DNA from: Thermoplasmata archaeon
GTDB taxonomy: Archaea > Thermoplasmatota > Thermoplasmata > Lutacidiplasmatales > UBA184
Assembly (NCBI GenBank): GCA_021809545.1
Contig: JAKAYL010000005.1
Span: 1-57,293 of the forward strand
Length of the DNA: 57,293 bases
Reading direction: 5' to 3'
Under the pieces are notes generated by a model. That model did no database searches. It had not been told where the DNA came from and saw only the letters and a program-made list of their open reading frames with translations. Shown here one piece after another: positions 1-57,293 of the stretch. A program made the position numbers and the translations under genes. Position 1 is the first letter of the stretch, and each line of letters begins with the position of its first letter.

Positions 1-205
1 GGAGGACGCCGGACAATTTAGGTCTCCCTAGTCGGGCAATGAGAGGTCCCCCTCTTCACGCGGAAGGAAGGCTGGGACACGTGGATGGTGGACGTCTAGG
101 GTGGCGAACTCGGATCCCATCTTTGCTACTGGGAGATTCAATCTTCTTGGTCGCTTCTCTCAAGGGCAGCGACCCTTACCCGCCGCCCTCCACTCCCTTC
201 GGCGC

Positions 206-595
206 TTATTCGGCTACCGCTACCAGTGTGCGAAGCCTGTCATCAAAGGTCGCAAGCCGACCAATGTTCCTCTCGCGCATCGTCACGATCAGGCTTGCGT
301 CCGTGAAGCTGATGCCTTGGTCACGGTATTTGTGGAACACTTCCCACGCAGGCATCAAGAGCGCCGTCCCGAGCGAGATGGACACCCGCCCTTTGAGCGC
401 AGGTGTCGGCATCGGCAACAAGTGTCGTGCTGACTCCTCAAGGTTCGATAGACGTGTCCGCACCCTGATGAGTAGGAACAATTCGTCTACCACATGGTCG
501 GTCACGAACGGCGAACAATTCTGGGATATCCTGGACAGTCTCAGGACACAACGGCCGCCGCTCCGGTCGCGCCACCCGGGGGCGGGTCCAAGCAA
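206..595 (-). pseudogene. PIN-domain (VapC-like) protein, apparently 5'-truncated
   Basis: Translation has PIN C-terminal features (FVTDHVVDELFLLI...; ISFTDASLIVTMRERNIGRLATFDDRL), but the usual N-terminal first-Asp strand (hhhDTNxh) is not visible before FVTDHVVDE. Confidence 0.5.
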
Positions 596-629
596 GCCTT
601 AATTGGGCCCTCGGAGTCCAGAGGTGTTC

Positions 630-1439
630 ATGCCCCCGGCACAGAAGGGTCGGACCAAGTCCAGTGGGCTTACCGACATCATTGCCATCACCGCCCAGAC
701 GGCGCTGGAGCAACGTCTCCTCTCCGAGATCCGTGAGGGGCCCATCCCCCGCCACCTGGGGATCATCATGGACGGGAACCGCCGCTTCGCCCGGGAACAC
801 GGTCTCCTGACCGAGGAGGGGCATCTGCGGGGGAAGGACAAGCTGGAGGAGCTCCTCGACTGGTGCCTTGAGGTCGGGATCAAGGTCCTCACGGTCTATG
901 CCCTCTCCACCGAGAACCTGAACCGTCCTCCCGAGGAGGTGGACAAGCTGATGGAGCTCTTCGTGGAGAGCTTCCACAAGATCGCCGAGGACCCCCGGGT
1001 CCACCGCCACCGCATCCACGTCAACGTCATCGGGGACCGCGCCAAGCTCCGGGCGGATGTCGTGAAGGCCATCGAGCACGCCGAGGCCCGCACCGCGGAC
1101 TATGGCGACTACTGGTACAACATCGCCGTCGCCTACGGGGGACGGGAAGAGATCATCTACGCCATCCGCAAGATCGCCCGCGAGGTGAAGGAGGGGAAGG
1201 TCTCGGAGGACGAGATCGACGAGAAGATGGTCGCGAAGCACCTCTACACGCCCAACATCCCCGACCCGGACCTCATCTTCCGTACGAGCGGGGAGGAGCG
1301 GATCTCGAACTTCCTACTCTGGCAAGTGGCCTATGCAGAGCTTTATTTCTCTGACGTGCTGTGGCCGGGCCTGAGGAAGCTCGACTTCCTTCGTGCGATC
1401 CACGATTACCAGAGGCGGCAACGAAGATACGGGACGTGA
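630..1439 (+). CDS. uppS: Polyprenyl (undecaprenyl-type) diphosphate synthase
   Basis: Motifs HLGIIMDGNRRFAREHG, YALSTENLNRP, DLIFRTSGEERISNFLLWQVAYAELYF; start assigned at internal ATG. Confidence 0.95.
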   Translation: MPPAQKGRTKSSGLTDIIAITAQTALEQRLLSEIREGPIPRHLGIIMDGNRRFAREHGLLTEEGHLRGKDKLEELLDWCLEVGIKVLTVYALSTENLNRPPEEVDKLMELFVESFHKIAEDPRVHRHRIHVNVIGDRAKLRADVVKAIEHAEARTADYGDYWYNIAVAYGGREEIIYAIRKIAREVKEGKVSEDEIDEKMVAKHLYTPNIPDPDLIFRTSGEERISNFLLWQVAYAELYFSDVLWPGLRKLDFLRAIHDYQRRQRRYGT

Positions 1440-1455
1440 ACGGCAAGGACAACGT

Positions 1456-1540
1456 GCAGGGGTAGCCCAGCTTGGTCAAAGGCGCCAGATTCAGGGTCTG
1501 GTCTCGAAGGAGTACGTGGGTTCGAATCCCTCCCCCTGCA
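1456..1540 (+). tRNA. tRNA-Leu (anticodon CAG), long variable arm, no intron
   Basis: Acceptor GCAGGGG pairs with CCCCTGC plus discriminator A; anticodon stem-loop CCAGA-TTCAGGG-TCTGG; TTCGAAT T-loop; class II variable arm. Confidence 0.95.
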
Positions 1541-1669
1541 TAACCTCCCCGCGTTCCCCTCCCTCCTGGCTTTTCTTCTCCGCGGGAACCACGAGCCTTT
1601 CGGCCGCGTAGAGGGTCCCCTCTTTGTGGGGGTCGTTCGCAGCGGTGCGAAGGGCGTCTCGGTCGGGGT

Positions 1670-3022
1670 TCAGCCCGGGGTGCGGGCCGGGGACTTCGGG
1701 GCCGGCTTTCCCTCCTCGTCCGGGGAGGCTGCGGGCTTCTGGGAAGTGAACTGCTCGGACTCCGTGGAGCCGTCCATGGCGAGCGTGCTCGTCAGTCCCC
1801 CGGAAAGGACCTGGGCCACGTCGTCGAAGTAGCCGGTCCCCACGAAGGTCTGGTGCTTGACCGCGGCGTACCCCTCCGCCTCCAGGTGGAACTCGGTTTC
1901 CTGGAGCTCGGAGTAGGCGGACATCCCGCTCTGCGCGTACCCCTTGGCCAACTGGAACATGGTGAGGTTGACCGCGTGGAAGCCGGCGAGCGTCACGAAC
2001 TGGAACTTGTATCCCATCTCCCCGATGGCGGACTGGAAGTTCGCGATCTCCTCGGGCTTGAGCTTCTTGCGCCAGTTGAACGAGGGCGAGCAGTTGTAGG
2101 CGAGGAGCTTCCCGGGGAACTCCTGGTGGACCTCGCGGGCGAAGCGCTCGGCCTCGTCGATGTCCGGGGAGGAGGTCTCGAACCAGAGCAGGTCCGCGTA
2201 GGGGGCGTAGGCCTTGCCCCGGGCGATGACCATGTCGAGCCCGCCCGTGATGCCGTGGTACCCCTCCTGGGTCCGGCTCCCGGTCATGAAGGGCTTGTCC
2301 CGGGGATCGATGTCGCTCGTGAGGAGCTTGGCGGAGAGCGCGTCGGTCCGGGCGATGATGACCGTCGGGACCCCGAGGACGTCCGCGGCGAGCCGCGTGG
2401 CCCAGAGCTTCTGGTTGAACTCCCGGACGGGCACCAGGACCTTGCCTCCCATGTGGCCGCACTTCTTGGCGGAGGCGAGCTGGTCCTCGATGTGGATGGC
2501 GGAGGTGCCGGCCTCGATGAGCGCCTTCGCGAGCTCGAAGGCGTTGAGGACGCCCCCGAACCCCGCCTCGGCGTCGGCGACGATGGGGGCGAACCAGTAG
2601 GTGTCCCCCTTGCCGGTCGAGTGCTGCTTCTCGTCCTCCCGTCGGAAGGCGTTGTTGATCCGCCGGACCAGGGCGGGCATGGAGTCCGCCGGGTAGAGGC
2701 TCTGGTCAGGGTAGGTCTGCGCCGCGCCGTTCGCATCGGCGGCCACCTGCCAGCCGCTCGCGTAGATGGCCTGGAGGCCCGCGGCGACCATCTGCACGGC
2801 CTGGCTGCCGTTCAGGGCCCCGAGGGCAGGAATGTACGGCTCGCTGTGGAGGAGGCGCCAGAAGCGCTGCGCCCCGAGGGTGGCAAGGGTGTACCGGATG
2901 TCGACCGAACCCCGCAGCCGCTCCACGTCCTCGGGTCGGTAGGGCCGCAGGATGCCCTTCCATCGCTCGCTGGTCTTCCAGTCTTCCACCGCGTTCTCCC
3001 TCGTCTCCATCCTCGGTTGCAT
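1670..3022 (-). CDS. aceA: Isocitrate lyase
   Basis: [50 protein letters not shown] and YNCSPSFNW motifs of isocitrate lyase. Confidence 0.97.
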
Positions 3023-3028
3023 CCTCAG

Positions 3029-4666
3029 CTACACCTGCCCGCCTTCTCGGGGAAGGGCGAGCAGGGTAACGAACTCGTCCAGGCTCTCCCGGGCGAGGCT
3101 CTCGGCAAGGATGCGGGCGGCGCGCTCGGCCTCGGGGGCCTCCTTGTCGCGCCCGGGCTCCGTTAGGTAGGCCGCCCGCTCCTTCTCGAGATGGTGCTGT
3201 ACGAGCGCCTGGGTGATGGGAGCCCCCTCCGTGAGGGTGGCCCCGTGGTGGATCCACTGCCAGAGCTGGCTTCTCGCGATCTCGGCCGTGGCCGCATCCT
3301 CCATCAGGTTGTCGATGGGGACGCACCCGTTCCCGCCGAGCCAGGCGGCGAGATAGCGGAAGGCGGCCCGGGCATTGCGCCGGACTCCGAGCTCGGTGAT
3401 CGCTCCCGAGGGGACCGTGAGGAGCTCGGCCGGGGGGAACGTCTCGGAAGGAGTCGTCCCGTGGATCTGGTTGGCCGAGGGCATGATCCGGTCGAAGACC
3501 TCTCGGGCGACCGGCACGAGGCCGGGATGGGCGACCCAGGTCCCGTCGTGTCCCGCCCGGGCCTCCCGCTCCTTGTCGGCGGTCACTTTGGCGAGCGCTT
3601 CGGCGTTCGCGGCCGGGTCGTTCTTGATGGGGATCTGGGCGGCCATCCCGCCCATGGCGTGGGCCCCGCGGCGGTGGCAGACCTGGATGAGGCGCCGTGA
3701 GTAGGCGGTCAGGAAGGGCTGGGTCATGGTGAGGCGGTCCCGGTCGGGGAAGCGGGCCTGAGGATCGTCCCGATATTGCTTGATGAAGCTGAAGAGGTAG
3801 TCCCAGCGGCCGCAGTTGAGCCCCACGGAATGCTCCCGGAGCTCCCAGAGGATCTCGTCCATCTGGAACGCGGCGGGGAGCGTCTCGATGAGCACGGTCG
3901 CCCGGATGCTCCCGCGGGGGATGCCCAGGGCCTCCTCGGCGGCCACGAAGACCTCGTTCCAGAGGCGGGCCTCGAGGTAGTGCTCGAGCTTGGGCAGGTA
4001 GAAGTAGGGGCCGCTCCCCCGCCCGACGAGCTCCTTGGCGTTGTGGAAGGCGAAGAGCCCGAAATCGAACAGGCTGGCCGAGATCGGTTTCCCCCCGAAC
4101 CGCACATGGACCTCGTCCAGGTGCCAGCCCCGGGGCCGGACCATGAGCGTCGCCGTTCGTTCGGCGAGCCGGTACTCCTTCCCCTCGGGGGTCGTGAGCT
4201 GGATGGTGCGCCGGACCGCATCCAAGAGGTTCGCCTGGCCGGTCACCGTGCCCTCCCAGGTCGGTGAATGGGCGTCCTCGAAGTCGGCCATGTACACGCG
4301 GGCGCCCGAGTTCAAGGCGTTGATGATCATCTTGCGGTCGGTCGGACCCGTGATCTCGACCCGTCGGTCCTTCAGGTCCGCGGGAGGGGGAGGCACGCTC
4401 CATTCCGACTCACGGACCGACCGGCTCTCGGAGGGATACTCGGGGCTCCTTCCCGAGTTCAACGTGGCACGGAATCCTCCGCGGGCCTGGAGCAGCTCCT
4501 GCCGCCGCTCCTCGAACTCCTCGTGCAACCGTCCCAGGAACCGCAGCGCCTCCCGCGTCAACACCTCCTCGGACCGAGGGACCTCGGGCCCCTGGATCTC
4601 GGGAGCGCTCTCCGGGCCAAGCCCTTCTGTGCGAGCGATCCGGTTCAGTTCCCCACGGTCAACCAT
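3029..4666 (-). CDS. aceB: Malate synthase (A-type)
   Basis: VEITGPTDRKMIINALNSGARVYMADFEDAHSPTWEG, MVRPRGWHL, NCGRWDYLFSFIK, AHPGLVPVA motifs; 6 nt upstream of aceA on the same strand. Confidence 0.97.
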   Translation of the reverse strand: MVDRGELNRIARTEGLGPESAPEIQGPEVPRSEEVLTREALRFLGRLHEEFEERRQELLQARGGFRATLNSGRSPEYPSESRSVRESEWSVPPPPADLKDRRVEITGPTDRKMIINALNSGARVYMADFEDAHSPTWEGTVTGQANLLDAVRRTIQLTTPEGKEYRLAERTATLMVRPRGWHLDEVHVRFGGKPISASLFDFGLFAFHNAKELVGRGSGPYFYLPKLEHYLEARLWNEVFVAAEEALGIPRGSIRATVLIETLPAAFQMDEILWELREHSVGLNCGRWDYLFSFIKQYRDDPQARFPDRDRLTMTQPFLTAYSRRLIQVCHRRGAHAMGGMAAQIPIKNDPAANAEALAKVTADKEREARAGHDGTWVAHPGLVPVAREVFDRIMPSANQIHGTTPSETFPPAELLTVPSGAITELGVRRNARAAFRYLAAWLGGNGCVPIDNLMEDAATAEIARSQLWQWIHHGATLTEGAPITQALVQHHLEKERAAYLTEPGRDKEAPEAERAARILAESLARESLDEFVTLLALPREGGQV

Positions 4667-4976
4667 CTCGGCTCAGTGAGGGCTCCTCAGGGAGCAATTC
4701 GGTCGTGGGACGGGAGTCACTGGTTCCGGGAGGAGGTCCGGGCTTAAATCTCTTCTGGCTCGGTCCCGGGCCGGCGCTCTTCGGGACCGGGCCGCCCCCC
4801 CTCGGTTCGGCGCCGCGGGGCAGGAACACCGCACGGGTTTTCGATGGCCCCTACGAAGCGGGTTCCGAGGAGAACGCCCCGTAGCCGTTGTCTTTTCCAC
4901 TGGCAAGGGACCTTGGGGGCCTACGGACAGGTAGATATCCACTCGCGGGCTCTGGATTTGGTGGGAGGGCAAGCGG

Positions 4977-6182
4977 ATGCGGCCAAATTCCGATGTCATC
5001 GTGGTCGGCGGAGGCATCCTCGGCCTCGCTACCGCCCGCCACCTGGTCCTGCAACGTCCCGGACTGCGGGTCATGGTCCTCGAGAAGGAGACCGGGATCG
5101 CCCGGCATCAGACGGGGCACAACAGCGGGGTCATCCATTCCGGGATCTACTATCGGCCAGGCTCGGCGAAGGCGATGCTCTGTGTCCGCGGACGGTCGCT
5201 CCTTCTCTCCTACCTTGAGGAGAAGGGGATCGCCCACCAGCTCTGTGGCAAGCTGATCGTGGCGACCCGCCGCACCGAACTTCCCACGCTGGAACTCCTG
5301 CTGAAACGAGCCCATGCGAATGGGATCACGGACTGCCAGCGCCTGTCGTCAGCCAAGTTGAAGGAACTGGAGCCCGAAGTGGGGGGCCTTGCGGGCCTCG
5401 AGGTGCCAGGGACCGGGATGGTCGATTACCGCCAGGTCTCCCGGGCCTTCGGAGAGGACCTGGAAGCGCACGGAGGCAGGATCGCCACCCGCTCTCCTGT
5501 CGAGGGGCTCCGTCTCCGAAAAGACGGCGTCCGGGTCAAGACCCCCCTGGGCGAGGTCCGGGGGAGATTCCTGGTGAGCTGCGCGGGGCTCGAGGCCGAC
5601 CGGGTCGCCCGGATGGCGGGGCTCCAACCCGACGTTCGGATCGTTCCCTTCCGGGGGGAATACTACTCCTTGCGTCCGGGGTCGCGGGTGGAGATCCACC
5701 GCCACATCTATCCCGTTCCCGATCCCGAGCTCCCCTTCTTGGGGGTGCATCTGACCCTGAAGATGGACGGGTCGGTCGAGTTGGGGCCCAACGCGGTGTT
5801 GGCCCTCAAGCGGGAAGGGTACTCCCGCTCGGATTGGAGCCCGCGGGATGTGGCCGGTGAGCTCGGCTTCCCGGGATTCTATCGGATGGCGGGTCATCTC
5901 TGGAAGTCGGGCCTTTACGAGTACTTCCGCTCCTTCAGCCGGGAGCAGTTCGCAGCGGACCTCGCCCGCCTCGTACCCGCGATCACCCCGAAGGACATGG
6001 TCCGGGGGGGTTCGGGGGTGCGAGCGCAGGCGCTTTCCCGGGACGGCCGGCTCCTCGATGACTTCTCCTTCCTCTCCGAGGGGAGGAGCCTGCACGTGCT
6101 CAATGCTCCCTCCCCTGCAGCGACCGCCTCACTGGCCATCGCCGAGGCGATCGCAGGGCAGGTGCCCTTCGACCTCGGGTGA
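4977..6182 (+). CDS. lhgO: L-2-hydroxyglutarate oxidase family FAD protein
   Basis: DVIVVGGGILGLATARHL FAD motif; GHNSGVIHSGIYYRPGSAKA characteristic of LhgO. Confidence 0.9.
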   Translation: MRPNSDVIVVGGGILGLATARHLVLQRPGLRVMVLEKETGIARHQTGHNSGVIHSGIYYRPGSAKAMLCVRGRSLLLSYLEEKGIAHQLCGKLIVATRRTELPTLELLLKRAHANGITDCQRLSSAKLKELEPEVGGLAGLEVPGTGMVDYRQVSRAFGEDLEAHGGRIATRSPVEGLRLRKDGVRVKTPLGEVRGRFLVSCAGLEADRVARMAGLQPDVRIVPFRGEYYSLRPGSRVEIHRHIYPVPDPELPFLGVHLTLKMDGSVELGPNAVLALKREGYSRSDWSPRDVAGELGFPGFYRMAGHLWKSGLYEYFRSFSREQFAADLARLVPAITPKDMVRGGSGVRAQALSRDGRLLDDFSFLSEGRSLHVLNAPSPAATASLAIAEAIAGQVPFDLG

Positions 6183-7328
6183 TCAGGCGGACTGGGAGAA
6201 GGCCCCGGAGAGGTCCCCCTCCCGCAGTCCTCGCACGAAGCGGCCGAGGAAGGGGTCGGGAGGCGCTTGGCCCAGGCAGAGGTCCGTGGCGAGGCGGGCC
6301 ATTCCCGGGGCGAAGCTCCAGCCCAGCCGGAACCCTCCCGTGGCGACCACGACCTTTCCCTTCTGGCCCACGATCGGGAGCCCGTCGGGGGAGGAGGGTC
6401 GGTGGCCCATCTGGACCGGACCGACCTCCGTAAGCTCCAGGAGCGTCCGGGCGATGCGAAGGACCTTCTCCGAACGGGCGGCGCTTCCCGAGAGCGAGAA
6501 GTCCCACCCTCCCGTGAGCTTCCCACCGTCCGCAAGGGGCACCGCGGCGATCCCATAGTCGGCATAGATGACGGCGTTCTTCAGGGGGGTCTTGGTCCGG
6601 ATCTTCCACCCGTATCCCTTGACGGAGGTGATCGGCAGGCCCATGCGGCGGCAGGCGATGCCCCCGGTCAGGATGACCGCATCGTGCCGCTTCTTCTCCG
6701 CCCCGCAGGTGACCTCTCCGTCGAGGGTGACGCGCCCGACCTCCCCGGTCACGACCTTGGTTCCGTGGATCTCCCGTTCCATCCGGGCCACGAAGAGATC
6801 GGTGTCGATCCAGCCCATGTTGGGATAATGTAGGGAACCGGTCCCGTCCGGCTTCTCCTCCACTTCCACCCGCTCGTCCATCTCCCGGGCCCGGACCGTT
6901 TCGAGAGCGTCCCGGAAGTTCCGGCGGACGGAGTAGTATTCCGTCAGGCCGCCCATGGCGAACCCGAAGTCGTTCCGCTCCTCGGCCATGGCGCTATACT
7001 CCGCGAGGGAGCGGCTTCCCAGGGCGGCGGTCCCCGCGAGGTCCTCGGGCGCAAGCGTGCGGCCAAAGTGGCGCACGTAGCCCCGGAGCCATCGTCCGTC
7101 CACGCTGCGGAACCCCGAGGCCCCGCTGCGGAGATAGCGGAAGGCGCGGCGGAGGTAGCGGAGGTTGTTGATGCAATAGTAATTGTGTCCCTCAAGGATG
7201 CCGGCGGCGTGCACGGAGCCGGCCCCGAGCCGGGTCCGTTCGTAGAGCGTGACCTCGGCCCCGGCCGCCCGGAGATACCGTGCGGCGAAAAGTCCTGTGA
7301 TCCCCCCTCCCACCACGGCGACATCCAT
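6183..7328 (-). CDS. FAD-dependent oxidoreductase (DAO / D-amino-acid dehydrogenase-like)
   Basis: MDVAVVGGGITGLFAARYLRAAGAEVTLYER Rossmann fold; MGHRPSSPDGLPIVG and ATGGFRLGWSFAPG C-terminal motifs. Confidence 0.85.
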   Translation of the reverse strand: MDVAVVGGGITGLFAARYLRAAGAEVTLYERTRLGAGSVHAAGILEGHNYYCINNLRYLRRAFRYLRSGASGFRSVDGRWLRGYVRHFGRTLAPEDLAGTAALGSRSLAEYSAMAEERNDFGFAMGGLTEYYSVRRNFRDALETVRAREMDERVEVEEKPDGTGSLHYPNMGWIDTDLFVARMEREIHGTKVVTGEVGRVTLDGEVTCGAEKKRHDAVILTGGIACRRMGLPITSVKGYGWKIRTKTPLKNAVIYADYGIAAVPLADGGKLTGGWDFSLSGSAARSEKVLRIARTLLELTEVGPVQMGHRPSSPDGLPIVGQKGKVVVATGGFRLGWSFAPGMARLATDLCLGQAPPDPFLGRFVRGLREGDLSGAFSQSA

Positions 7329-7426
7329 GGCCCCGTCGAGAGCCCGGACCGGCTTAAAGGGAGAGACAGCACCTTGGCTCGCGAAGCTGAAGTGCGCCGG
7401 CGTATCGTGGGGGGGCGAGGCATTCT

Positions 7427-9538
7427 ATGTCGAAACCCCTTCCCCTGCCGCCGCGCGCTACTCCTCGTCCCGTCTGGAACACCTACCACGGCACCCGGGT
7501 CCGGGACGACTATCAGTGGTTGGAGAAGGACGATGCCCGGGACGTGCGGAAGTGGGTGGCCGGACAGAACCGGTATTCCCGCGCTTGGCTCGATGCCTTG
7601 CCGGACCGTTCTAAGGTCGCTCGCCGGTTGACCGGTCTCCTCCACAAGGGATTCGTCTTCTACGGGCCCCCTCGCTTCGCGGGAGGCCGGCTCTTCGCCC
7701 TGCGGTGGGACACCCGGGTGGGCCGAGCCCAGCTGGTGGTGTACGATTCCCCCGGGAAGCTCGAGCGTTCCCGGGTCCTTCTGGACCCGGCCGAGTGGGA
7801 CACGAAGGGAGCCGCGGCGGCGATCGATCGTTTCGCTCCCTCGTGGGACGGTCGCTACCTCGCGGTCTGCGCCTCCTTGGGGGGGACCGAGAGCGGGGAT
7901 TTGCGATTCTATGATGCCCGGAACGGCCGCCCGATCCCGGACGTGATCCCCGCGGTCGCCAAGGCGGGGGCGGGGACGGACTTCGCCTGGACGCCCGACA
8001 GCCGCGGGATCTACTACACGCGGCACCCCCGCAAGGGCGAGGTCGCTGCGGAGGACCTCGACTTCTATCAACGCGTCTACTTTCACCCGTTGGGGACCCC
8101 GGAATCCGAGGACAAGCTGGTCATCGGTGAGAAGTTCCCGCGCATCGCCGAGACGAAGATCCGCACCCTCCCAAACCGGGACACCTGTGTGCTCTCCGTC
8201 GCGCATGGGGACGGGGGAACTTTCGAGTTCTGGGTGGGCTCGGTAGCGGGTTCTTGGAGGCAGGTGGCCTCGCCCCGGGACCAGGTCGTTCAGGCCGTTC
8301 CTAGCCCCGACGGCTACCTCTATCTTCTGTCCCGGAAGGGCGCCCCCCGCGGGAAGGTCCTGCGCGTCCCCCTCGACCAGGGGAAGGTCTCCGCCGCGAC
8401 CACCGTGCTCAAGGAGGGCGAGTGGGTGGTGGAATATCTGGTGCCGACCCCCGACCACCTCTTCGTACGGGAGGAGATGGGCGGCATCGAGCGTCTCCGG
8501 GCGATCTCCCTCCGCACGCATAAGTCCACCCAAGCCAAGATCCCCCGCGTGGCCGGTGTCCCGTGGGTCGTTCCCGTGGAAGGGAACGAAGTGCTGTTCG
8601 CGGCGAATACGTACCTCGCGCCCCCGGAGGTGTTCCGATGGGATCCTTCCCGGGGGGCTGCGCGACCAACCCCTCTCTCTTCCCGCCCCCTCACCGACCT
8701 TTCCCGTTTCGAGGTGGTCCAGGAATGGGCGACCTCGAAGGACGGGACCCGGGTCCCGCTCACCATCGTGCGCCCCCGGGACCTCCGGAGGAACGGCGAA
8801 CATCCCGTCCACCTGGCGGGCTACGGGGGATACGGCATCTCCTCCCTCCCGGGGTACGTCGTCTGGGACATCCCATGGCTCGAGAGCGGAGGGATCGTCG
8901 TCGTGGCCCACATCCGGGGAGGCGGTGAGTACGGCGACCGCTGGCACCGGGAGGGCATGCTCACGAAGAAGCAGAACGTTTTCGACGATTTCATCGCCGT
9001 TGCGGAGCATCTGGTGAAGCGGGGGTACACCTCTCCGGAGAAGTTGGCCATCGAGGGAGGGAGCAACGGGGGGTTGCTCATGGGCGCCGTGCTCACGCAG
9101 CGTCCGGACCTCTTCCGGGCGGTCGCCGCCCACGTCGGTATCTTCGATTCGCTCCGGAGCGAGTTGGAGACCAACGGGCAGTACAACATCACGGAGTTCG
9201 GCACCGTCCAGGACCGGAAGCAGTTCCGCGCCCTCTACGCCTACTCTCCCTACCACCGGGTGGTCCCGGGGACCCGCTACCCCGCGGTCCTCCTGGCGGC
9301 GGGGGACAATGACCCTCGGGTGGCCCCCTACCAGTCCCGGAAGATGGCCGCGCAACTGCAGTCCGGCAACGCCTCGGAGGAACCCGTGCTCCTCCGCACG
9401 AGCGGAAACTCCGGGCATAACATGACCCGGGTGAACGATATCGTGGAGCTGATGGCCGATGCTCAGGCCTTTCTCATGGACCGGGTGGGGCTCTCGTACC
9501 GGGCCAATGGTCCGGCCCCCTCCCGGCGGAAGAAGTAG
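7427..9538 (+). CDS. Prolyl oligopeptidase family serine peptidase (S9A)
   Basis: EGGSNGGLLMG nucleophile motif, AGDNDPRVAPYQSRKMAA, SGHNM; N-terminal DDYQWLE typical of S9A. Confidence 0.93.
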   Translation: MSKPLPLPPRATPRPVWNTYHGTRVRDDYQWLEKDDARDVRKWVAGQNRYSRAWLDALPDRSKVARRLTGLLHKGFVFYGPPRFAGGRLFALRWDTRVGRAQLVVYDSPGKLERSRVLLDPAEWDTKGAAAAIDRFAPSWDGRYLAVCASLGGTESGDLRFYDARNGRPIPDVIPAVAKAGAGTDFAWTPDSRGIYYTRHPRKGEVAAEDLDFYQRVYFHPLGTPESEDKLVIGEKFPRIAETKIRTLPNRDTCVLSVAHGDGGTFEFWVGSVAGSWRQVASPRDQVVQAVPSPDGYLYLLSRKGAPRGKVLRVPLDQGKVSAATTVLKEGEWVVEYLVPTPDHLFVREEMGGIERLRAISLRTHKSTQAKIPRVAGVPWVVPVEGNEVLFAANTYLAPPEVFRWDPSRGAARPTPLSSRPLTDLSRFEVVQEWATSKDGTRVPLTIVRPRDLRRNGEHPVHLAGYGGYGISSLPGYVVWDIPWLESGGIVVVAHIRGGGEYGDRWHREGMLTKKQNVFDDFIAVAEHLVKRGYTSPEKLAIEGGSNGGLLMGAVLTQRPDLFRAVAAHVGIFDSLRSELETNGQYNITEFGTVQDRKQFRALYAYSPYHRVVPGTRYPAVLLAAGDNDPRVAPYQSRKMAAQLQSGNASEEPVLLRTSGNSGHNMTRVNDIVELMADAQAFLMDRVGLSYRANGPAPSRRKK

Positions 9539-9565
9539 TCTCCGGCGGGAGGACGCGGGAGCGGC

Positions 9566-10033
9566 CTATCGGATGTCCCACCAGTAGCGCAGCACCCGGT
9601 ACCTTCCCCGGACGCGCATGTCGTGCTGGGGAGGGATGTCGAACACCCCGAGGAGCCGCGCTCCGAGCCGCTCCAGCGTGCGTCGGGACGCCTCGTTGGC
9701 CGGGTCGCAGGTGAGCATAAGGTGGCTGAGGCCGTGCGCCCGCGCCACCGGGAGCAGCAGCCGGCAGGCCCTCTCCGCATAGTGATGCCCGCGGAAGGGG
9801 GGATCGATGTCGTAGCCGACATGCCCGTGGAAGAAGACGTCCTCGTCCGTCCCGAACCGGAGGCGGATCCCCCCGATCCTCTGCGGCGAGGTCACCGTCG
9901 CAACGACGAACGCGTAATCGGGGGTGAAGCCCTTCTCCGGCACGGCGGGATGCTTCTCCTTGAGGACGAGTTGGAGCTCGCCGTCCGCCAGGAGACCGAT
10001 GTTCTGAAAGAGGAAGGACGTCGGTTTGTCCAT
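9566..10033 (-). CDS. GNAT-family N-acetyltransferase
   Basis: GHVGYDIDPPFRGHHYAERACRLLLPVARAHGLSHLMLTCDPANEASRRTLERLGA. Confidence 0.85.
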   Translation of the reverse strand: MDKPTSFLFQNIGLLADGELQLVLKEKHPAVPEKGFTPDYAFVVATVTSPQRIGGIRLRFGTDEDVFFHGHVGYDIDPPFRGHHYAERACRLLLPVARAHGLSHLMLTCDPANEASRRTLERLGARLLGVFDIPPQHDMRVRGRYRVLRYWWDIR

Positions 10034-10169
10034 CGCACGGTCTGAAGGGAGAGGGGCCTCATAACCCCCGCGCGGGGTGCCCTCCTTCCCTCCCTGGGAG
10101 AAGGGAAATCCTGCAGGCGCCCTCGGTCATCCTATATACCTACGCCGGTTCTGGAGGGGGAAAGTCCTC

Positions 10170-12623
10170 ATGGCGGAGCCCAAGCAGTATGAGATCTTCC
10201 TCGTGGGCGGGTCGTACGACCCGACCAGCGGAGAGCCCGTCGTGGAGCTCTACGGACGGACCCGCGAGGGGGGGTCCGTCACTGCCCGCTACTACGGGTT
10301 CATCCCCTACTTCCACCTGAAGAGCCTCTCGACCGAACGTCTGGAGGCGGTGCGGAAGGACTCCCGGGTCCGGGATGTGAAGGAGGTCACGCTCTGGGTC
10401 GACGGGACCGAGCAGAAATGCTACCGCGTCAACGTGAAGCTGCCCCACACCGTGCCGGAGCTCCGCCGGACCTACGGGGACCCGGAGGACGAGACGAGCG
10501 TTCTCGCGTGCGACATTCCCTTTGCCCACCGTTTCCTCTACGACAAGCACCGGGCCGGATCTGCGACCGTGGTGTTCCAGGGGGTTCCTGAGACGGAGGC
10601 CGTGGCCGGCCGGTATTCCACCCAGGAGGTCGTTCGGGTGGAAGGGGAGATCTCCCCCGGGAAGCCCTTCCGCCCGACCCTCACCTTCCTCTCCTTCGAC
10701 ATCGAGAACTCGCTGAGGGATCGGCACCTCTTCTGCCTGAGCTATACGGTGCAGAAAGGGGATGGACCCCTGGAGTCGCACACCCTCTTCGGGGACGAGA
10801 AGAAGATGTTGAGCGACTTCGTCGAGGTCGTCAAGAAGGAGGACCCCGACGTCATCACGGGGTACAACATCGGCGGGTACGACCTTCCGCTGCTCCAGGA
10901 GCGGGTGGAGAAGCTGGGCCTTCCAGAGAACTACCTCACCTTGGGCCGGGACGGGGCTCCGCTCTCGGACATCGGGGACCGGCTGTGGAGGGCGCACGGC
11001 CGGGTGATCGCGGACGCCTGGTGGTCGGCCCGAACCATCCTCCACCCCAAGCAGGAGTCGTTGCAGTTCGTGGCGAGCCAGCTCCTGGGGGAGGGCAAGA
11101 TGGACGTGGACCGCCGGAGCATCGATGCCGAGTGGGAGAAGGATGCCCTCCGTGTCCGGCAGTACTGTGAGAAGGATGCGGAGCTTGCCCTCCGGATCCT
11201 GAGGAAGCTCCGGGCCGTCGAGCGAGGCGAGGACATGGCCTCCGTGACGGGGCTCTACCTCGACGAGGGCCTGAACGGTCGCACCAGCACGCTGGTCGAC
11301 TCGCTCCTCATCCGGGCCGCGGACCTGCGGAACATCGGGGTTCCCCCCACCCACCGGGCCAGGGACGAGGCGGCGATCGAAGGCGGCTTTGTCCTGGACA
11401 TGAAGCCCCAGCTCGCCAACTGGGTCGTGGTCCTCGATTTCAAATCGATGTACCCCTCCATCATCATCTCCAAGAACATCTGCTTCACCACGCTCTCGCC
11501 CGAAGGGACGAACGTGGCCCCGAACGGGATCAAGTTCCTGGACAGCGGGATCCGCCGCGGGCTCATCCCCGACATCCTCCAGTGGCTGATGGGGGAGCGG
11601 GACCGGCTGAAGCGCCTCGCCCGGGAGGCGACCGACCCGGAGGAGAAGGGCTACTACGACGGGCTCCAGGCCGCGGTCAAGATCCTCATGAACTCCTTCT
11701 ACGGCGTCATGGCGAGCTCCTTCTACCGCTTCACGAACAAGGAGATCGGTGCGGCCATCACGGCCTTCGCCCGGAACGAGATCCACCGGGTCATCGACCA
11801 GGTGAACAATTCCGGCGCCGTCGTCATCTATTCCGATACGGACAGCGTCTTCGTGCAGTCCCCCTTCCCTTCGGTCGAGGGGGCCCGCAAGTTCGGGGAG
11901 GAGATCGCCGCCCAGTTCACCCGGGCCGGGTCGACCTTCGAGTTCCAGAGCGTCTTCCAGGCCTTCTTCAGCCATGGGGCGAAGAAGCGCTACGTGGCCC
12001 GCCAGGTCTGGCCCAAGGAGGAGCAGATCGTCCGGGGGTACGAGACCCGACGTTCGGACTCCTTTGAGCTCCAGGTCGAGGCGCTGAACGACATCTTCCG
12101 CCTCATCCTGGATGGCCGGAAAGAGGAGGCCATCGAGCGGGCCAAGGAACTGGTCCGAAGCACCCAGAGGGCGGAGATCCCGAAGGAGAAGCTCGTCATC
12201 GCCCGGACCGTACGGGTGGAGAGCGAGTACAACGAGAAGACACGGGGAAGCCTCCCCTTCCTCCGGGTCTTCAAGCAGCTCAAGGAGGAGGGCTTCGACG
12301 TCATCCCCGGGATGAAGGTCGCCTGGATCGTGACGGATTCCCGGAAGTCCCCACAAGAGATCGAACCCTACCACTTGGGACGCCCCTTTCCGGAGTCCAA
12401 GAAACCTGACTATGGATACTATGCCGGACGCCTGGCCCAGACCCTCTCCCGGATCACGGAGGTCTTCGGGGTCCCCGAGGCCGAGCTCCTCGGGAAGGAG
12501 ACCGTGACGCAGCGCCGGCTCTCCGACGAGGCCCAGCCGGCCTCCCAGGACGCCGGGTTGGATACCCCTGTGACCTCGCTCAAGTCCGACGGCCGCAAGG
12601 GCCGTCAGATGACCTTCGACTGA
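10170..12623 (+). CDS. polB: Family B DNA polymerase
   Basis: SFDIEN exonuclease motif, DFKSMYPSIIISKNICFTTL, KILMNSFYGVMAS, YSDTDSVFV; no intein in these motifs. Confidence 0.97.
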   Translation: MAEPKQYEIFLVGGSYDPTSGEPVVELYGRTREGGSVTARYYGFIPYFHLKSLSTERLEAVRKDSRVRDVKEVTLWVDGTEQKCYRVNVKLPHTVPELRRTYGDPEDETSVLACDIPFAHRFLYDKHRAGSATVVFQGVPETEAVAGRYSTQEVVRVEGEISPGKPFRPTLTFLSFDIENSLRDRHLFCLSYTVQKGDGPLESHTLFGDEKKMLSDFVEVVKKEDPDVITGYNIGGYDLPLLQERVEKLGLPENYLTLGRDGAPLSDIGDRLWRAHGRVIADAWWSARTILHPKQESLQFVASQLLGEGKMDVDRRSIDAEWEKDALRVRQYCEKDAELALRILRKLRAVERGEDMASVTGLYLDEGLNGRTSTLVDSLLIRAADLRNIGVPPTHRARDEAAIEGGFVLDMKPQLANWVVVLDFKSMYPSIIISKNICFTTLSPEGTNVAPNGIKFLDSGIRRGLIPDILQWLMGERDRLKRLAREATDPEEKGYYDGLQAAVKILMNSFYGVMASSFYRFTNKEIGAAITAFARNEIHRVIDQVNNSGAVVIYSDTDSVFVQSPFPSVEGARKFGEEIAAQFTRAGSTFEFQSVFQAFFSHGAKKRYVARQVWPKEEQIVRGYETRRSDSFELQVEALNDIFRLILDGRKEEAIERAKELVRSTQRAEIPKEKLVIARTVRVESEYNEKTRGSLPFLRVFKQLKEEGFDVIPGMKVAWIVTDSRKSPQEIEPYHLGRPFPESKKPDYGYYAGRLAQTLSRITEVFGVPEAELLGKETVTQRRLSDEAQPASQDAGLDTPVTSLKSDGRKGRQMTFD

Positions 12624-12719
12624 GATCCCGTCCGGCGAATCGTAACTCTCGCCCCCCTCGGGAAGGAGGGAGGCTCCGCCCGGCAAGCCATATATCCGTG
12701 GGCAGGTTCGGAGCACCCC

Positions 12720-13094
12720 GTGGACAGCGTCTACGATCCGTCGGCCCTGAAGATGGTGCTCGTGGTCCGGGGAGAGCTCGGTCTTTCTCCCGGGAAGGCC
12801 GCCGTCCAGGTGGCCCACGGGGCCGTCATGCTCGTGCTCGAGGGGAAGGCCCGGAAGGACCGGGACCTCGAGCGGTGGCTCTCCGAAGGCCAGAAGAAGG
12901 TGGCCCTCCGGGCCCGTTCCCTGGTGGAGATGGAGGAGCTCCGGAAGAAGGCGGCGAGCATGGGCTTGCGCACGGTCTTCGTCCAGGATGCCGGATTGAC
13001 CGAGGTCCCCGCCGGCACGAAGACCGTTCTCGGGATCGGACCGGGCTCGCCTTCGGACATCGACAAGGTCACCGGGTCGCTTCCCCTGCTATAA
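12720..13094 (+). CDS. pth2: Peptidyl-tRNA hydrolase, Pth2 type
   Basis: KMVLVVRGELGLSPGKAAVQVAHGAV and TVFVQDAGLTEVPAGTKTVLGIGPG; TATA-like catatatcc upstream; GTG start. Confidence 0.95.
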   Translation: MDSVYDPSALKMVLVVRGELGLSPGKAAVQVAHGAVMLVLEGKARKDRDLERWLSEGQKKVALRARSLVEMEELRKKAASMGLRTVFVQDAGLTEVPAGTKTVLGIGPGSPSDIDKVTGSLPLL

Positions 13095-13116
13095 GCCCCT
13101 ATTCACGACGACCGCG

Positions 13117-13605
13117 CTAGTTCGCGAGCATCACCGCGGCGAAGAGCACGCCGAGGGTGATGAGCACCGAGAGGATCGAGATGCTCCGGTCCAGTCTTCG
13201 GAGACGGCTCACGTCTCCCCCTGCGGGACGGGATTGCACCGCCCTGCGGATGGCCGGTCCGAGGACAAAGCTGTGGACCGCGCTCGTCAGCACGAGGAAG
13301 AGAACGAGGAGGATCTTTGCCGTGAGCCAGGAGTTCGCGAGGATGGTGGAAAGGCTGGGGGTGGGGGTGCCCAGGAACCAGGTGAGGTTGTAGAGCCCGG
13401 TGACGATGGTGACGAGGAGGGCGCCCCACATCGTCCAGCCGAGGGACCGGGCGACCTTGCTCATGATGCGCGAGTAGAGCTGCCGGTCGGACCCCAGGAC
13501 CGAGTGGACCGCCGCGGCCACGATGCCGAGGCTGATCGACCCTCCGATCCAGACGCAGGCGCCGAGGATGTGCACGAAGAGGACGATCTCATCGACCGTC
13601 GGCAT
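13117..13605 (-). CDS. CopD-like multi-TM membrane protein
   Basis: FVHILGACVWIGGSISLGI with about 4 hydrophobic segments and conserved-type His residues. Confidence 0.65.
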   Translation of the reverse strand: MPTVDEIVLFVHILGACVWIGGSISLGIVAAAVHSVLGSDRQLYSRIMSKVARSLGWTMWGALLVTIVTGLYNLTWFLGTPTPSLSTILANSWLTAKILLVLFLVLTSAVHSFVLGPAIRRAVQSRPAGGDVSRLRRLDRSISILSVLITLGVLFAAVMLAN

Positions 13606-13614
13606 GGGGTCGGC

Positions 13615-14337
13615 TCAGTACCTCTCGACGAAGACCCTCTCCTTGGGGGTTCCCAGGGAGACCGCGAGGTCCTGGACCTCGGAGACCATCTCGGGGACCC
13701 CGCAGATGTAGACGTCGTGCTGGGAAAGGTCCTGGAACAGCTTGCGCACGACGTCCTGGACGTGACCCGACTCCCCCTTCCACTCGTGATCCGGGCGGGA
13801 GAGCACGTTGACCAGGTGGAAGTTCGGCGAGGCCCGGGCGAAGGCCAGCCATCGGTCGTTCAGGATGAGGTCGGCGGGGTGACGATACCCTACTACGAGG
13901 GTGATGTCGATCTCAGGATGCTCCGCAAGGAGCGCCCGGATCATCGTGAAAAACGGGGCGATCCCCGTGCCGGTGGCGACGAAGAGCGCCTTCCGCGAGA
14001 GAGGGTCGTGGACGACGAACCTTCCCAGGGGAAGGAGCACCGTGAACTCCTGTCCGACGAGGGCCCCGCAGAGGAGGTTGGAAGCGAACCCGCTCTCCAC
14101 CTTCTTGATGACGAGCTCGAAGGAGTTCCCGGAGTCGGGGTCCGAGGCGAAGGAGTAGGACCGGGTGACGCTCTTCCCCCCGCGGTCGAGGATGAAGGTG
14201 ACGTACTGCCCCGGGAGGAATTTCAACCGCTCGGAAGAGGGGAGGCGGTAGCGCAGGAGGTAGGTGTCGGTGGCGACCAACTGCTTGTCCTCCAGCGTGG
14301 CCCGGGACCGATGGGGAAACTTCGCCGCTGCGCTCAT
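13615..14337 (-). CDS. Ferredoxin-NAD(P)H reductase (FNR)-like FAD/NAD oxidoreductase
   Basis: LPGQYVTF, TRSYSFASDP, FVATGTGIAPFFTMIR, VYICGVPEMV; start assigned to MSAAAKF within the longer ORF. Confidence 0.9.
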   Translation of the reverse strand: MSAAAKFPHRSRATLEDKQLVATDTYLLRYRLPSSERLKFLPGQYVTFILDRGGKSVTRSYSFASDPDSGNSFELVIKKVESGFASNLLCGALVGQEFTVLLPLGRFVVHDPLSRKALFVATGTGIAPFFTMIRALLAEHPEIDITLVVGYRHPADLILNDRWLAFARASPNFHLVNVLSRPDHEWKGESGHVQDVVRKLFQDLSQHDVYICGVPEMVSEVQDLAVSLGTPKERVFVERY

Positions 14338-14486
14338 CGAAATCTCCCGTGCATTTCCCCGGGGGATGGCGGAAGTCTTAAAGAGCTGTGGTGGGGCCGC
14401 CGAAGGCTCGGTAAACGGTGTTCCCAGCGCGGCTCCGGCCCCCGTTCTCTCGGGGATGTGTGACCGGAAATATCTCTCCACGGCCT

Positions 14487-14765
14487 TCACTTGAAGGTGG
14501 ATTGGAAGGTGTTCCCTTCGTCGTCCCAGATCGTGATGCAGCTGCCCTCGCACTCGTAGAGGCAGGCGTTGCAGAGGATGCAGGCCGAGCCGTTCTCCGC
14601 AACGGACTTTTCCTCCCGGAAGTGGAACTTGGCGGCCACCTCCGGATCGTCGACCACGGCCGGGAACTCTCCCCTGGGGTGCATCACGAAGACGCTGACC
14701 GGACAGACGTCGAAGCAGTGCCGGCATCCGGTGCACTTCTCAATCTGTACCTTCACATCGACCAT
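14487..14765 (-). CDS. Ferredoxin-like protein with one canonical and one atypical Cys cluster
   Basis: CTGCRHCFDVCP and CILCNACLYECEGSC clusters. Confidence 0.9.
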   Translation of the reverse strand: MVDVKVQIEKCTGCRHCFDVCPVSVFVMHPRGEFPAVVDDPEVAAKFHFREEKSVAENGSACILCNACLYECEGSCITIWDDEGNTFQSTFK

Positions 14766-14789
14766 GGTCTTCTCCCTCGGCGGACCCCG

Positions 14790-15326
14790 CTAGGCACCGA
14801 CGGTCCTCTCGATGTCGGCCCGCCGTCGGCGTTGCCGCTCCCGCAACGTGCTCAACCGTTCCCGGGCGTCGTCCGGGAGGACGGTCTCCAGGCAGGAGAG
14901 GGGGTAGTCGGTCTCGTGGGCGAGTTCCGAGCGTTCGGCCGCCACGATCTGCTCCAGGAGGTCGGCCAGCTCCCTGCGGGAGGCGGGATCGTCGTAGGCG
15001 TGGTTCGCAACGATCTCCCGCAGGGATTTGAGGGCCTCCCCGTCCTCCACGTAGTGGCGGGAGATTCCGTCCAGATGGCTGGCACAGCTGTCCATCATGA
15101 CCGACCGTGCCTCGGGGATCAGCCCGTCCCGCAACTCCGAGCCGTGAAGCTGATGATGGTACTCCTCCAGTCGTGAGAGGGCCGAGAGTATCTCCTCTCC
15201 CGAGGTACCGGGGTCGGAGCGGAGCTTCCGCGCAGCCTCTTGCAACCGATCGAGCAGTCGTGAGGTCACTTCGTTCTCGTGGCGGATCCCCTCGAGGGGA
15301 TCCTCGGTGAATTCCGTCATTTTCAT
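14790..15326 (-). CDS. Hemerythrin (HHE)-like domain protein
   Basis: IRHENEVTSRLLDRL...YHHQLHGSELRDGLIPEAR...CASHLDGISRHYVEDGEALKSLREIVANHAYDD. Confidence 0.65.
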   Translation of the reverse strand: MKMTEFTEDPLEGIRHENEVTSRLLDRLQEAARKLRSDPGTSGEEILSALSRLEEYHHQLHGSELRDGLIPEARSVMMDSCASHLDGISRHYVEDGEALKSLREIVANHAYDDPASRRELADLLEQIVAAERSELAHETDYPLSCLETVLPDDARERLSTLRERQRRRRADIERTVGA

Positions 15327-15367
15327 TACCTCTGGTTGGCTATACTGGCTGGGCCCTTATGGGGCTT

Positions 15368-15409
15368 CCACCGAACCGTTTCGGCCGGAATCCTATAGCC
15401 GTTCGGTGG
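15368..15409. repeat. 9-bp inverted repeat CCACCGAAC - 24 nt - GTTCGGTGG
   Basis: Read directly at 15368-15376 and 15401-15409; encloses TCCTATAG. Confidence 0.7.
15371..15386. promoter_or_regulatory. Imperfect palindrome CCGAACCGTTTCGGCC upstream of the hemerythrin gene
   Basis: 15/16 identical to 18277-18292; 46 nt before the start codon. Confidence 0.55.
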
Positions 15410-15432
15410 ATGCTCTTGTTGGGGACAAGAAG

Positions 15433-15915
15433 ATGGCCGAAGTGAAGTTGGAGGAGAAGATGCAGTCCTTGGAGGACCTGCTCAGGCAGGACCATGATGA
15501 GATCGACGGATACTGGGAAGAAGCGGAGCAGCGGAGGGCGGCGGGGGACGCCACGGCGCTCGACTTCTACCGGAAGTTCACGCTCGCCCTCGACGAGCAC
15601 ATCGAGGTGGAGGAGGAGATCGTCTTCCCGTACAGCGTGAAGACCCGGGAACAGGAGTCCCGGCACATCATCGACATCATGCGGGCCGAGCACGTGGAGA
15701 TCCGCAAGTTGCTCGGCAAGATCAACGCCGCCATCTCCGCGGCCAAGCTGCCGAGCGAGGAGGACGAGACCGAGCTCAAGAACGTTCTCGGGGCCCACAA
15801 CACCCGGGAGGAGGGGCTCTACTACCCTGACTTTGACGCGGCGTTCTCCAAGACCCCTGAGGGGCAGGAGATGCTCCACAAGGTCCGATCCCTCTGCCAC
15901 TGCGGCCACAGGTGA
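15433..15915 (+). CDS. Hemerythrin HHE cation-binding domain protein
   Basis: LLRQDHDEIDGYWEE...DEHIEVEEEIVFP...IMRAEHVEIRKLLGKI...LGAHNTREEGLYYPDFD. Confidence 0.88.
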   Translation: MAEVKLEEKMQSLEDLLRQDHDEIDGYWEEAEQRRAAGDATALDFYRKFTLALDEHIEVEEEIVFPYSVKTREQESRHIIDIMRAEHVEIRKLLGKINAAISAAKLPSEEDETELKNVLGAHNTREEGLYYPDFDAAFSKTPEGQEMLHKVRSLCHCGHR

Positions 15916-15919
15916 GCCC

Positions 15920-16264
15920 ATGCCGGTCCGCACCCGCAGGGTCTATGACCCCCCGGGGAAGGAGGACGGCAAACGCTACCTCATCGACCGGCTGTGGCCC
16001 CGGGGGATCGCCAAGAGCGCGGCCCAGGTCGACGAGTGGCTCAAGGACCTGGCCCCGAGCGACGAGCTCCGGAAGTGGTATGGCCATGAAGTTGAGAAGT
16101 ACCCCGAGTTCCGCCGGCGCTACCGGGAGGAGCTGCGCTCCCGGTCGGAGGTCCTCTCCCGACTCCGGGAGGAGGCCCGGCATCGCACGATCACCTTGCT
16201 CTTCGGGGCGAAGGACGTCGAACACTGCAACGCGACCGTCCTGAAGGAGCTTCTCACCGACTGA
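15920..16264 (+). CDS. DUF488 family protein
   Basis: RVYDPPGKEDGKRYLIDRLWPRGIAKSAAQVDEWLKDLAPSDELRKWYGH typical DUF488. Confidence 0.93.
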   Translation: MPVRTRRVYDPPGKEDGKRYLIDRLWPRGIAKSAAQVDEWLKDLAPSDELRKWYGHEVEKYPEFRRRYREELRSRSEVLSRLREEARHRTITLLFGAKDVEHCNATVLKELLTD

Positions 16265-16282
16265 GCGTCCGAGGCCAGGGAT

Positions 16283-16954
16283 TCACTGGAAGCGGGTCGA
16301 GGTCTCCATCACATCCTTGAGGATCTTGCGCTCGATGGTGGCCAGCGATTCGGAGAGCGTGGACTTCGCCAGACCGAGGGTCTCGGCGAGCTCCGTGAGC
16401 GAGACCCGGCGAGGCACTTCGTAGTACCCGTTCGACATGGCGTAGCCGAAGATCTCCCGCTGGCGCCGGGTCAGCATCGAGAGCTCCGCCCCTTGGCCCC
16501 CGTGGCGGAGGGACTCGATCGTCACTCCGGGCGTGGTCTCCCGCAGGTGACCGTAGAGAGTCCGGATCTTTGTCTCCGAAGCGACCACGACCCAAGTGGC
16601 CTGTCCTTCCCGGATGAGGAAGGGAAGGCGGGGCATGAGGTGCAGCTTGGCGAGACCCCCGAGCAGGTTGGCGGTCGAGTGGACCACCCGGTATTCGGTC
16701 GCTGAGGGACCGGTCTCGACCAGTTCGACCTCCCGGACCCCGGTGTACCCCGAGATCTCGGGGCCGAGGGAACCGGTCCCTTCCCCCAGGACCCTCAGGT
16801 CCACGGTCGTCTCCTGCCTTCCGGAGGATACGTGGCTCAGGATCTCCACGGTGAACTCGGGATGGGCGACGGAGAACTCCCGCATCCAGGCGCCCTCCGG
16901 CAAGGGCACCTTCAACCGGCAGATCATCGTGGACGGGGGGGCCTCGGGGGTCAT
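16283..16954 (-). CDS. Bacterio-opsin-activator-like (HTH_10) transcriptional regulator
   Basis: C-terminal LTRRQREIFGYAMSNGYYEVPRRVSLTELAETLGLAKSTLSESLATIERKIL. Confidence 0.93.
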   Translation of the reverse strand: MTPEAPPSTMICRLKVPLPEGAWMREFSVAHPEFTVEILSHVSSGRQETTVDLRVLGEGTGSLGPEISGYTGVREVELVETGPSATEYRVVHSTANLLGGLAKLHLMPRLPFLIREGQATWVVVASETKIRTLYGHLRETTPGVTIESLRHGGQGAELSMLTRRQREIFGYAMSNGYYEVPRRVSLTELAETLGLAKSTLSESLATIERKILKDVMETSTRFQ

Positions 16955-16981
16955 GCCACCGGGCTCAGCTACCCGGCTCGT

Positions 16982-18238
16982 TTAATGCTTGCCCATCGGA
17001 GGAGAAACCTTCAGTTTCGCCATTCCGGTCGTCAGGGCTCCCTTGGGCTCGTAGTAAAGGACGGGGATCACCCCTGCGACAACGAGGGCTCCGGCGACCA
17101 TCATGGTCGCCCCGAGCAGGGCCGTCGTTCCCGGTACGAAGGGTGAGGCCTCCGCATCCCGCAGGAAAGCGAGAATCACCGCGAGGGTGAGCAGTCCCAG
17201 CTCGACTCGCAGGACCCGTATCGTCCAGGTGTGGGAGAGATACTGGAAGGGGGCGAGCATGCTGAAGGCCATGGCCATGATCATCGTGCCTGCGAAACCG
17301 AACAGGTTGGTCAAGGCATGCGCCTCCAGGTACCGGAAGTGGCCGCTTCCCGCCATCGCAAGTCCCATGGCCCCCCCGACCAAGAGGAAGGCGGGGCTGG
17401 CGAGGAAGAGCACGGCCGTGGGTTTCCAAGTCGTCGCCCGGAGGACGAGGAGAAAGACCCCGGCGAAGTAGAGGAGCCCGGCGGCCGCCTCGGGAAGGGC
17501 AGCCAGTGCGAGCCAAACCGGGTTCGAGGTGGGAAGGAGGACCATGCCCCCGCCGATGAGGGCGGCCCCGGAGATCGAGAGGGCCGGTAGCACCCGGGCG
17601 AGCCACGAGGGGACGTCCGAGCCGAGGGCCCGGGGGATGAGGTAGTAGCTCACCCCGATGATGAGGAGCAGGACCTGTCCCAGCACGAAGAGGTGGACCC
17701 CCCCGACCCAGAGCCCGAACCCCGGGGCGTCGTAGGTGGATGGCCAGAGAGCGGCCACGCACCACTCGAGGGATGCGGCGAGGTTGAAGAGGACGGAGGC
17801 GAGCACTAGCGGGACGACCACGGTCTCGGCCACTTTCCGCACCGCAGGCCCGCTCCGTGGCGGGCCCCGGAGGCTCAGGAAGAGGGCGAAAGCGAGCACG
17901 GCTATCGAAACGGCCCAGAGGACCGTCCCCAGGACGAAACCCACGGGGTATCCTATCTGTCCGACGGTTCCGAGGAGGACTCCGGATTCCGCCATCCCGA
18001 AGAGGAGCAAGGGCGGGAGCCGTGAGGGTAGGGCTCGTCGGAGGAGGGTAGGGGCGAGGTGGAGAAGGAAGCCGAGGATGTAGAATCCCACGAATCCCGT
18101 GAGGAGCAGCCAGAGCTGGGCATCCCAAGGGACGACCTCGTGCCCGGAGACGGCGTTCAGGACCTCCAGCGCCCCCCAGGCGGCCAGGTGGAGCGGGGCG
18201 AGGAGGAGGAAGGGTCGGTACCCCTTGGCGATCGTCAT
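16982..18238 (-). CDS. NnrS-like / heme-copper-like multi-TM membrane protein
   Basis: About 12 hydrophobic segments; HAL/TMIMAMAFSM features like the NnrS family; starts YRPFLLLAPLHLAAWGALE. Confidence 0.65.
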   Translation of the reverse strand: MTIAKGYRPFLLLAPLHLAAWGALEVLNAVSGHEVVPWDAQLWLLLTGFVGFYILGFLLHLAPTLLRRALPSRLPPLLLFGMAESGVLLGTVGQIGYPVGFVLGTVLWAVSIAVLAFALFLSLRGPPRSGPAVRKVAETVVVPLVLASVLFNLAASLEWCVAALWPSTYDAPGFGLWVGGVHLFVLGQVLLLIIGVSYYLIPRALGSDVPSWLARVLPALSISGAALIGGGMVLLPTSNPVWLALAALPEAAAGLLYFAGVFLLVLRATTWKPTAVLFLASPAFLLVGGAMGLAMAGSGHFRYLEAHALTNLFGFAGTMIMAMAFSMLAPFQYLSHTWTIRVLRVELGLLTLAVILAFLRDAEASPFVPGTTALLGATMMVAGALVVAGVIPVLYYEPKGALTTGMAKLKVSPPMGKH

Positions 18239-18276
18239 CGTCTCCAGGAAGTGTATGGGATAGGTTACTTCTTTGG

Positions 18277-18292
18277 CCGAACCGTTTCGCCC
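18277..18292. promoter_or_regulatory. Imperfect palindrome CCGAACCGTTTCGCCC in the NnrS-like / DUF2249 divergent promoter region
   Basis: 15/16 identical to 15371-15386; 43 nt before the DUF2249 start codon. Confidence 0.55.
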
Positions 18293-18335
18293 TTCTCATT
18301 TACCGCCCCGGAGCGTTGGTGGGTCTGTTGGAACC

Positions 18336-18620
18336 ATGTCCGAGACCGCAGCCCCCCCGAAACTGGAGCTTGACGTACGACCGATCCCCGCCCCCCAGAA
18401 GCACCCGAAGATCTTCGGCACCTTCGAACACTTGGCGGTAGGGGAGAGCTTCGTCCTCGTCAACGACCACGATCCCAAACCGCTCTATTACCAATTCCTG
18501 GCGGAGCGCAACGGCACCTTCTCCTGGACCTATCTCGAACAGGGCCCGGTCCGCTGGAGGGTCCAGATCGGGAAGGTCTCCCCGGAGGCTGCGCCGCACC
18601 TCCCGATGGCCAAGGACTAA
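18336..18620 (+). CDS. DUF2249 domain protein
   Basis: LDVRPIPAPQKHPKIFGTFEHLAVGESFVLVNDHDPKPLYYQFLAERNGTFSWTYLEQGPVRWRVQIGKV. Confidence 0.92.
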   Translation: MSETAAPPKLELDVRPIPAPQKHPKIFGTFEHLAVGESFVLVNDHDPKPLYYQFLAERNGTFSWTYLEQGPVRWRVQIGKVSPEAAPHLPMAKD

Positions 18621-18641
18621 GTGGCCCCTTCCCGCGGTCCC

Positions 18642-19748
18642 ATGGACCGGATCCGTTACCCGCTCGTCCTACTGATGGTGGTCTCCACCATCCTCGGGCT
18701 GTGGGCCGCGCTCCGGCTCATCGGGTGGAACCTCGCGGTGCCCACCGCAGGGTTCGCGGAGTTCCACGGCCCGATCATGGTCGACGGGGTCCTCGCGTCC
18801 CTCATCGGCCTGGAACGGGCGGTCGCCCTTCGCAAGCGCTGGCCCTACCTTGCCCCGGGCCTCTCGGGAGCCGCAACCCTCGCCCTCTTCCTTCCCAACG
18901 GCGAGCAGTGGGCCGGGCTGCTGTGGACCGTCAGCGGGGCGGTGCTCACGCTCGTCTTCCTGACCATCTACCGGTTGCAGCCCTCCTTCCACGGGGGGAT
19001 CATGGTGGTGGGGGCGAGCCTTCTCGCGGTGGGCAACCTGTTCTGGTGGGCCACCTCCCAAGTGCCCTGGATGGTGCTCTGGTGGGTCTCCTTCCTGGTG
19101 CTCCTGATCGCCGCCGAACGGCTGGAGCTCTCCCGGGTCTTCCGCATCTCCCCGGCCCAGCGGGCGGCCTTCGCCACCGGGACCGGGCTCCTGGTCGCTG
19201 CGCCGCTAATGAGCCTCGCTTCGTTCCCGGACGCGGCCCTTCTCGCGGGGGCGGGGCTGGCGGTCCTGGGCGGATGGCTCCTCCTCTACGACATCGCCTG
19301 GCGGAACGTCACGTCTCCAGGGAAGCCGAGATTCCTAGGGGTGACCCTCCTTTCCGGGTATGTCTGGCTCCTCTGCGCCGCACTCCTCGTGATCCTTGGA
19401 GGGCCGACGCTCCCGGCCCTCTACTACGACGCGTTCCTCCACTCGGTCTTCCTCGGGTTCGTCTTCACGATGATCATGGCCCATTCCATGGTCATCCTGC
19501 GGTCCTTCCTCGGAAGGGACATCCCCTTCACGACCCTGTTCTACGTGCCGCTGGTCCTCGTGGAAGGCACCCTGGCCCTACGGGTCTATGCCGATGTGGT
19601 GGGTTGGGAGACGCTGCGGATGTGGGCAGGGCTCCTCAACGTGGTCGCCATCGCGCTCTTCGCGGTGCTCCTCGTGGGCTCGATCGCCCGGGGCTCCCTG
19701 CGCTGGGTCCGGGAGCTGTTCCACCCCGACTTTATGAATGTTCAGTGA
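18642..19748 (+). CDS. NnrS-like multi-TM membrane protein
   Basis: Polytopic; EFHGPIMVDGVLASLIGLERAVALRKRW and YDAFLHSVFLGFVFTMIMAHSMVILRSFLGR; upstream GTG at 18621 also possible. Confidence 0.65.
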   Translation: MDRIRYPLVLLMVVSTILGLWAALRLIGWNLAVPTAGFAEFHGPIMVDGVLASLIGLERAVALRKRWPYLAPGLSGAATLALFLPNGEQWAGLLWTVSGAVLTLVFLTIYRLQPSFHGGIMVVGASLLAVGNLFWWATSQVPWMVLWWVSFLVLLIAAERLELSRVFRISPAQRAAFATGTGLLVAAPLMSLASFPDAALLAGAGLAVLGGWLLLYDIAWRNVTSPGKPRFLGVTLLSGYVWLLCAALLVILGGPTLPALYYDAFLHSVFLGFVFTMIMAHSMVILRSFLGRDIPFTTLFYVPLVLVEGTLALRVYADVVGWETLRMWAGLLNVVAIALFAVLLVGSIARGSLRWVRELFHPDFMNVQ

Positions 19749-20121
19749 CCCCGGCGTCCTTCCCGGGGATGGTCTCGTCGGAGGAGTCCATCGTCTCGTG
19801 GGTCTCCTCCATGTCTTCCCCGCGGCCGAGCAGGGAGTGAAGGATCAGGACGAATCCGGCGAGGGTGAAGACGGAGCTCACGATCCAGGCCATGAGGTAG
19901 TCCCCGTGGGTCACGACCTCGTAGACGATCCCGGCGATGGCCGCCCCGAGGGAGACCAGGGCGAAGCCGATGGCCATGAAGAGCATGGGTCGGGCCCGCG
20001 AGTGGTTCCAGGAGCGGTAGGCGTAATAGCTGATGATGCCGCCCACGACCAAGACGAGGAGCATGAAGGCGCGCAGGAACCAAATCTCGGGAATTCCAAA
20101 GAACTCCGGACCCACGCTCAT
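19732..20121 (-). CDS. Small 4-TM membrane protein, acidic C-terminus
   Basis: Hydrophobic profile; overlaps the HTH gene by 4 nt (same strand). Confidence 0.75.
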   Translation of the reverse strand: MSVGPEFFGIPEIWFLRAFMLLVLVVGGIISYYAYRSWNHSRARPMLFMAIGFALVSLGAAIAGIVYEVVTHGDYLMAWIVSSVFTLAGFVLILHSLLGRGEDMEETHETMDSSDETIPGKDAGVTEHS

Positions 20122-20525
20122 CGCTTGACCTCTCTACGCATGGCTTCCCACATTCTTCCTAGTCGTTCCGCGGTCAAGTTGCGATACCGTACCCTCACGT
20201 TAAGCTTTCCCCCAAGCATTTCCAGCTTCACACTCTCCAACAAGCTCCGAAAGAGCTCCACTCTCTTACCATCCGGCGTGATTGTGACCGATTGCACCGC
20301 CACAAGGCCGATCCGCTGGAGCTCGTGGAGCTTGTGATAGACCGTGCTCTGCGGAAGGTCCAGCGCCCGGACAAGGTCGTGGACGGGCTTGGGCGAGCTG
20401 TCCAGGGTGAGTAGGATCTGCCGGGAGGAACGGTCCCCCAGCGCGGAGAGGAACTCGTCCTCCTTCTGCTTGGTGAAGGGTTCCGCGGATCCCTGTTCGA
20501 ACCCGACCGGTATCTCCGCTGTCAT
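20118..20525 (-). CDS. ArsR-like winged HTH transcriptional regulator
   Basis: LSALGDRSSRQILLTLDSSPKPVHDLVRALDLPQSTVYHKLHELQRIGLVAV. Confidence 0.9.
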   Translation of the reverse strand: MTAEIPVGFEQGSAEPFTKQKEDEFLSALGDRSSRQILLTLDSSPKPVHDLVRALDLPQSTVYHKLHELQRIGLVAVQSVTITPDGKRVELFRSLLESVKLEMLGGKLNVRVRYRNLTAERLGRMWEAMRREVKR

Positions 20526-20665
20526 GCCTACCCCAAATGGGTTGGTGAATAGACACGTTCAGGCGATTGAATCCTCTGCAGCGGGAACATCATCCTTGTG
20601 CGCAACCATTATTCCCGATTCGTTTCTGAGTACCCGCGGGCCCGAAACAGAGAGTGGTGAGGCGG

Positions 20666-21163
20666 ATGGAAGTAAAGGATGTTACGGTGAAGGACGCGAT
20701 GACCCGGGAGGTCAAGACGATTCTGTCTACGGCCACCCTCGACACGGCCATGGATGTACTTAGGCAGAACCATATTTCAGGGCTTCCAGTGGTTGACGGC
20801 GCCTTCCACGTGGTGGGCGTTCTGAGCGAGAAGGATATCTCCCGTGCCCTTTCCGAAGCCCTCGGGCGATCCGAGATGGGGTTCGTGGATGTCCTGCTGC
20901 ACACGACCCAGCCCTCCAAGGGGCCCAAGCGGCGCACGGGCGGCGCCGGCGCGGACACCCTGGACATCATCCGCCAGGTGCTCACCAACGTCCGCGTGGG
21001 GGACGTCATGAACCAGGACCCGGTCGTGGTCACGCCCGACGCCACGCTCGACGTGGCGGCCGGGATCATGTCCGAGCACAACATCAATCGGTTGCCCGTG
21101 GTCACCCGCGGGAAGCTCGTGGGGATCCTCACCCGGCACGACGTGCTCTCGGCCTGGGTCTGA
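20666..21163 (+). CDS. Tandem CBS domain protein
   Basis: VKDAMTREVKTILSTATLDTAMDVLRQNHISGLPVVD... and VGDVMNQDPVVVTPDATLDVAAGIMSEHNINRLPVV. Confidence 0.95.
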   Translation: MEVKDVTVKDAMTREVKTILSTATLDTAMDVLRQNHISGLPVVDGAFHVVGVLSEKDISRALSEALGRSEMGFVDVLLHTTQPSKGPKRRTGGAGADTLDIIRQVLTNVRVGDVMNQDPVVVTPDATLDVAAGIMSEHNINRLPVVTRGKLVGILTRHDVLSAWV

Positions 21164-21261
21164 GCCCTCGGCGGGACCTCACGGCCCGCGATCCAGATTC
21201 CAAGAGCTTGAAATCAAGTCGACCCTTATGAAGTAACACCCCGCTAGTTCGTCCAACGGGC

Positions 21262-21951
21262 ATGTCGGGGACGGGCGCACGCGCGCACTTCAGGGGAAGC
21301 CGCAGAGCCGTGGGCCGATGGAGACTGAGGTCCCGTTTCCGCCGGAACCGCACCTCCCGGCTGACGTTGCGGCAAGCGTACCTCGTGGTGGTCGTCACGT
21401 TCCTAGCGACCATGGTGGTGAGCGGACTCTACGCGGGCGTTCTGGGCATGGACCAGCCCGCTTCGCTTCCCTCCCGCTGCGCCACGGAGACCTTTCCGAC
21501 CAGTCTGACGCAGCGGGACTATCTCACCCTCTCCATCTTCGTCAACCCAGCGACGCACTCCGAGTTCTACGTGCCCTCGAACTTCACGGTGCCGGCCCAC
21601 ACCCTGATCCTGATCACGATCGTGGACTACGACAACGGCAGTTCCTCGGTGAGCCCTCCCTACTCGTCCGTCTGCGGCACGGTCAACGGGACGATGTCGC
21701 TCAATGGGGTGACCTTGACCCAACTGGACCCGGGAAATGTGGCGCACACCTTCTCTCTGACCAACGGGACCTACGCGGGCTTCAACGTGCCCATCCCCCC
21801 CGCCGGGAACAACGGGGCCAGCCCGTCGGTCGTCACCTTCTCGGTCTACTTCAACACCCCGGGCGTCTACCGCTGGCAGTGCCATGCGGACTGCGGGCAG
21901 GATCAGATGACCCTGGATGGCAAGATGTCGGGCCTTCTGACGGTCCTATAG
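21262..21951 (+). CDS. Membrane-anchored cupredoxin-like protein (copy 1)
   Basis: N-terminal TM; VAHTFSL...GVYRWQCHADCGQDQMTLDGKMSGLLTVL cupredoxin C-terminal pattern. Confidence 0.82.
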   Translation: MSGTGARAHFRGSRRAVGRWRLRSRFRRNRTSRLTLRQAYLVVVVTFLATMVVSGLYAGVLGMDQPASLPSRCATETFPTSLTQRDYLTLSIFVNPATHSEFYVPSNFTVPAHTLILITIVDYDNGSSSVSPPYSSVCGTVNGTMSLNGVTLTQLDPGNVAHTFSLTNGTYAGFNVPIPPAGNNGASPSVVTFSVYFNTPGVYRWQCHADCGQDQMTLDGKMSGLLTVL

Positions 21952-22043
21952 GCTGGGAGTGATTCCAAAGTCTTGGAACAAGCACTAAGAATCGTACCGC
22001 TCTTCAAATCCGTCGCCTCTTATTTTCGAGATAAGGTGACGTT

Positions 22044-22682
22044 ATGACAGAAAAGAGTGGGCAAAGTGGCAGAAAGACGTTGAGTTCGAGCGTGATCGCC
22101 TGGGGACTGATCCTTGTGGTCGTCACAGGCATCGTCAGCTGGTTCTCGTTTGCGGCGGTCTACGGTGTTGGGGTGGAGACGGGGAACTCCGCTTCGAACG
22201 GTAGCGGCAACGGGGGCACCACGACCGGACCGACCGGACCCGACTACGTCTACCTTGCGATCAACGCGAACCCGGACCGCAACCAGTCCACCGATCAGTA
22301 TACTCCTGCGAATTTCACCGTTCCTTCGCATACGGAGCTCGTCTTCGTGATCACGAACTACGATAACGGTGAGAACGCCCCTGCCTCTATCTACACCCAG
22401 GTCAACGGGACCGTGGGCAACCTTGAATACCTCAACGGGAGCGCGACCGGGGTCAGCTCTATCCCCGTCGGTCAGGTCTCGCACACCTTCACCATCCTGC
22501 GCGGACCCTATGCCGGCTTCAGCGTGGCCCTCCCGGCCGCCGGAACCTCCAGTCCCAGCGTGGTCAGTTTCACGGCGTACTTCAACGAGACCGGAACCTT
22601 CACCTGGCAGTGCATGGCACCCTGTGACTCGTACTCGATGGCCGGCCTCGGCTTCATGATGGGTACGATGACTGTCGCCTGA
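22044..22682 (+). CDS. Membrane-anchored cupredoxin-like protein (copy 2)
   Basis: N-terminal TM; VSHTFTI...TFTWQCMAPCDSYSMAGLGFMMGTMTV; aligned layout with copy 1. Confidence 0.82.
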   Translation: MTEKSGQSGRKTLSSSVIAWGLILVVVTGIVSWFSFAAVYGVGVETGNSASNGSGNGGTTTGPTGPDYVYLAINANPDRNQSTDQYTPANFTVPSHTELVFVITNYDNGENAPASIYTQVNGTVGNLEYLNGSATGVSSIPVGQVSHTFTILRGPYAGFSVALPAAGTSSPSVVSFTAYFNETGTFTWQCMAPCDSYSMAGLGFMMGTMTVA

Positions 22683-22911
22683 ACGAGCGATCGAACGCCT
22701 TCGCGTGGGGCCCGGTCACCTAGGGACGGTACGGGCCGGGCGGGCGGGGAGCCCATCGGCTTTCCCCTCGCCCCCCTCCTCCTTCGGGCCCCCCGCATTT
22801 TTCCGTCTCCCCGCTGAGCTATCGCGGGGTCGTCCGACCGGGGTAAGTTGGGGCCGGGCCTCCCCGAGCGGCACCTTAGGCTAATATGCACTTCCTGCTC
22901 TCGTCCCGGCG

Positions 22912-23541
22912 ATGCGCATCGTGTTCATCGGCCCGCCCGGGGCTGGAAAGGGAACACAGGCCAAGCTTGCAGCACGATCCCTCGGCATCCCCCATATCTC
23001 TACCGGTGACATGCTACGGGCGGCCGTGGCCAAGGGGACCGCGGCGGGAAAGGACGCCGCGACCTACATGAACGCAGGAAAGCTGGTGCCCGATCCCGTG
23101 GTCCTGCGCATGCTCGAGGACCGGCTCAAGGAATGTGATGTGGCCCCGGGGTTCATCCTGGACGGATACCCCCGCAACGTCGACCAGGCGGAGGCGCTCT
23201 CCACGCTCACCCCCGTCGACCGGGTCGTCTACTTCCAGATCCGTCTCGAAGACCTTCTCGAACGGCTGGTGGAGCGGCGGGTCTGCCCGAAGTGCAACTC
23301 GGTGTACAACCTGAGGTCCCACCCTCCGCAGAAAGCGGGATTCTGCGACAACGATGCGACCCCCCTCGAACAGCGCCCGGACGACCGGAAGGAGGTCGTC
23401 GAGGCCAGGTTCCGCACCTACGAGGAGCAGACCGCCCCTCTCATCGACCATTACACCCAGAAGGGCCTCCTGGTGAAAGTGACCGCCTGGGGTGATCCCG
23501 CGGCGATCCAGACCCGCGTCCTGGAGGTGCTGCGCGCATGA
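22912..23541 (+). CDS. adk: Adenylate kinase
   Basis: IVFIGPPGAGKGTQAKLAA, ISTGDMLRAAV, ILDGYPRNVDQAEAL; TATA-like ggctaatatgc upstream. Confidence 0.97.
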   Translation: MRIVFIGPPGAGKGTQAKLAARSLGIPHISTGDMLRAAVAKGTAAGKDAATYMNAGKLVPDPVVLRMLEDRLKECDVAPGFILDGYPRNVDQAEALSTLTPVDRVVYFQIRLEDLLERLVERRVCPKCNSVYNLRSHPPQKAGFCDNDATPLEQRPDDRKEVVEARFRTYEEQTAPLIDHYTQKGLLVKVTAWGDPAAIQTRVLEVLRA

Positions 23542-23957
23542 CCCCTCCCCGCGTCGACGAGCAAGAGCGGATGACCGCGATCTCCAAGCTCCTGCGGGAC
23601 GCCTTGGACCTCGCAGAAGGGACCTCGGCCAAGCCCATCGAGCGGGAGAACATGTCCGCCCTGCTCGCCGGGGCCCTGCTGAAGCTCATCCAGCATCCCT
23701 CCCACGCCCCGAAGAGCCCCAACGAGGACCTGTCGGTCGACTTCCTGCTGAGCGTCCTCCAGAAGGAGACGGAGCGGCTCGAGGAAGCGAAGACCGAGGT
23801 CAAGCGCAAGGACACCGAGCTCGGACTGAAGCTCAAGTTCGCCAAGGACAAGGAGAAGGAACTGCAGGAGAAGGAGGCGGCGTTGGCCCGCTTCGAGGCT
23901 CAGCTACGGGTCCGCGAGAATTTCCTGCAGAAGCGCGAGGCTACGAAGTCGCACTGA
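23538..23957 (+). CDS. Coiled-coil protein of unknown function
   Basis: 4-nt overlap with adk; Lys/Glu-rich heptad-like C-terminal half (EKETERLEEAKTEVKRKDTELGLKLKFAKDKEKELQEKEAALARFE). Confidence 0.8.
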   Translation: MTPPRVDEQERMTAISKLLRDALDLAEGTSAKPIERENMSALLAGALLKLIQHPSHAPKSPNEDLSVDFLLSVLQKETERLEEAKTEVKRKDTELGLKLKFAKDKEKELQEKEAALARFEAQLRVRENFLQKREATKSH

Positions 23958-23963
23958 ACGGGC

Positions 23964-24113
23964 CTATGGCCCGCGGGTGCTGGTCTCACGAAGGAAGGTA
24001 ACGAGGAATGCTCGAGCCCGCTCCGCGTCGCTGTCGTTGAGAAGCAGGAAGCCCTTGCAGAGTTGGGCCAACTCTTGCCGCTGAGTTCCCCCTGAGATCG
24101 ATTGCCCCCTCAC
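23964..24113 (-). CDS. Possible 49-aa small protein
   Basis: ORF read from reverse complement with GTG start: (M)RGQSISGGTQRQELAQLCKGFLLLNDSDAERARAFLVTFLRETSTRGP; TATA-like CTTTTATAAG about 55-65 nt upstream of the start on the minus strand. Confidence 0.35.
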   Translation of the reverse strand: MRGQSISGGTQRQELAQLCKGFLLLNDSDAERARAFLVTFLRETSTRGP

Positions 24114-24206
24114 GTTCTCCAACCTGCGGCTCCCCCCCGTCCTAGTATGCTATTGTATGGCATATCGCTTATAAAAGGATGTCCAATCCGCTACAGAATT
24201 GTGCGG

Positions 24207-24230
24207 AAAACCCGGCCCGGGAGGGCCGGG
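24207..24230 (-). terminator. GC hairpin followed by T-run, 3' of the RGG/zinc-ribbon gene
   Basis: On minus strand CCCGGCCC-tccc-GGGCCGGG-TTTT, about 10 nt beyond the stop codon at 24240. Confidence 0.6.
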
Positions 24231-24239
24231 TCGCGGGCC

Positions 24240-25100
24240 CTAGTAGTCGTCCCGCCGCCGGCGCTTGCGGAAGCCGCCCTCGCGGCCGCCTCCGAAGCCT
24301 CCCCGGCTCTCCCGTCGTCCTTCTCCAAAGGAGCGGCCACCGGAGCTCCCGCCGAAGCGCGAACGGAAGCCACCGCCTCCGCCACCACCGCCGCGACCGT
24401 AGCCTCCGCCGCCACCCCGGCCGTAACCGCCGCCACCGCCTCCCCGTCCTTCCTCGCGGCGTCGGGGGAGGGTGAACTTGTTGTCGCACTCGGTGCACAT
24501 GCCGGTGACAGTACCGTCGTCCGAGGTCTCGAACCGGAGCGGAGCTCCGCACAGACGGCATCCCCGCTGGGGTCGTCCGCCGGCACCGCCCATTCCTTGA
24601 CGGAAGGAGGGTCTCCGGTCTCTGCCGCCACCGCCGCCAAATCCTCCTCGTCCGCGGTCCTCACTGAACCGTGGGCGATCGGGAAGCGCCAGCACGAAGC
24701 GGAAGGTGGATCCGCACTCGGAGCACGAACCCTGCACATCGCCCTGGGGATCTTCTTCGAAGGTCAAGGCACCGCCGCAGGATCGGCAACCGGAACGCGC
24801 CCTCTTCGGGCCGTGAGCCCGTCGCCGGGGGCTTTCCTCGGTCTCCTCTCCCTCGTCGTCCTCTTGTTCGTCGTCGTCCTCGTCACCCTCTTCGGGTTCC
24901 TCGGTCTCTTCGCTCGCTGTCTCTTCTTCGTCGGGGAGTCCCTCTTTCCCAGCTTCCTTCTTACCGTCCTGTCCGGGCTTCGGTGTTTCCGCGGCCACCG
25001 TCATGGTGAACCCGCACGCCTCGCACGTACCAACCAGCCTTCCGTTCTCTTCCTGAGAGAAGCTCAATACTTCCCCGCACTCACTGCACACGTTCTTCAC
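24240..25100 (-). CDS. Triple zinc-ribbon protein with acidic linker and RGG/GYGRG-rich tail
   Basis: Three CxxCGxxLxF...GxCxxC modules (CSECGEVLSF..GTCEAC; CRSCGGALTF..GSCSEC; CRLCGAPLRF..GMCTEC), EDDDEQEDDEGEE linker, Gly/Arg-rich C-terminus ending RKRRRRDDY. Confidence 0.88.
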   Translation of the reverse strand: MKNVCSECGEVLSFSQEENGRLVGTCEACGFTMTVAAETPKPGQDGKKEAGKEGLPDEEETASEETEEPEEGDEDDDEQEDDEGEETEESPRRRAHGPKRARSGCRSCGGALTFEEDPQGDVQGSCSECGSTFRFVLALPDRPRFSEDRGRGGFGGGGGRDRRPSFRQGMGGAGGRPQRGCRLCGAPLRFETSDDGTVTGMCTECDNKFTLPRRREEGRGGGGGGYGRGGGGGYGRGGGGGGGGFRSRFGGSSGGRSFGEGRRESRGGFGGGREGGFRKRRRRDDY

Positions 25101-25252
25101 AAAACACGCTCTTTTCGTTCTAGGGCACTCCCGGGTCCTAGATAACGTGCATGCCTAACCCGGGGGCCCCCGCGGGAGGCGGTTGGGAGGGGGAACGGAG
25201 TTCCCGCTCCCGTGGGAAAAACCTTTAACCCACCCCCCTACTGGTAGCCTTC

Positions 25253-25567
25253 GTGACGACGGACTCGGAGAATGTCGGGAACCGGAGAGCGGGCTATCTC
25301 ATCGGGGCCTCCTTCCTCATCGTCTTCGGGTTCGGCGTTGGGATCCTGCTCAACATCGTGGCCCACCTTTCGGCCCCTCCCAACGGGGCCCAGTTCTTCT
25401 TCGTGACGATCTACCCTACCTGGGGGCTCTACGCGACCCTGACGCTCATCCTGGGGATCGTGGCCACCTTCGTCGGCCTGGGAATGGTCTGGCTCGGGGT
25501 CAACACCCCGTACGGCCCGCTCTCCCTCATCGACACGGAAGGAAAGCCGAAGGAATCCCCGCACTGA
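25253..25567 (+). CDS. Small membrane protein (about 3 TM), unknown
   Basis: GTG start; hydrophobic segments LIGASFLIVFGFGVGILLNIVAHL, LTLILGIVATFVGLGMVWLGV; TTTAAC-type AT box upstream. Confidence 0.75.
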   Translation: MTTDSENVGNRRAGYLIGASFLIVFGFGVGILLNIVAHLSAPPNGAQFFFVTIYPTWGLYATLTLILGIVATFVGLGMVWLGVNTPYGPLSLIDTEGKPKESPH

Positions 25568-25633
25568 TCGGGGAAGACTTTCCCGACTCGGTCATCGCAG
25601 CAGGTGTGCTTCGGCCCTTCTGGGAAGGGCGAT

Positions 25634-26584
25634 TCAGGGCTCCTTGCTCAGGGCGCGGAGCCGGGCAAGCTTCGTTAGGAACTCTACCCCTTCCCCGGTC
25701 TTCATGGGCTTTCCGTCCGGGCGGACGAGGGGAAGCCCCGCCTCTTCGCAGGCCTTCCGCTCCTCCGTCCCGCGGAGGATGGCGGCGAGCGCCCGGCGTT
25801 CCCGGTGGCTGAAGGTCTCGGAGTTGAGATCGAAATCCTCGAAGGCCTTGTAGGCGACGGGGACGACCGTCTTCACCATCTCCGCCATGACGGCGGAATA
25901 TTCCCGGATCTCCTCTTGGGCGTGGGGGTCCATGCGGAGCTTCAGGAAATGGAAGAGGTTGTGGAGGTTGATCTTCCAATACCACTCGGTGTAGAACCCG
26001 ACGGGGAGGACGATCCGGGCGATCTCACGGGCGACCCCGAGGCCGAGGAAGGCTTCGTAGCGGCCGTAGGCGTCGTCGTAGACCCCCTGGAGCTCCTTCC
26101 GGAAGGCCGCCACCTCGTCCGGGGGGAGGACCTCATCGGACCTGCCCTGACGGTTCTGGGTGTCCTGCCGGCGAACTGCCTCGGGGCGAGGGACCTCGTA
26201 CTCGTCGGGGACGATGGAGTACCGGGCGCTCGCCTCGTTCACGGAGGCGGTGCGGTGCCGGATCCACTGTCGGGCAACGTAGATCGGGAGCCGGACCAGG
26301 AACTTGAACTCGACCATCTCGAAGGGAGTGGTGTGGTGGTGGCGCATGAGGTAGCGAAGGAGGGCCTCGTCGGAGCGCACGGACTTCGTGCCGAGCCCGT
26401 AGGAGACCCGCGCGGCCTGGACGATGGCCGCGTCGTTGCCCATGTAATCGACCAGGGCCACGAAGCCGTGCTGGAGGACGGGTTTCCGCACTCCGATCAG
26501 GGCGTCCGCCGCCGGGATCGAAGGACGGACCATGGGGGCCACCTGGTGGCTGTCCACCGGGGTGATGCCTTCCTCGTCGGCCAT
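25634..26584 (-). CDS. thyX: Flavin-dependent thymidylate synthase
   Basis: ThyX signature RHRTASVNEASARYS. Confidence 0.97.
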   Translation of the reverse strand: MADEEGITPVDSHQVAPMVRPSIPAADALIGVRKPVLQHGFVALVDYMGNDAAIVQAARVSYGLGTKSVRSDEALLRYLMRHHHTTPFEMVEFKFLVRLPIYVARQWIRHRTASVNEASARYSIVPDEYEVPRPEAVRRQDTQNRQGRSDEVLPPDEVAAFRKELQGVYDDAYGRYEAFLGLGVAREIARIVLPVGFYTEWYWKINLHNLFHFLKLRMDPHAQEEIREYSAVMAEMVKTVVPVAYKAFEDFDLNSETFSHRERRALAAILRGTEERKACEEAGLPLVRPDGKPMKTGEGVEFLTKLARLRALSKEP

Positions 26585-26634
26585 GTCGGAGGCATAGGTA
26601 CGGGTAATAATAACCGTACTCTTGCCTCCGTCCG

Positions 26635-27693
26635 ATGAAGGTCCTGGTCTACGACAAGAAGACCCACTTCCTCAAGCTCCGAGTCGAGACGGCGAGCGAC
26701 CTCTGGCGCCTCTCCCGGCTCGTGGTGAAAGGGGACTCGGTGGGGGGATTCACCCACCGGAGGGATCCCGAGGCCCCGGCCGACACTCCGGAGGCGCAGC
26801 GAGAGCGCCGCCCCGTCTTCCTCAGCCTCCGGGTCGAGAAGATCGAGTTCCACGAGTTCACTGGCCATCTTCGCTTCACGGGCCCGATCACGGAGGCCCC
26901 CTTCGATATCGGCCGGCACCACACGCTCGACTTCGAGCAGGGCGCAGACGTCTCCCTGCTGAAGCCCGAGCTCAACGCCTCGGACTGGGCCCTCATCGAC
27001 GAGGGCAAGCGAAGCCTGGGGGAGCCCCGGCTCGTGATCGCCTGCATCGACTGGAGCGAGGGGACCCTCGTCCGCGTCCACGGCCGGACCAACGAGGTGA
27101 TCCAGGAGTTCAACCGTACCGGCACGGGGAAGTACGTTCACGCTCCCGGCGGGAAGAAGGAGAAGGAGAACGAGCAGTACCTGGTGGACATCGTGACCAC
27201 CTTGGAACGGGAGGTCGAGGGGGCGAAGGCGCTCATCTTCTCCGGCCCAGGGTTCTGCAAGGAGAGCCTCTTCCGCCACTGGAAGTCGGCCCCCCGGAAG
27301 GGGCCGGTCCCCCTGGTGGAGGCGACGGCCGAGGCAGGCATGCCCGGCATCCAGGAGCTCCTCCGGTCAGGGAAGGCGGAGAGCGCCCTCTCCGGCTCGC
27401 TCTCGGCCGAGGAGGCGAGAGAGGTCGAGCGTCTGGTGCGCTCCCTCGGGACCGCGGGACTGGCCGCGGTCGGTCCGAAGGAGGTCACCAAGGCCTCGGA
27501 CGCCGGAGCGGTGGAGCGTCTGCTGGTGCTCGACACCCACCTTCGGGAGCCCTCGGTAGCGGAGAGCTTGGACGCCGTCCGCTCCGGGGGAGGGAAGATA
27601 CTGATCGTGCGGCACGAAGGAGAGGCGGGGAAGCGGCTCAAGGGGCTCGGCGGGATCGCCGCGATCCTGCGCTATCCGCTGGCCCTATCGTAG
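26635..27693 (+). CDS. pelA: aPelota ribosome rescue factor
   Basis: Pelota/eRF1-like three-domain layout: SDLWRLSRLVVKGDSV, HTLDFEQGADVSLLKPELN, ALIFSGPGFCKESLFRHW. Confidence 0.95.
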   Translation: MKVLVYDKKTHFLKLRVETASDLWRLSRLVVKGDSVGGFTHRRDPEAPADTPEAQRERRPVFLSLRVEKIEFHEFTGHLRFTGPITEAPFDIGRHHTLDFEQGADVSLLKPELNASDWALIDEGKRSLGEPRLVIACIDWSEGTLVRVHGRTNEVIQEFNRTGTGKYVHAPGGKKEKENEQYLVDIVTTLEREVEGAKALIFSGPGFCKESLFRHWKSAPRKGPVPLVEATAEAGMPGIQELLRSGKAESALSGSLSAEEAREVERLVRSLGTAGLAAVGPKEVTKASDAGAVERLLVLDTHLREPSVAESLDAVRSGGGKILIVRHEGEAGKRLKGLGGIAAILRYPLALS

Positions 27694-29103
27694 TTTCTCG
27701 TCGATGCGGACGTCGGCCGCCTCTTTCCAGGCGGCGCTGCCCGGAAGGAGGGATTCGGTCTCCCCACGCCCGTTCCACGTGGGATGGTGGCCGCCCCAGC
27801 GTCCGTCCAGCAACTGGTAGAGCGCCTGGTCGATCCCTTCCAGGGGGGACTTCGCGAGGGCCGAGGCGAGGAAGCCCTCCACGATCGTCCGGAGCGCCTC
27901 GCCTTCAGGGAAGCCTCGGGACTCCAGGTAGAAGACCTTCTCCGCATCGAGCGGGGCCACGGAAGAGGAGTGGGCGGCCTTCACGTCGTTCGAGGAGAGG
28001 ATCTCCATCCCCGGGGCGGTCTCCGCCCGGGCGGACTTGGAGAGCAGCATCGCATGCTCGGAGAGGTACGAGAAGATCTTCTTCACCGACGGATCGATCC
28101 GCATCATCCCGGTGAAGATCCCTCGGGCCTTGTCCTTGAAGACCCCACGGGAGATGGATTGCCCGCGCGTGTCGTCGGCGTCGTGGAGCACCCGGATCGA
28201 GCTGGAGCAGGACTGGTCCTCGTCCCCGTAGAACACCTGAAGGTCCGTGACCTCCGAACCCTGCTGCTCGAGGCGGGAGAAGTTGCGCACGGTCGTCCGG
28301 AAGCCGTCCATGCCCGAGAAGAGCCAGTAGACGTGGGCGTTCTGGTGGGCCGAGAGGAAGCGGTTGTAGAAGGAGACGGTGGCCCCGTCCGGGGTGTGGT
28401 TGGTCAGGGAAACGATCTCCGAATCCGCACCGGCCACGAGGCTAGTGGAACTGGAGTAGAGGCGGGAGGACGTCTCGGGGGCGCTGGTGTAAACCTCCTC
28501 GCTGTGGAAGACACGGCTCAACCGTCCCGCGTGGAGGACGCGGCGCACCGCCAGGGCCTGTCCCTTCCCGTTCAGCACGGAGATCTCCCGGATGCGCACC
28601 GGGCGGGCGGGGGTGTCCGGGATGACGATGCGGAGCCAGTGGGTGGCCAAGGCGAGGTTCATGGCGCTGAACTTCTCCTCCTTCGGCTGCCCGAGCCCGA
28701 GGAACTGGGAGATCGTGTCGGCCCCCGATTGGAGGAGATCCTCCCGGGTCTGCACTTGGACGCCGGCGGGGCGCGGCCCCTCGGGCCAGTGGACGTGGGT
28801 GCCCTCCGCATCGTGCACCACGAGGATCTCCCTCTTCCCGGCCTGGGGCTGGGGGAAGGAAGACCCCTTGACGAGGGGGGTGACCTCCGAGAGGTCGAAG
28901 TTCACGAGGTGAGCATATTTCTTGTACAGCGGGTCCTTTTCCGCAGGGAGGGCGAGGAAGGCCCGGAGCCCGGCCAACCGTTCTTCCCGGAGGGGACCGG
29001 GTTCGGAGAGGGTTTCGGAGATCGCGGCGGGAAGGGATTCTGAGAACCAGCGGGCGGACCGTGGAGCGGTCCCCGACGTTACGCTCTCCTGTGTTGCGAC
29101 CAT
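27685..29103 (-). CDS. SufB/SufD family Fe-S assembly protein
   Basis: VSFYNRFLSAHQNAHVYWLFSGMD, RGVFKDKARGIFTGMMRIDP, NDVKAAHSSSVAPLDAEKVFYLESRG, EGEALRTIVEGFL; start at internal ATG. Confidence 0.94.
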   Translation of the reverse strand: MVATQESVTSGTAPRSARWFSESLPAAISETLSEPGPLREERLAGLRAFLALPAEKDPLYKKYAHLVNFDLSEVTPLVKGSSFPQPQAGKREILVVHDAEGTHVHWPEGPRPAGVQVQTREDLLQSGADTISQFLGLGQPKEEKFSAMNLALATHWLRIVIPDTPARPVRIREISVLNGKGQALAVRRVLHAGRLSRVFHSEEVYTSAPETSSRLYSSSTSLVAGADSEIVSLTNHTPDGATVSFYNRFLSAHQNAHVYWLFSGMDGFRTTVRNFSRLEQQGSEVTDLQVFYGDEDQSCSSSIRVLHDADDTRGQSISRGVFKDKARGIFTGMMRIDPSVKKIFSYLSEHAMLLSKSARAETAPGMEILSSNDVKAAHSSSVAPLDAEKVFYLESRGFPEGEALRTIVEGFLASALAKSPLEGIDQALYQLLDGRWGGHHPTWNGRGETESLLPGSAAWKEAADVRIDEKLR

Positions 29104-29260
29104 GGTTTCACACCTGCCCCGAAGGAGAACCGCGCACTCCCATAGCTTGACCGCGGGCGGGGAAACCGAGCGGCGAATTCTCAGGTGACATTTCGGCTGA
29201 TAGACTTGCGTTAGCTTCATAAACACTTTGAAGCTTCGAATCATACAATCGGTGAGAAAG

Positions 29261-29662
29261 ATGGCTTACGACATGTACCAGGAGAGGATCCTCGAACACT
29301 ATCGCAAGCCGAGGAACTCCGGGCACCTGGAGCATCCCGACCTCTCGGGCGACGAGTCCAATCCCCTCTGCGGGGACCACATCGAGGTGGAGCTCAAGCT
29401 CGATCCCAAGGGTTCCACGGTCGAGGACATACGATTCTCCGGGGACGGATGTGCCATCTCGGTGGCGAGCGCTTCCCTCCTCACCCTCCGGATCAAGGGG
29501 ATGCCGGTGTCCGAGATCGTGAAGCTCACGCAGGAGGACATGGAGAAGCTCGTCGGGGTCCCGCTCTCGCCCGTCCGCATCAAGTGTGCCATGACGTCCT
29601 TCGTCGCTCTGAGCCACGCCCTCTCCAGCCCCAAGGCATCGGCTCCGGCGGAGTCTCATTGA
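29261..29662 (+). CDS. sufU: SufU/NifU-like Fe-S scaffold protein
   Basis: MYQERILEHYRKPRNSGHL, NPLCGDHIEVELKL, FSGDGCAISVASASLLT, PVRIKCAMTSF. Confidence 0.94.
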   Translation: MAYDMYQERILEHYRKPRNSGHLEHPDLSGDESNPLCGDHIEVELKLDPKGSTVEDIRFSGDGCAISVASASLLTLRIKGMPVSEIVKLTQEDMEKLVGVPLSPVRIKCAMTSFVALSHALSSPKASAPAESH

Positions 29663-29853
29663 TCAAGGTCGACACCGACGCGTGCTGCCTGTGCGGTCTC
29701 TGTGTGGGGGTCTGCCCACCGGAAGCCCTCGATCTCACGCTGATCCAGCTCAAGGTCCTTCCCAACTGCACGGAATGCGGCTGGTGCGTCCCCTACTGCC
29801 CCGTGGGAGCTCTCTCCGGTGGTAGAAAGGTAAAATTGCGCCGAAGCCCCTAA
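29659..29853 (+). CDS. 2[4Fe-4S] ferredoxin
   Basis: CCLCGLCVGVCPPEAL and CTECGWCVPYCPVGAL; TTG start overlapping the sufU stop. Confidence 0.88.
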   Translation: MIKVDTDACCLCGLCVGVCPPEALDLTLIQLKVLPNCTECGWCVPYCPVGALSGGRKVKLRRSP

Positions 29854-29918
29854 GGGGCGCTGAGAGGATCCCGGGGGGGGACTTCGGGGAGCATAGCCTC
29901 CCCGGAGTTTCCCGGGTA

Positions 29919-30062
29919 GGGAGGCGCGGTTTGACGAAGGACCAGAGGACCAGCCCGGCACATACCTGCCTGCGCGAAGGGCTGGGATCGTCTGAACGAA
30001 CGGGGTGTAGCCTTTTCCTCTTAGTTACCTTCCTCTCGACTTTCCTGTCGCCGCAACCTCCC
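29919..30062 (-). ncRNA. Candidate structured ncRNA of unknown family
   Basis: Minus strand: closing stem GGGAGG..GCG / CGC.CCTCCC, internal hairpins CGAC-AGGAAA-GTCG, TCGT-TCAG-ACGA, CCAGCCC...GGGCTGG enclosing GGCA...TGCC; TATA-like CATATTAAGG centred about 27 nt upstream of GGGAGG. Confidence 0.45.
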
Positions 30063-30110
30063 TGATATGAAATAGCATGGGGTCCTTAATATGGTTTGCA
30101 GTCCCGACGG

Positions 30111-31238
30111 TTAGCGGTCGATCCGACGGAAGATCTCTTCCAGCCGAGGGAGCGGGAGTTCGGTCCGCCAACCGGAGGGGGACGCATGGGTCTCGGTGAT
30201 GCGCGCTCCCTCGGCCCGGACGGCCTCAAAGATGGTCTCCCGGGAGGGTGGGCTCCGAAGATGGAGCCGCTTGGAGAGCACGCCGGTCTCGTGGTAGAAG
30301 AGGCAATCCACCTCCGCCTCGCTCTTGAGCGTGGTGAGGAGCTTGGGGAACGCCTTCTCCTCGCCCGGATGGGCGATCTCGGGAAGGGAGCGTACGAAGT
30401 TCCGGTCGTGGAGCTTACCGGTCCAGAGAGGGCCCGAGGGTCGTGGGTTCAGCAAAGGAGGTCCTTCGTACCCCTCGAACGGTACCTGGGAAACCCCGTG
30501 CTCGCCCGTGGGGTCCCCAGCCAGGATCCGGAAATAGCCCCGTATATGGTAGCCCCCGATGACCGAGAGCTGCGGGACAGCGGTCCGGTTCAGGACCTGC
30601 GCCTCGGCGCGGATCTTGGCGATCAGGATGCGCATGGCGCCTTCCCGGGAGAGGTAGCCCCGCACCGCCCGGGCCCCGTAGCGTGTCAGGCAGGTCTGCG
30701 TCTCCGGCCCTGCGAGGACGGCCATGTCGGTGGCCGTGACGGCCAGCATCCCCCCGTCCACCACTGCCTCCACACCGGCCCTGAGGAAGGGAACGGGAGT
30801 TCCGAAAGGGTCGATGTCGACGAGGTCGAAGCTGCGACGTTCCGGAGCGGTCTCGGCATCGTGCCATCGGGGGACCAGCCGGCCGCTGCCCTCTCTCGCG
30901 GCATTCTGCTCCAGCGTGCGGAAGGCCCCGAGGCTCTGGTCGGTGGCGAGGACGCTCTCGACCGCTTGGGTCTCCGTCAGGAGGCGGAGCCCGCGTACCC
31001 CGGTCGCCGCCAGCGCATCCCAGACCCGGAGCTTGTGGCCTTGCCGGGCCGCCTCGGCCGTGGCCACGGACACCGACATATCCCGGGAGAGGGCCATGGC
31101 GGGGTTGTAGAAGACCGCCCGCCGATGGGCCGGGCCCTTCTGGCCGACCTCATGTTCGGGAAGGAAGAGGTGGGTCGCGCCTTCCTGTTTCAGATCGAGG
31201 GGCCTTTCTTTCGGAGCGAGTGTTTCGGGATCCACCAT
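30111..31238 (-). CDS. trm1: tRNA (guanine26-N2)-dimethyltransferase
   Basis: VFYNPAMALSRDMSV, VWDALAATGVRGLRLLTE, FDLVDIDPFGTPVPFL, YLSREGAMRILIAKIRAEA. Confidence 0.95.
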   Translation of the reverse strand: MVDPETLAPKERPLDLKQEGATHLFLPEHEVGQKGPAHRRAVFYNPAMALSRDMSVSVATAEAARQGHKLRVWDALAATGVRGLRLLTETQAVESVLATDQSLGAFRTLEQNAAREGSGRLVPRWHDAETAPERRSFDLVDIDPFGTPVPFLRAGVEAVVDGGMLAVTATDMAVLAGPETQTCLTRYGARAVRGYLSREGAMRILIAKIRAEAQVLNRTAVPQLSVIGGYHIRGYFRILAGDPTGEHGVSQVPFEGYEGPPLLNPRPSGPLWTGKLHDRNFVRSLPEIAHPGEEKAFPKLLTTLKSEAEVDCLFYHETGVLSKRLHLRSPPSRETIFEAVRAEGARITETHASPSGWRTELPLPRLEEIFRRIDR

Positions 31239-32284
31239 GCCTCCCCTTTGTCGACGATGACCGAGACCTCGACCTCCCGCAGCTCCTCTTCACTGAGCGG
31301 GTTCCGCAACCTCAGCTTGTCCCCGGATACCGGGTGGAGGACCACCGAGGGATCCTCAGGAACGACCAGGGCACGAAGCACGCGGTCTCGCGCCGCCACG
31401 ATACGGGCCCCGGACTCCGTCTCGGTGGTGGGCAGTGTCTCCTGCTCCCCGGTGGCGATATCCAGGATCCGGAGCTTGTCGCCGAGCCGGCGTTTGAGCT
31501 GCTTGAGCTTTCCCTGGCTCTCGAAGAAGTCTCCCGGGAGGAGGGCGGGGAAGCGGAGGAGGACGGTGGTCCGGTAGATCTGCCGGCCATCCTTGACCCC
31601 CCACAGGGACGCGGAGTCCTTGGTCCGGGCCCCGCTATGGCTCTTGATCTCCCTCGCCACCGACTTGGCGGTGGTCGTGTCCGTGAAGTAGACATCGATC
31701 CCTTCCTTGAGGTCTTCCTCCCAAGCGATGGCCTCGGACCAGACGCGGGGGGCGCCCGCAAGGAAGTGGCCCCAGTAGCGTTGGATGTCGGTGCGGAAGT
31801 CGGCGGTGCTGCGGTGGAGGTTGCCCTCCTCGGTGTCCCGGAACTGCAGCTTGGCGGTGAAGTACCGCCCTCCCCGGCGGGTGCAGGCCGGGCAGGTCTG
31901 GTGCGAGACCTTGAGCTCCGTGTTGACGAGGACTTCGAAGGACGAGCCCCCCAGTTCCAGGGTGGCCGTGCCGGCGAACTGCCGCAGCTTCGGGTTCTGT
32001 CCCGACTCTTCCCACGTGAGCGACTTGAGGATGAAGGGGGGGTTCACCTTGAGGTGGATCTCGACGTCCTTGCTGTGGAAGAACCCGGGGGGCGGGCCCT
32101 TCTCCCAGTGCCGGCCGTACTCCCGGCCCCCGCAGAAGGGGCACAGCACGACCCGGACCCTGGGGGGAAGCTCGATGGGTGGGCTCCTCTCCCGGAAGCA
32201 GTCCACGCACAGGGCATCGAAGAGCTCTACGCCGGCCTTGCCGCAGACCACGCAAAAGGCTCCCGAGGGTTGGCGTTCTTCCAT
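31190..32284 (-). CDS. NMD3-family 60S/50S export-adaptor homolog
   Basis: Double zinc-ribbon CVVCGKAGVELFDALCVDCF ... LCPFCGG ... CPACTRRGGRYFTAKLQFRD; DVYFTDTTTAKSVAREI. Confidence 0.92.
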   Translation of the reverse strand: MEERQPSGAFCVVCGKAGVELFDALCVDCFRERSPPIELPPRVRVVLCPFCGGREYGRHWEKGPPPGFFHSKDVEIHLKVNPPFILKSLTWEESGQNPKLRQFAGTATLELGGSSFEVLVNTELKVSHQTCPACTRRGGRYFTAKLQFRDTEEGNLHRSTADFRTDIQRYWGHFLAGAPRVWSEAIAWEEDLKEGIDVYFTDTTTAKSVAREIKSHSGARTKDSASLWGVKDGRQIYRTTVLLRFPALLPGDFFESQGKLKQLKRRLGDKLRILDIATGEQETLPTTETESGARIVAARDRVLRALVVPEDPSVVLHPVSGDKLRLRNPLSEEELREVEVSVIVDKGEAWWIPKHSLRKKGPSI

Positions 32285-32300
32285 GAGGTGTCCGTTACGT

Positions 32301-32627
32301 CTACAGCATCCGGACTATTTCTGCGTGCTCGACGCCGTCGAGGAGCGTGGTGGCGCCCTCTTCGAGGAGACCGGCCTTCTTGGCCACGCCGACCGTTCGG
32401 CTCCCCAGGAGGTTCACGATCGTGGAGGCCCGGATGAGCTGGACGAGTTCCTCCTCCGCGACCGGGGTCGAGCCGTAGAACCCGGGGCTGACCAGATATT
32501 CCCGGCGCCCGGTCATGAGCTTCTTTCCGAGGAGGTCGCGGTCGCAGGCGGCGAGGACGGTCTCCCCCTGGGTGCGGTGGACCCGGACGACCATCTCCTT
32601 CTCCCCGTCCGTCACATCAGTTTCCAA
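32301..32627 (-). CDS. DUF424 family protein
   Basis: VHRTQGETVLAACDRDLLGKKL...REYLVSPGFYG...STIVNLLGSRTVGVAKKAGLLEEG. Confidence 0.85.
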   Translation of the reverse strand: METDVTDGEKEMVVRVHRTQGETVLAACDRDLLGKKLMTGRREYLVSPGFYGSTPVAEEELVQLIRASTIVNLLGSRTVGVAKKAGLLEEGATTLLDGVEHAEIVRML

Positions 32628-35600
32628 AGCCCCGACCCCGTCCTCGGCTCGTAGATCTCGTTCAGTCGTCCCATCTCATGCATCAGCTTCAGGACCCGGT
32701 CCTTGGAGATCCCCTTCTTCTCCCCTTCGGCCACCAGGTCTTCCACCGTGAACCCGCTGGGAGACTGCTTTTGCAGTTCCACCATCACCTCGCGGAGGGT
32801 CTGCAGGGCGTTCCGGGCACTGGTGCTGATCCCCACGGTGATGTAGTCGATGTCCAGCACCGAACCCTCGGAAGAGAGCACGGTCTTCAGGAAGTGTTGC
32901 AGGATGGTGATGGCCCGTTCTGCGTCCGCCTTTGTGGCGACGGGGGAGAGCCGGGACCGTGCCGACGCCTCGGTGAGACGGACCAGCGCTTCCACCTGCC
33001 GGAGGGTGATGGGGACCGGTTTGTGCTCCCCCTCCCCCTGTTTCCGGAGATCGACGAAGAAATCGAGGAGCGCCTTGTGGGCCGCCTCCTCCATCACGGG
33101 GAAGACGTTCCGTTTGGCGTAGGCGACGTACTTGCGCATGAAGTCCGTGGAGAAGCGGTTCAGGACCACCTTCACCGGCGGTCCCTCCGGCCCGGCCTCG
33201 GTCCGCTTGGCCTCCCTCCCCTCCGCCTCCACGTGCTGGGCGAGGATGGCACCGGCAAGGGCCCGGTCCTTCTCCCGTTCGGGCTTGTCCAGGATGGCGA
33301 AGATGACGTCGAAACGGGAAAGGAGCGTGGGGGCAAGATCGATCTCCTCCGCCGGCAGCTTGTCCGGGGTGAACCTCCCGAGCTTCGGGTTCGCCGCGGC
33401 GAGCACGGGGCAGTGGGCCGGAAGGGTCGCTGTGATACCGGCCTTCGCGACCGACACCGTCTGCTGTTCCAGGGCTTCGTGGATGCTCGAGCGGTCGTTG
33501 TCGCTCATCTTGTCCAACTCGTCGATGCAGACCATGCCCTGATCCGCGAGCACCATCGCGCCCGCCTCCAGGGTCCACCGCCCGCCGCCGAAATCGTCCT
33601 TGACAGCGGCCGCGGTAAGACCGGCGGCGGTGGATCCCTTGCCGCTGGTGTACACCCCTCGGGGGGCGATGTTGTCGGCGATGTAGCGGAGCATCTGGCT
33701 CTTCGCGGTGTTGTGGCTCACGATGCCGTTGGCGAGGAAGCGGTGCGAGCCGGGGACTTCAATATCGTAGACCGTGGTGATCCCTGCGGGGGCGATCGAG
33801 ACCACGCGTTCCCCTTTCTGCGGGTGACGAAGGGATTCACGACGGGCACGTGCGTGCTCTACGACCTTCTCGAGGCGGGCGCGCTTCCTTGCGCTCTCGA
33901 ATCCTATCTCCGCAGCAAAGCGAAGGAGGGAGCGGCTTTGGTGGATCTTCAGGGTCCCGACCTTGCCGCGAGCCTTCGGAGGAACCGCTCCAACGATGTC
34001 GCTGGAGATGCCCCAGCGGAGCAGCAAGTGCTGAACATCCCGAAGGAACTCGAGGTTGGACGAACTTAGGGTGATCGAATTCTTCTTCTGGGCGGGTGCG
34101 AAAGACTTTCCCTCAGCTTCGTACAGCCAGCGGAGGAACGCGGCCGCGACGCTGTTCCGGGACCTTAGGACGGGTTCCGGGACCCTCCCTTCCCGGAGGA
34201 AGGAGAGCCACGAAGCGACGGAGGTTCCCGGGATGTCGAAGTGCGGGTGGGCACCCTGCTTTCGTGAGGACGGCGGGGCACCGAAGGTATTCTGGACGAG
34301 GGCGGAGAGTTTCGGGACGAGGTCGGCTCCTGCCGGGGGAACCCCGTAGCCCACGTGTCGCGGCCGGACCCAGCCTTTCCCGAGCAGGTATCCGAGGAGC
34401 GCCGCGAGGTCCTCGTCGAAGTACCGGGGGACCCGGACCTGTCCGGAGCTTTGAGAAGACAGGGGTGCGGCCCACTCCGTCGGGACGAGGGTGGTCTTGG
34501 TGCAAGGAATGGTGTCGGCGACCACGAGCTGGTCTCCGATCTTCAGGCTGTCCAGCCGCCTCCACTCTTGACCCGAGTGCGAACCCTGTTTCCAGATCCG
34601 TAGGGGGTGATTGAGCGTTCCCTGGATGCACTTTCCGCTCTCCGTGACGATCTCCAGGATGGGCTGGTTCTCGTAGCGATGGAAGCGCGTGGCCAGCCCC
34701 CGCGGTCCCAGTCCGTTCCCGATCCGGACCGGGGTCCGAAGGTCCTGGAGATGCCGGGTGCCCATCCGCTCCAGTCGCACGGAGGTGCCGTCGCCGAGCG
34801 TGACCCTCTCGTCCCCGATCAGGCATCCCGGGTCCCCGACGAGCAGCACGTGGATGTCGCCCCGGATCCGGACCCCGTCCGGCTGGTACTTCGCCACGCC
34901 CCCGAAGAGTTGGAGGGCGATGGCCTCCTTCTCGACCCGCATCCCCTGGATGGAGGGGGCCATGGAGTCCACGAAGCGGTCGAAGACCCCTTCCTGGTCC
35001 CGGAGAGCCTCGATCTGGCGGACCTCCTCGTCGGAGATCTCGATCTCCTTGAACTCCTTGTCCTCCTTCAGGATGTGGTTCACGAAGAGCACGACGTCAA
35101 AGACGGTGTGTTTCATCCCGGCGCCCTTGGGCATGTTCCGGGGGACGCTGCGGAGCACTCCGGTGACCTCGAGACGGTTCCCGGGGATCACCTTGCCCGT
35201 GAGGTCCTCGGTGACGAGGAGCGTCAGTCCCTCCGGGTGGGTTCCCCCCTTGAGCATCTCCGGGTTCTCCTGGATCTCGAGCTTCTGGGAATCGATGTAG
35301 GTGGAGGCCTCCGGGATGAGCGTGAACTTGGTCTTGCCGAGGGGCTTGTCGCAGCTGCTGCAGACGGTCGCCTCCTTGAGGGTCTGGGAGACGTCGTCCT
35401 GCTCGATGACGGTGCGGCCGCGGCAGGCGATGCACTCGTAGACGGCCCTCTTCAGCTGGGGGCGGACCTCGGTCATCCGCCGGACGATGCCGTCGATGAT
35501 CAGGAATCGGTTGAGGTGGGTCTCCCGGAGCATCCGGATGGGGACCCGCTGGGAGGAGGGGAGCCCGGAGACACGGACCCGGAGCTTCATCGGGGTACCT

Positions 35601-35854
35601 TCCCGGGTCGGCTGGGCCTCCTCGAGGGCCCTCTCTCCGGCCACGAGCGTGGGCTCGGGATACTGGAGCAGGTGATCCGCGAGGGGAGAGTCGTGGGCGT
35701 CCACCTCGGTGAACTCGAGCTCGAAGGAGCGGTTCTCGGGGTACTTCTGGACGAGGCTCGCCAGCCTCCGGCGGATCTCCGGATCCTCCAGGAGGCGGGT
35801 CCACCGCCCTTCAAGCTCCGTGGAGGAGAGCTGGAGTCCTTCGCCAACCGCCAT
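32612..35854 (-). CDS. mcm: MCM replicative helicase, intein-containing precursor
   Basis: MCM zinc-binding C4 region (CIACRG..CSSCDKP), split GDPG|TAKSQ Walker A, CIDELDKM Walker B, LLSRFDVIFAILDKP arginine finger; single continuous ORF. Confidence 0.96.
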   Translation of the reverse strand: MAVGEGLQLSSTELEGRWTRLLEDPEIRRRLASLVQKYPENRSFELEFTEVDAHDSPLADHLLQYPEPTLVAGERALEEAQPTREGTPMKLRVRVSGLPSSQRVPIRMLRETHLNRFLIIDGIVRRMTEVRPQLKRAVYECIACRGRTVIEQDDVSQTLKEATVCSSCDKPLGKTKFTLIPEASTYIDSQKLEIQENPEMLKGGTHPEGLTLLVTEDLTGKVIPGNRLEVTGVLRSVPRNMPKGAGMKHTVFDVVLFVNHILKEDKEFKEIEISDEEVRQIEALRDQEGVFDRFVDSMAPSIQGMRVEKEAIALQLFGGVAKYQPDGVRIRGDIHVLLVGDPGCLIGDERVTLGDGTSVRLERMGTRHLQDLRTPVRIGNGLGPRGLATRFHRYENQPILEIVTESGKCIQGTLNHPLRIWKQGSHSGQEWRRLDSLKIGDQLVVADTIPCTKTTLVPTEWAAPLSSQSSGQVRVPRYFDEDLAALLGYLLGKGWVRPRHVGYGVPPAGADLVPKLSALVQNTFGAPPSSRKQGAHPHFDIPGTSVASWLSFLREGRVPEPVLRSRNSVAAAFLRWLYEAEGKSFAPAQKKNSITLSSSNLEFLRDVQHLLLRWGISSDIVGAVPPKARGKVGTLKIHQSRSLLRFAAEIGFESARKRARLEKVVEHARARRESLRHPQKGERVVSIAPAGITTVYDIEVPGSHRFLANGIVSHNTAKSQMLRYIADNIAPRGVYTSGKGSTAAGLTAAAVKDDFGGGRWTLEAGAMVLADQGMVCIDELDKMSDNDRSSIHEALEQQTVSVAKAGITATLPAHCPVLAAANPKLGRFTPDKLPAEEIDLAPTLLSRFDVIFAILDKPEREKDRALAGAILAQHVEAEGREAKRTEAGPEGPPVKVVLNRFSTDFMRKYVAYAKRNVFPVMEEAAHKALLDFFVDLRKQGEGEHKPVPITLRQVEALVRLTEASARSRLSPVATKADAERAITILQHFLKTVLSSEGSVLDIDYITVGISTSARNALQTLREVMVELQKQSPSGFTVEDLVAEGEKKGISKDRVLKLMHEMGRLNEIYEPRTGSGLWKLM
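33710..34825 (-). other. Intein (372 aa) in the MCM Walker A motif
   Basis: Splice junctions GDPG|CLIGDERV...GSHRFLANGIVSHN|TAKSQML; block B GTLNHPLR; block F TVYDIEVPGSHRFLANG; LAGLIDADG-like remnants LLGYLLGKG and LRWLYEAEG. Confidence 0.95.
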
Positions 35855-35871
35855 GATCTGATGAGGGCCCT

Positions 35872-37191
35872 TCAGGGCTCCAAGCGGAATCGGTCCCGGG
35901 GGAAAAGCCTTGCTTCCCGGACGTTCGGAAGCTGGGCCAGTTTGGCCGTCAGCCGGTCGAGCCCGAGCGCAAAGCCCCCGTGGGGGGGCATGCCGTAGCG
36001 GAAGGGCTCCAAATAGCCCGTGAAATTGGCAGGGTCCAGCCCCGCTTCCCGGATCTGGGAGGTGAGCCGGTCGATCCGGTGCTCCCGTTGCCCGCCGGAG
36101 ATGATCTCCTGACCCCGAAAATCGAGATCGAAGTAGTTCGTCTTCTCCGGATGGTCATCCTGGTGCATGGCGTAGAAGGTGCTCCGTTTGAGCGAGGTCG
36201 GGAACTCGGTGATGAAGTACATCTCGGCGCCGTGCTCCTTGGCCACGAGATCGCCCAGGGTCTTCTCGTCCTCGGTGCCGAAATCAGCCTCGCTGGAAGG
36301 CTTTCCGAGCATCTCCATCGCCTTGCCGAAGGTGACCCGGGGGAAGGGGCGCTTCGGTTGCGGGAGGCTCCCCGCCAGCGGGTGCTGGGAGGCGGTGAGG
36401 GTCTTCCGGGTGTGCTCGAGCGTGCGGCAGAGGAGTTCCTCGATGGTCGTCCAGAGGGTCTCCGGACCGTCAAGGTAGGCCATCTCAGCATCGACGCTCG
36501 TGAACTCCGTCAGGTGGCGAAGCGTGTCACTGGGCTCGGCCCGGAAGGCGGGGGCGATCTCGTAGACCCGCTCGATGTCGGTCGCCATGAGCATCTGCTT
36601 GTAGAGCTGTGGGCTCTGGGCCAGATAGGCCCGGCCCCCGAAGTAGTCGAGCGAGAAGAGCGTGGCCCCTCCCTCGGCTCCCTGCTTGAGGATCTTGGGG
36701 GTCTCCACCTCCAGGAAACCCAATTCCCGGAAGGAAGCGCGCAGACCTTCCGCCAGGGCCGCCCGGAGTTCGAAGACCTCCTGGTTGGCCCGTTTCCGGA
36801 GGTCGAGGAAGCGGTGGTTGAGGCGGGTGTCGAGTTCGGCGCCGACCTTGTCGATGACCCCGAGCGGGAGCGGGGCTTCCGCGGCGGAGAGCACCTCTCC
36901 CGTCTCGGCGAGGACTTCGGCACCGATCTTCGCCTTCGGGTTCTCGGCCACCTGCCCCTCAAAGGCAACGACGGATTCCCGGGAGGTCTTCCCAAGGAGT
37001 TCGAAGAGGGGGTCGGGGGTCACTCCCTTCTTCAGGGTGACTTGGAAGAGGCCATGACGGTCCCGGATCACAGCGAAGCTCAGGCTGCCCAAGGCCCGGT
37101 AGTCCTGGAGATGGCCGGCGACCCGGACCTTCTCTCCCTTCTTCAGGGGAAGGTCCCTGGAGTAGGTCCGTTCACGGGGCAGGGGTACCAC
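35872..37191 (-). CDS. aspS: Aspartyl-tRNA synthetase (archaeal type)
   Basis: [48 protein letters not shown]. Confidence 0.96.
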
Positions 37192-38791
37192 CTCCCTGTC
37201 GGGCGAGGGCGGCGCGGACGAGCCCCACGTAGAGCGGGTGGGGTGACTCGGGGCGGGACAAGAACTCGGGGTGGTACTGCACTCCGACGTAGAAGGGGTG
37301 CTTCGGCATCTCCAGCACTTCCACCCGTCCGTCGGGGGCGTGCCCGGTGACCCGGAATCCCTTCTCTTCGAAGCGCTCGATGAACTCGTGGTTGATCTCG
37401 TAGCGATGGCGGTGCCGCTCGCGGATGTCCTTGCGGCCGTAGATGCGGCTGACCAGGGAACCCTCGGTGAGCACCACCTTCTCGGAACCGAGGTGCTGGG
37501 TTCCCCCGAGGTTCACGACCTTTCCCTGTTCGCGCAGGAGATCGACCACCGGGTTCTTCGTACCCGGATCGAACTCCGTTGAGTTGGCGTCAGGGAGGCC
37601 GAGCACGTTCCGGGCGAACTCGACGGCCGCCAGTTGGAAGCCGAGGCAGACCCCGAGGAGGGGAGTGCCGGTCTCCCGGGCGTGCTGGAGTGCGAAGAGC
37701 TTGCCGTCGATCCCCCGGCGGCCGTAGCCTCCCGGGATGAGGATACCCTGGACGGAGTTGAGGCGTTTCTGGAGCTCGGCGTCCTTGGCGAGGTCCTCGG
37801 CGTCGAACCACTGCATCCGGACCTTGACCCCCACACCGCCCTGGGTGTGGTGGAAGGCTTCCGTGTGGGAAAGGTAGGAATCCTTGAGCTCGGCGTACTT
37901 GCCGACTACGGCGACGGTCACCTCGCCGGACGCCGCGTGGTAGCGCTCGGTGAAGCTCTTCCAGCCCCCGAGGTCCACGGGGCGCTGGGGGATGTTGAGG
38001 ATCTGCATCAGGCGGTCCCCGACCCCTTCCTCCTCCAGGTGGAGGGGAAGGTCGTAGATGCAGCTCATGTCCGGGACGGAGATGACCATCTCGGAACGAA
38101 CACCGCAGAAGAGCGAGATCTTCTGCTTGATCTCGGAGGAGATGGGGTTGGTGGACCGGGTGACGATCATGTCGGGCTGGATGCCCAGGGAGCGCAGTTC
38201 CCGCACGGAGTGCTGGGTAGGCTTCGTCTTCGCCTCGCCCACGGCCCCGACCACGGGGACCAGGGTGGTGTGGACGAAGGCCATGTCCTCCTTCTTCCCG
38301 ACCTCCATCCGGAGCTCCCGGAGGGCTTCGAGGAAGGGCATCGACTCGATGTCACCGACCGTGCCGCCGACCTCGATGATGGCGACCTCGGCGCCGGAAC
38401 TCTCGCCCACTTCCCGGATGAGGCGCTTGACCTCCCCGGTCACGTGAGGGATGATCTGGACCGTGTTCCCGAGATAGTCTCCCCGGCGCTCCTTCTCGAT
38501 GACGGAGCGGTAGACCTTGCCGGTGGTGATGTTATGGTTCCCCGCGAGGCTCTCCCCGAGGAAGCGCTCGTAGTTGCCGAGGTCAAGGTCGACCTCGGTG
38601 CCGTCGTCCAGGACGAAGACCTCCCCGTGCTGGTAGGGGTTCATCGTGCCGGCGTCCACGTTGAGGTACGGGTCGATCTTGATAGGGGTGACCGAGACCC
38701 CGCGAGCCTTGAAGATCCGGGAGATGGAGCTGGCCGTGATGCCCTTCCCCAGACCGGAAATGACCCCTCCGGTAACGGCGACGTACTTCAT
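37172..38791 (-). CDS. pyrG: CTP synthase
   Basis: [68 protein letters not shown]. Confidence 0.98.
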
Positions 38792-39147
38792 GCGTAGTGG
38801 GAGAAGGCGGTGCTCTCCTTTTTCCGGGACTGCTGCGTGCTCTCTTCGCGCGACTCGGCCTTCTGCTCCTCGGAGCATTCCTTCTCCGTGACCCAGAGCG
38901 TCCGGACTTCCTCCGGATGCTCCCGGGCGAGAAAGACCCCGGCTTTGAAAGCGGAAATGAGGAGGTCCGCCATCGAATCCTCGTCCTCCTTCTCGAGGCG
39001 GCCGACCCCTCGCCAGAACGTGTCGGGGGACCTTCCGGCGACCTCTAGGTAGAGCGTGATAACGTCGTAAACATCGGTCTCCTCCGACCCCAACTTGACG
39101 TGCAAGTGCTTTGTCTCGTCCTTCTTAACCGTAGAAACCGCGACCAT
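38788..39147 (-). CDS. Small uncharacterized protein upstream of pyrG
   Basis: [38 protein letters not shown]...; overlaps pyrG start by 4 nt. Confidence 0.65.
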
Positions 39148-39262
39148 GCGCAGGGGTAGCGCCCACGCTGAAGATAAAGTTGTCCCGTCGGCCGACTTCC
39201 GCTCCGTCGCCTTGGAAGCCTGGCGGAGCCCCTCTCTCACCGGAGAGAGGGGCGGTCTTCCC

Positions 39263-42200
39263 TTAGGCCGGTTGGGTCAGTTCCCACCGAGCGAGCAGGA
39301 GCTGTCCATCTTGCCGCGCCACTTGGGCCGAGTCGAAGGAGAAGGTGCTGGAGACCCCGGGAGCCGACCCCGGACCGGGTGTCCTTTGGAGCGGGGGCTG
39401 GTGCCCAACCACCGTGTGGGAGACCGTCGTGAGCGGTGGGGTGACGACATTGGGTCCGGGCCCCGGATGGATACTGGTGTTGCCCGTGACGTAGATCCCC
39501 GAGATCATGCCTCCGGTCGGTAGGGGAGTATTGCCGGGATTGCACTTCGCGTTGGTGTACGTCGTCATCGGGTAGCACACGTTGGTGTCGTAGGCTTCTG
39601 AACCTCCGGGGGCTCCGTTCCCACCATTGTTGGTTCCCTCCACGAACCTGAGTTGGATGACTTGACCCGTATAGCCGTTTAGGTTGAGCTGAACCGGACG
39701 CCATCCCCAAGTGCTCACTGTCGCTGTGTGGCCAGAGAGATATCCATAGTACTCATATACGTTGTACGAAGAGTAAGTGTATCCGACCACTGTGGGGTAT
39801 CCGGTGCAGCCGGTGTATTCCTCGCTGTTGGCCGACCACACCACCACCCAATTGGCGGTATTGGCTTGGGCAATCTCGAGTTCCAGGTTCTGTGCCGGGT
39901 CGGCCGTCATTACGTAACAAGGGCCGAGACTCGACGGGCCCACCCAGAAGACGTTCGAGAAGAGGTAGTTGAATGTCAACTGGGCATTGATCGCCGTGGA
40001 GAGGTCGATAGGGCGGGAGTAGAGGGAGTCCCACATGTTGGGGTCCATCACAGCAGTTGAACCGTCCCAAGCCGCGCTGACCCACGCCGAACCCGTGGGC
40101 GGGGCTCCGGCGTGGAGTGCGGCAAGCGAGGGGGAGAGGGCAGCGCCAGAGTAGACTCCCCAAACATCCGTGGGGACGCTGGTGGCACCGGAGACATACG
40201 GGGTGTTGGATTGGGACGAACCCACGGTCACCTTGAAGTTGTCGATGAACCATCCCGTCTGAGCGGAAACGGAACTCGTGCCACAGTTGGTGGTATCACC
40301 CTCGACGTAGCCAAACGCGATGTAGACTGTGGAGCCAATGTAACGGCTAAGATCGACCGTTTCGGATTGCCATCCCCCGGTTCCTCCCGCGCTCGGTCCT
40401 GTGAAGACCGGCTCGAGATAACAGGTACCACCCCCATCGTAGACTTGCACGGTTGTCTGATTGTTCGTAGGTGTGGGACCTGGGTTGTTGATGTCGCAAT
40501 TGGCGAGGTACTGAGTATAGCTCCAACTACTTCCCGAAGGCAGGTTGGCCGGGTTGGTGGTGATACAGATGGCACCTCCGTTGGTGTAGGTGGCCATATT
40601 GTACTTCATCCACCAGGTGGCTGTTGCGGTCGTCGAACCGGCAGGAATGGTGATCGGACTCGTGAAGGCCCACTGGACACTGTTCGGGTTCCCCGTAGAG
40701 TCCATGATGGCCAAGGAGGCGCATTGCCACTGCGTGTTGTAGCAGGTCTGTCCGTCCATCCCCCAGCTGTCGGGGCCGGCGTAGTTGGTTCCGGAATAGG
40801 AACACGGAACACCTTGGGAAACCGCTGTCGGCCATTCCTGCGGCACCGCATGGCCATCCCAGTAATAGGCACTGGATCCTGGAGATGGCTGATCGCACGA
40901 CTGGGGAGCCACGTTCGCCTGGTAGAGGGTAAGCTGGCTGTGCGTCCAGGCGTTGGAGTTGTCCTTGGTCGCATCGTAGAAGAAGTAGACTGTGAGGTTT
41001 CCCGTGGCGAAATTGGCAATGCCCGGCAGGATCTGGCCCGCGGTCGAGGAGGTGATCACGGCGGTGATCTCGTTCACTCCGGCATAGAGCGGGGTCCAAG
41101 GTACGGAGAATTGTCCCACCCCGAGGAGGGCGGAACCCGTGGAACTCACCGAAGAGCCACCTACTGCGAGGGACTGCGTGCCCAGGATGTGGGAGCCATC
41201 GTAGATGCTCACAGCAACGTTCTGCGCGGTGGCCCCCCCGAAGTTGGTGACATTGACCCGGATGAGGTACTGTTCCTGCAATTGGGGATGCATGTTGTCG
41301 AAGTTGGTCCATGGGCTGGTGAGGACGGAGAAGGTGATGTCCGGGGTCGTGACGATCGTGTCGCTATTCGGTAGGATGCGACCAAAGAACGTCGCCACCC
41401 TCAGCATCGTCAAATTCAATTGCTGGGAGTCATTGGTGTTGATGAGGCTGAAGGCCCAGTAGGCCGACTTCCATCCGGTGACACCCTGGGTGTCCGTCGC
41501 TGCGCAATAACTCTGTCCGGTCCAGTAGTCGGCGGGCGCTGACGTCACGTTGTAGTAGAGCGAGCCAACACCGATGCCGGAGGGAGCACAGGTGTAGTTC
41601 CTGTTCGCACTGTTCGAGGTGACGTAGGGGATGTTCATCCCGTTCCCGACAGTGTCTCCGGTCCGGCCAATGACGCTTGAGACGTAGAGGGGAGTCTGGG
41701 CGCCGGTAAGCGCGGTTCCAAGGTAGGTGTTTGCAAAGGAGTTCACGATCGTGTCGGTCGTTGGGACCGTCATCAGGCCGCCTCCGAGGTAGAGAAGCGA
41801 GCTGGACTTGCCCCCGTTGATCAGGAAGCCGGCCAGGAGATTGGCGTCGGGGTCCGTGAGGGGACAGTAGGTGCCCGCCGTGTACGTGACCATCCCGCTG
41901 TTCCAGACCACGAGGTTGTAATTGCTGAGGATGTTGGCGACAGTCCCGCAGCCGGTGTTGATGTAGGTCGTGTTGATGGTCGTCTGGCTGAAGCCGGCAG
42001 CGATGAGCGCGGGGATCACCGTGGTGTTGGTGTCATCTGGGAAGGTCGCCTTGACACTATGGAGGGTGTCGTCCACCACGAGGACGCTGTAACTCACGAA
42101 GACCTGGGGGTTGAACAGCGAACTCATCATGAGGTTGTTCCCGGCGTTAGAGTCGTTGGTGGGGGGGACGATCAGGGCGCCCACGGTCACGGTACCCACG

Positions 42201-44437
42201 GTCGCGGGTTGCCAAAGGATAGTCCCTGTAAGGGAACCCCCCAGCGCCGTGGGGGTCAAGGTCACCTGGAGGGGGGCTGCGGAGGAGGGATAGGGCACGC
42301 CATTGATGAGGAGTTCCGCTGTGACGGTCGTGCTCCAATTCCCATTGTCCCGGATGGTGACATCGACGAAGGTCCGGCTCTGGAAGGATACCGAGGTCGG
42401 TTGGACCGAGACCTGGCTCACGGCCCAGTCTTCTCCGGAATTGATGTTCGTGGGGGGCACGGTCTTCGAGCTTACGAACCCCGCCAGCCAGTCAAATCCG
42501 TCGTACGCGACGGCAGCCTGGGTGCCTGTCGAGGTCACAACGGGGGAAGTGAGTGGCCCCATGGTCGGGGCAGCTAGAGCGGCAAGGTCGAAGGAAGTGG
42601 AAAGGGCGGGGCCTTGTCCTACAGGTGCGTAGGTCAGGGCGAGGTTGTTGTTGGAGACACACGCGCCCGTACAGAGATAGGAGGTCGCTCCGGTGTTGAG
42701 GGTCAGGGTGCTGTAGACTGCGTTTGAGCCAAGGTAGATGGCGGCTGGAAGACCGACGATGGGGGCCTGGCTGATTGCACTGGTGTGCAGGGGTAGACTT
42801 CCTGGTGCCGCGGTATTCGCCGTGGAGGACTTGATCCCGAAACTGGCCGAGTAGTACGAGGCCGTGCCGCAACTGAAGGCATCGCCACCCATCAGCCAAG
42901 CTCCCCGACCATTCGTCACCGCAGAGTTCAGGGCTTGGGCGTCTTGGATCGACATGCAGGAGTTAGCGGCTGACACGGACGAGACATTCCCCATGTCCCA
43001 GACGATCACATTGTAGTTCTGGAGGTTGGTGGCCCCTGTGCCTCCCCACGTGATGGTCTGCGAGGCCGGCGGGGCCGAAAGGGTGGAGAAGGGGATGTTG
43101 GCGGAGGCGAAGTCGGTCGTCAGATAGACGAACGGGTCCCCGGAGATCCCTTGGGGTACGCCGGTGCCGTCGATCAGTACGGTGTTGGGGTAGACGGTAA
43201 CGATGAGCGGGGCGATGGGAAGGCTGGACAGCGAGACCGTGGCCGTGATGGTCGCGGGTCCGTCGCCGATCGGAAGCTTCCCCGTGGCGTTCCAGAAGGC
43301 CGTCACCCGCACTCCGGACTGGAAAGCCCCGATGGGGAAGCTGGTATTGAAGGACCACTTCTGGGTACAAACGGTCTGGGAGGGGCAGAAGTTGCCCGAG
43401 CCGACTGTGAACGTCAGGTTGGCGAGGCCGCCTACCGGTCCCGAGTTTGCGAGGGTGGCCACGATGGTGGTGTTCTGGTGGATGGTGGGGTTCCCTGGGC
43501 TCGCACTCAGGACGACCGTCAAGCTCGCGCCCTGCGAGGACGAGAACTGGGCGTAGAGGACGGCGGAGTTGCTGAGACCGCTGGTGTCCGTGGCGCTGAT
43601 GAGCACCGGGAAGGACTTGCCGAGGGCGGAAGAGCTGGTGGTGAGGTTGACCGTTTCCCAGAGGCCAAGATTGGGCACGTAGGTCATCTTCACCTTGCAG
43701 TTCGTGATGGGATTCGCTGAACAGGAGGCGGGAACGCCGACCCCGCTCACCGGTGAGGGGAGCGAAGTGACGTTGGCGTAGACGTTCGAAGTGGAAATGA
43801 TCCTGGGGTCCTTGATCTGGGCCCACACGTAGAAGGGACCTGCGCCGACCACTGGGGAGGGCACCGTGCCGTCCGAGATGAACATGGGAGGGATGTTGGC
43901 CTGGGATCCGGGCAAGGTCACGGACAGGAGGAGGACGTTCTTCACGGCATCCACGATCGTGATGGTCACGTTGTCTCCCGAGGACGAGAGAGGGTAGTAT
44001 CCGGGGCAAAGGATCGAACTGTTCAGGGGAAGGACCCAGGTCTGGCCGGCGGACCAGGTCGTGGCCCCGATCAGTCCCTGGCTCAAGGAATAGGGATTGT
44101 GACAGGTAGTGGCTCCGGGAGTGGCCTTGGAGCTGATGTAGAAGTTGAGCCCCCCACCGCTCAGAACAGGGCCCGAAACGTACGTGACGTTCACGAAGTT
44201 CTCGGTCCCGCCGCTCACTCCCAACGTTGCCTGGAACTGGGAAACGGACTGCTTGGCAGGTCCCGGCAAGCTGGAGACAAAGAAGAAGATCGACGAGAAG
44301 AGAGTGACCGTGATAGCTAGGATCAGAATGGTCCCAATGATGTCCGAGACCCCTCGTTTCCTGTGGAGTCGGGAGGCCTTCCGGCTGTTGTTCGTTCCGT
44401 TTTGGCTCTTCGCCCTGCTAAATCTATTTTGCAGCAT
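39263..44437 (-). CDS. 1724-aa surface protein with archaeal pilin/archaellin-like N-terminus
   Basis: N-terminal HRKRGVSDIIGTILILAITVTLFSSIFFFVSS; low-Lys, Ser/Thr/Asn-rich extracellular composition; CARDB-like and MAM/immune-inhibitor-A-like stretches. Confidence 0.9.
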   Translation of the reverse strand: MLQNRFSRAKSQNGTNNSRKASRLHRKRGVSDIIGTILILAITVTLFSSIFFFVSSLPGPAKQSVSQFQATLGVSGGTENFVNVTYVSGPVLSGGGLNFYISSKATPGATTCHNPYSLSQGLIGATTWSAGQTWVLPLNSSILCPGYYPLSSSGDNVTITIVDAVKNVLLLSVTLPGSQANIPPMFISDGTVPSPVVGAGPFYVWAQIKDPRIISTSNVYANVTSLPSPVSGVGVPASCSANPITNCKVKMTYVPNLGLWETVNLTTSSSALGKSFPVLISATDTSGLSNSAVLYAQFSSSQGASLTVVLSASPGNPTIHQNTTIVATLANSGPVGGLANLTFTVGSGNFCPSQTVCTQKWSFNTSFPIGAFQSGVRVTAFWNATGKLPIGDGPATITATVSLSSLPIAPLIVTVYPNTVLIDGTGVPQGISGDPFVYLTTDFASANIPFSTLSAPPASQTITWGGTGATNLQNYNVIVWDMGNVSSVSAANSCMSIQDAQALNSAVTNGRGAWLMGGDAFSCGTASYYSASFGIKSSTANTAAPGSLPLHTSAISQAPIVGLPAAIYLGSNAVYSTLTLNTGATSYLCTGACVSNNNLALTYAPVGQGPALSTSFDLAALAAPTMGPLTSPVVTSTGTQAAVAYDGFDWLAGFVSSKTVPPTNINSGEDWAVSQVSVQPTSVSFQSRTFVDVTIRDNGNWSTTVTAELLINGVPYPSSAAPLQVTLTPTALGGSLTGTILWQPATVGTVTVGALIVPPTNDSNAGNNLMMSSLFNPQVFVSYSVLVVDDTLHSVKATFPDDTNTTVIPALIAAGFSQTTINTTYINTGCGTVANILSNYNLVVWNSGMVTYTAGTYCPLTDPDANLLAGFLINGGKSSSLLYLGGGLMTVPTTDTIVNSFANTYLGTALTGAQTPLYVSSVIGRTGDTVGNGMNIPYVTSNSANRNYTCAPSGIGVGSLYYNVTSAPADYWTGQSYCAATDTQGVTGWKSAYWAFSLINTNDSQQLNLTMLRVATFFGRILPNSDTIVTTPDITFSVLTSPWTNFDNMHPQLQEQYLIRVNVTNFGGATAQNVAVSIYDGSHILGTQSLAVGGSSVSSTGSALLGVGQFSVPWTPLYAGVNEITAVITSSTAGQILPGIANFATGNLTVYFFYDATKDNSNAWTHSQLTLYQANVAPQSCDQPSPGSSAYYWDGHAVPQEWPTAVSQGVPCSYSGTNYAGPDSWGMDGQTCYNTQWQCASLAIMDSTGNPNSVQWAFTSPITIPAGSTTATATWWMKYNMATYTNGGAICITTNPANLPSGSSWSYTQYLANCDINNPGPTPTNNQTTVQVYDGGGTCYLEPVFTGPSAGGTGGWQSETVDLSRYIGSTVYIAFGYVEGDTTNCGTSSVSAQTGWFIDNFKVTVGSSQSNTPYVSGATSVPTDVWGVYSGAALSPSLAALHAGAPPTGSAWVSAAWDGSTAVMDPNMWDSLYSRPIDLSTAINAQLTFNYLFSNVFWVGPSSLGPCYVMTADPAQNLELEIAQANTANWVVVWSANSEEYTGCTGYPTVVGYTYSSYNVYEYYGYLSGHTATVSTWGWRPVQLNLNGYTGQVIQLRFVEGTNNGGNGAPGGSEAYDTNVCYPMTTYTNAKCNPGNTPLPTGGMISGIYVTGNTSIHPGPGPNVVTPPLTTVSHTVVGHQPPLQRTPGPGSAPGVSSTFSFDSAQVARQDGQLLLARWELTQPA

Positions 44438-44596
44438 TTAAGCTACTCCGTCAGGTGGGCCCACAAAAGAGGAACTACGGGGCCCACTCACTCGCTTACG
44501 TATAATACCGCCGTAAATATATAACCCCCGCGACAGGCCTTGACAGGCTCCGGCTTCCGCGGGGGGGTCCGTCCCCAGTGCGAAGGCGGCTTCGGC

Positions 44597-45511
44597 TCAG
44601 GTGCCGGCCGTGCGTTTCGTTCCCTTGCGAGATTTCTCAGGCTGTGCCGCCTCTGCGAGGCGCTGTTTGGCCAGGTCCACGTACGCGGGGGAGATGTCGT
44701 AGCCCAGGTACGTCCGGCCCAACTGGGCGGCCGCGAGGCACGTGGTCCCGGCCCCGCAGAACGGGTCGAGGACCACATCCCCCTCGTACGTGAGAAGCTG
44801 GATGCACCGGTACGGCAACTCGATCGGAAAGGGGGCCGGGTGCCCGACCCGGGAGGCCGATTCCGGATAGAAGGACCAGACGCTTTTGGTCCAGGCGAGG
44901 AACTGGTTCTTGGTGATGGTGGGCTTCTTCCCCCGGCCCGGCCGGCCATAGCTCCCTTTGGAGAAGACCAGGATGTACTCGTGGACGTCCCGGAGTGTCG
45001 GGTTCGAGGGGGAGCACCAGCTCCCCCAGGCGGTGGAGGCGCCGGCGCCGGCCCCCTTGTCCCAGATGATCTCCCCGCGCATCCGGAATCCCGCGGAGTC
45101 CATGGACTCGATCACGTGCTTGTGGAAAGGGATGTAGGGCTTCCGCCCGACGTTCGCGATGTTCACGCAGGCCCGTCCCCCGTCGACCAGGACACGGTAG
45201 GTCTCGGCAAAGACCTCCGCGAGGAGCCGGGAGTATTCCCGCAGATCGAGGTTCTCATCGTACTCCTTTCCCACGTTGTAGGGGGGCGAGGTGACCATCA
45301 GGTGGACGCTGCGGTCCGGCAGCTCCTCCATGTGGCGAGCATCCTTCGCAAAGACCTGGTTGCGAAGGTTGGCAGGAAGGGGGTTCTCTGCGGCCAGGGT
45401 CCTGGGGGATGGCCGCTCGCCCGTGTAGAGGCGTCCCCGATAGAACGGGGTGGAGTCGTGCCCTTCCCGGCGGGAAGAGCCGAACTTCTGTGTGCGTGTC
45501 CGCAGCGCCAT
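44597..45511 (-). CDS. DNA methyltransferase, motif IV (TSPPYN) before motif I (beta-type order)
   Basis: HLMVTSPPYNVGKEY ... VVLDPFCGAGTTCLAAAQLGRTYLGYDISPAYVDLAKQRL. Confidence 0.93.
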   Translation of the reverse strand: MALRTRTQKFGSSRREGHDSTPFYRGRLYTGERPSPRTLAAENPLPANLRNQVFAKDARHMEELPDRSVHLMVTSPPYNVGKEYDENLDLREYSRLLAEVFAETYRVLVDGGRACVNIANVGRKPYIPFHKHVIESMDSAGFRMRGEIIWDKGAGAGASTAWGSWCSPSNPTLRDVHEYILVFSKGSYGRPGRGKKPTITKNQFLAWTKSVWSFYPESASRVGHPAPFPIELPYRCIQLLTYEGDVVLDPFCGAGTTCLAAAQLGRTYLGYDISPAYVDLAKQRLAEAAQPEKSRKGTKRTAGT

Positions 45512-45683
45512 CGAGCCGGCGGGATAGACCCCGCGTCTCGTCTTGAGCCTTTCCGTCGTCCGGGGTTCTTATGGAGTACAACAATTATTTCACCCCCCCA
45601 CCGGGGGAGGGGGTCCAAGTGGAGGTCAATGGGGAAAGTTAGGAGGAGGGGGGTCAAGGGGGGAGGCCTCTTCCGGCCGGTCC

Positions 45684-46121
45684 ATGACCAAGCTCACGGA
45701 CCGGAAGATAGCCTACCTGATCCGCCAATCCCAGGCAGACTGGATCTATCCTCCGGAGTCCTTGGGGCAGATGGCGCTCGGTGGGGAGTGACGAAGCGGC
45801 GACTGCATCAATTACTTCAGCAGTGGCGCACTACCGGAGTCGTGCCCCGACTCAATCGCAAGCGTCGACCTTCCGCTCCTCCCCTGACCGAGGGCCAGAA
45901 AGCCCTCCTCGCCCGAGAGTGGCAGCGGACCCGCAAGGGCCCCACCAAGCTCTGGAGGGCGCTCCAAGGCCGGGGCTTCGATCTTCCCCACGAAAAGGTC
46001 TACCAATACGCCAAGAGCCAGGGTTGGAGCCGCCCCAACCCTCGCAAGCAGCGGAAGCGCTCCCGGTGCCGCTACGAGCGGGAACACTCGGGCTCCCTGC
46101 TCCACGGAGACTGCCACCACC
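45684..46121 (+). pseudogene. Frameshifted and 3'-truncated IS481/IS3-type transposase remnant
   Basis: MTKLTDRKIAYLIRQSQADWIYPPESLGQMA in one frame continues as TKRRLHQLLQQWRTTGVVPRLNRKRRP...LLAREWQRTRKGPTKLWRALQGRGFDLPHEKVYQYAKSQGW...GSLLHGDCHH in another, then breaks at the first catalytic Asp. Confidence 0.8.
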
Positions 46122-46496
46122 TTCCCGGAGGTCAACGGGAGCTACATCTATTCGGTCGGTGCGGTCAGAGGCTACACGGTGGGCCTGTCCTCCGGGACAG
46201 TCAAGGTGAGCGGTCAGACCGTGAGCCAGTCCGTGGCCTTCACCAGCTCCTCCGCGTCAAAGGGGAAGACCAACCAATCCACAGGGTTGCTCGGTCTCCC
46301 GGGATACGAGGGCTTTGTCCTCATCGGAGTGAACGTGTCGATCGTGGTTGCGCTCTTGACCGTGGCACTTCTTCGCAGCCACAACAAGCCAGCCACCAAG
46401 TTCTCAAAGATTGGTGACGGGAAGGGACAGCAAGACGGTATCAAGGACTCAAAGAACATTGCCGATGGGGCGGCAAGTGAGCCAGCGGCAGAGTGA
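46122..46496 (+). pseudogene. C-terminal fragment of a surface-anchored protein with TM tail
   Basis: FPEVNGSYIYSVGAVRGYTVGLSSGTVKVSGQTVSQSVAFT then GYEGFVLIGVNVSIVVALLTVALL; begins directly at the transposase break in a different frame. Confidence 0.7.
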
Positions 46497-46616
46497 ATCT
46501 GCTTCAGAACTCGAACGTCCCCAGTCTCTCGCCAATTACCCATAACGGGGGGGATGGCCCACCCGGTCCGTCGACCGAGGTGCCTGCAGTTCCGCCGATA
46601 AGGATAAGTAAGTTGC

Positions 46617-47078
46617 ATGGCTTGGCTAATTGGTGCAATCCTCATGAAGCGGAAGGTACGGGTGGGACACTGTTACCGATGTGTCTACACATGGCGAATG
46701 CGCCGAAGAGTGCCCATGATGTGCCCCCGGTGTAAGTCGCGCCGGTATCGGATACCAAGGATTCGTCCCGTAACCGAGGGAGAAGGCCTCGGTATCGGCG
46801 AGGTCATTGCCCCGCACCGGTCCGAGATCCTCCGCATTTCCCGGAAGTTCGGCGCTAGAGATGTGTGGGTCTTCGGCTCGGTGCGACGCAGTGAGGCCAC
46901 TGAGGGAAGCGACGTGGACCTGATGGTCTCTTGGACCGGCCCCCATTCACTCTTGCAGAAGGTCGCGCTACAGCAGGCCCTTGAGACGGCCTTGGGAAGG
47001 CCAGTGGACCTTGTCAGCCGAGGAGGGTTGCATTGGTCTATTGAGCCCCAAGTGGAGTCCGAGGCAGTTCGGCTATGA
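46617..47078 (+). CDS. MNT nucleotidyltransferase (antitoxin-type) with N-terminal zinc ribbon
   Basis: CYRCVYTWRMRRRVPMMCPRCKS zinc ribbon followed by VWVFGSVRRSEATEGSDVDLMV (GSxxRx6SDxDL). Confidence 0.88.
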   Translation: MAWLIGAILMKRKVRVGHCYRCVYTWRMRRRVPMMCPRCKSRRYRIPRIRPVTEGEGLGIGEVIAPHRSEILRISRKFGARDVWVFGSVRRSEATEGSDVDLMVSWTGPHSLLQKVALQQALETALGRPVDLVSRGGLHWSIEPQVESEAVRL

Positions 47079-47437
47079 AGGGGCGGGAAGGAAGGGACCG
47101 GTTCCTTGTCGACGAGATGCTCACCCACCTGACGCTCCTTGTCCAGATTTCGGAAAGAGGAAAGTCTCAGTTCATGGTGCCTGAGGGTTCAGAGTCCAGG
47201 TATGCTGCTGAACACGCACTTGAGCTCTTTGCTGAAGCGGCAGAAAAGGTGAGCGGGGCTTTCGAGAAGGCCAACCCGAGAATCCCTTGGCAGCGCTTTC
47301 GGCCACTCCGAAGACGTGTGGCCCATCCCTACGACCCTGGTTCTGCCGCAGTGAATGTCGAAGAGCTGTGGGAATTCCTGGCTCACGATGTTCCCGGCTT
47401 GAGGAGATTGCTCAGACGCGCGCGCTTTCCACCCTAG
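47075..47437 (+). CDS. HEPN-domain (DUF86-like) toxin-type protein
   Basis: All-helical; RX4HXY motif RRRVAHPY; 4-nt overlap with the MNT gene. Confidence 0.85.
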   Translation: MKGREGRDRFLVDEMLTHLTLLVQISERGKSQFMVPEGSESRYAAEHALELFAEAAEKVSGAFEKANPRIPWQRFRPLRRRVAHPYDPGSAAVNVEELWEFLAHDVPGLRRLLRRARFPP

Positions 47438-47509
47438 CCGGACTTCGACACGGGTACCATGACCGTACCCGCCGGTATTCCGGAGTAAGTTCACCCCCCC
47501 TTTCGTATA

Positions 47510-49219
47510 CTACACGCCCAACCCGGTCCAGCCCTTATGGAAGGCCCCTTCGTCCAGTTCCACAGCGTGAATGATGGCCCGCTGCTCCGCCGTGGGTTCC
47601 GTGACCCGTCGGAACGCAACCCCGGTCTTCCCGACCGCCATCTGGTTCACCACCATCGTTCGGAACTTCCGTACCGCGCCCCACCCCGTCATCGGGCGGT
47701 CCTCCTCTTGGAGACCTGCCTCCCGCACCCGCTTCTCTATGATCCGTTCCATCAGGTAGGCGAGCTCACAGAGCACCAGATGTGCAACAATTCGGCGCTC
47801 CAACCGGTGGTTGAGCGGCCTGACCTCCAGGACGCTCTTGATTTCCCGCCACCCTCGCTCGATCACCGTCAGCCCTTGATAGAGCTTCGCCACTCGCTCG
47901 ACCGGGAGTTCCGTGTCCGTGGAGAGCACCCACCACCCCGCCCATTGTTGGGTCCGCGCCACCTTCTCCTTCCACTCGGAGGTCAGCCCCTGGAAGGAGT
48001 CCTCGTCAAACCCTAGGTCGAAGAGATCCTGCAACCCGACCTTCCGCAACTCGGACTGCGCTCCCTTCAGGATCTCGTGGTGGTGCATCTTCCCCGCCTG
48101 CTTGCGCCACCGGGCGAGAATCCGTTTCCCCTCCTCTTGGCGGTGCCGGAGGGTCACAAGCTCCTCCTTGCGCCGTTTCTCGTTCAGGAGCACCACATGG
48201 CGCCCTCCGTCAGGGGTCACCACCTCCCGGGCCACATTCGTATCGCTGACTTTCACCGCCTTGACCCTCGCCGCGAGGGTCAGCGCCTCCTGCGCCATCT
48301 TCGTGCTGTTCTTCTCTGCCAGCACGTAGTGGAACCCGTGCCCAACCAAGTCCTTCACGATGTCCTTGGTGCGCATGCCCCGGTCCCCCACGTAGACCCC
48401 GCCCTCCAGGTCGAACACCTTCTGTAGACGCTCGCGCATCCCTCGGACTGTGGTCTCGTCCTTCGTGTTCCCGGAGTAAACCTGTGAGGTGACTGGGAAC
48501 CCCTCCGGGGTCACCACCATGCCCCAGTTCACTTGGGGGCGACCATCCACTCCGTCTCGTGAATACCCAAACTGGACCAGCCCCTCGGGATCACGTTCGC
48601 AGTAGGTGGAGGTGAGATCATGGTAGAGCACCTCAGGGGCCGCGGAGAGCGGCTTCACCACGTCTCGGTAGATGCGCTGTTCCAGCGCATCTTGGCGAAG
48701 GAAAAGCCGGTCCATGGCCCGGTAGAAGCTGTTGTCGTATCGGGGGGCGTCCCCGTAGCCGAGGAGGAAGGGGGTGGCCGATTCGTTCAACCATGCAAGG
48801 AGACCGCACTTGCTCATGGGGTCGGCAAGTCGGTTGAGGACCATGGTCTCGACAGCCCGCTCCACGCGGGCCTTGCCGGGAACTCCATTGAAAGCCTCCA
48901 GGGCAAGACGATGGAGGCCCAGCTTCCACCACAAGAAGTGACCGAGCGCCTCCCGACCGTACGTCCAACTCTGGGTGACCCGGATCTGGGTGACATCCGT
49001 CAGTAAGGTCGTCGAGTGAGAGGGAAGGAGAGGGTTCGTGGCGATCCACTGCTGGAGCGCGGAGACCTGTTCCGCGGTGACACGACCGAAGTTGACGATG
49101 ATCTGGGTCTGGACTTTGGATCCAACGCGGCGGCTACGCGCCAGCCGCGCGTAGATCCGCCCGTGAGGGCGGACCACATTGAGATAGAACCCGGGTCCCT
49201 GGGGCATGGAGAGGGACAA
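47510..49219 (-). mobile_element. IS1634-like transposase (IS4 superfamily), full-length ORF
   Basis: 569-aa ORF; VLYHDLTSTYCERDPEGLVQFGYSRDG, GGVYVGDRGMRTKDI, FRTGTELPVERVAKLYQGLTVIERGWREIKSVLEVRPLNHR-type DDE features. Confidence 0.88.
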
Positions 49220-49866
49220 GTCGCCGGCAGATATAAGAGTATACTACTATAGACGATGGCACATATACTACAACAAATCGGACATCGGCGTGGGAGGTCC
49301 TCTCAAAAGCTCAATTTGTCGAAGTCCGGCCCAATCTCAGAACCTGCGATTGTGCCACCAATCAGCGGCGGATTCCGAAGGACCCATAGCTTCTTCTTCA
49401 GGGAAACCGTGCCTGAGCATGTGAGATCTTGGCGGTTCTCACTTGAAATCGACCGGGCAGAATAGTTGTTACCCCCTCTTGCCCTGTGTGTCGCGATGGA
49501 AGTCTGTTGCGAGTTCTCAGCAGAAGTGGTGAGTACCAAGTCTGCGCAAATCCAGGTTGTGGTCACCGTGTGCCTTCCGACACTTGCCCGTGTCGTGGGT
49601 GTGAGACGAAACGTGAGGGAGCTTTGACGGCGCCGGAAAAGTCCGACTTTCCGGTCGAAACAAGAGTGAGACCTTTTGCCTCAACAGAGGGCACCGCACC
49701 GACAGCAACCGAGAGTGCGAAAGAAGGCACGGAGTAGAGCCTCGCAGGTAGCTTCCCGTGAACGCGGAACCGAGCAACAGGCTCGACCGGCTCTGTGACT
49801 AACTCACGAACCTCCAGTTGAACTCATTCGAGTCAGATATCCTCAACCACCTTGGATGGCGAACTC

Positions 49867-50586
49867 TCAGTTTTGGGTCACCGTGATTGTAATCGTATCT
49901 GTTTGGATCACGGCACGGTCTCCCGTCACAATATTCCGGAAGTACTGGTCGAGATGGAGCACAATCGTTGCGGTCCCGCCAGGGTTCCCTAAGGTGGTGC
50001 GGATCCATGGCGCCCCGAAGTTCTTACCGTTGGCAAGGTTGTTCACTGTGGACGAGTAAGGCGGCGCCGTAGCCCGTGTGAGGGTCAGCATGCTTCCCGC
50101 CGTGGGACAGTTCGTGCCAGTCCGGGACACGCAAGCTCGGAACGTCCCCATGTTGGAACTCCATGTGTTAGAGACCAGGGACAGTTGCGCCGCCAGATTG
50201 TATGCGTGGCTCGGGAAGCGCAGGCCAGGATTGTTGAAGGTGAACGTGTTCCCGCGGCACCGTCGCGGAAGTGTGATGTGAGTGGTCCCCACCGAGCCCG
50301 CACCATTGACCGTGGCCGTTACGCTGATTATCGCCTTTTTCCCCCCACACCTAACCTTCCACTTGAACGTGTGCTTCACCAAGCGTGACGGGGCATGTGC
50401 GAGTTTCGCCGAAGTGAGAGTGTTCGAATAGGATGCGACAATATCCGCCGCTGTCAGGGACGCCGTGGGGGTCAACAACAAGAAGATCATCCCCAAATAG
50501 AGTATCGCCTTCCAAGCCCCGTGCGGGGCCCTCTTGTGGACTCGCCCTATCAGTGGCGTCCTCTGGCATCGTCGGAAACGTGACAT
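49867..50586 (-). CDS. Secreted protein of unknown function
   Basis: N-terminal hydrophobic signal AILYLGMIFLLLTPTASLTAA; Thr/Ser-rich beta-type sequence with four Cys. Confidence 0.65.
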   Translation of the reverse strand: MSRFRRCQRTPLIGRVHKRAPHGAWKAILYLGMIFLLLTPTASLTAADIVASYSNTLTSAKLAHAPSRLVKHTFKWKVRCGGKKAIISVTATVNGAGSVGTTHITLPRRCRGNTFTFNNPGLRFPSHAYNLAAQLSLVSNTWSSNMGTFRACVSRTGTNCPTAGSMLTLTRATAPPYSSTVNNLANGKNFGAPWIRTTLGNPGGTATIVLHLDQYFRNIVTGDRAVIQTDTITITVTQN

Positions 50587-50770
50587 AGACTTGTCGACAG
50601 AGTGGACGGGGATTCTCGCCTCTCGGTCCTTGCACGATGCAAGGGATCAGATGCAGAAAAGGTTGGCGTGGACTCCGAGCGTTTGGACCACCACTTGGCC
50701 CGCACCCCTCCTTCTGCGGTCCCCCGCCTGTGTCTTTAGCCAAGGACTTGAGGGAAGGGCGAACTCGCTC

Positions 50771-51196
50771 CTATCTGGAGAAGTCGCGCAGTGCGGCGTT
50801 GTCTTCTTCGTAGGACTTGTGGAGCATCTGCCTCACGAGAAGTGTCACCCCATCCGAGGTCCTCCCCTTCGCTACGTATTCCCCCACAACATTCACGGCA
50901 GTCTTCGTTCCCTTGGGCGTGTAGAACGTGAATGCCTTCGGACCCGCCAGAGGGTCCTCCAGATACTCTACCGCGTAACCGAGCGGAGGGTAGAGAGTGA
51001 TGCGGTTCGAGATCCTCGTGAAGGCACCGTCCATCTGTTGCTCGGAGGAAAGTTCGACCACGCGCTCTCCCACCGCCCGGCGTTGGTCGTTACGTCTGCC
51101 CTTGTGAGCGGTTCCGTGCGCGGGGTCCGAGAGAAACTTCCACACTACATCGAGGGGGGCATCGAAATCGATCTCTTCGTCCACAATGTGCACCAT
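50771..51196 (-). CDS. SRPBCC (START-like) superfamily protein
   Basis: VHIVDEEIDFDAPLDVVWKFLSDPAHGTAHKG typical N-terminus. Confidence 0.7.
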   Translation of the reverse strand: MVHIVDEEIDFDAPLDVVWKFLSDPAHGTAHKGRRNDQRRAVGERVVELSSEQQMDGAFTRISNRITLYPPLGYAVEYLEDPLAGPKAFTFYTPKGTKTAVNVVGEYVAKGRTSDGVTLLVRQMLHKSYEEDNAALRDFSR

Positions 51197-51254
51197 GGCT
51201 CCGAGGATGAACCCTCGGGTTATAAGCCTGCACCGCATCGTTGCTTTGTAGAAG

Positions 51255-51482
51255 TTGGGTTATGAGAAATGGTCGAAGTCGAAAGGATATGGGATGAGGT
51301 GGCCGGGGACGGAGGGGATCTTCTCTGCGGTGAAGAGGAAATTCGGGGAGAACGTGGTGTCCCGGTCCCCGAAGGGGCTGACGGCGGAAGGGTATCAGCG
51401 GATCTGGGCCTATGACGAGTTGCGGGAATACGGGGAGACTCGCTCGAAACCGGGACTGAAAGCCTCGGTGAAGCAGGAATAG
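51255..51482 (+). pseudogene. 3' remnant of an IS5-like transposase
   Basis: RWPGTEGIFSAVKRKFGENVVSRSPKGLTAEGYQRIWAYDELREYGE resembles IS5-family C-termini; no upstream catalytic part. Confidence 0.7.
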
Positions 51483-51552
51483 AACGAATCGGGAGGGGAA
51501 GGAGGGAGCCGGTCTCCCCGTCCCTGAGATTCATTCAACAGAGCAGCGGAAT

Positions 51553-54222
51553 GTGTCAAGCTTAATTGCGACCGCCCGCTTCCCTCTGCCGATGGCTGGC
51601 CAGAGCGCCATGATGGCGCAATACCACGGGGTTCGGACCCGGTACCCCGGGCATCTCGTCCTCTTCCGCGTCGGGGATTTCTTTGAGAGCTTTGGCGAGG
51701 ATGCCGAGCTGGTCGCCCGCGAGCTGGACATTGTCCTGACGAGCCGCCAGGCGGACGGGACCGGTAAGAAGATCCCCATGGCCGGCGTGCCCCAGCACGC
51801 TCTCGAGAACTACCTTTCCCGGCTCGTTCGGAAGGGGCACCGCGTCGTCATCTGCGACCAGGTCGAGGAGGCCAAGGAGGCCAAAGGGATCATCGAGCGG
51901 GCGGTCACCCGAGTGGTGACCCCTGGGACCGTGGTGGAGGAATCCCTCCTTCCGCGAGGGCAGACCAACTACCTTGCCGCTGTGGCCGGTTCGACCACTG
52001 CGGGATATGCCGTGGTCCTGGTCGAGGTCTCGACGGCCGAGGTGCTCCTGAGGACCTACCCGGCGGGTCCGGTTCTCCCGGTCATCCACGACATCGCGGT
52101 CCTAAGTCCGTCCGAAGTTCTCCTCGAGGAAGGAACAAGCGCCGCTGCCCCGGAGACCCTCTCTGCGTGGACGGCCTCGCTTCCGTCCGCCCGGATCGTG
52201 CCTCTGCCCCCTGAAGGAGGCCGGTCCGAGCTCCCTACCCCCTGGAACGACTCCGCAGCCTCGTCGCCCGAGGTGGGAAGGGCCCTAGCGATGGCCGCTG
52301 GCTACGTTGAGCGGTGCGCCCCTACCATCCTGGGCACGCTCTCCCCGCCGGTACGCTACGATCAACGCTCTCAGATGCTCCTCGACGTGAAGACGCTCCG
52401 TCATCTCGAGGTCACGGAGCCGATGAATCCCGCCCTCCGCGGGTCTCGGACCCTCCTCGATGTCGTGAACGTGGCCGAGTCCCCCGCGGGCCGGCGCATC
52501 GTCACCTCCTGGCTCCGCTCACCGTTGGCGGATGTGAAGGCGATCGACCAGCGTCTCGACGGTGTCCAGTGGCTGTCCGACCTGCCGGGCGGTCTCCTGA
52601 AGATCCGGACCCGGCTGCGATCCCTTGCGGACCTCTCCCGGCTTTCCTCCCGGGTTCTGGCTCGGAGGGCCTCGCCTCGTGATCTCCGTGCGATCGGGGA
52701 GACTTTGGTCGGTGCGAGAGAGCTGCGCGACCTGATCGAATCGCTTTCTCCGCCTCCCCCTCCGGTCCTTCGCGAGGCGCTGCAACGCATCCCGCGGGAA
52801 CTCCCGTTCGCCGAGCACCTCCTCGCCGCCATCCCGCCCGAGGCTTCGGGAGTTCCCAGTTCCGAAGGAAGCCTGGTTCCCGAAGCGTTCCCGGACCTCG
52901 GGCGTTTGAGGGAGCGGGAGGCGGAGATCCTCCGGAAGCTCTCGGACCTGGAGAAGAAGGAGGCCACGGCTACCGGGATCCGGAACCTCAAGATCGGCTA
53001 CACCCAGGTCTTCGGATACTACTTCGAGGTCACCCGGCCTCACCTCGCCAAGGTACCGGCCGACCGGTGGCGCCGGAAGCAGACGCTCTCCACCGCCGAA
53101 CGGTTCACGAGTGACGAGCTCGGAGAGCTCGAGACCTCTGTCCTCTCGGTACGAGAGGAGGCCGGCCAGGTCGAATCCCACCTGTGGGAGAAGCTGCTGG
53201 AGGAAGTCACCCTAGAGACCCCTCGCTTGCGTGAGACCGGAGAAGCGATCGGATTGGTGGATGCCCTGGTCGCTTTTGCCCACGGAGGGAAGGAACGCGG
53301 ATGGGTCCGGCCGAAGGTCCTTCCGAGCGGGCCGATCAAGATCCGGCAGGGACGCCACCCGGTGCTCGAAGCGGTCCTCGGCCCTGCCTTCGTCCCCAAC
53401 GACACCGATCTGGGCGACACAGGGGCCCGCCTCCTCCTCCTCACCGGCCCGAACATGGCGGGAAAGTCCACCTACATGCGGCAGGTCGGTCTCATCGTCC
53501 TGCTGGCCCAATGCGGCTCCTATGTCCCGGCGAAGTATGCGGAGATCGGGGTGGTGAACTACTTGGCCACGCGGATGGGGTTCACCGACGAGACGGGCCA
53601 GGGCAAATCGAGCTTCATGGTGGAGATGAGCGAGGTGGCGGAGATCCTCGCACGAGCCGACTCGGGAAGCCTCGTACTCTTGGACGAGGTCGGTCGGGGC
53701 ACGAGCACCTCGGATGGCTTGGCGCTCGCTTGGGCCATCATCCAACACCTCCACGACCGGTTGAAGTCACGCACTATCGTTGCCACTCACTACCACCAGT
53801 TGGCGGACCTCGTGGCCCCCCTCGCCTCGGCCCGGAACGCCCACCTGGGAGTGATGGACCGGGAGGGTGAGGTGACCTTCCTCCGAACGCTCCTCCCGGG
53901 CGCGACCAACAAGAGCTACGGGATCCACGTTGCGAAGCTCGCGGGAGTTCCTCCTTCCGTCACCCGGGAAGCGGAGAAGGTCCTGCATCAGATGGAGGGG
54001 CGTGTCAACTCCCACCCGGGGAGCGAAGGGAATCGGAAGTCACCCTCGGGACCCCGGTATACCCAGGCCCTCCTCGTCCATGACGAGGGCTCTGAGCGAG
54101 CTCTGCGACTTCAGGTCGAGCTGCAGAAGATGGATTCACTGAACCTCACCCCTCTGGAGGCGCTCAACCGCCTCCACAAGTTGATCGAGGAGGCCAAGAA
54201 GGGGGAGGGGAGCCCGGAGTGA
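51553..54222 (+). CDS. mutS: DNA mismatch repair protein MutS
   Basis: HLVLFRVGDFFESFGEDA, TGPNMAGKSTYMRQVGLIVLLAQ, LVLLDEVGRGTSTSDGLALAWA, ATHYHQL. Confidence 0.98.
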   Translation: MSSLIATARFPLPMAGQSAMMAQYHGVRTRYPGHLVLFRVGDFFESFGEDAELVARELDIVLTSRQADGTGKKIPMAGVPQHALENYLSRLVRKGHRVVICDQVEEAKEAKGIIERAVTRVVTPGTVVEESLLPRGQTNYLAAVAGSTTAGYAVVLVEVSTAEVLLRTYPAGPVLPVIHDIAVLSPSEVLLEEGTSAAAPETLSAWTASLPSARIVPLPPEGGRSELPTPWNDSAASSPEVGRALAMAAGYVERCAPTILGTLSPPVRYDQRSQMLLDVKTLRHLEVTEPMNPALRGSRTLLDVVNVAESPAGRRIVTSWLRSPLADVKAIDQRLDGVQWLSDLPGGLLKIRTRLRSLADLSRLSSRVLARRASPRDLRAIGETLVGARELRDLIESLSPPPPPVLREALQRIPRELPFAEHLLAAIPPEASGVPSSEGSLVPEAFPDLGRLREREAEILRKLSDLEKKEATATGIRNLKIGYTQVFGYYFEVTRPHLAKVPADRWRRKQTLSTAERFTSDELGELETSVLSVREEAGQVESHLWEKLLEEVTLETPRLRETGEAIGLVDALVAFAHGGKERGWVRPKVLPSGPIKIRQGRHPVLEAVLGPAFVPNDTDLGDTGARLLLLTGPNMAGKSTYMRQVGLIVLLAQCGSYVPAKYAEIGVVNYLATRMGFTDETGQGKSSFMVEMSEVAEILARADSGSLVLLDEVGRGTSTSDGLALAWAIIQHLHDRLKSRTIVATHYHQLADLVAPLASARNAHLGVMDREGEVTFLRTLLPGATNKSYGIHVAKLAGVPPSVTREAEKVLHQMEGRVNSHPGSEGNRKSPSGPRYTQALLVHDEGSERALRLQVELQKMDSLNLTPLEALNRLHKLIEEAKKGEGSPE

Positions 54223-55991
54223 CGGCGAAGGAATCTCCCCCGGCCCGGCACGGGATCCACCGCTTGGACGAGTCGACCGTCCGTCAGATCGCCGCGGGCG
54301 AGGTGGTCGAGCGTCCCGCCTCCGTGGTGAAGGAGCTGGTCGAGAATGCCCTTGACGCCGGCGCCACCCAGATCCGGATATCTCTGGAACGGGGGGGTCT
54401 GGACCTCATCGAGGTCGCGGACGACGGACAGGGGATCTCCCGGTCCGACTTCCCGCTCCTTTTCGAGCGCCATGCCACGAGCAAGCTCCAAAGCCCCGAA
54501 CAGCTCCTGACGGTGGGGACCCTCGGCTTCCGGGGGGAGGCGCTGGCCTCTATCGCCGCCGTGGCGCACGTCGGGGTCGCGAGCCGGCCCGAAGGGGCGT
54601 CGACCGCGTACTCAATGGATGTGGGACCGGGCCGCTCCTACGAGGAGCCCCGACCGGTGGCCCGCGCCCCGGGGACCACCCTGGCGGTCCGGGACCTCTT
54701 CCACAACGTTCCCGCCCGGCGGAAATTCCTCAAGTCGGTCCCCGCGGAGACCCAGCGGATCACCGAGATCGTGGAGCACCTCTATCTGGCCACGACCTCG
54801 GTCTCCTTCCAGTTGACCTCCGACGGCCGAGAGGTCCTCCGCTTTCCCCCGGCCAAGTCCCTCACGGAGGCCGCCACCAACGCCTTCGGGGTGGAATTCG
54901 CAGAGCGCTGCTTCACCTTCTCGGGCAGCGGCGGTCCCGGGACCTGGGTGGAGGGCGTTGTCTCTCACCCCTCGCTGACCCGGGGAAATTCCGGCCGCCT
55001 CCTCTTCGCGGTGAACGGCCGCCCGATCGTGTCCCGTCCCCTGGTGGAGGCCCTCCGGAGCGCCTTCCTCGACATCATCCCCAAGGGACGGTACCCGTTG
55101 GGATTGGTCCATCTCCAGATCGAAGGGGAAGGGGTGGATGTCAATGTCCATCCTTCGAAGCGAGAGGTTCGTTTCCGGTGGGAGGAGGAGCTGAGGTCCT
55201 CGCTCCGCTCCCTGGTCGTTTCGAATCTTCAGGAGGCAGGCCGCAGCTCCCTTCCGCCTCCCTCCCCTCCCGCCTCCGTTATCCTCCCCCGCTCTCCGCC
55301 GCCCCCACCGCCCGGGGTCCAACAGACATTGTCGACCCCGGGAGGGAGCGGGATCGCAACGGAGGTGCGTCCCACGGTCCGCGGAACCTCGGTCCAACCG
55401 AAGCTCACCCTCCTCGGGCAGGTCGGGGCGCTCTACATCGTGGGAGAACGGGACGACGGGCAGGGCCTTCTCGTGCTCATCGATGCGCATGCGGCCAGCG
55501 AGCGCGTCATCTACGAGCGCCTGGTGACGGAGACCGCTCCGGCCCATCAGGACCTGTTGGTACCGACGGACATCGATCTCACGCCACGGCAGGCCACGGT
55601 CTTCGCCCGGGCCCGGGACGATCTCCGGGAGATGGGGTTCCAGGTCGAGCACTTTGGTGGGTCCCGCTACCGCGTGAGCGCTATTCCCTCCTTCTTCTGG
55701 CACCGGGTCGAGCCCTCGCGCATCAGCCAGGTCCTGGACGAACTGGGAGAAGCCGACGCCCGGAAGGTCCGCTCGGAGCTCCGCGAGCGCGTCGCCAAGA
55801 CGCTCGCCTGCCACATGGCGATCCGTGCCGGAGATGCCCTTACCCTGGAGGAGATGGAGCGCCTGGTGAAGGAGCTCTACGGTGCCCGGGACACCTTCAC
55901 GTGTCCCCACGGCCGTCCCATCATGATCAGCCTGCGCCGGGACGAGCTCGACAAATGGTTCCACCGGCCCACGGTGCGGAACTCTCCCTGA
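54219..55991 (+). CDS. mutL: DNA mismatch repair protein MutL
   Basis: IAAGEVVERPASVVKELVENALDAGA, TLGFRGEALASI, VHPSKREVRF, CPHGRPIMISL. Confidence 0.98.
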   Translation: MTAKESPPARHGIHRLDESTVRQIAAGEVVERPASVVKELVENALDAGATQIRISLERGGLDLIEVADDGQGISRSDFPLLFERHATSKLQSPEQLLTVGTLGFRGEALASIAAVAHVGVASRPEGASTAYSMDVGPGRSYEEPRPVARAPGTTLAVRDLFHNVPARRKFLKSVPAETQRITEIVEHLYLATTSVSFQLTSDGREVLRFPPAKSLTEAATNAFGVEFAERCFTFSGSGGPGTWVEGVVSHPSLTRGNSGRLLFAVNGRPIVSRPLVEALRSAFLDIIPKGRYPLGLVHLQIEGEGVDVNVHPSKREVRFRWEEELRSSLRSLVVSNLQEAGRSSLPPPSPPASVILPRSPPPPPPGVQQTLSTPGGSGIATEVRPTVRGTSVQPKLTLLGQVGALYIVGERDDGQGLLVLIDAHAASERVIYERLVTETAPAHQDLLVPTDIDLTPRQATVFARARDDLREMGFQVEHFGGSRYRVSAIPSFFWHRVEPSRISQVLDELGEADARKVRSELRERVAKTLACHMAIRAGDALTLEEMERLVKELYGARDTFTCPHGRPIMISLRRDELDKWFHRPTVRNSP

Positions 55992-56000
55992 GCCCGGACC

Positions 56001-57245
56001 TCAGTGCGGTTCTGAGCCGGAGTTCTCGCCGAGCAGGGGGAGGCCCAGGGTCGTCCCCCAGCCGGTCAGGATCTTGCGTGCGGCCCGGTGCTCGCCCCGG
56101 GCGATGCCGGAAGTTCCGCTCCGCCGGATGTCGACCGTGAGCTCGTGCAGGATGTTGAGGACCTCCGGGGTCTCGAGGTTCGAAGCGAGGGCGCGGTAGA
56201 ACTCCTTCGAGGCCGTCTCCAACCGCTCGACGGGGTAGCCGGATTGGCCCCCGGTCGCAAGCAGTCCCGAAAGGGCCGCCTGGTCCTCCTGCCAGCTCTC
56301 CTCGGCCTGGTGGGCCTCGTACATCGAGAACTCGAGGCGTTCCTCGTAGCTCTTGGTCATCAGGTAATAGCGCAGCCCCCAGGGACAGATCTGACCGAGC
56401 GCCTCTTCGATGGTCACGAGGTTCCCCGTGGACTTCGCCATCTTCCGGGCGTCCATGGTCACGAAGGCGCTGTGGAGGAAGTTTCGGGCGATCAGCTTGT
56501 TCGTGAGGGCGAGGGAGATGAGGTTCTCAGCGTAATGGTGCGGGAAGATGAGGTCCAGTCCGCCCCCGTGGAGGTCCATGGGGAGGCGCATGTTGTCCGA
56601 GGCCATGGCAAAGCACTCGATGTGCCATCCCGGCATTCCCCTGCCCCAGGGTGAGTCCCAGACCGGGGCAGGTTCCACCGAGGGACGCCAGAGGATGAAG
56701 TCCCGGGGATCGTTCGCCTCCGGTTCGGCCACCCTCCCCGACTCAGGGACCGCGTGGGCGGTGAGGAAATCCTCTGCCGAGAAGTTCCGCGTCTCCGTCA
56801 CCTTCGAGGCGTCGAAGTAGATCGACCCGTTCCGGCGGTAAGCGAAGCCGCGCCGTTCCAGCCGGCGGATGAGATCGATCATCTTGCCCACGTACTCGCT
56901 GGAGAGCGGCATACGGTCCGGGGGAAGGATGCCCACCTTGGCCATCAGCCGGGCAAAGTCGCTGGCTTCCCGATGGGAGAGTTCGCTCCAGGGGAGGTTC
57001 TCGGCCAGGGCCTGGTGCGTGATCTTGTCCTCGAAATCCGTGATGTTCTGGATGTGGTGGACCTTCCGGCCCTGCGACAGGAAGTACCGCTTGGTGAGGT
57101 CGAAGAGGAGGTAGGTTCGCAGATGTCCCACGTGGGACGGGGCATAGACCGTGGGCCCGCAGACGTACATCTCGAGCGGCCGCTTGCCTACGGTCGAGAG
57201 CGAGGACTGCCGTTGAGTGAGAGTGTCCTTGAATACAAGCGGCAC
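56001..57245 (-). CDS. cysS: Cysteinyl-tRNA synthetase
   Basis: MYVCGPTVYAPSHVGHLRTYLLFDL, GWHIECFAMAS, HHYAENLISLALTN, KMAKSTGN. Confidence 0.97.
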   Translation of the reverse strand: MPLVFKDTLTQRQSSLSTVGKRPLEMYVCGPTVYAPSHVGHLRTYLLFDLTKRYFLSQGRKVHHIQNITDFEDKITHQALAENLPWSELSHREASDFARLMAKVGILPPDRMPLSSEYVGKMIDLIRRLERRGFAYRRNGSIYFDASKVTETRNFSAEDFLTAHAVPESGRVAEPEANDPRDFILWRPSVEPAPVWDSPWGRGMPGWHIECFAMASDNMRLPMDLHGGGLDLIFPHHYAENLISLALTNKLIARNFLHSAFVTMDARKMAKSTGNLVTIEEALGQICPWGLRYYLMTKSYEERLEFSMYEAHQAEESWQEDQAALSGLLATGGQSGYPVERLETASKEFYRALASNLETPEVLNILHELTVDIRRSGTSGIARGEHRAARKILTGWGTTLGLPLLGENSGSEPH

Positions 57246-57293
57246 AGCGCCAAATGATTACGAGGAGATGGCTTAAACGTTGCGCCTTGGCTT

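Follow-up and report, generated by a model that had tools for sequence, protein, structure and literature searches.

In the FET proteins FUS, EWS and TAF15, an RRM and a RanBP2-type zinc finger are combined with interspersed RGG segments (PMC4661536). In the C-terminal region of human TOP3B, zinc fingers are followed by an RGG box that is needed for nucleic-acid activity (PMC10969213), and G/R-rich low-complexity domains are the class that has been tied most consistently to RNA binding in eukaryotes (PMC11132505). Archaeal fibrillarin has been reported to lack a GAR domain (PMC9957100). High-affinity RNA binding has been described for the Sulfolobus SSB, which contacts RNA polymerase via its tail and was proposed to act as an mRNA chaperone (PMC5346138). 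Here, we describe an archaeal protein with three zinc ribbons and an R/G-rich tail, encoded in a stretch of 57,293 nucleotides from a Thermoplasmata archaeon, hereafter called the window.

Along the 286 amino acids of this protein, the order is ribbon 1, an acidic linker, ribbon 2, an R/G-rich linker, ribbon 3 and an R/G/aromatic tail (Table 1). The three CxxCG-type ribbons, the acidic stretch and the two Gly/Arg-rich stretches on which the original prediction was built are all present in this ORF. All ribbons are of the C4 type, C-x2-C-x17-C-x2-C, with the cysteines C5/C8/C26/C29, C105/C108/C126/C129 and C181/C184/C202/C205, and they resemble each other, sharing the positions C, CG, L, F, G, GxC and C. 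AlphaFold2, run with 22 homologues in the alignment, predicts the ribbons to form three separate three-stranded folds with a pLDDT mostly above 90 and everything outside of them to be disordered. The domain order, whose conservation in related genomes the original prediction had proposed to check, is kept: three ribbons, the R/G linker and an Arg-ending tail are found in 76 of the 78 complete distinct homologues, and an Arg cluster forms the C-terminal end in all 78. Besides its cysteines, ribbon 3 contains the invariant residues R182, F190, N207 and F209, and R214 follows just after the ribbon; of the 21 columns that are invariant in the alignment, 12 belong to this module or directly follow it. 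Among close pairs, pN/pS is 0.14 for the ribbons, 0.26 for the tail and 0.40 for the linkers, and the value of the tail indicates that it is under selection rather than drifting repeat DNA. The structural description of the protein is solid, and its architecture is real and goes beyond chance, given its presence in 92 of 103 genomes of the family and the purifying selection on the tail. In a genus-mate, ribbon 1 is missing and the protein begins at the acidic linker (L141, G001:C122), reflecting either a true loss or an assembly error.

Table 1. Features of the gene, its flanking signals and the encoded protein (positions in the window)
Feature	Position	Strand	Basis or remark
CDS, three-ribbon R/G-tail protein	24240..25100	-	286 aa, GTG start; homologues in 92/103 family genomes
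TATA-like element TTATCTAG, inferred promoter	25138..25145	-	about 45 nt upstream of GTG
Zinc ribbon 1, residues 5-36, LysW/TFIIB-like	24993..25088	-	alignment; AF2 pLDDT 88-95, three strands; weak LysW match
Acidic disordered linker, residues about 56-90	24831..24935	-	pLDDT about 50 or below
Zinc ribbon 2, residues 105-136	24693..24788	-	alignment and AF2
Disordered R/G-rich linker between ribbons 2 and 3, residues 146-176	24573..24665	-	pLDDT <50 for most
Zinc ribbon 3, residues 181-212	24465..24560	-	alignment; pLDDT >90; best-conserved module
Disordered tail rich in R, G and aromatic residues (214-286), closing with an Arg cluster and an acidic end	24243..24461	-	low pLDDT, pN/pS, composition
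Hairpin CCCGGCCC-TCCC-GGGCCGGG followed by TTTT, possible terminator	24211..24230	-	not conserved

Within the family to which the window belongs (Ca. Lutacidiplasmatales, UBA184 group, Thermoplasmatota), the 92 positive genomes carry essentially one copy each, and the gene is found in all 36 high-quality genomes (completeness of 90% or more, contamination of 5% or less); it thus encodes a single-copy core protein of the family. Nearly all homologues stem from Thermoplasmata MAGs, including UBA184 and AcS/SubAcS genomes; these belong to Ca. Lutacidiplasmatales, whose members inhabit acidic soils (PMC9287336). In genus g6, three of six genomes (G020, G023 and G024, 82-89% complete) yielded no match, owing to incompleteness or true loss. 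The gene is absent from three genomes of two other families of the same order, and the samples searched from the class and the phylum yielded no full-length relative; weak matches outside the family, which were read individually, proved to be unrelated proteins, either with two ribbons or located in the membrane, and lack an R/G tail. As no relative is detectable outside the family, the R/G-tailed architecture appears to have arisen by convergence with the eukaryotic proteins.

The disordered parts of the protein are conserved in a different manner than the ribbons. The linker between ribbons 1 and 2 is strongly acidic in genera g1, g3 and g4 only, and the linker preceding ribbon 3 contains 20% R and 14% G (77 homologues). 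The tail of the window protein has 73 residues, 48% of which are Gly and 23% Arg, with recurring Tyr/Phe and the last residues KRRRRDDY. Pooled tails consist of 30% R, 27% G, 10% P, 10% D, 7% aromatic residues and 0.5% K, with zero Cys; the R:K ratio is about 60:1, compared to about 5:1 in the neighbouring genes (R 8.4%, K 1.8%). Clustered RG/RGG motifs, defined as motifs separated by gaps of 0-4 residues, occur in 42 of 77 tails (2 tri-RGG, 12 di-RGG, 9 tri-RG and 19 di-RG); the other 35 have none, including the tail of the window protein, whose gaps are longer. Genera near the window combine GYGRGGGG-like repeats with acidic linkers, and most other genera have an R/G/P form of the tail, in which RGPP occurs 43 times compared to 3.8 times expected from shuffled tails. 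The RG dipeptide is rarer than in shuffled tails, probably because Arg clusters at the tail end. The tail is therefore conserved as a composition and not as a fixed RGG repeat, RGG/GYGRG repeats being a trait of some clades. The original prediction had hinged on the tail being neither absent nor scrambled in close relatives: all relatives read do possess an R/G/aromatic tail with Arg clustered at its end, but its sequence is not fixed. The genome was searched for one methylase, PRMT5 (PF05185), which gave no match, so a putative arginine methylation has no visible enzyme of this type.

Searches of Pfam and NCBIfam with the window protein gave only matches below the curated cut-offs, all to generic zinc-ribbon models, which the homologues also match weakly; no established RNA-binding family was matched above its cut-off. 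The NCBIfam model of the HVO_0758 zinc-finger family scores 19.5 bits, compared to a cut-off of 70 bits. PF16919 gave no match in any of 11 genomes, controls included, which makes this search uninformative. Weak matches in the PDB point to LysW, RPA12/RpoM and RPB12, and Foldseek searches with the ribbons weakly recovered ribbons of RPB9, aIF2-beta and RNase P Rpp21 (best E 5.6e-3), the best matches being RPB9-type subunits, which span two ribbons. The RPB9 Pfam model weakly matches 3 of 22 members, below its cut-off and without a match to the window protein, and the TFIIB model weakly matches a few members. Such similarities would suit an accessory factor of RNA polymerase, whose ribbons would dock like those of RPB9, TFS or TFIIB, with nascent RNA or DNA being gripped by its Arg tail. 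However, the matches are all weak and generic to zinc ribbons, the ribbons, as read by eye, have no evident catalytic acidic pair of the TFS type, and the protein is absent from the other archaeal groups searched, although these possess the same kind of RNA polymerase; we regard this role as unlikely, though as a live alternative. The weak LysW match of ribbon 1 (PDB, NCBIfam) and the E or D found as last residue in 65 of 77 homologues could also be taken to indicate a metal-storage or carrier protein with LysW-like carrier ribbons, in which the C-terminal acidic residue would be the attachment point. LysW, however, is a protein of about 54 amino acids with a single ribbon, and its EDWGE end is found in none of the homologues read, which instead finish in clustered Arg and differ in their last residue. 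A LysW carrier is ruled out by this C-terminus of an Arg cluster plus D/E, and a storage or carrier role is altogether highly improbable. Among the Pfam matches listed for the window protein and its homologues, PF01396, the model of topoisomerase ribbons, does not occur, and the long proteins matched outside the family are unrelated; an origin from topoisomerase I ribbons was thus rejected, as was a defence system, since PADLOC gave no match.

The genomic context argues for a gene that is probably transcribed on its own. The adjoining ORFs (23538-23957 and 25253-25567, neither of which has a Pfam match) both lie on the plus strand, opposite to the gene, which makes a single transcription unit probable. 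A conserved operon or set of neighbours was not recovered, as shared neighbours occurred in a minority of loci at most when the ORFs around 85 homologues were compared all-against-all. Nearby, on the plus strand, a Pelota-like protein with eRF1 domains 1 and 3 is encoded (26635-27693), adjoining thyX on the minus strand (25634-26584). It had been predicted that the gene possesses its own hairpin terminator and hence may be monocistronic and well expressed. The hairpin is present and the gene does stand alone between opposite-strand neighbours; however, the hairpin is unremarkable for its base composition (z -1.9 compared to shuffles, not significant), and a hairpin with a T-rich stretch is found in only 11 of 78 relatives, so a conserved terminator was discarded. 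Upstream of the start codon, many relatives, e.g. L058, L066 and L102, carry the motif TAAWGAG at a distance of 31-39 nt. At this distance, 37 copies were counted, compared to 10 elsewhere when 751 kb of flanking DNA were scanned on both strands, and none lies upstream of 216 other genes. TAAWGAG thus looks like a conserved gene-specific promoter; L075, like the window gene, carries TTATCTAG in its place.

As far as context is concerned, a nucleic-acid role is supported most strongly by another protein of the same genome. When the genome was searched with a single DNA pattern encoding GGGG[FY]G, this revealed, besides the window gene and apparently chance ORFs, one clear protein, an OB-fold SSB (L161; G000:C36:111973-112314, minus strand) that matches PF21473 (E 4e-15) and the Sulfolobus SSB in the PDB. 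Its C-terminus, FGGGGGGGGGYGRGDDRGGRDRPRRF, contains a GGGGYGRG tail nearly identical to that of the three-ribbon protein. A Gly/Tyr/Arg tail of about 22-58 amino acids is present on the SSB in all 30 loci read (L161 and its relatives L162-L190), ending mostly with PRRF in g1, g3 and g4 and mostly with YKRY in other genera. Tails of this kind are therefore carried by nucleic-acid binders in this lineage, and by this analogy RNA and ssDNA would be equally good ligands. The same observation, together with the similar tail styles of both proteins in g1, g3 and g4, speaks for a nucleoid or ssDNA protein, whose Arg tail would coat or compact DNA or which would act alongside the SSB. In type IA topoisomerases, C-terminal zinc ribbons serve to bind ssDNA, and human TOP3B has an RGG box in addition (PMC10969213); however, the ribbons described here do not match PF01396, for which the genome has its own match on another contig (C40). 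Gly-rich aromatic tails that contain Arg in place of Lys are a feature typical of RNA binders rather than of DNA binders. A role on DNA is, like that at RNA polymerase, a live but unlikely alternative.

We slightly favour the view that the protein is a lineage-specific single-stranded nucleic-acid-binding protein, most likely an RNA-binding one. The three rigid zinc ribbons would be arranged like beads on disordered linkers, and ribbon 3, located between two R/G-rich segments, would provide the specific contact; together with its flanks, it would operate in the manner of the RGG-zinc finger-RGG unit in FUS/TAF15. The Arg/Gly/aromatic segments, which are almost free of Lys, may touch the bases and phosphates of RNA weakly at many points, and in the clade of the window, the acidic linker might compete with RNA for the Arg tail and thereby tune binding. 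The outcome would be an RNA-coating or RNP-bridging factor expressed from its own promoter. RNA as the ligand, the division of labour between the parts and multivalent bridging are what we infer from the architecture kept in 76 of 78 homologues, the invariant residues of ribbon 3, the pN/pS of the tail, the R:K bias and the tail of the SSB, which make RNA binding the most likely reading; the weak structural neighbours RPB9, aIF2-beta and RNase P Rpp21 point weakly in the same direction. Against it stand the lack of a match to an RNA-binding family above cut-off, the weakness of the Foldseek matches and the absence of a conserved neighbourhood pointing to RNA processing around the 85 homologues. 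In addition, the link between G/R-rich domains and RNA was published for eukaryotes, the SSB precedent fits ssDNA equally, and clustered RGG/RG motifs are absent from 35 of 77 tails. The proposal of a candidate archaeal RNA-binding protein stands up by its architecture; of the more specific functions that had been suggested, condensate formation is possible and RNA chaperone activity hypothetical. It is tempting to speculate that a whole archaeal family evolved a FET-like condensate scaffold of its own, in which the ribbons serve as RNA-specific stickers, the tail brings about phase separation in the presence of RNA, tuning is provided by the acidic linker and not by arginine methylation, and the SSB carries a matching tail; we estimate the chance of this at roughly one in five.

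The same architecture has not been described for archaea in the open-licence literature searched, and no family in Pfam, NCBIfam, the PDB or the papers searched already has it. Like the CPxCG zinc-finger small proteins (HVO_0758 family, Brz and LysW), the protein contains ribbons of the general C4 type and weakly matches HVO_0758 and LysW; however, CPxCG proteins are small and have fewer ribbons. To our knowledge, they do not possess an R/G tail. With the Sulfolobus-type SSB it shares the combination of a small folded module and a disordered C-terminal tail, but the SSB has an OB fold in place of zinc ribbons. In human TOP3B, zinc modules are likewise followed by a C-terminal R/G box; the archaeal protein, however, lacks a topoisomerase domain, and the model for topoisomerase ribbons does not match those found here. 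The predicted likeness to the layout of RGG-box proteins is borne out by the FET proteins, as both have a C4 zinc module flanked by disordered R/G segments with Y/F spacing, which in the archaeal protein comprise residues 146-176 and 214-286. In contrast to the FET proteins, it has three C-x2-C-x17-C-x2-C ribbons without detectable homology and no QGSY domain. It also has no RRM, for which neither the window protein nor 22 homologues have a Pfam match, only the ribbons being folded in the AlphaFold2 model; zf-RanBP, too, is missing, both from the Pfam matches of the window protein (E up to 1) and from the list of 25 families for 22 homologues. The likeness to FUS/TAF15 and to the C-terminus of TOP3B is one of layout only, and membership tests place the protein outside both families. 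RGG-type tails on folded RNA-binding modules are regarded mainly as eukaryotic; here, a protein with a tail of this type is single-copy in every good genome of an archaeal family. Since the GYGRGG repeats give way to RGPP-rich forms between genera and the ribbons do not change, the family provides a natural series in which to examine the sequence features of an Arg-rich tail that are important for RNA binding and condensation, in cells without a detected PRMT5.
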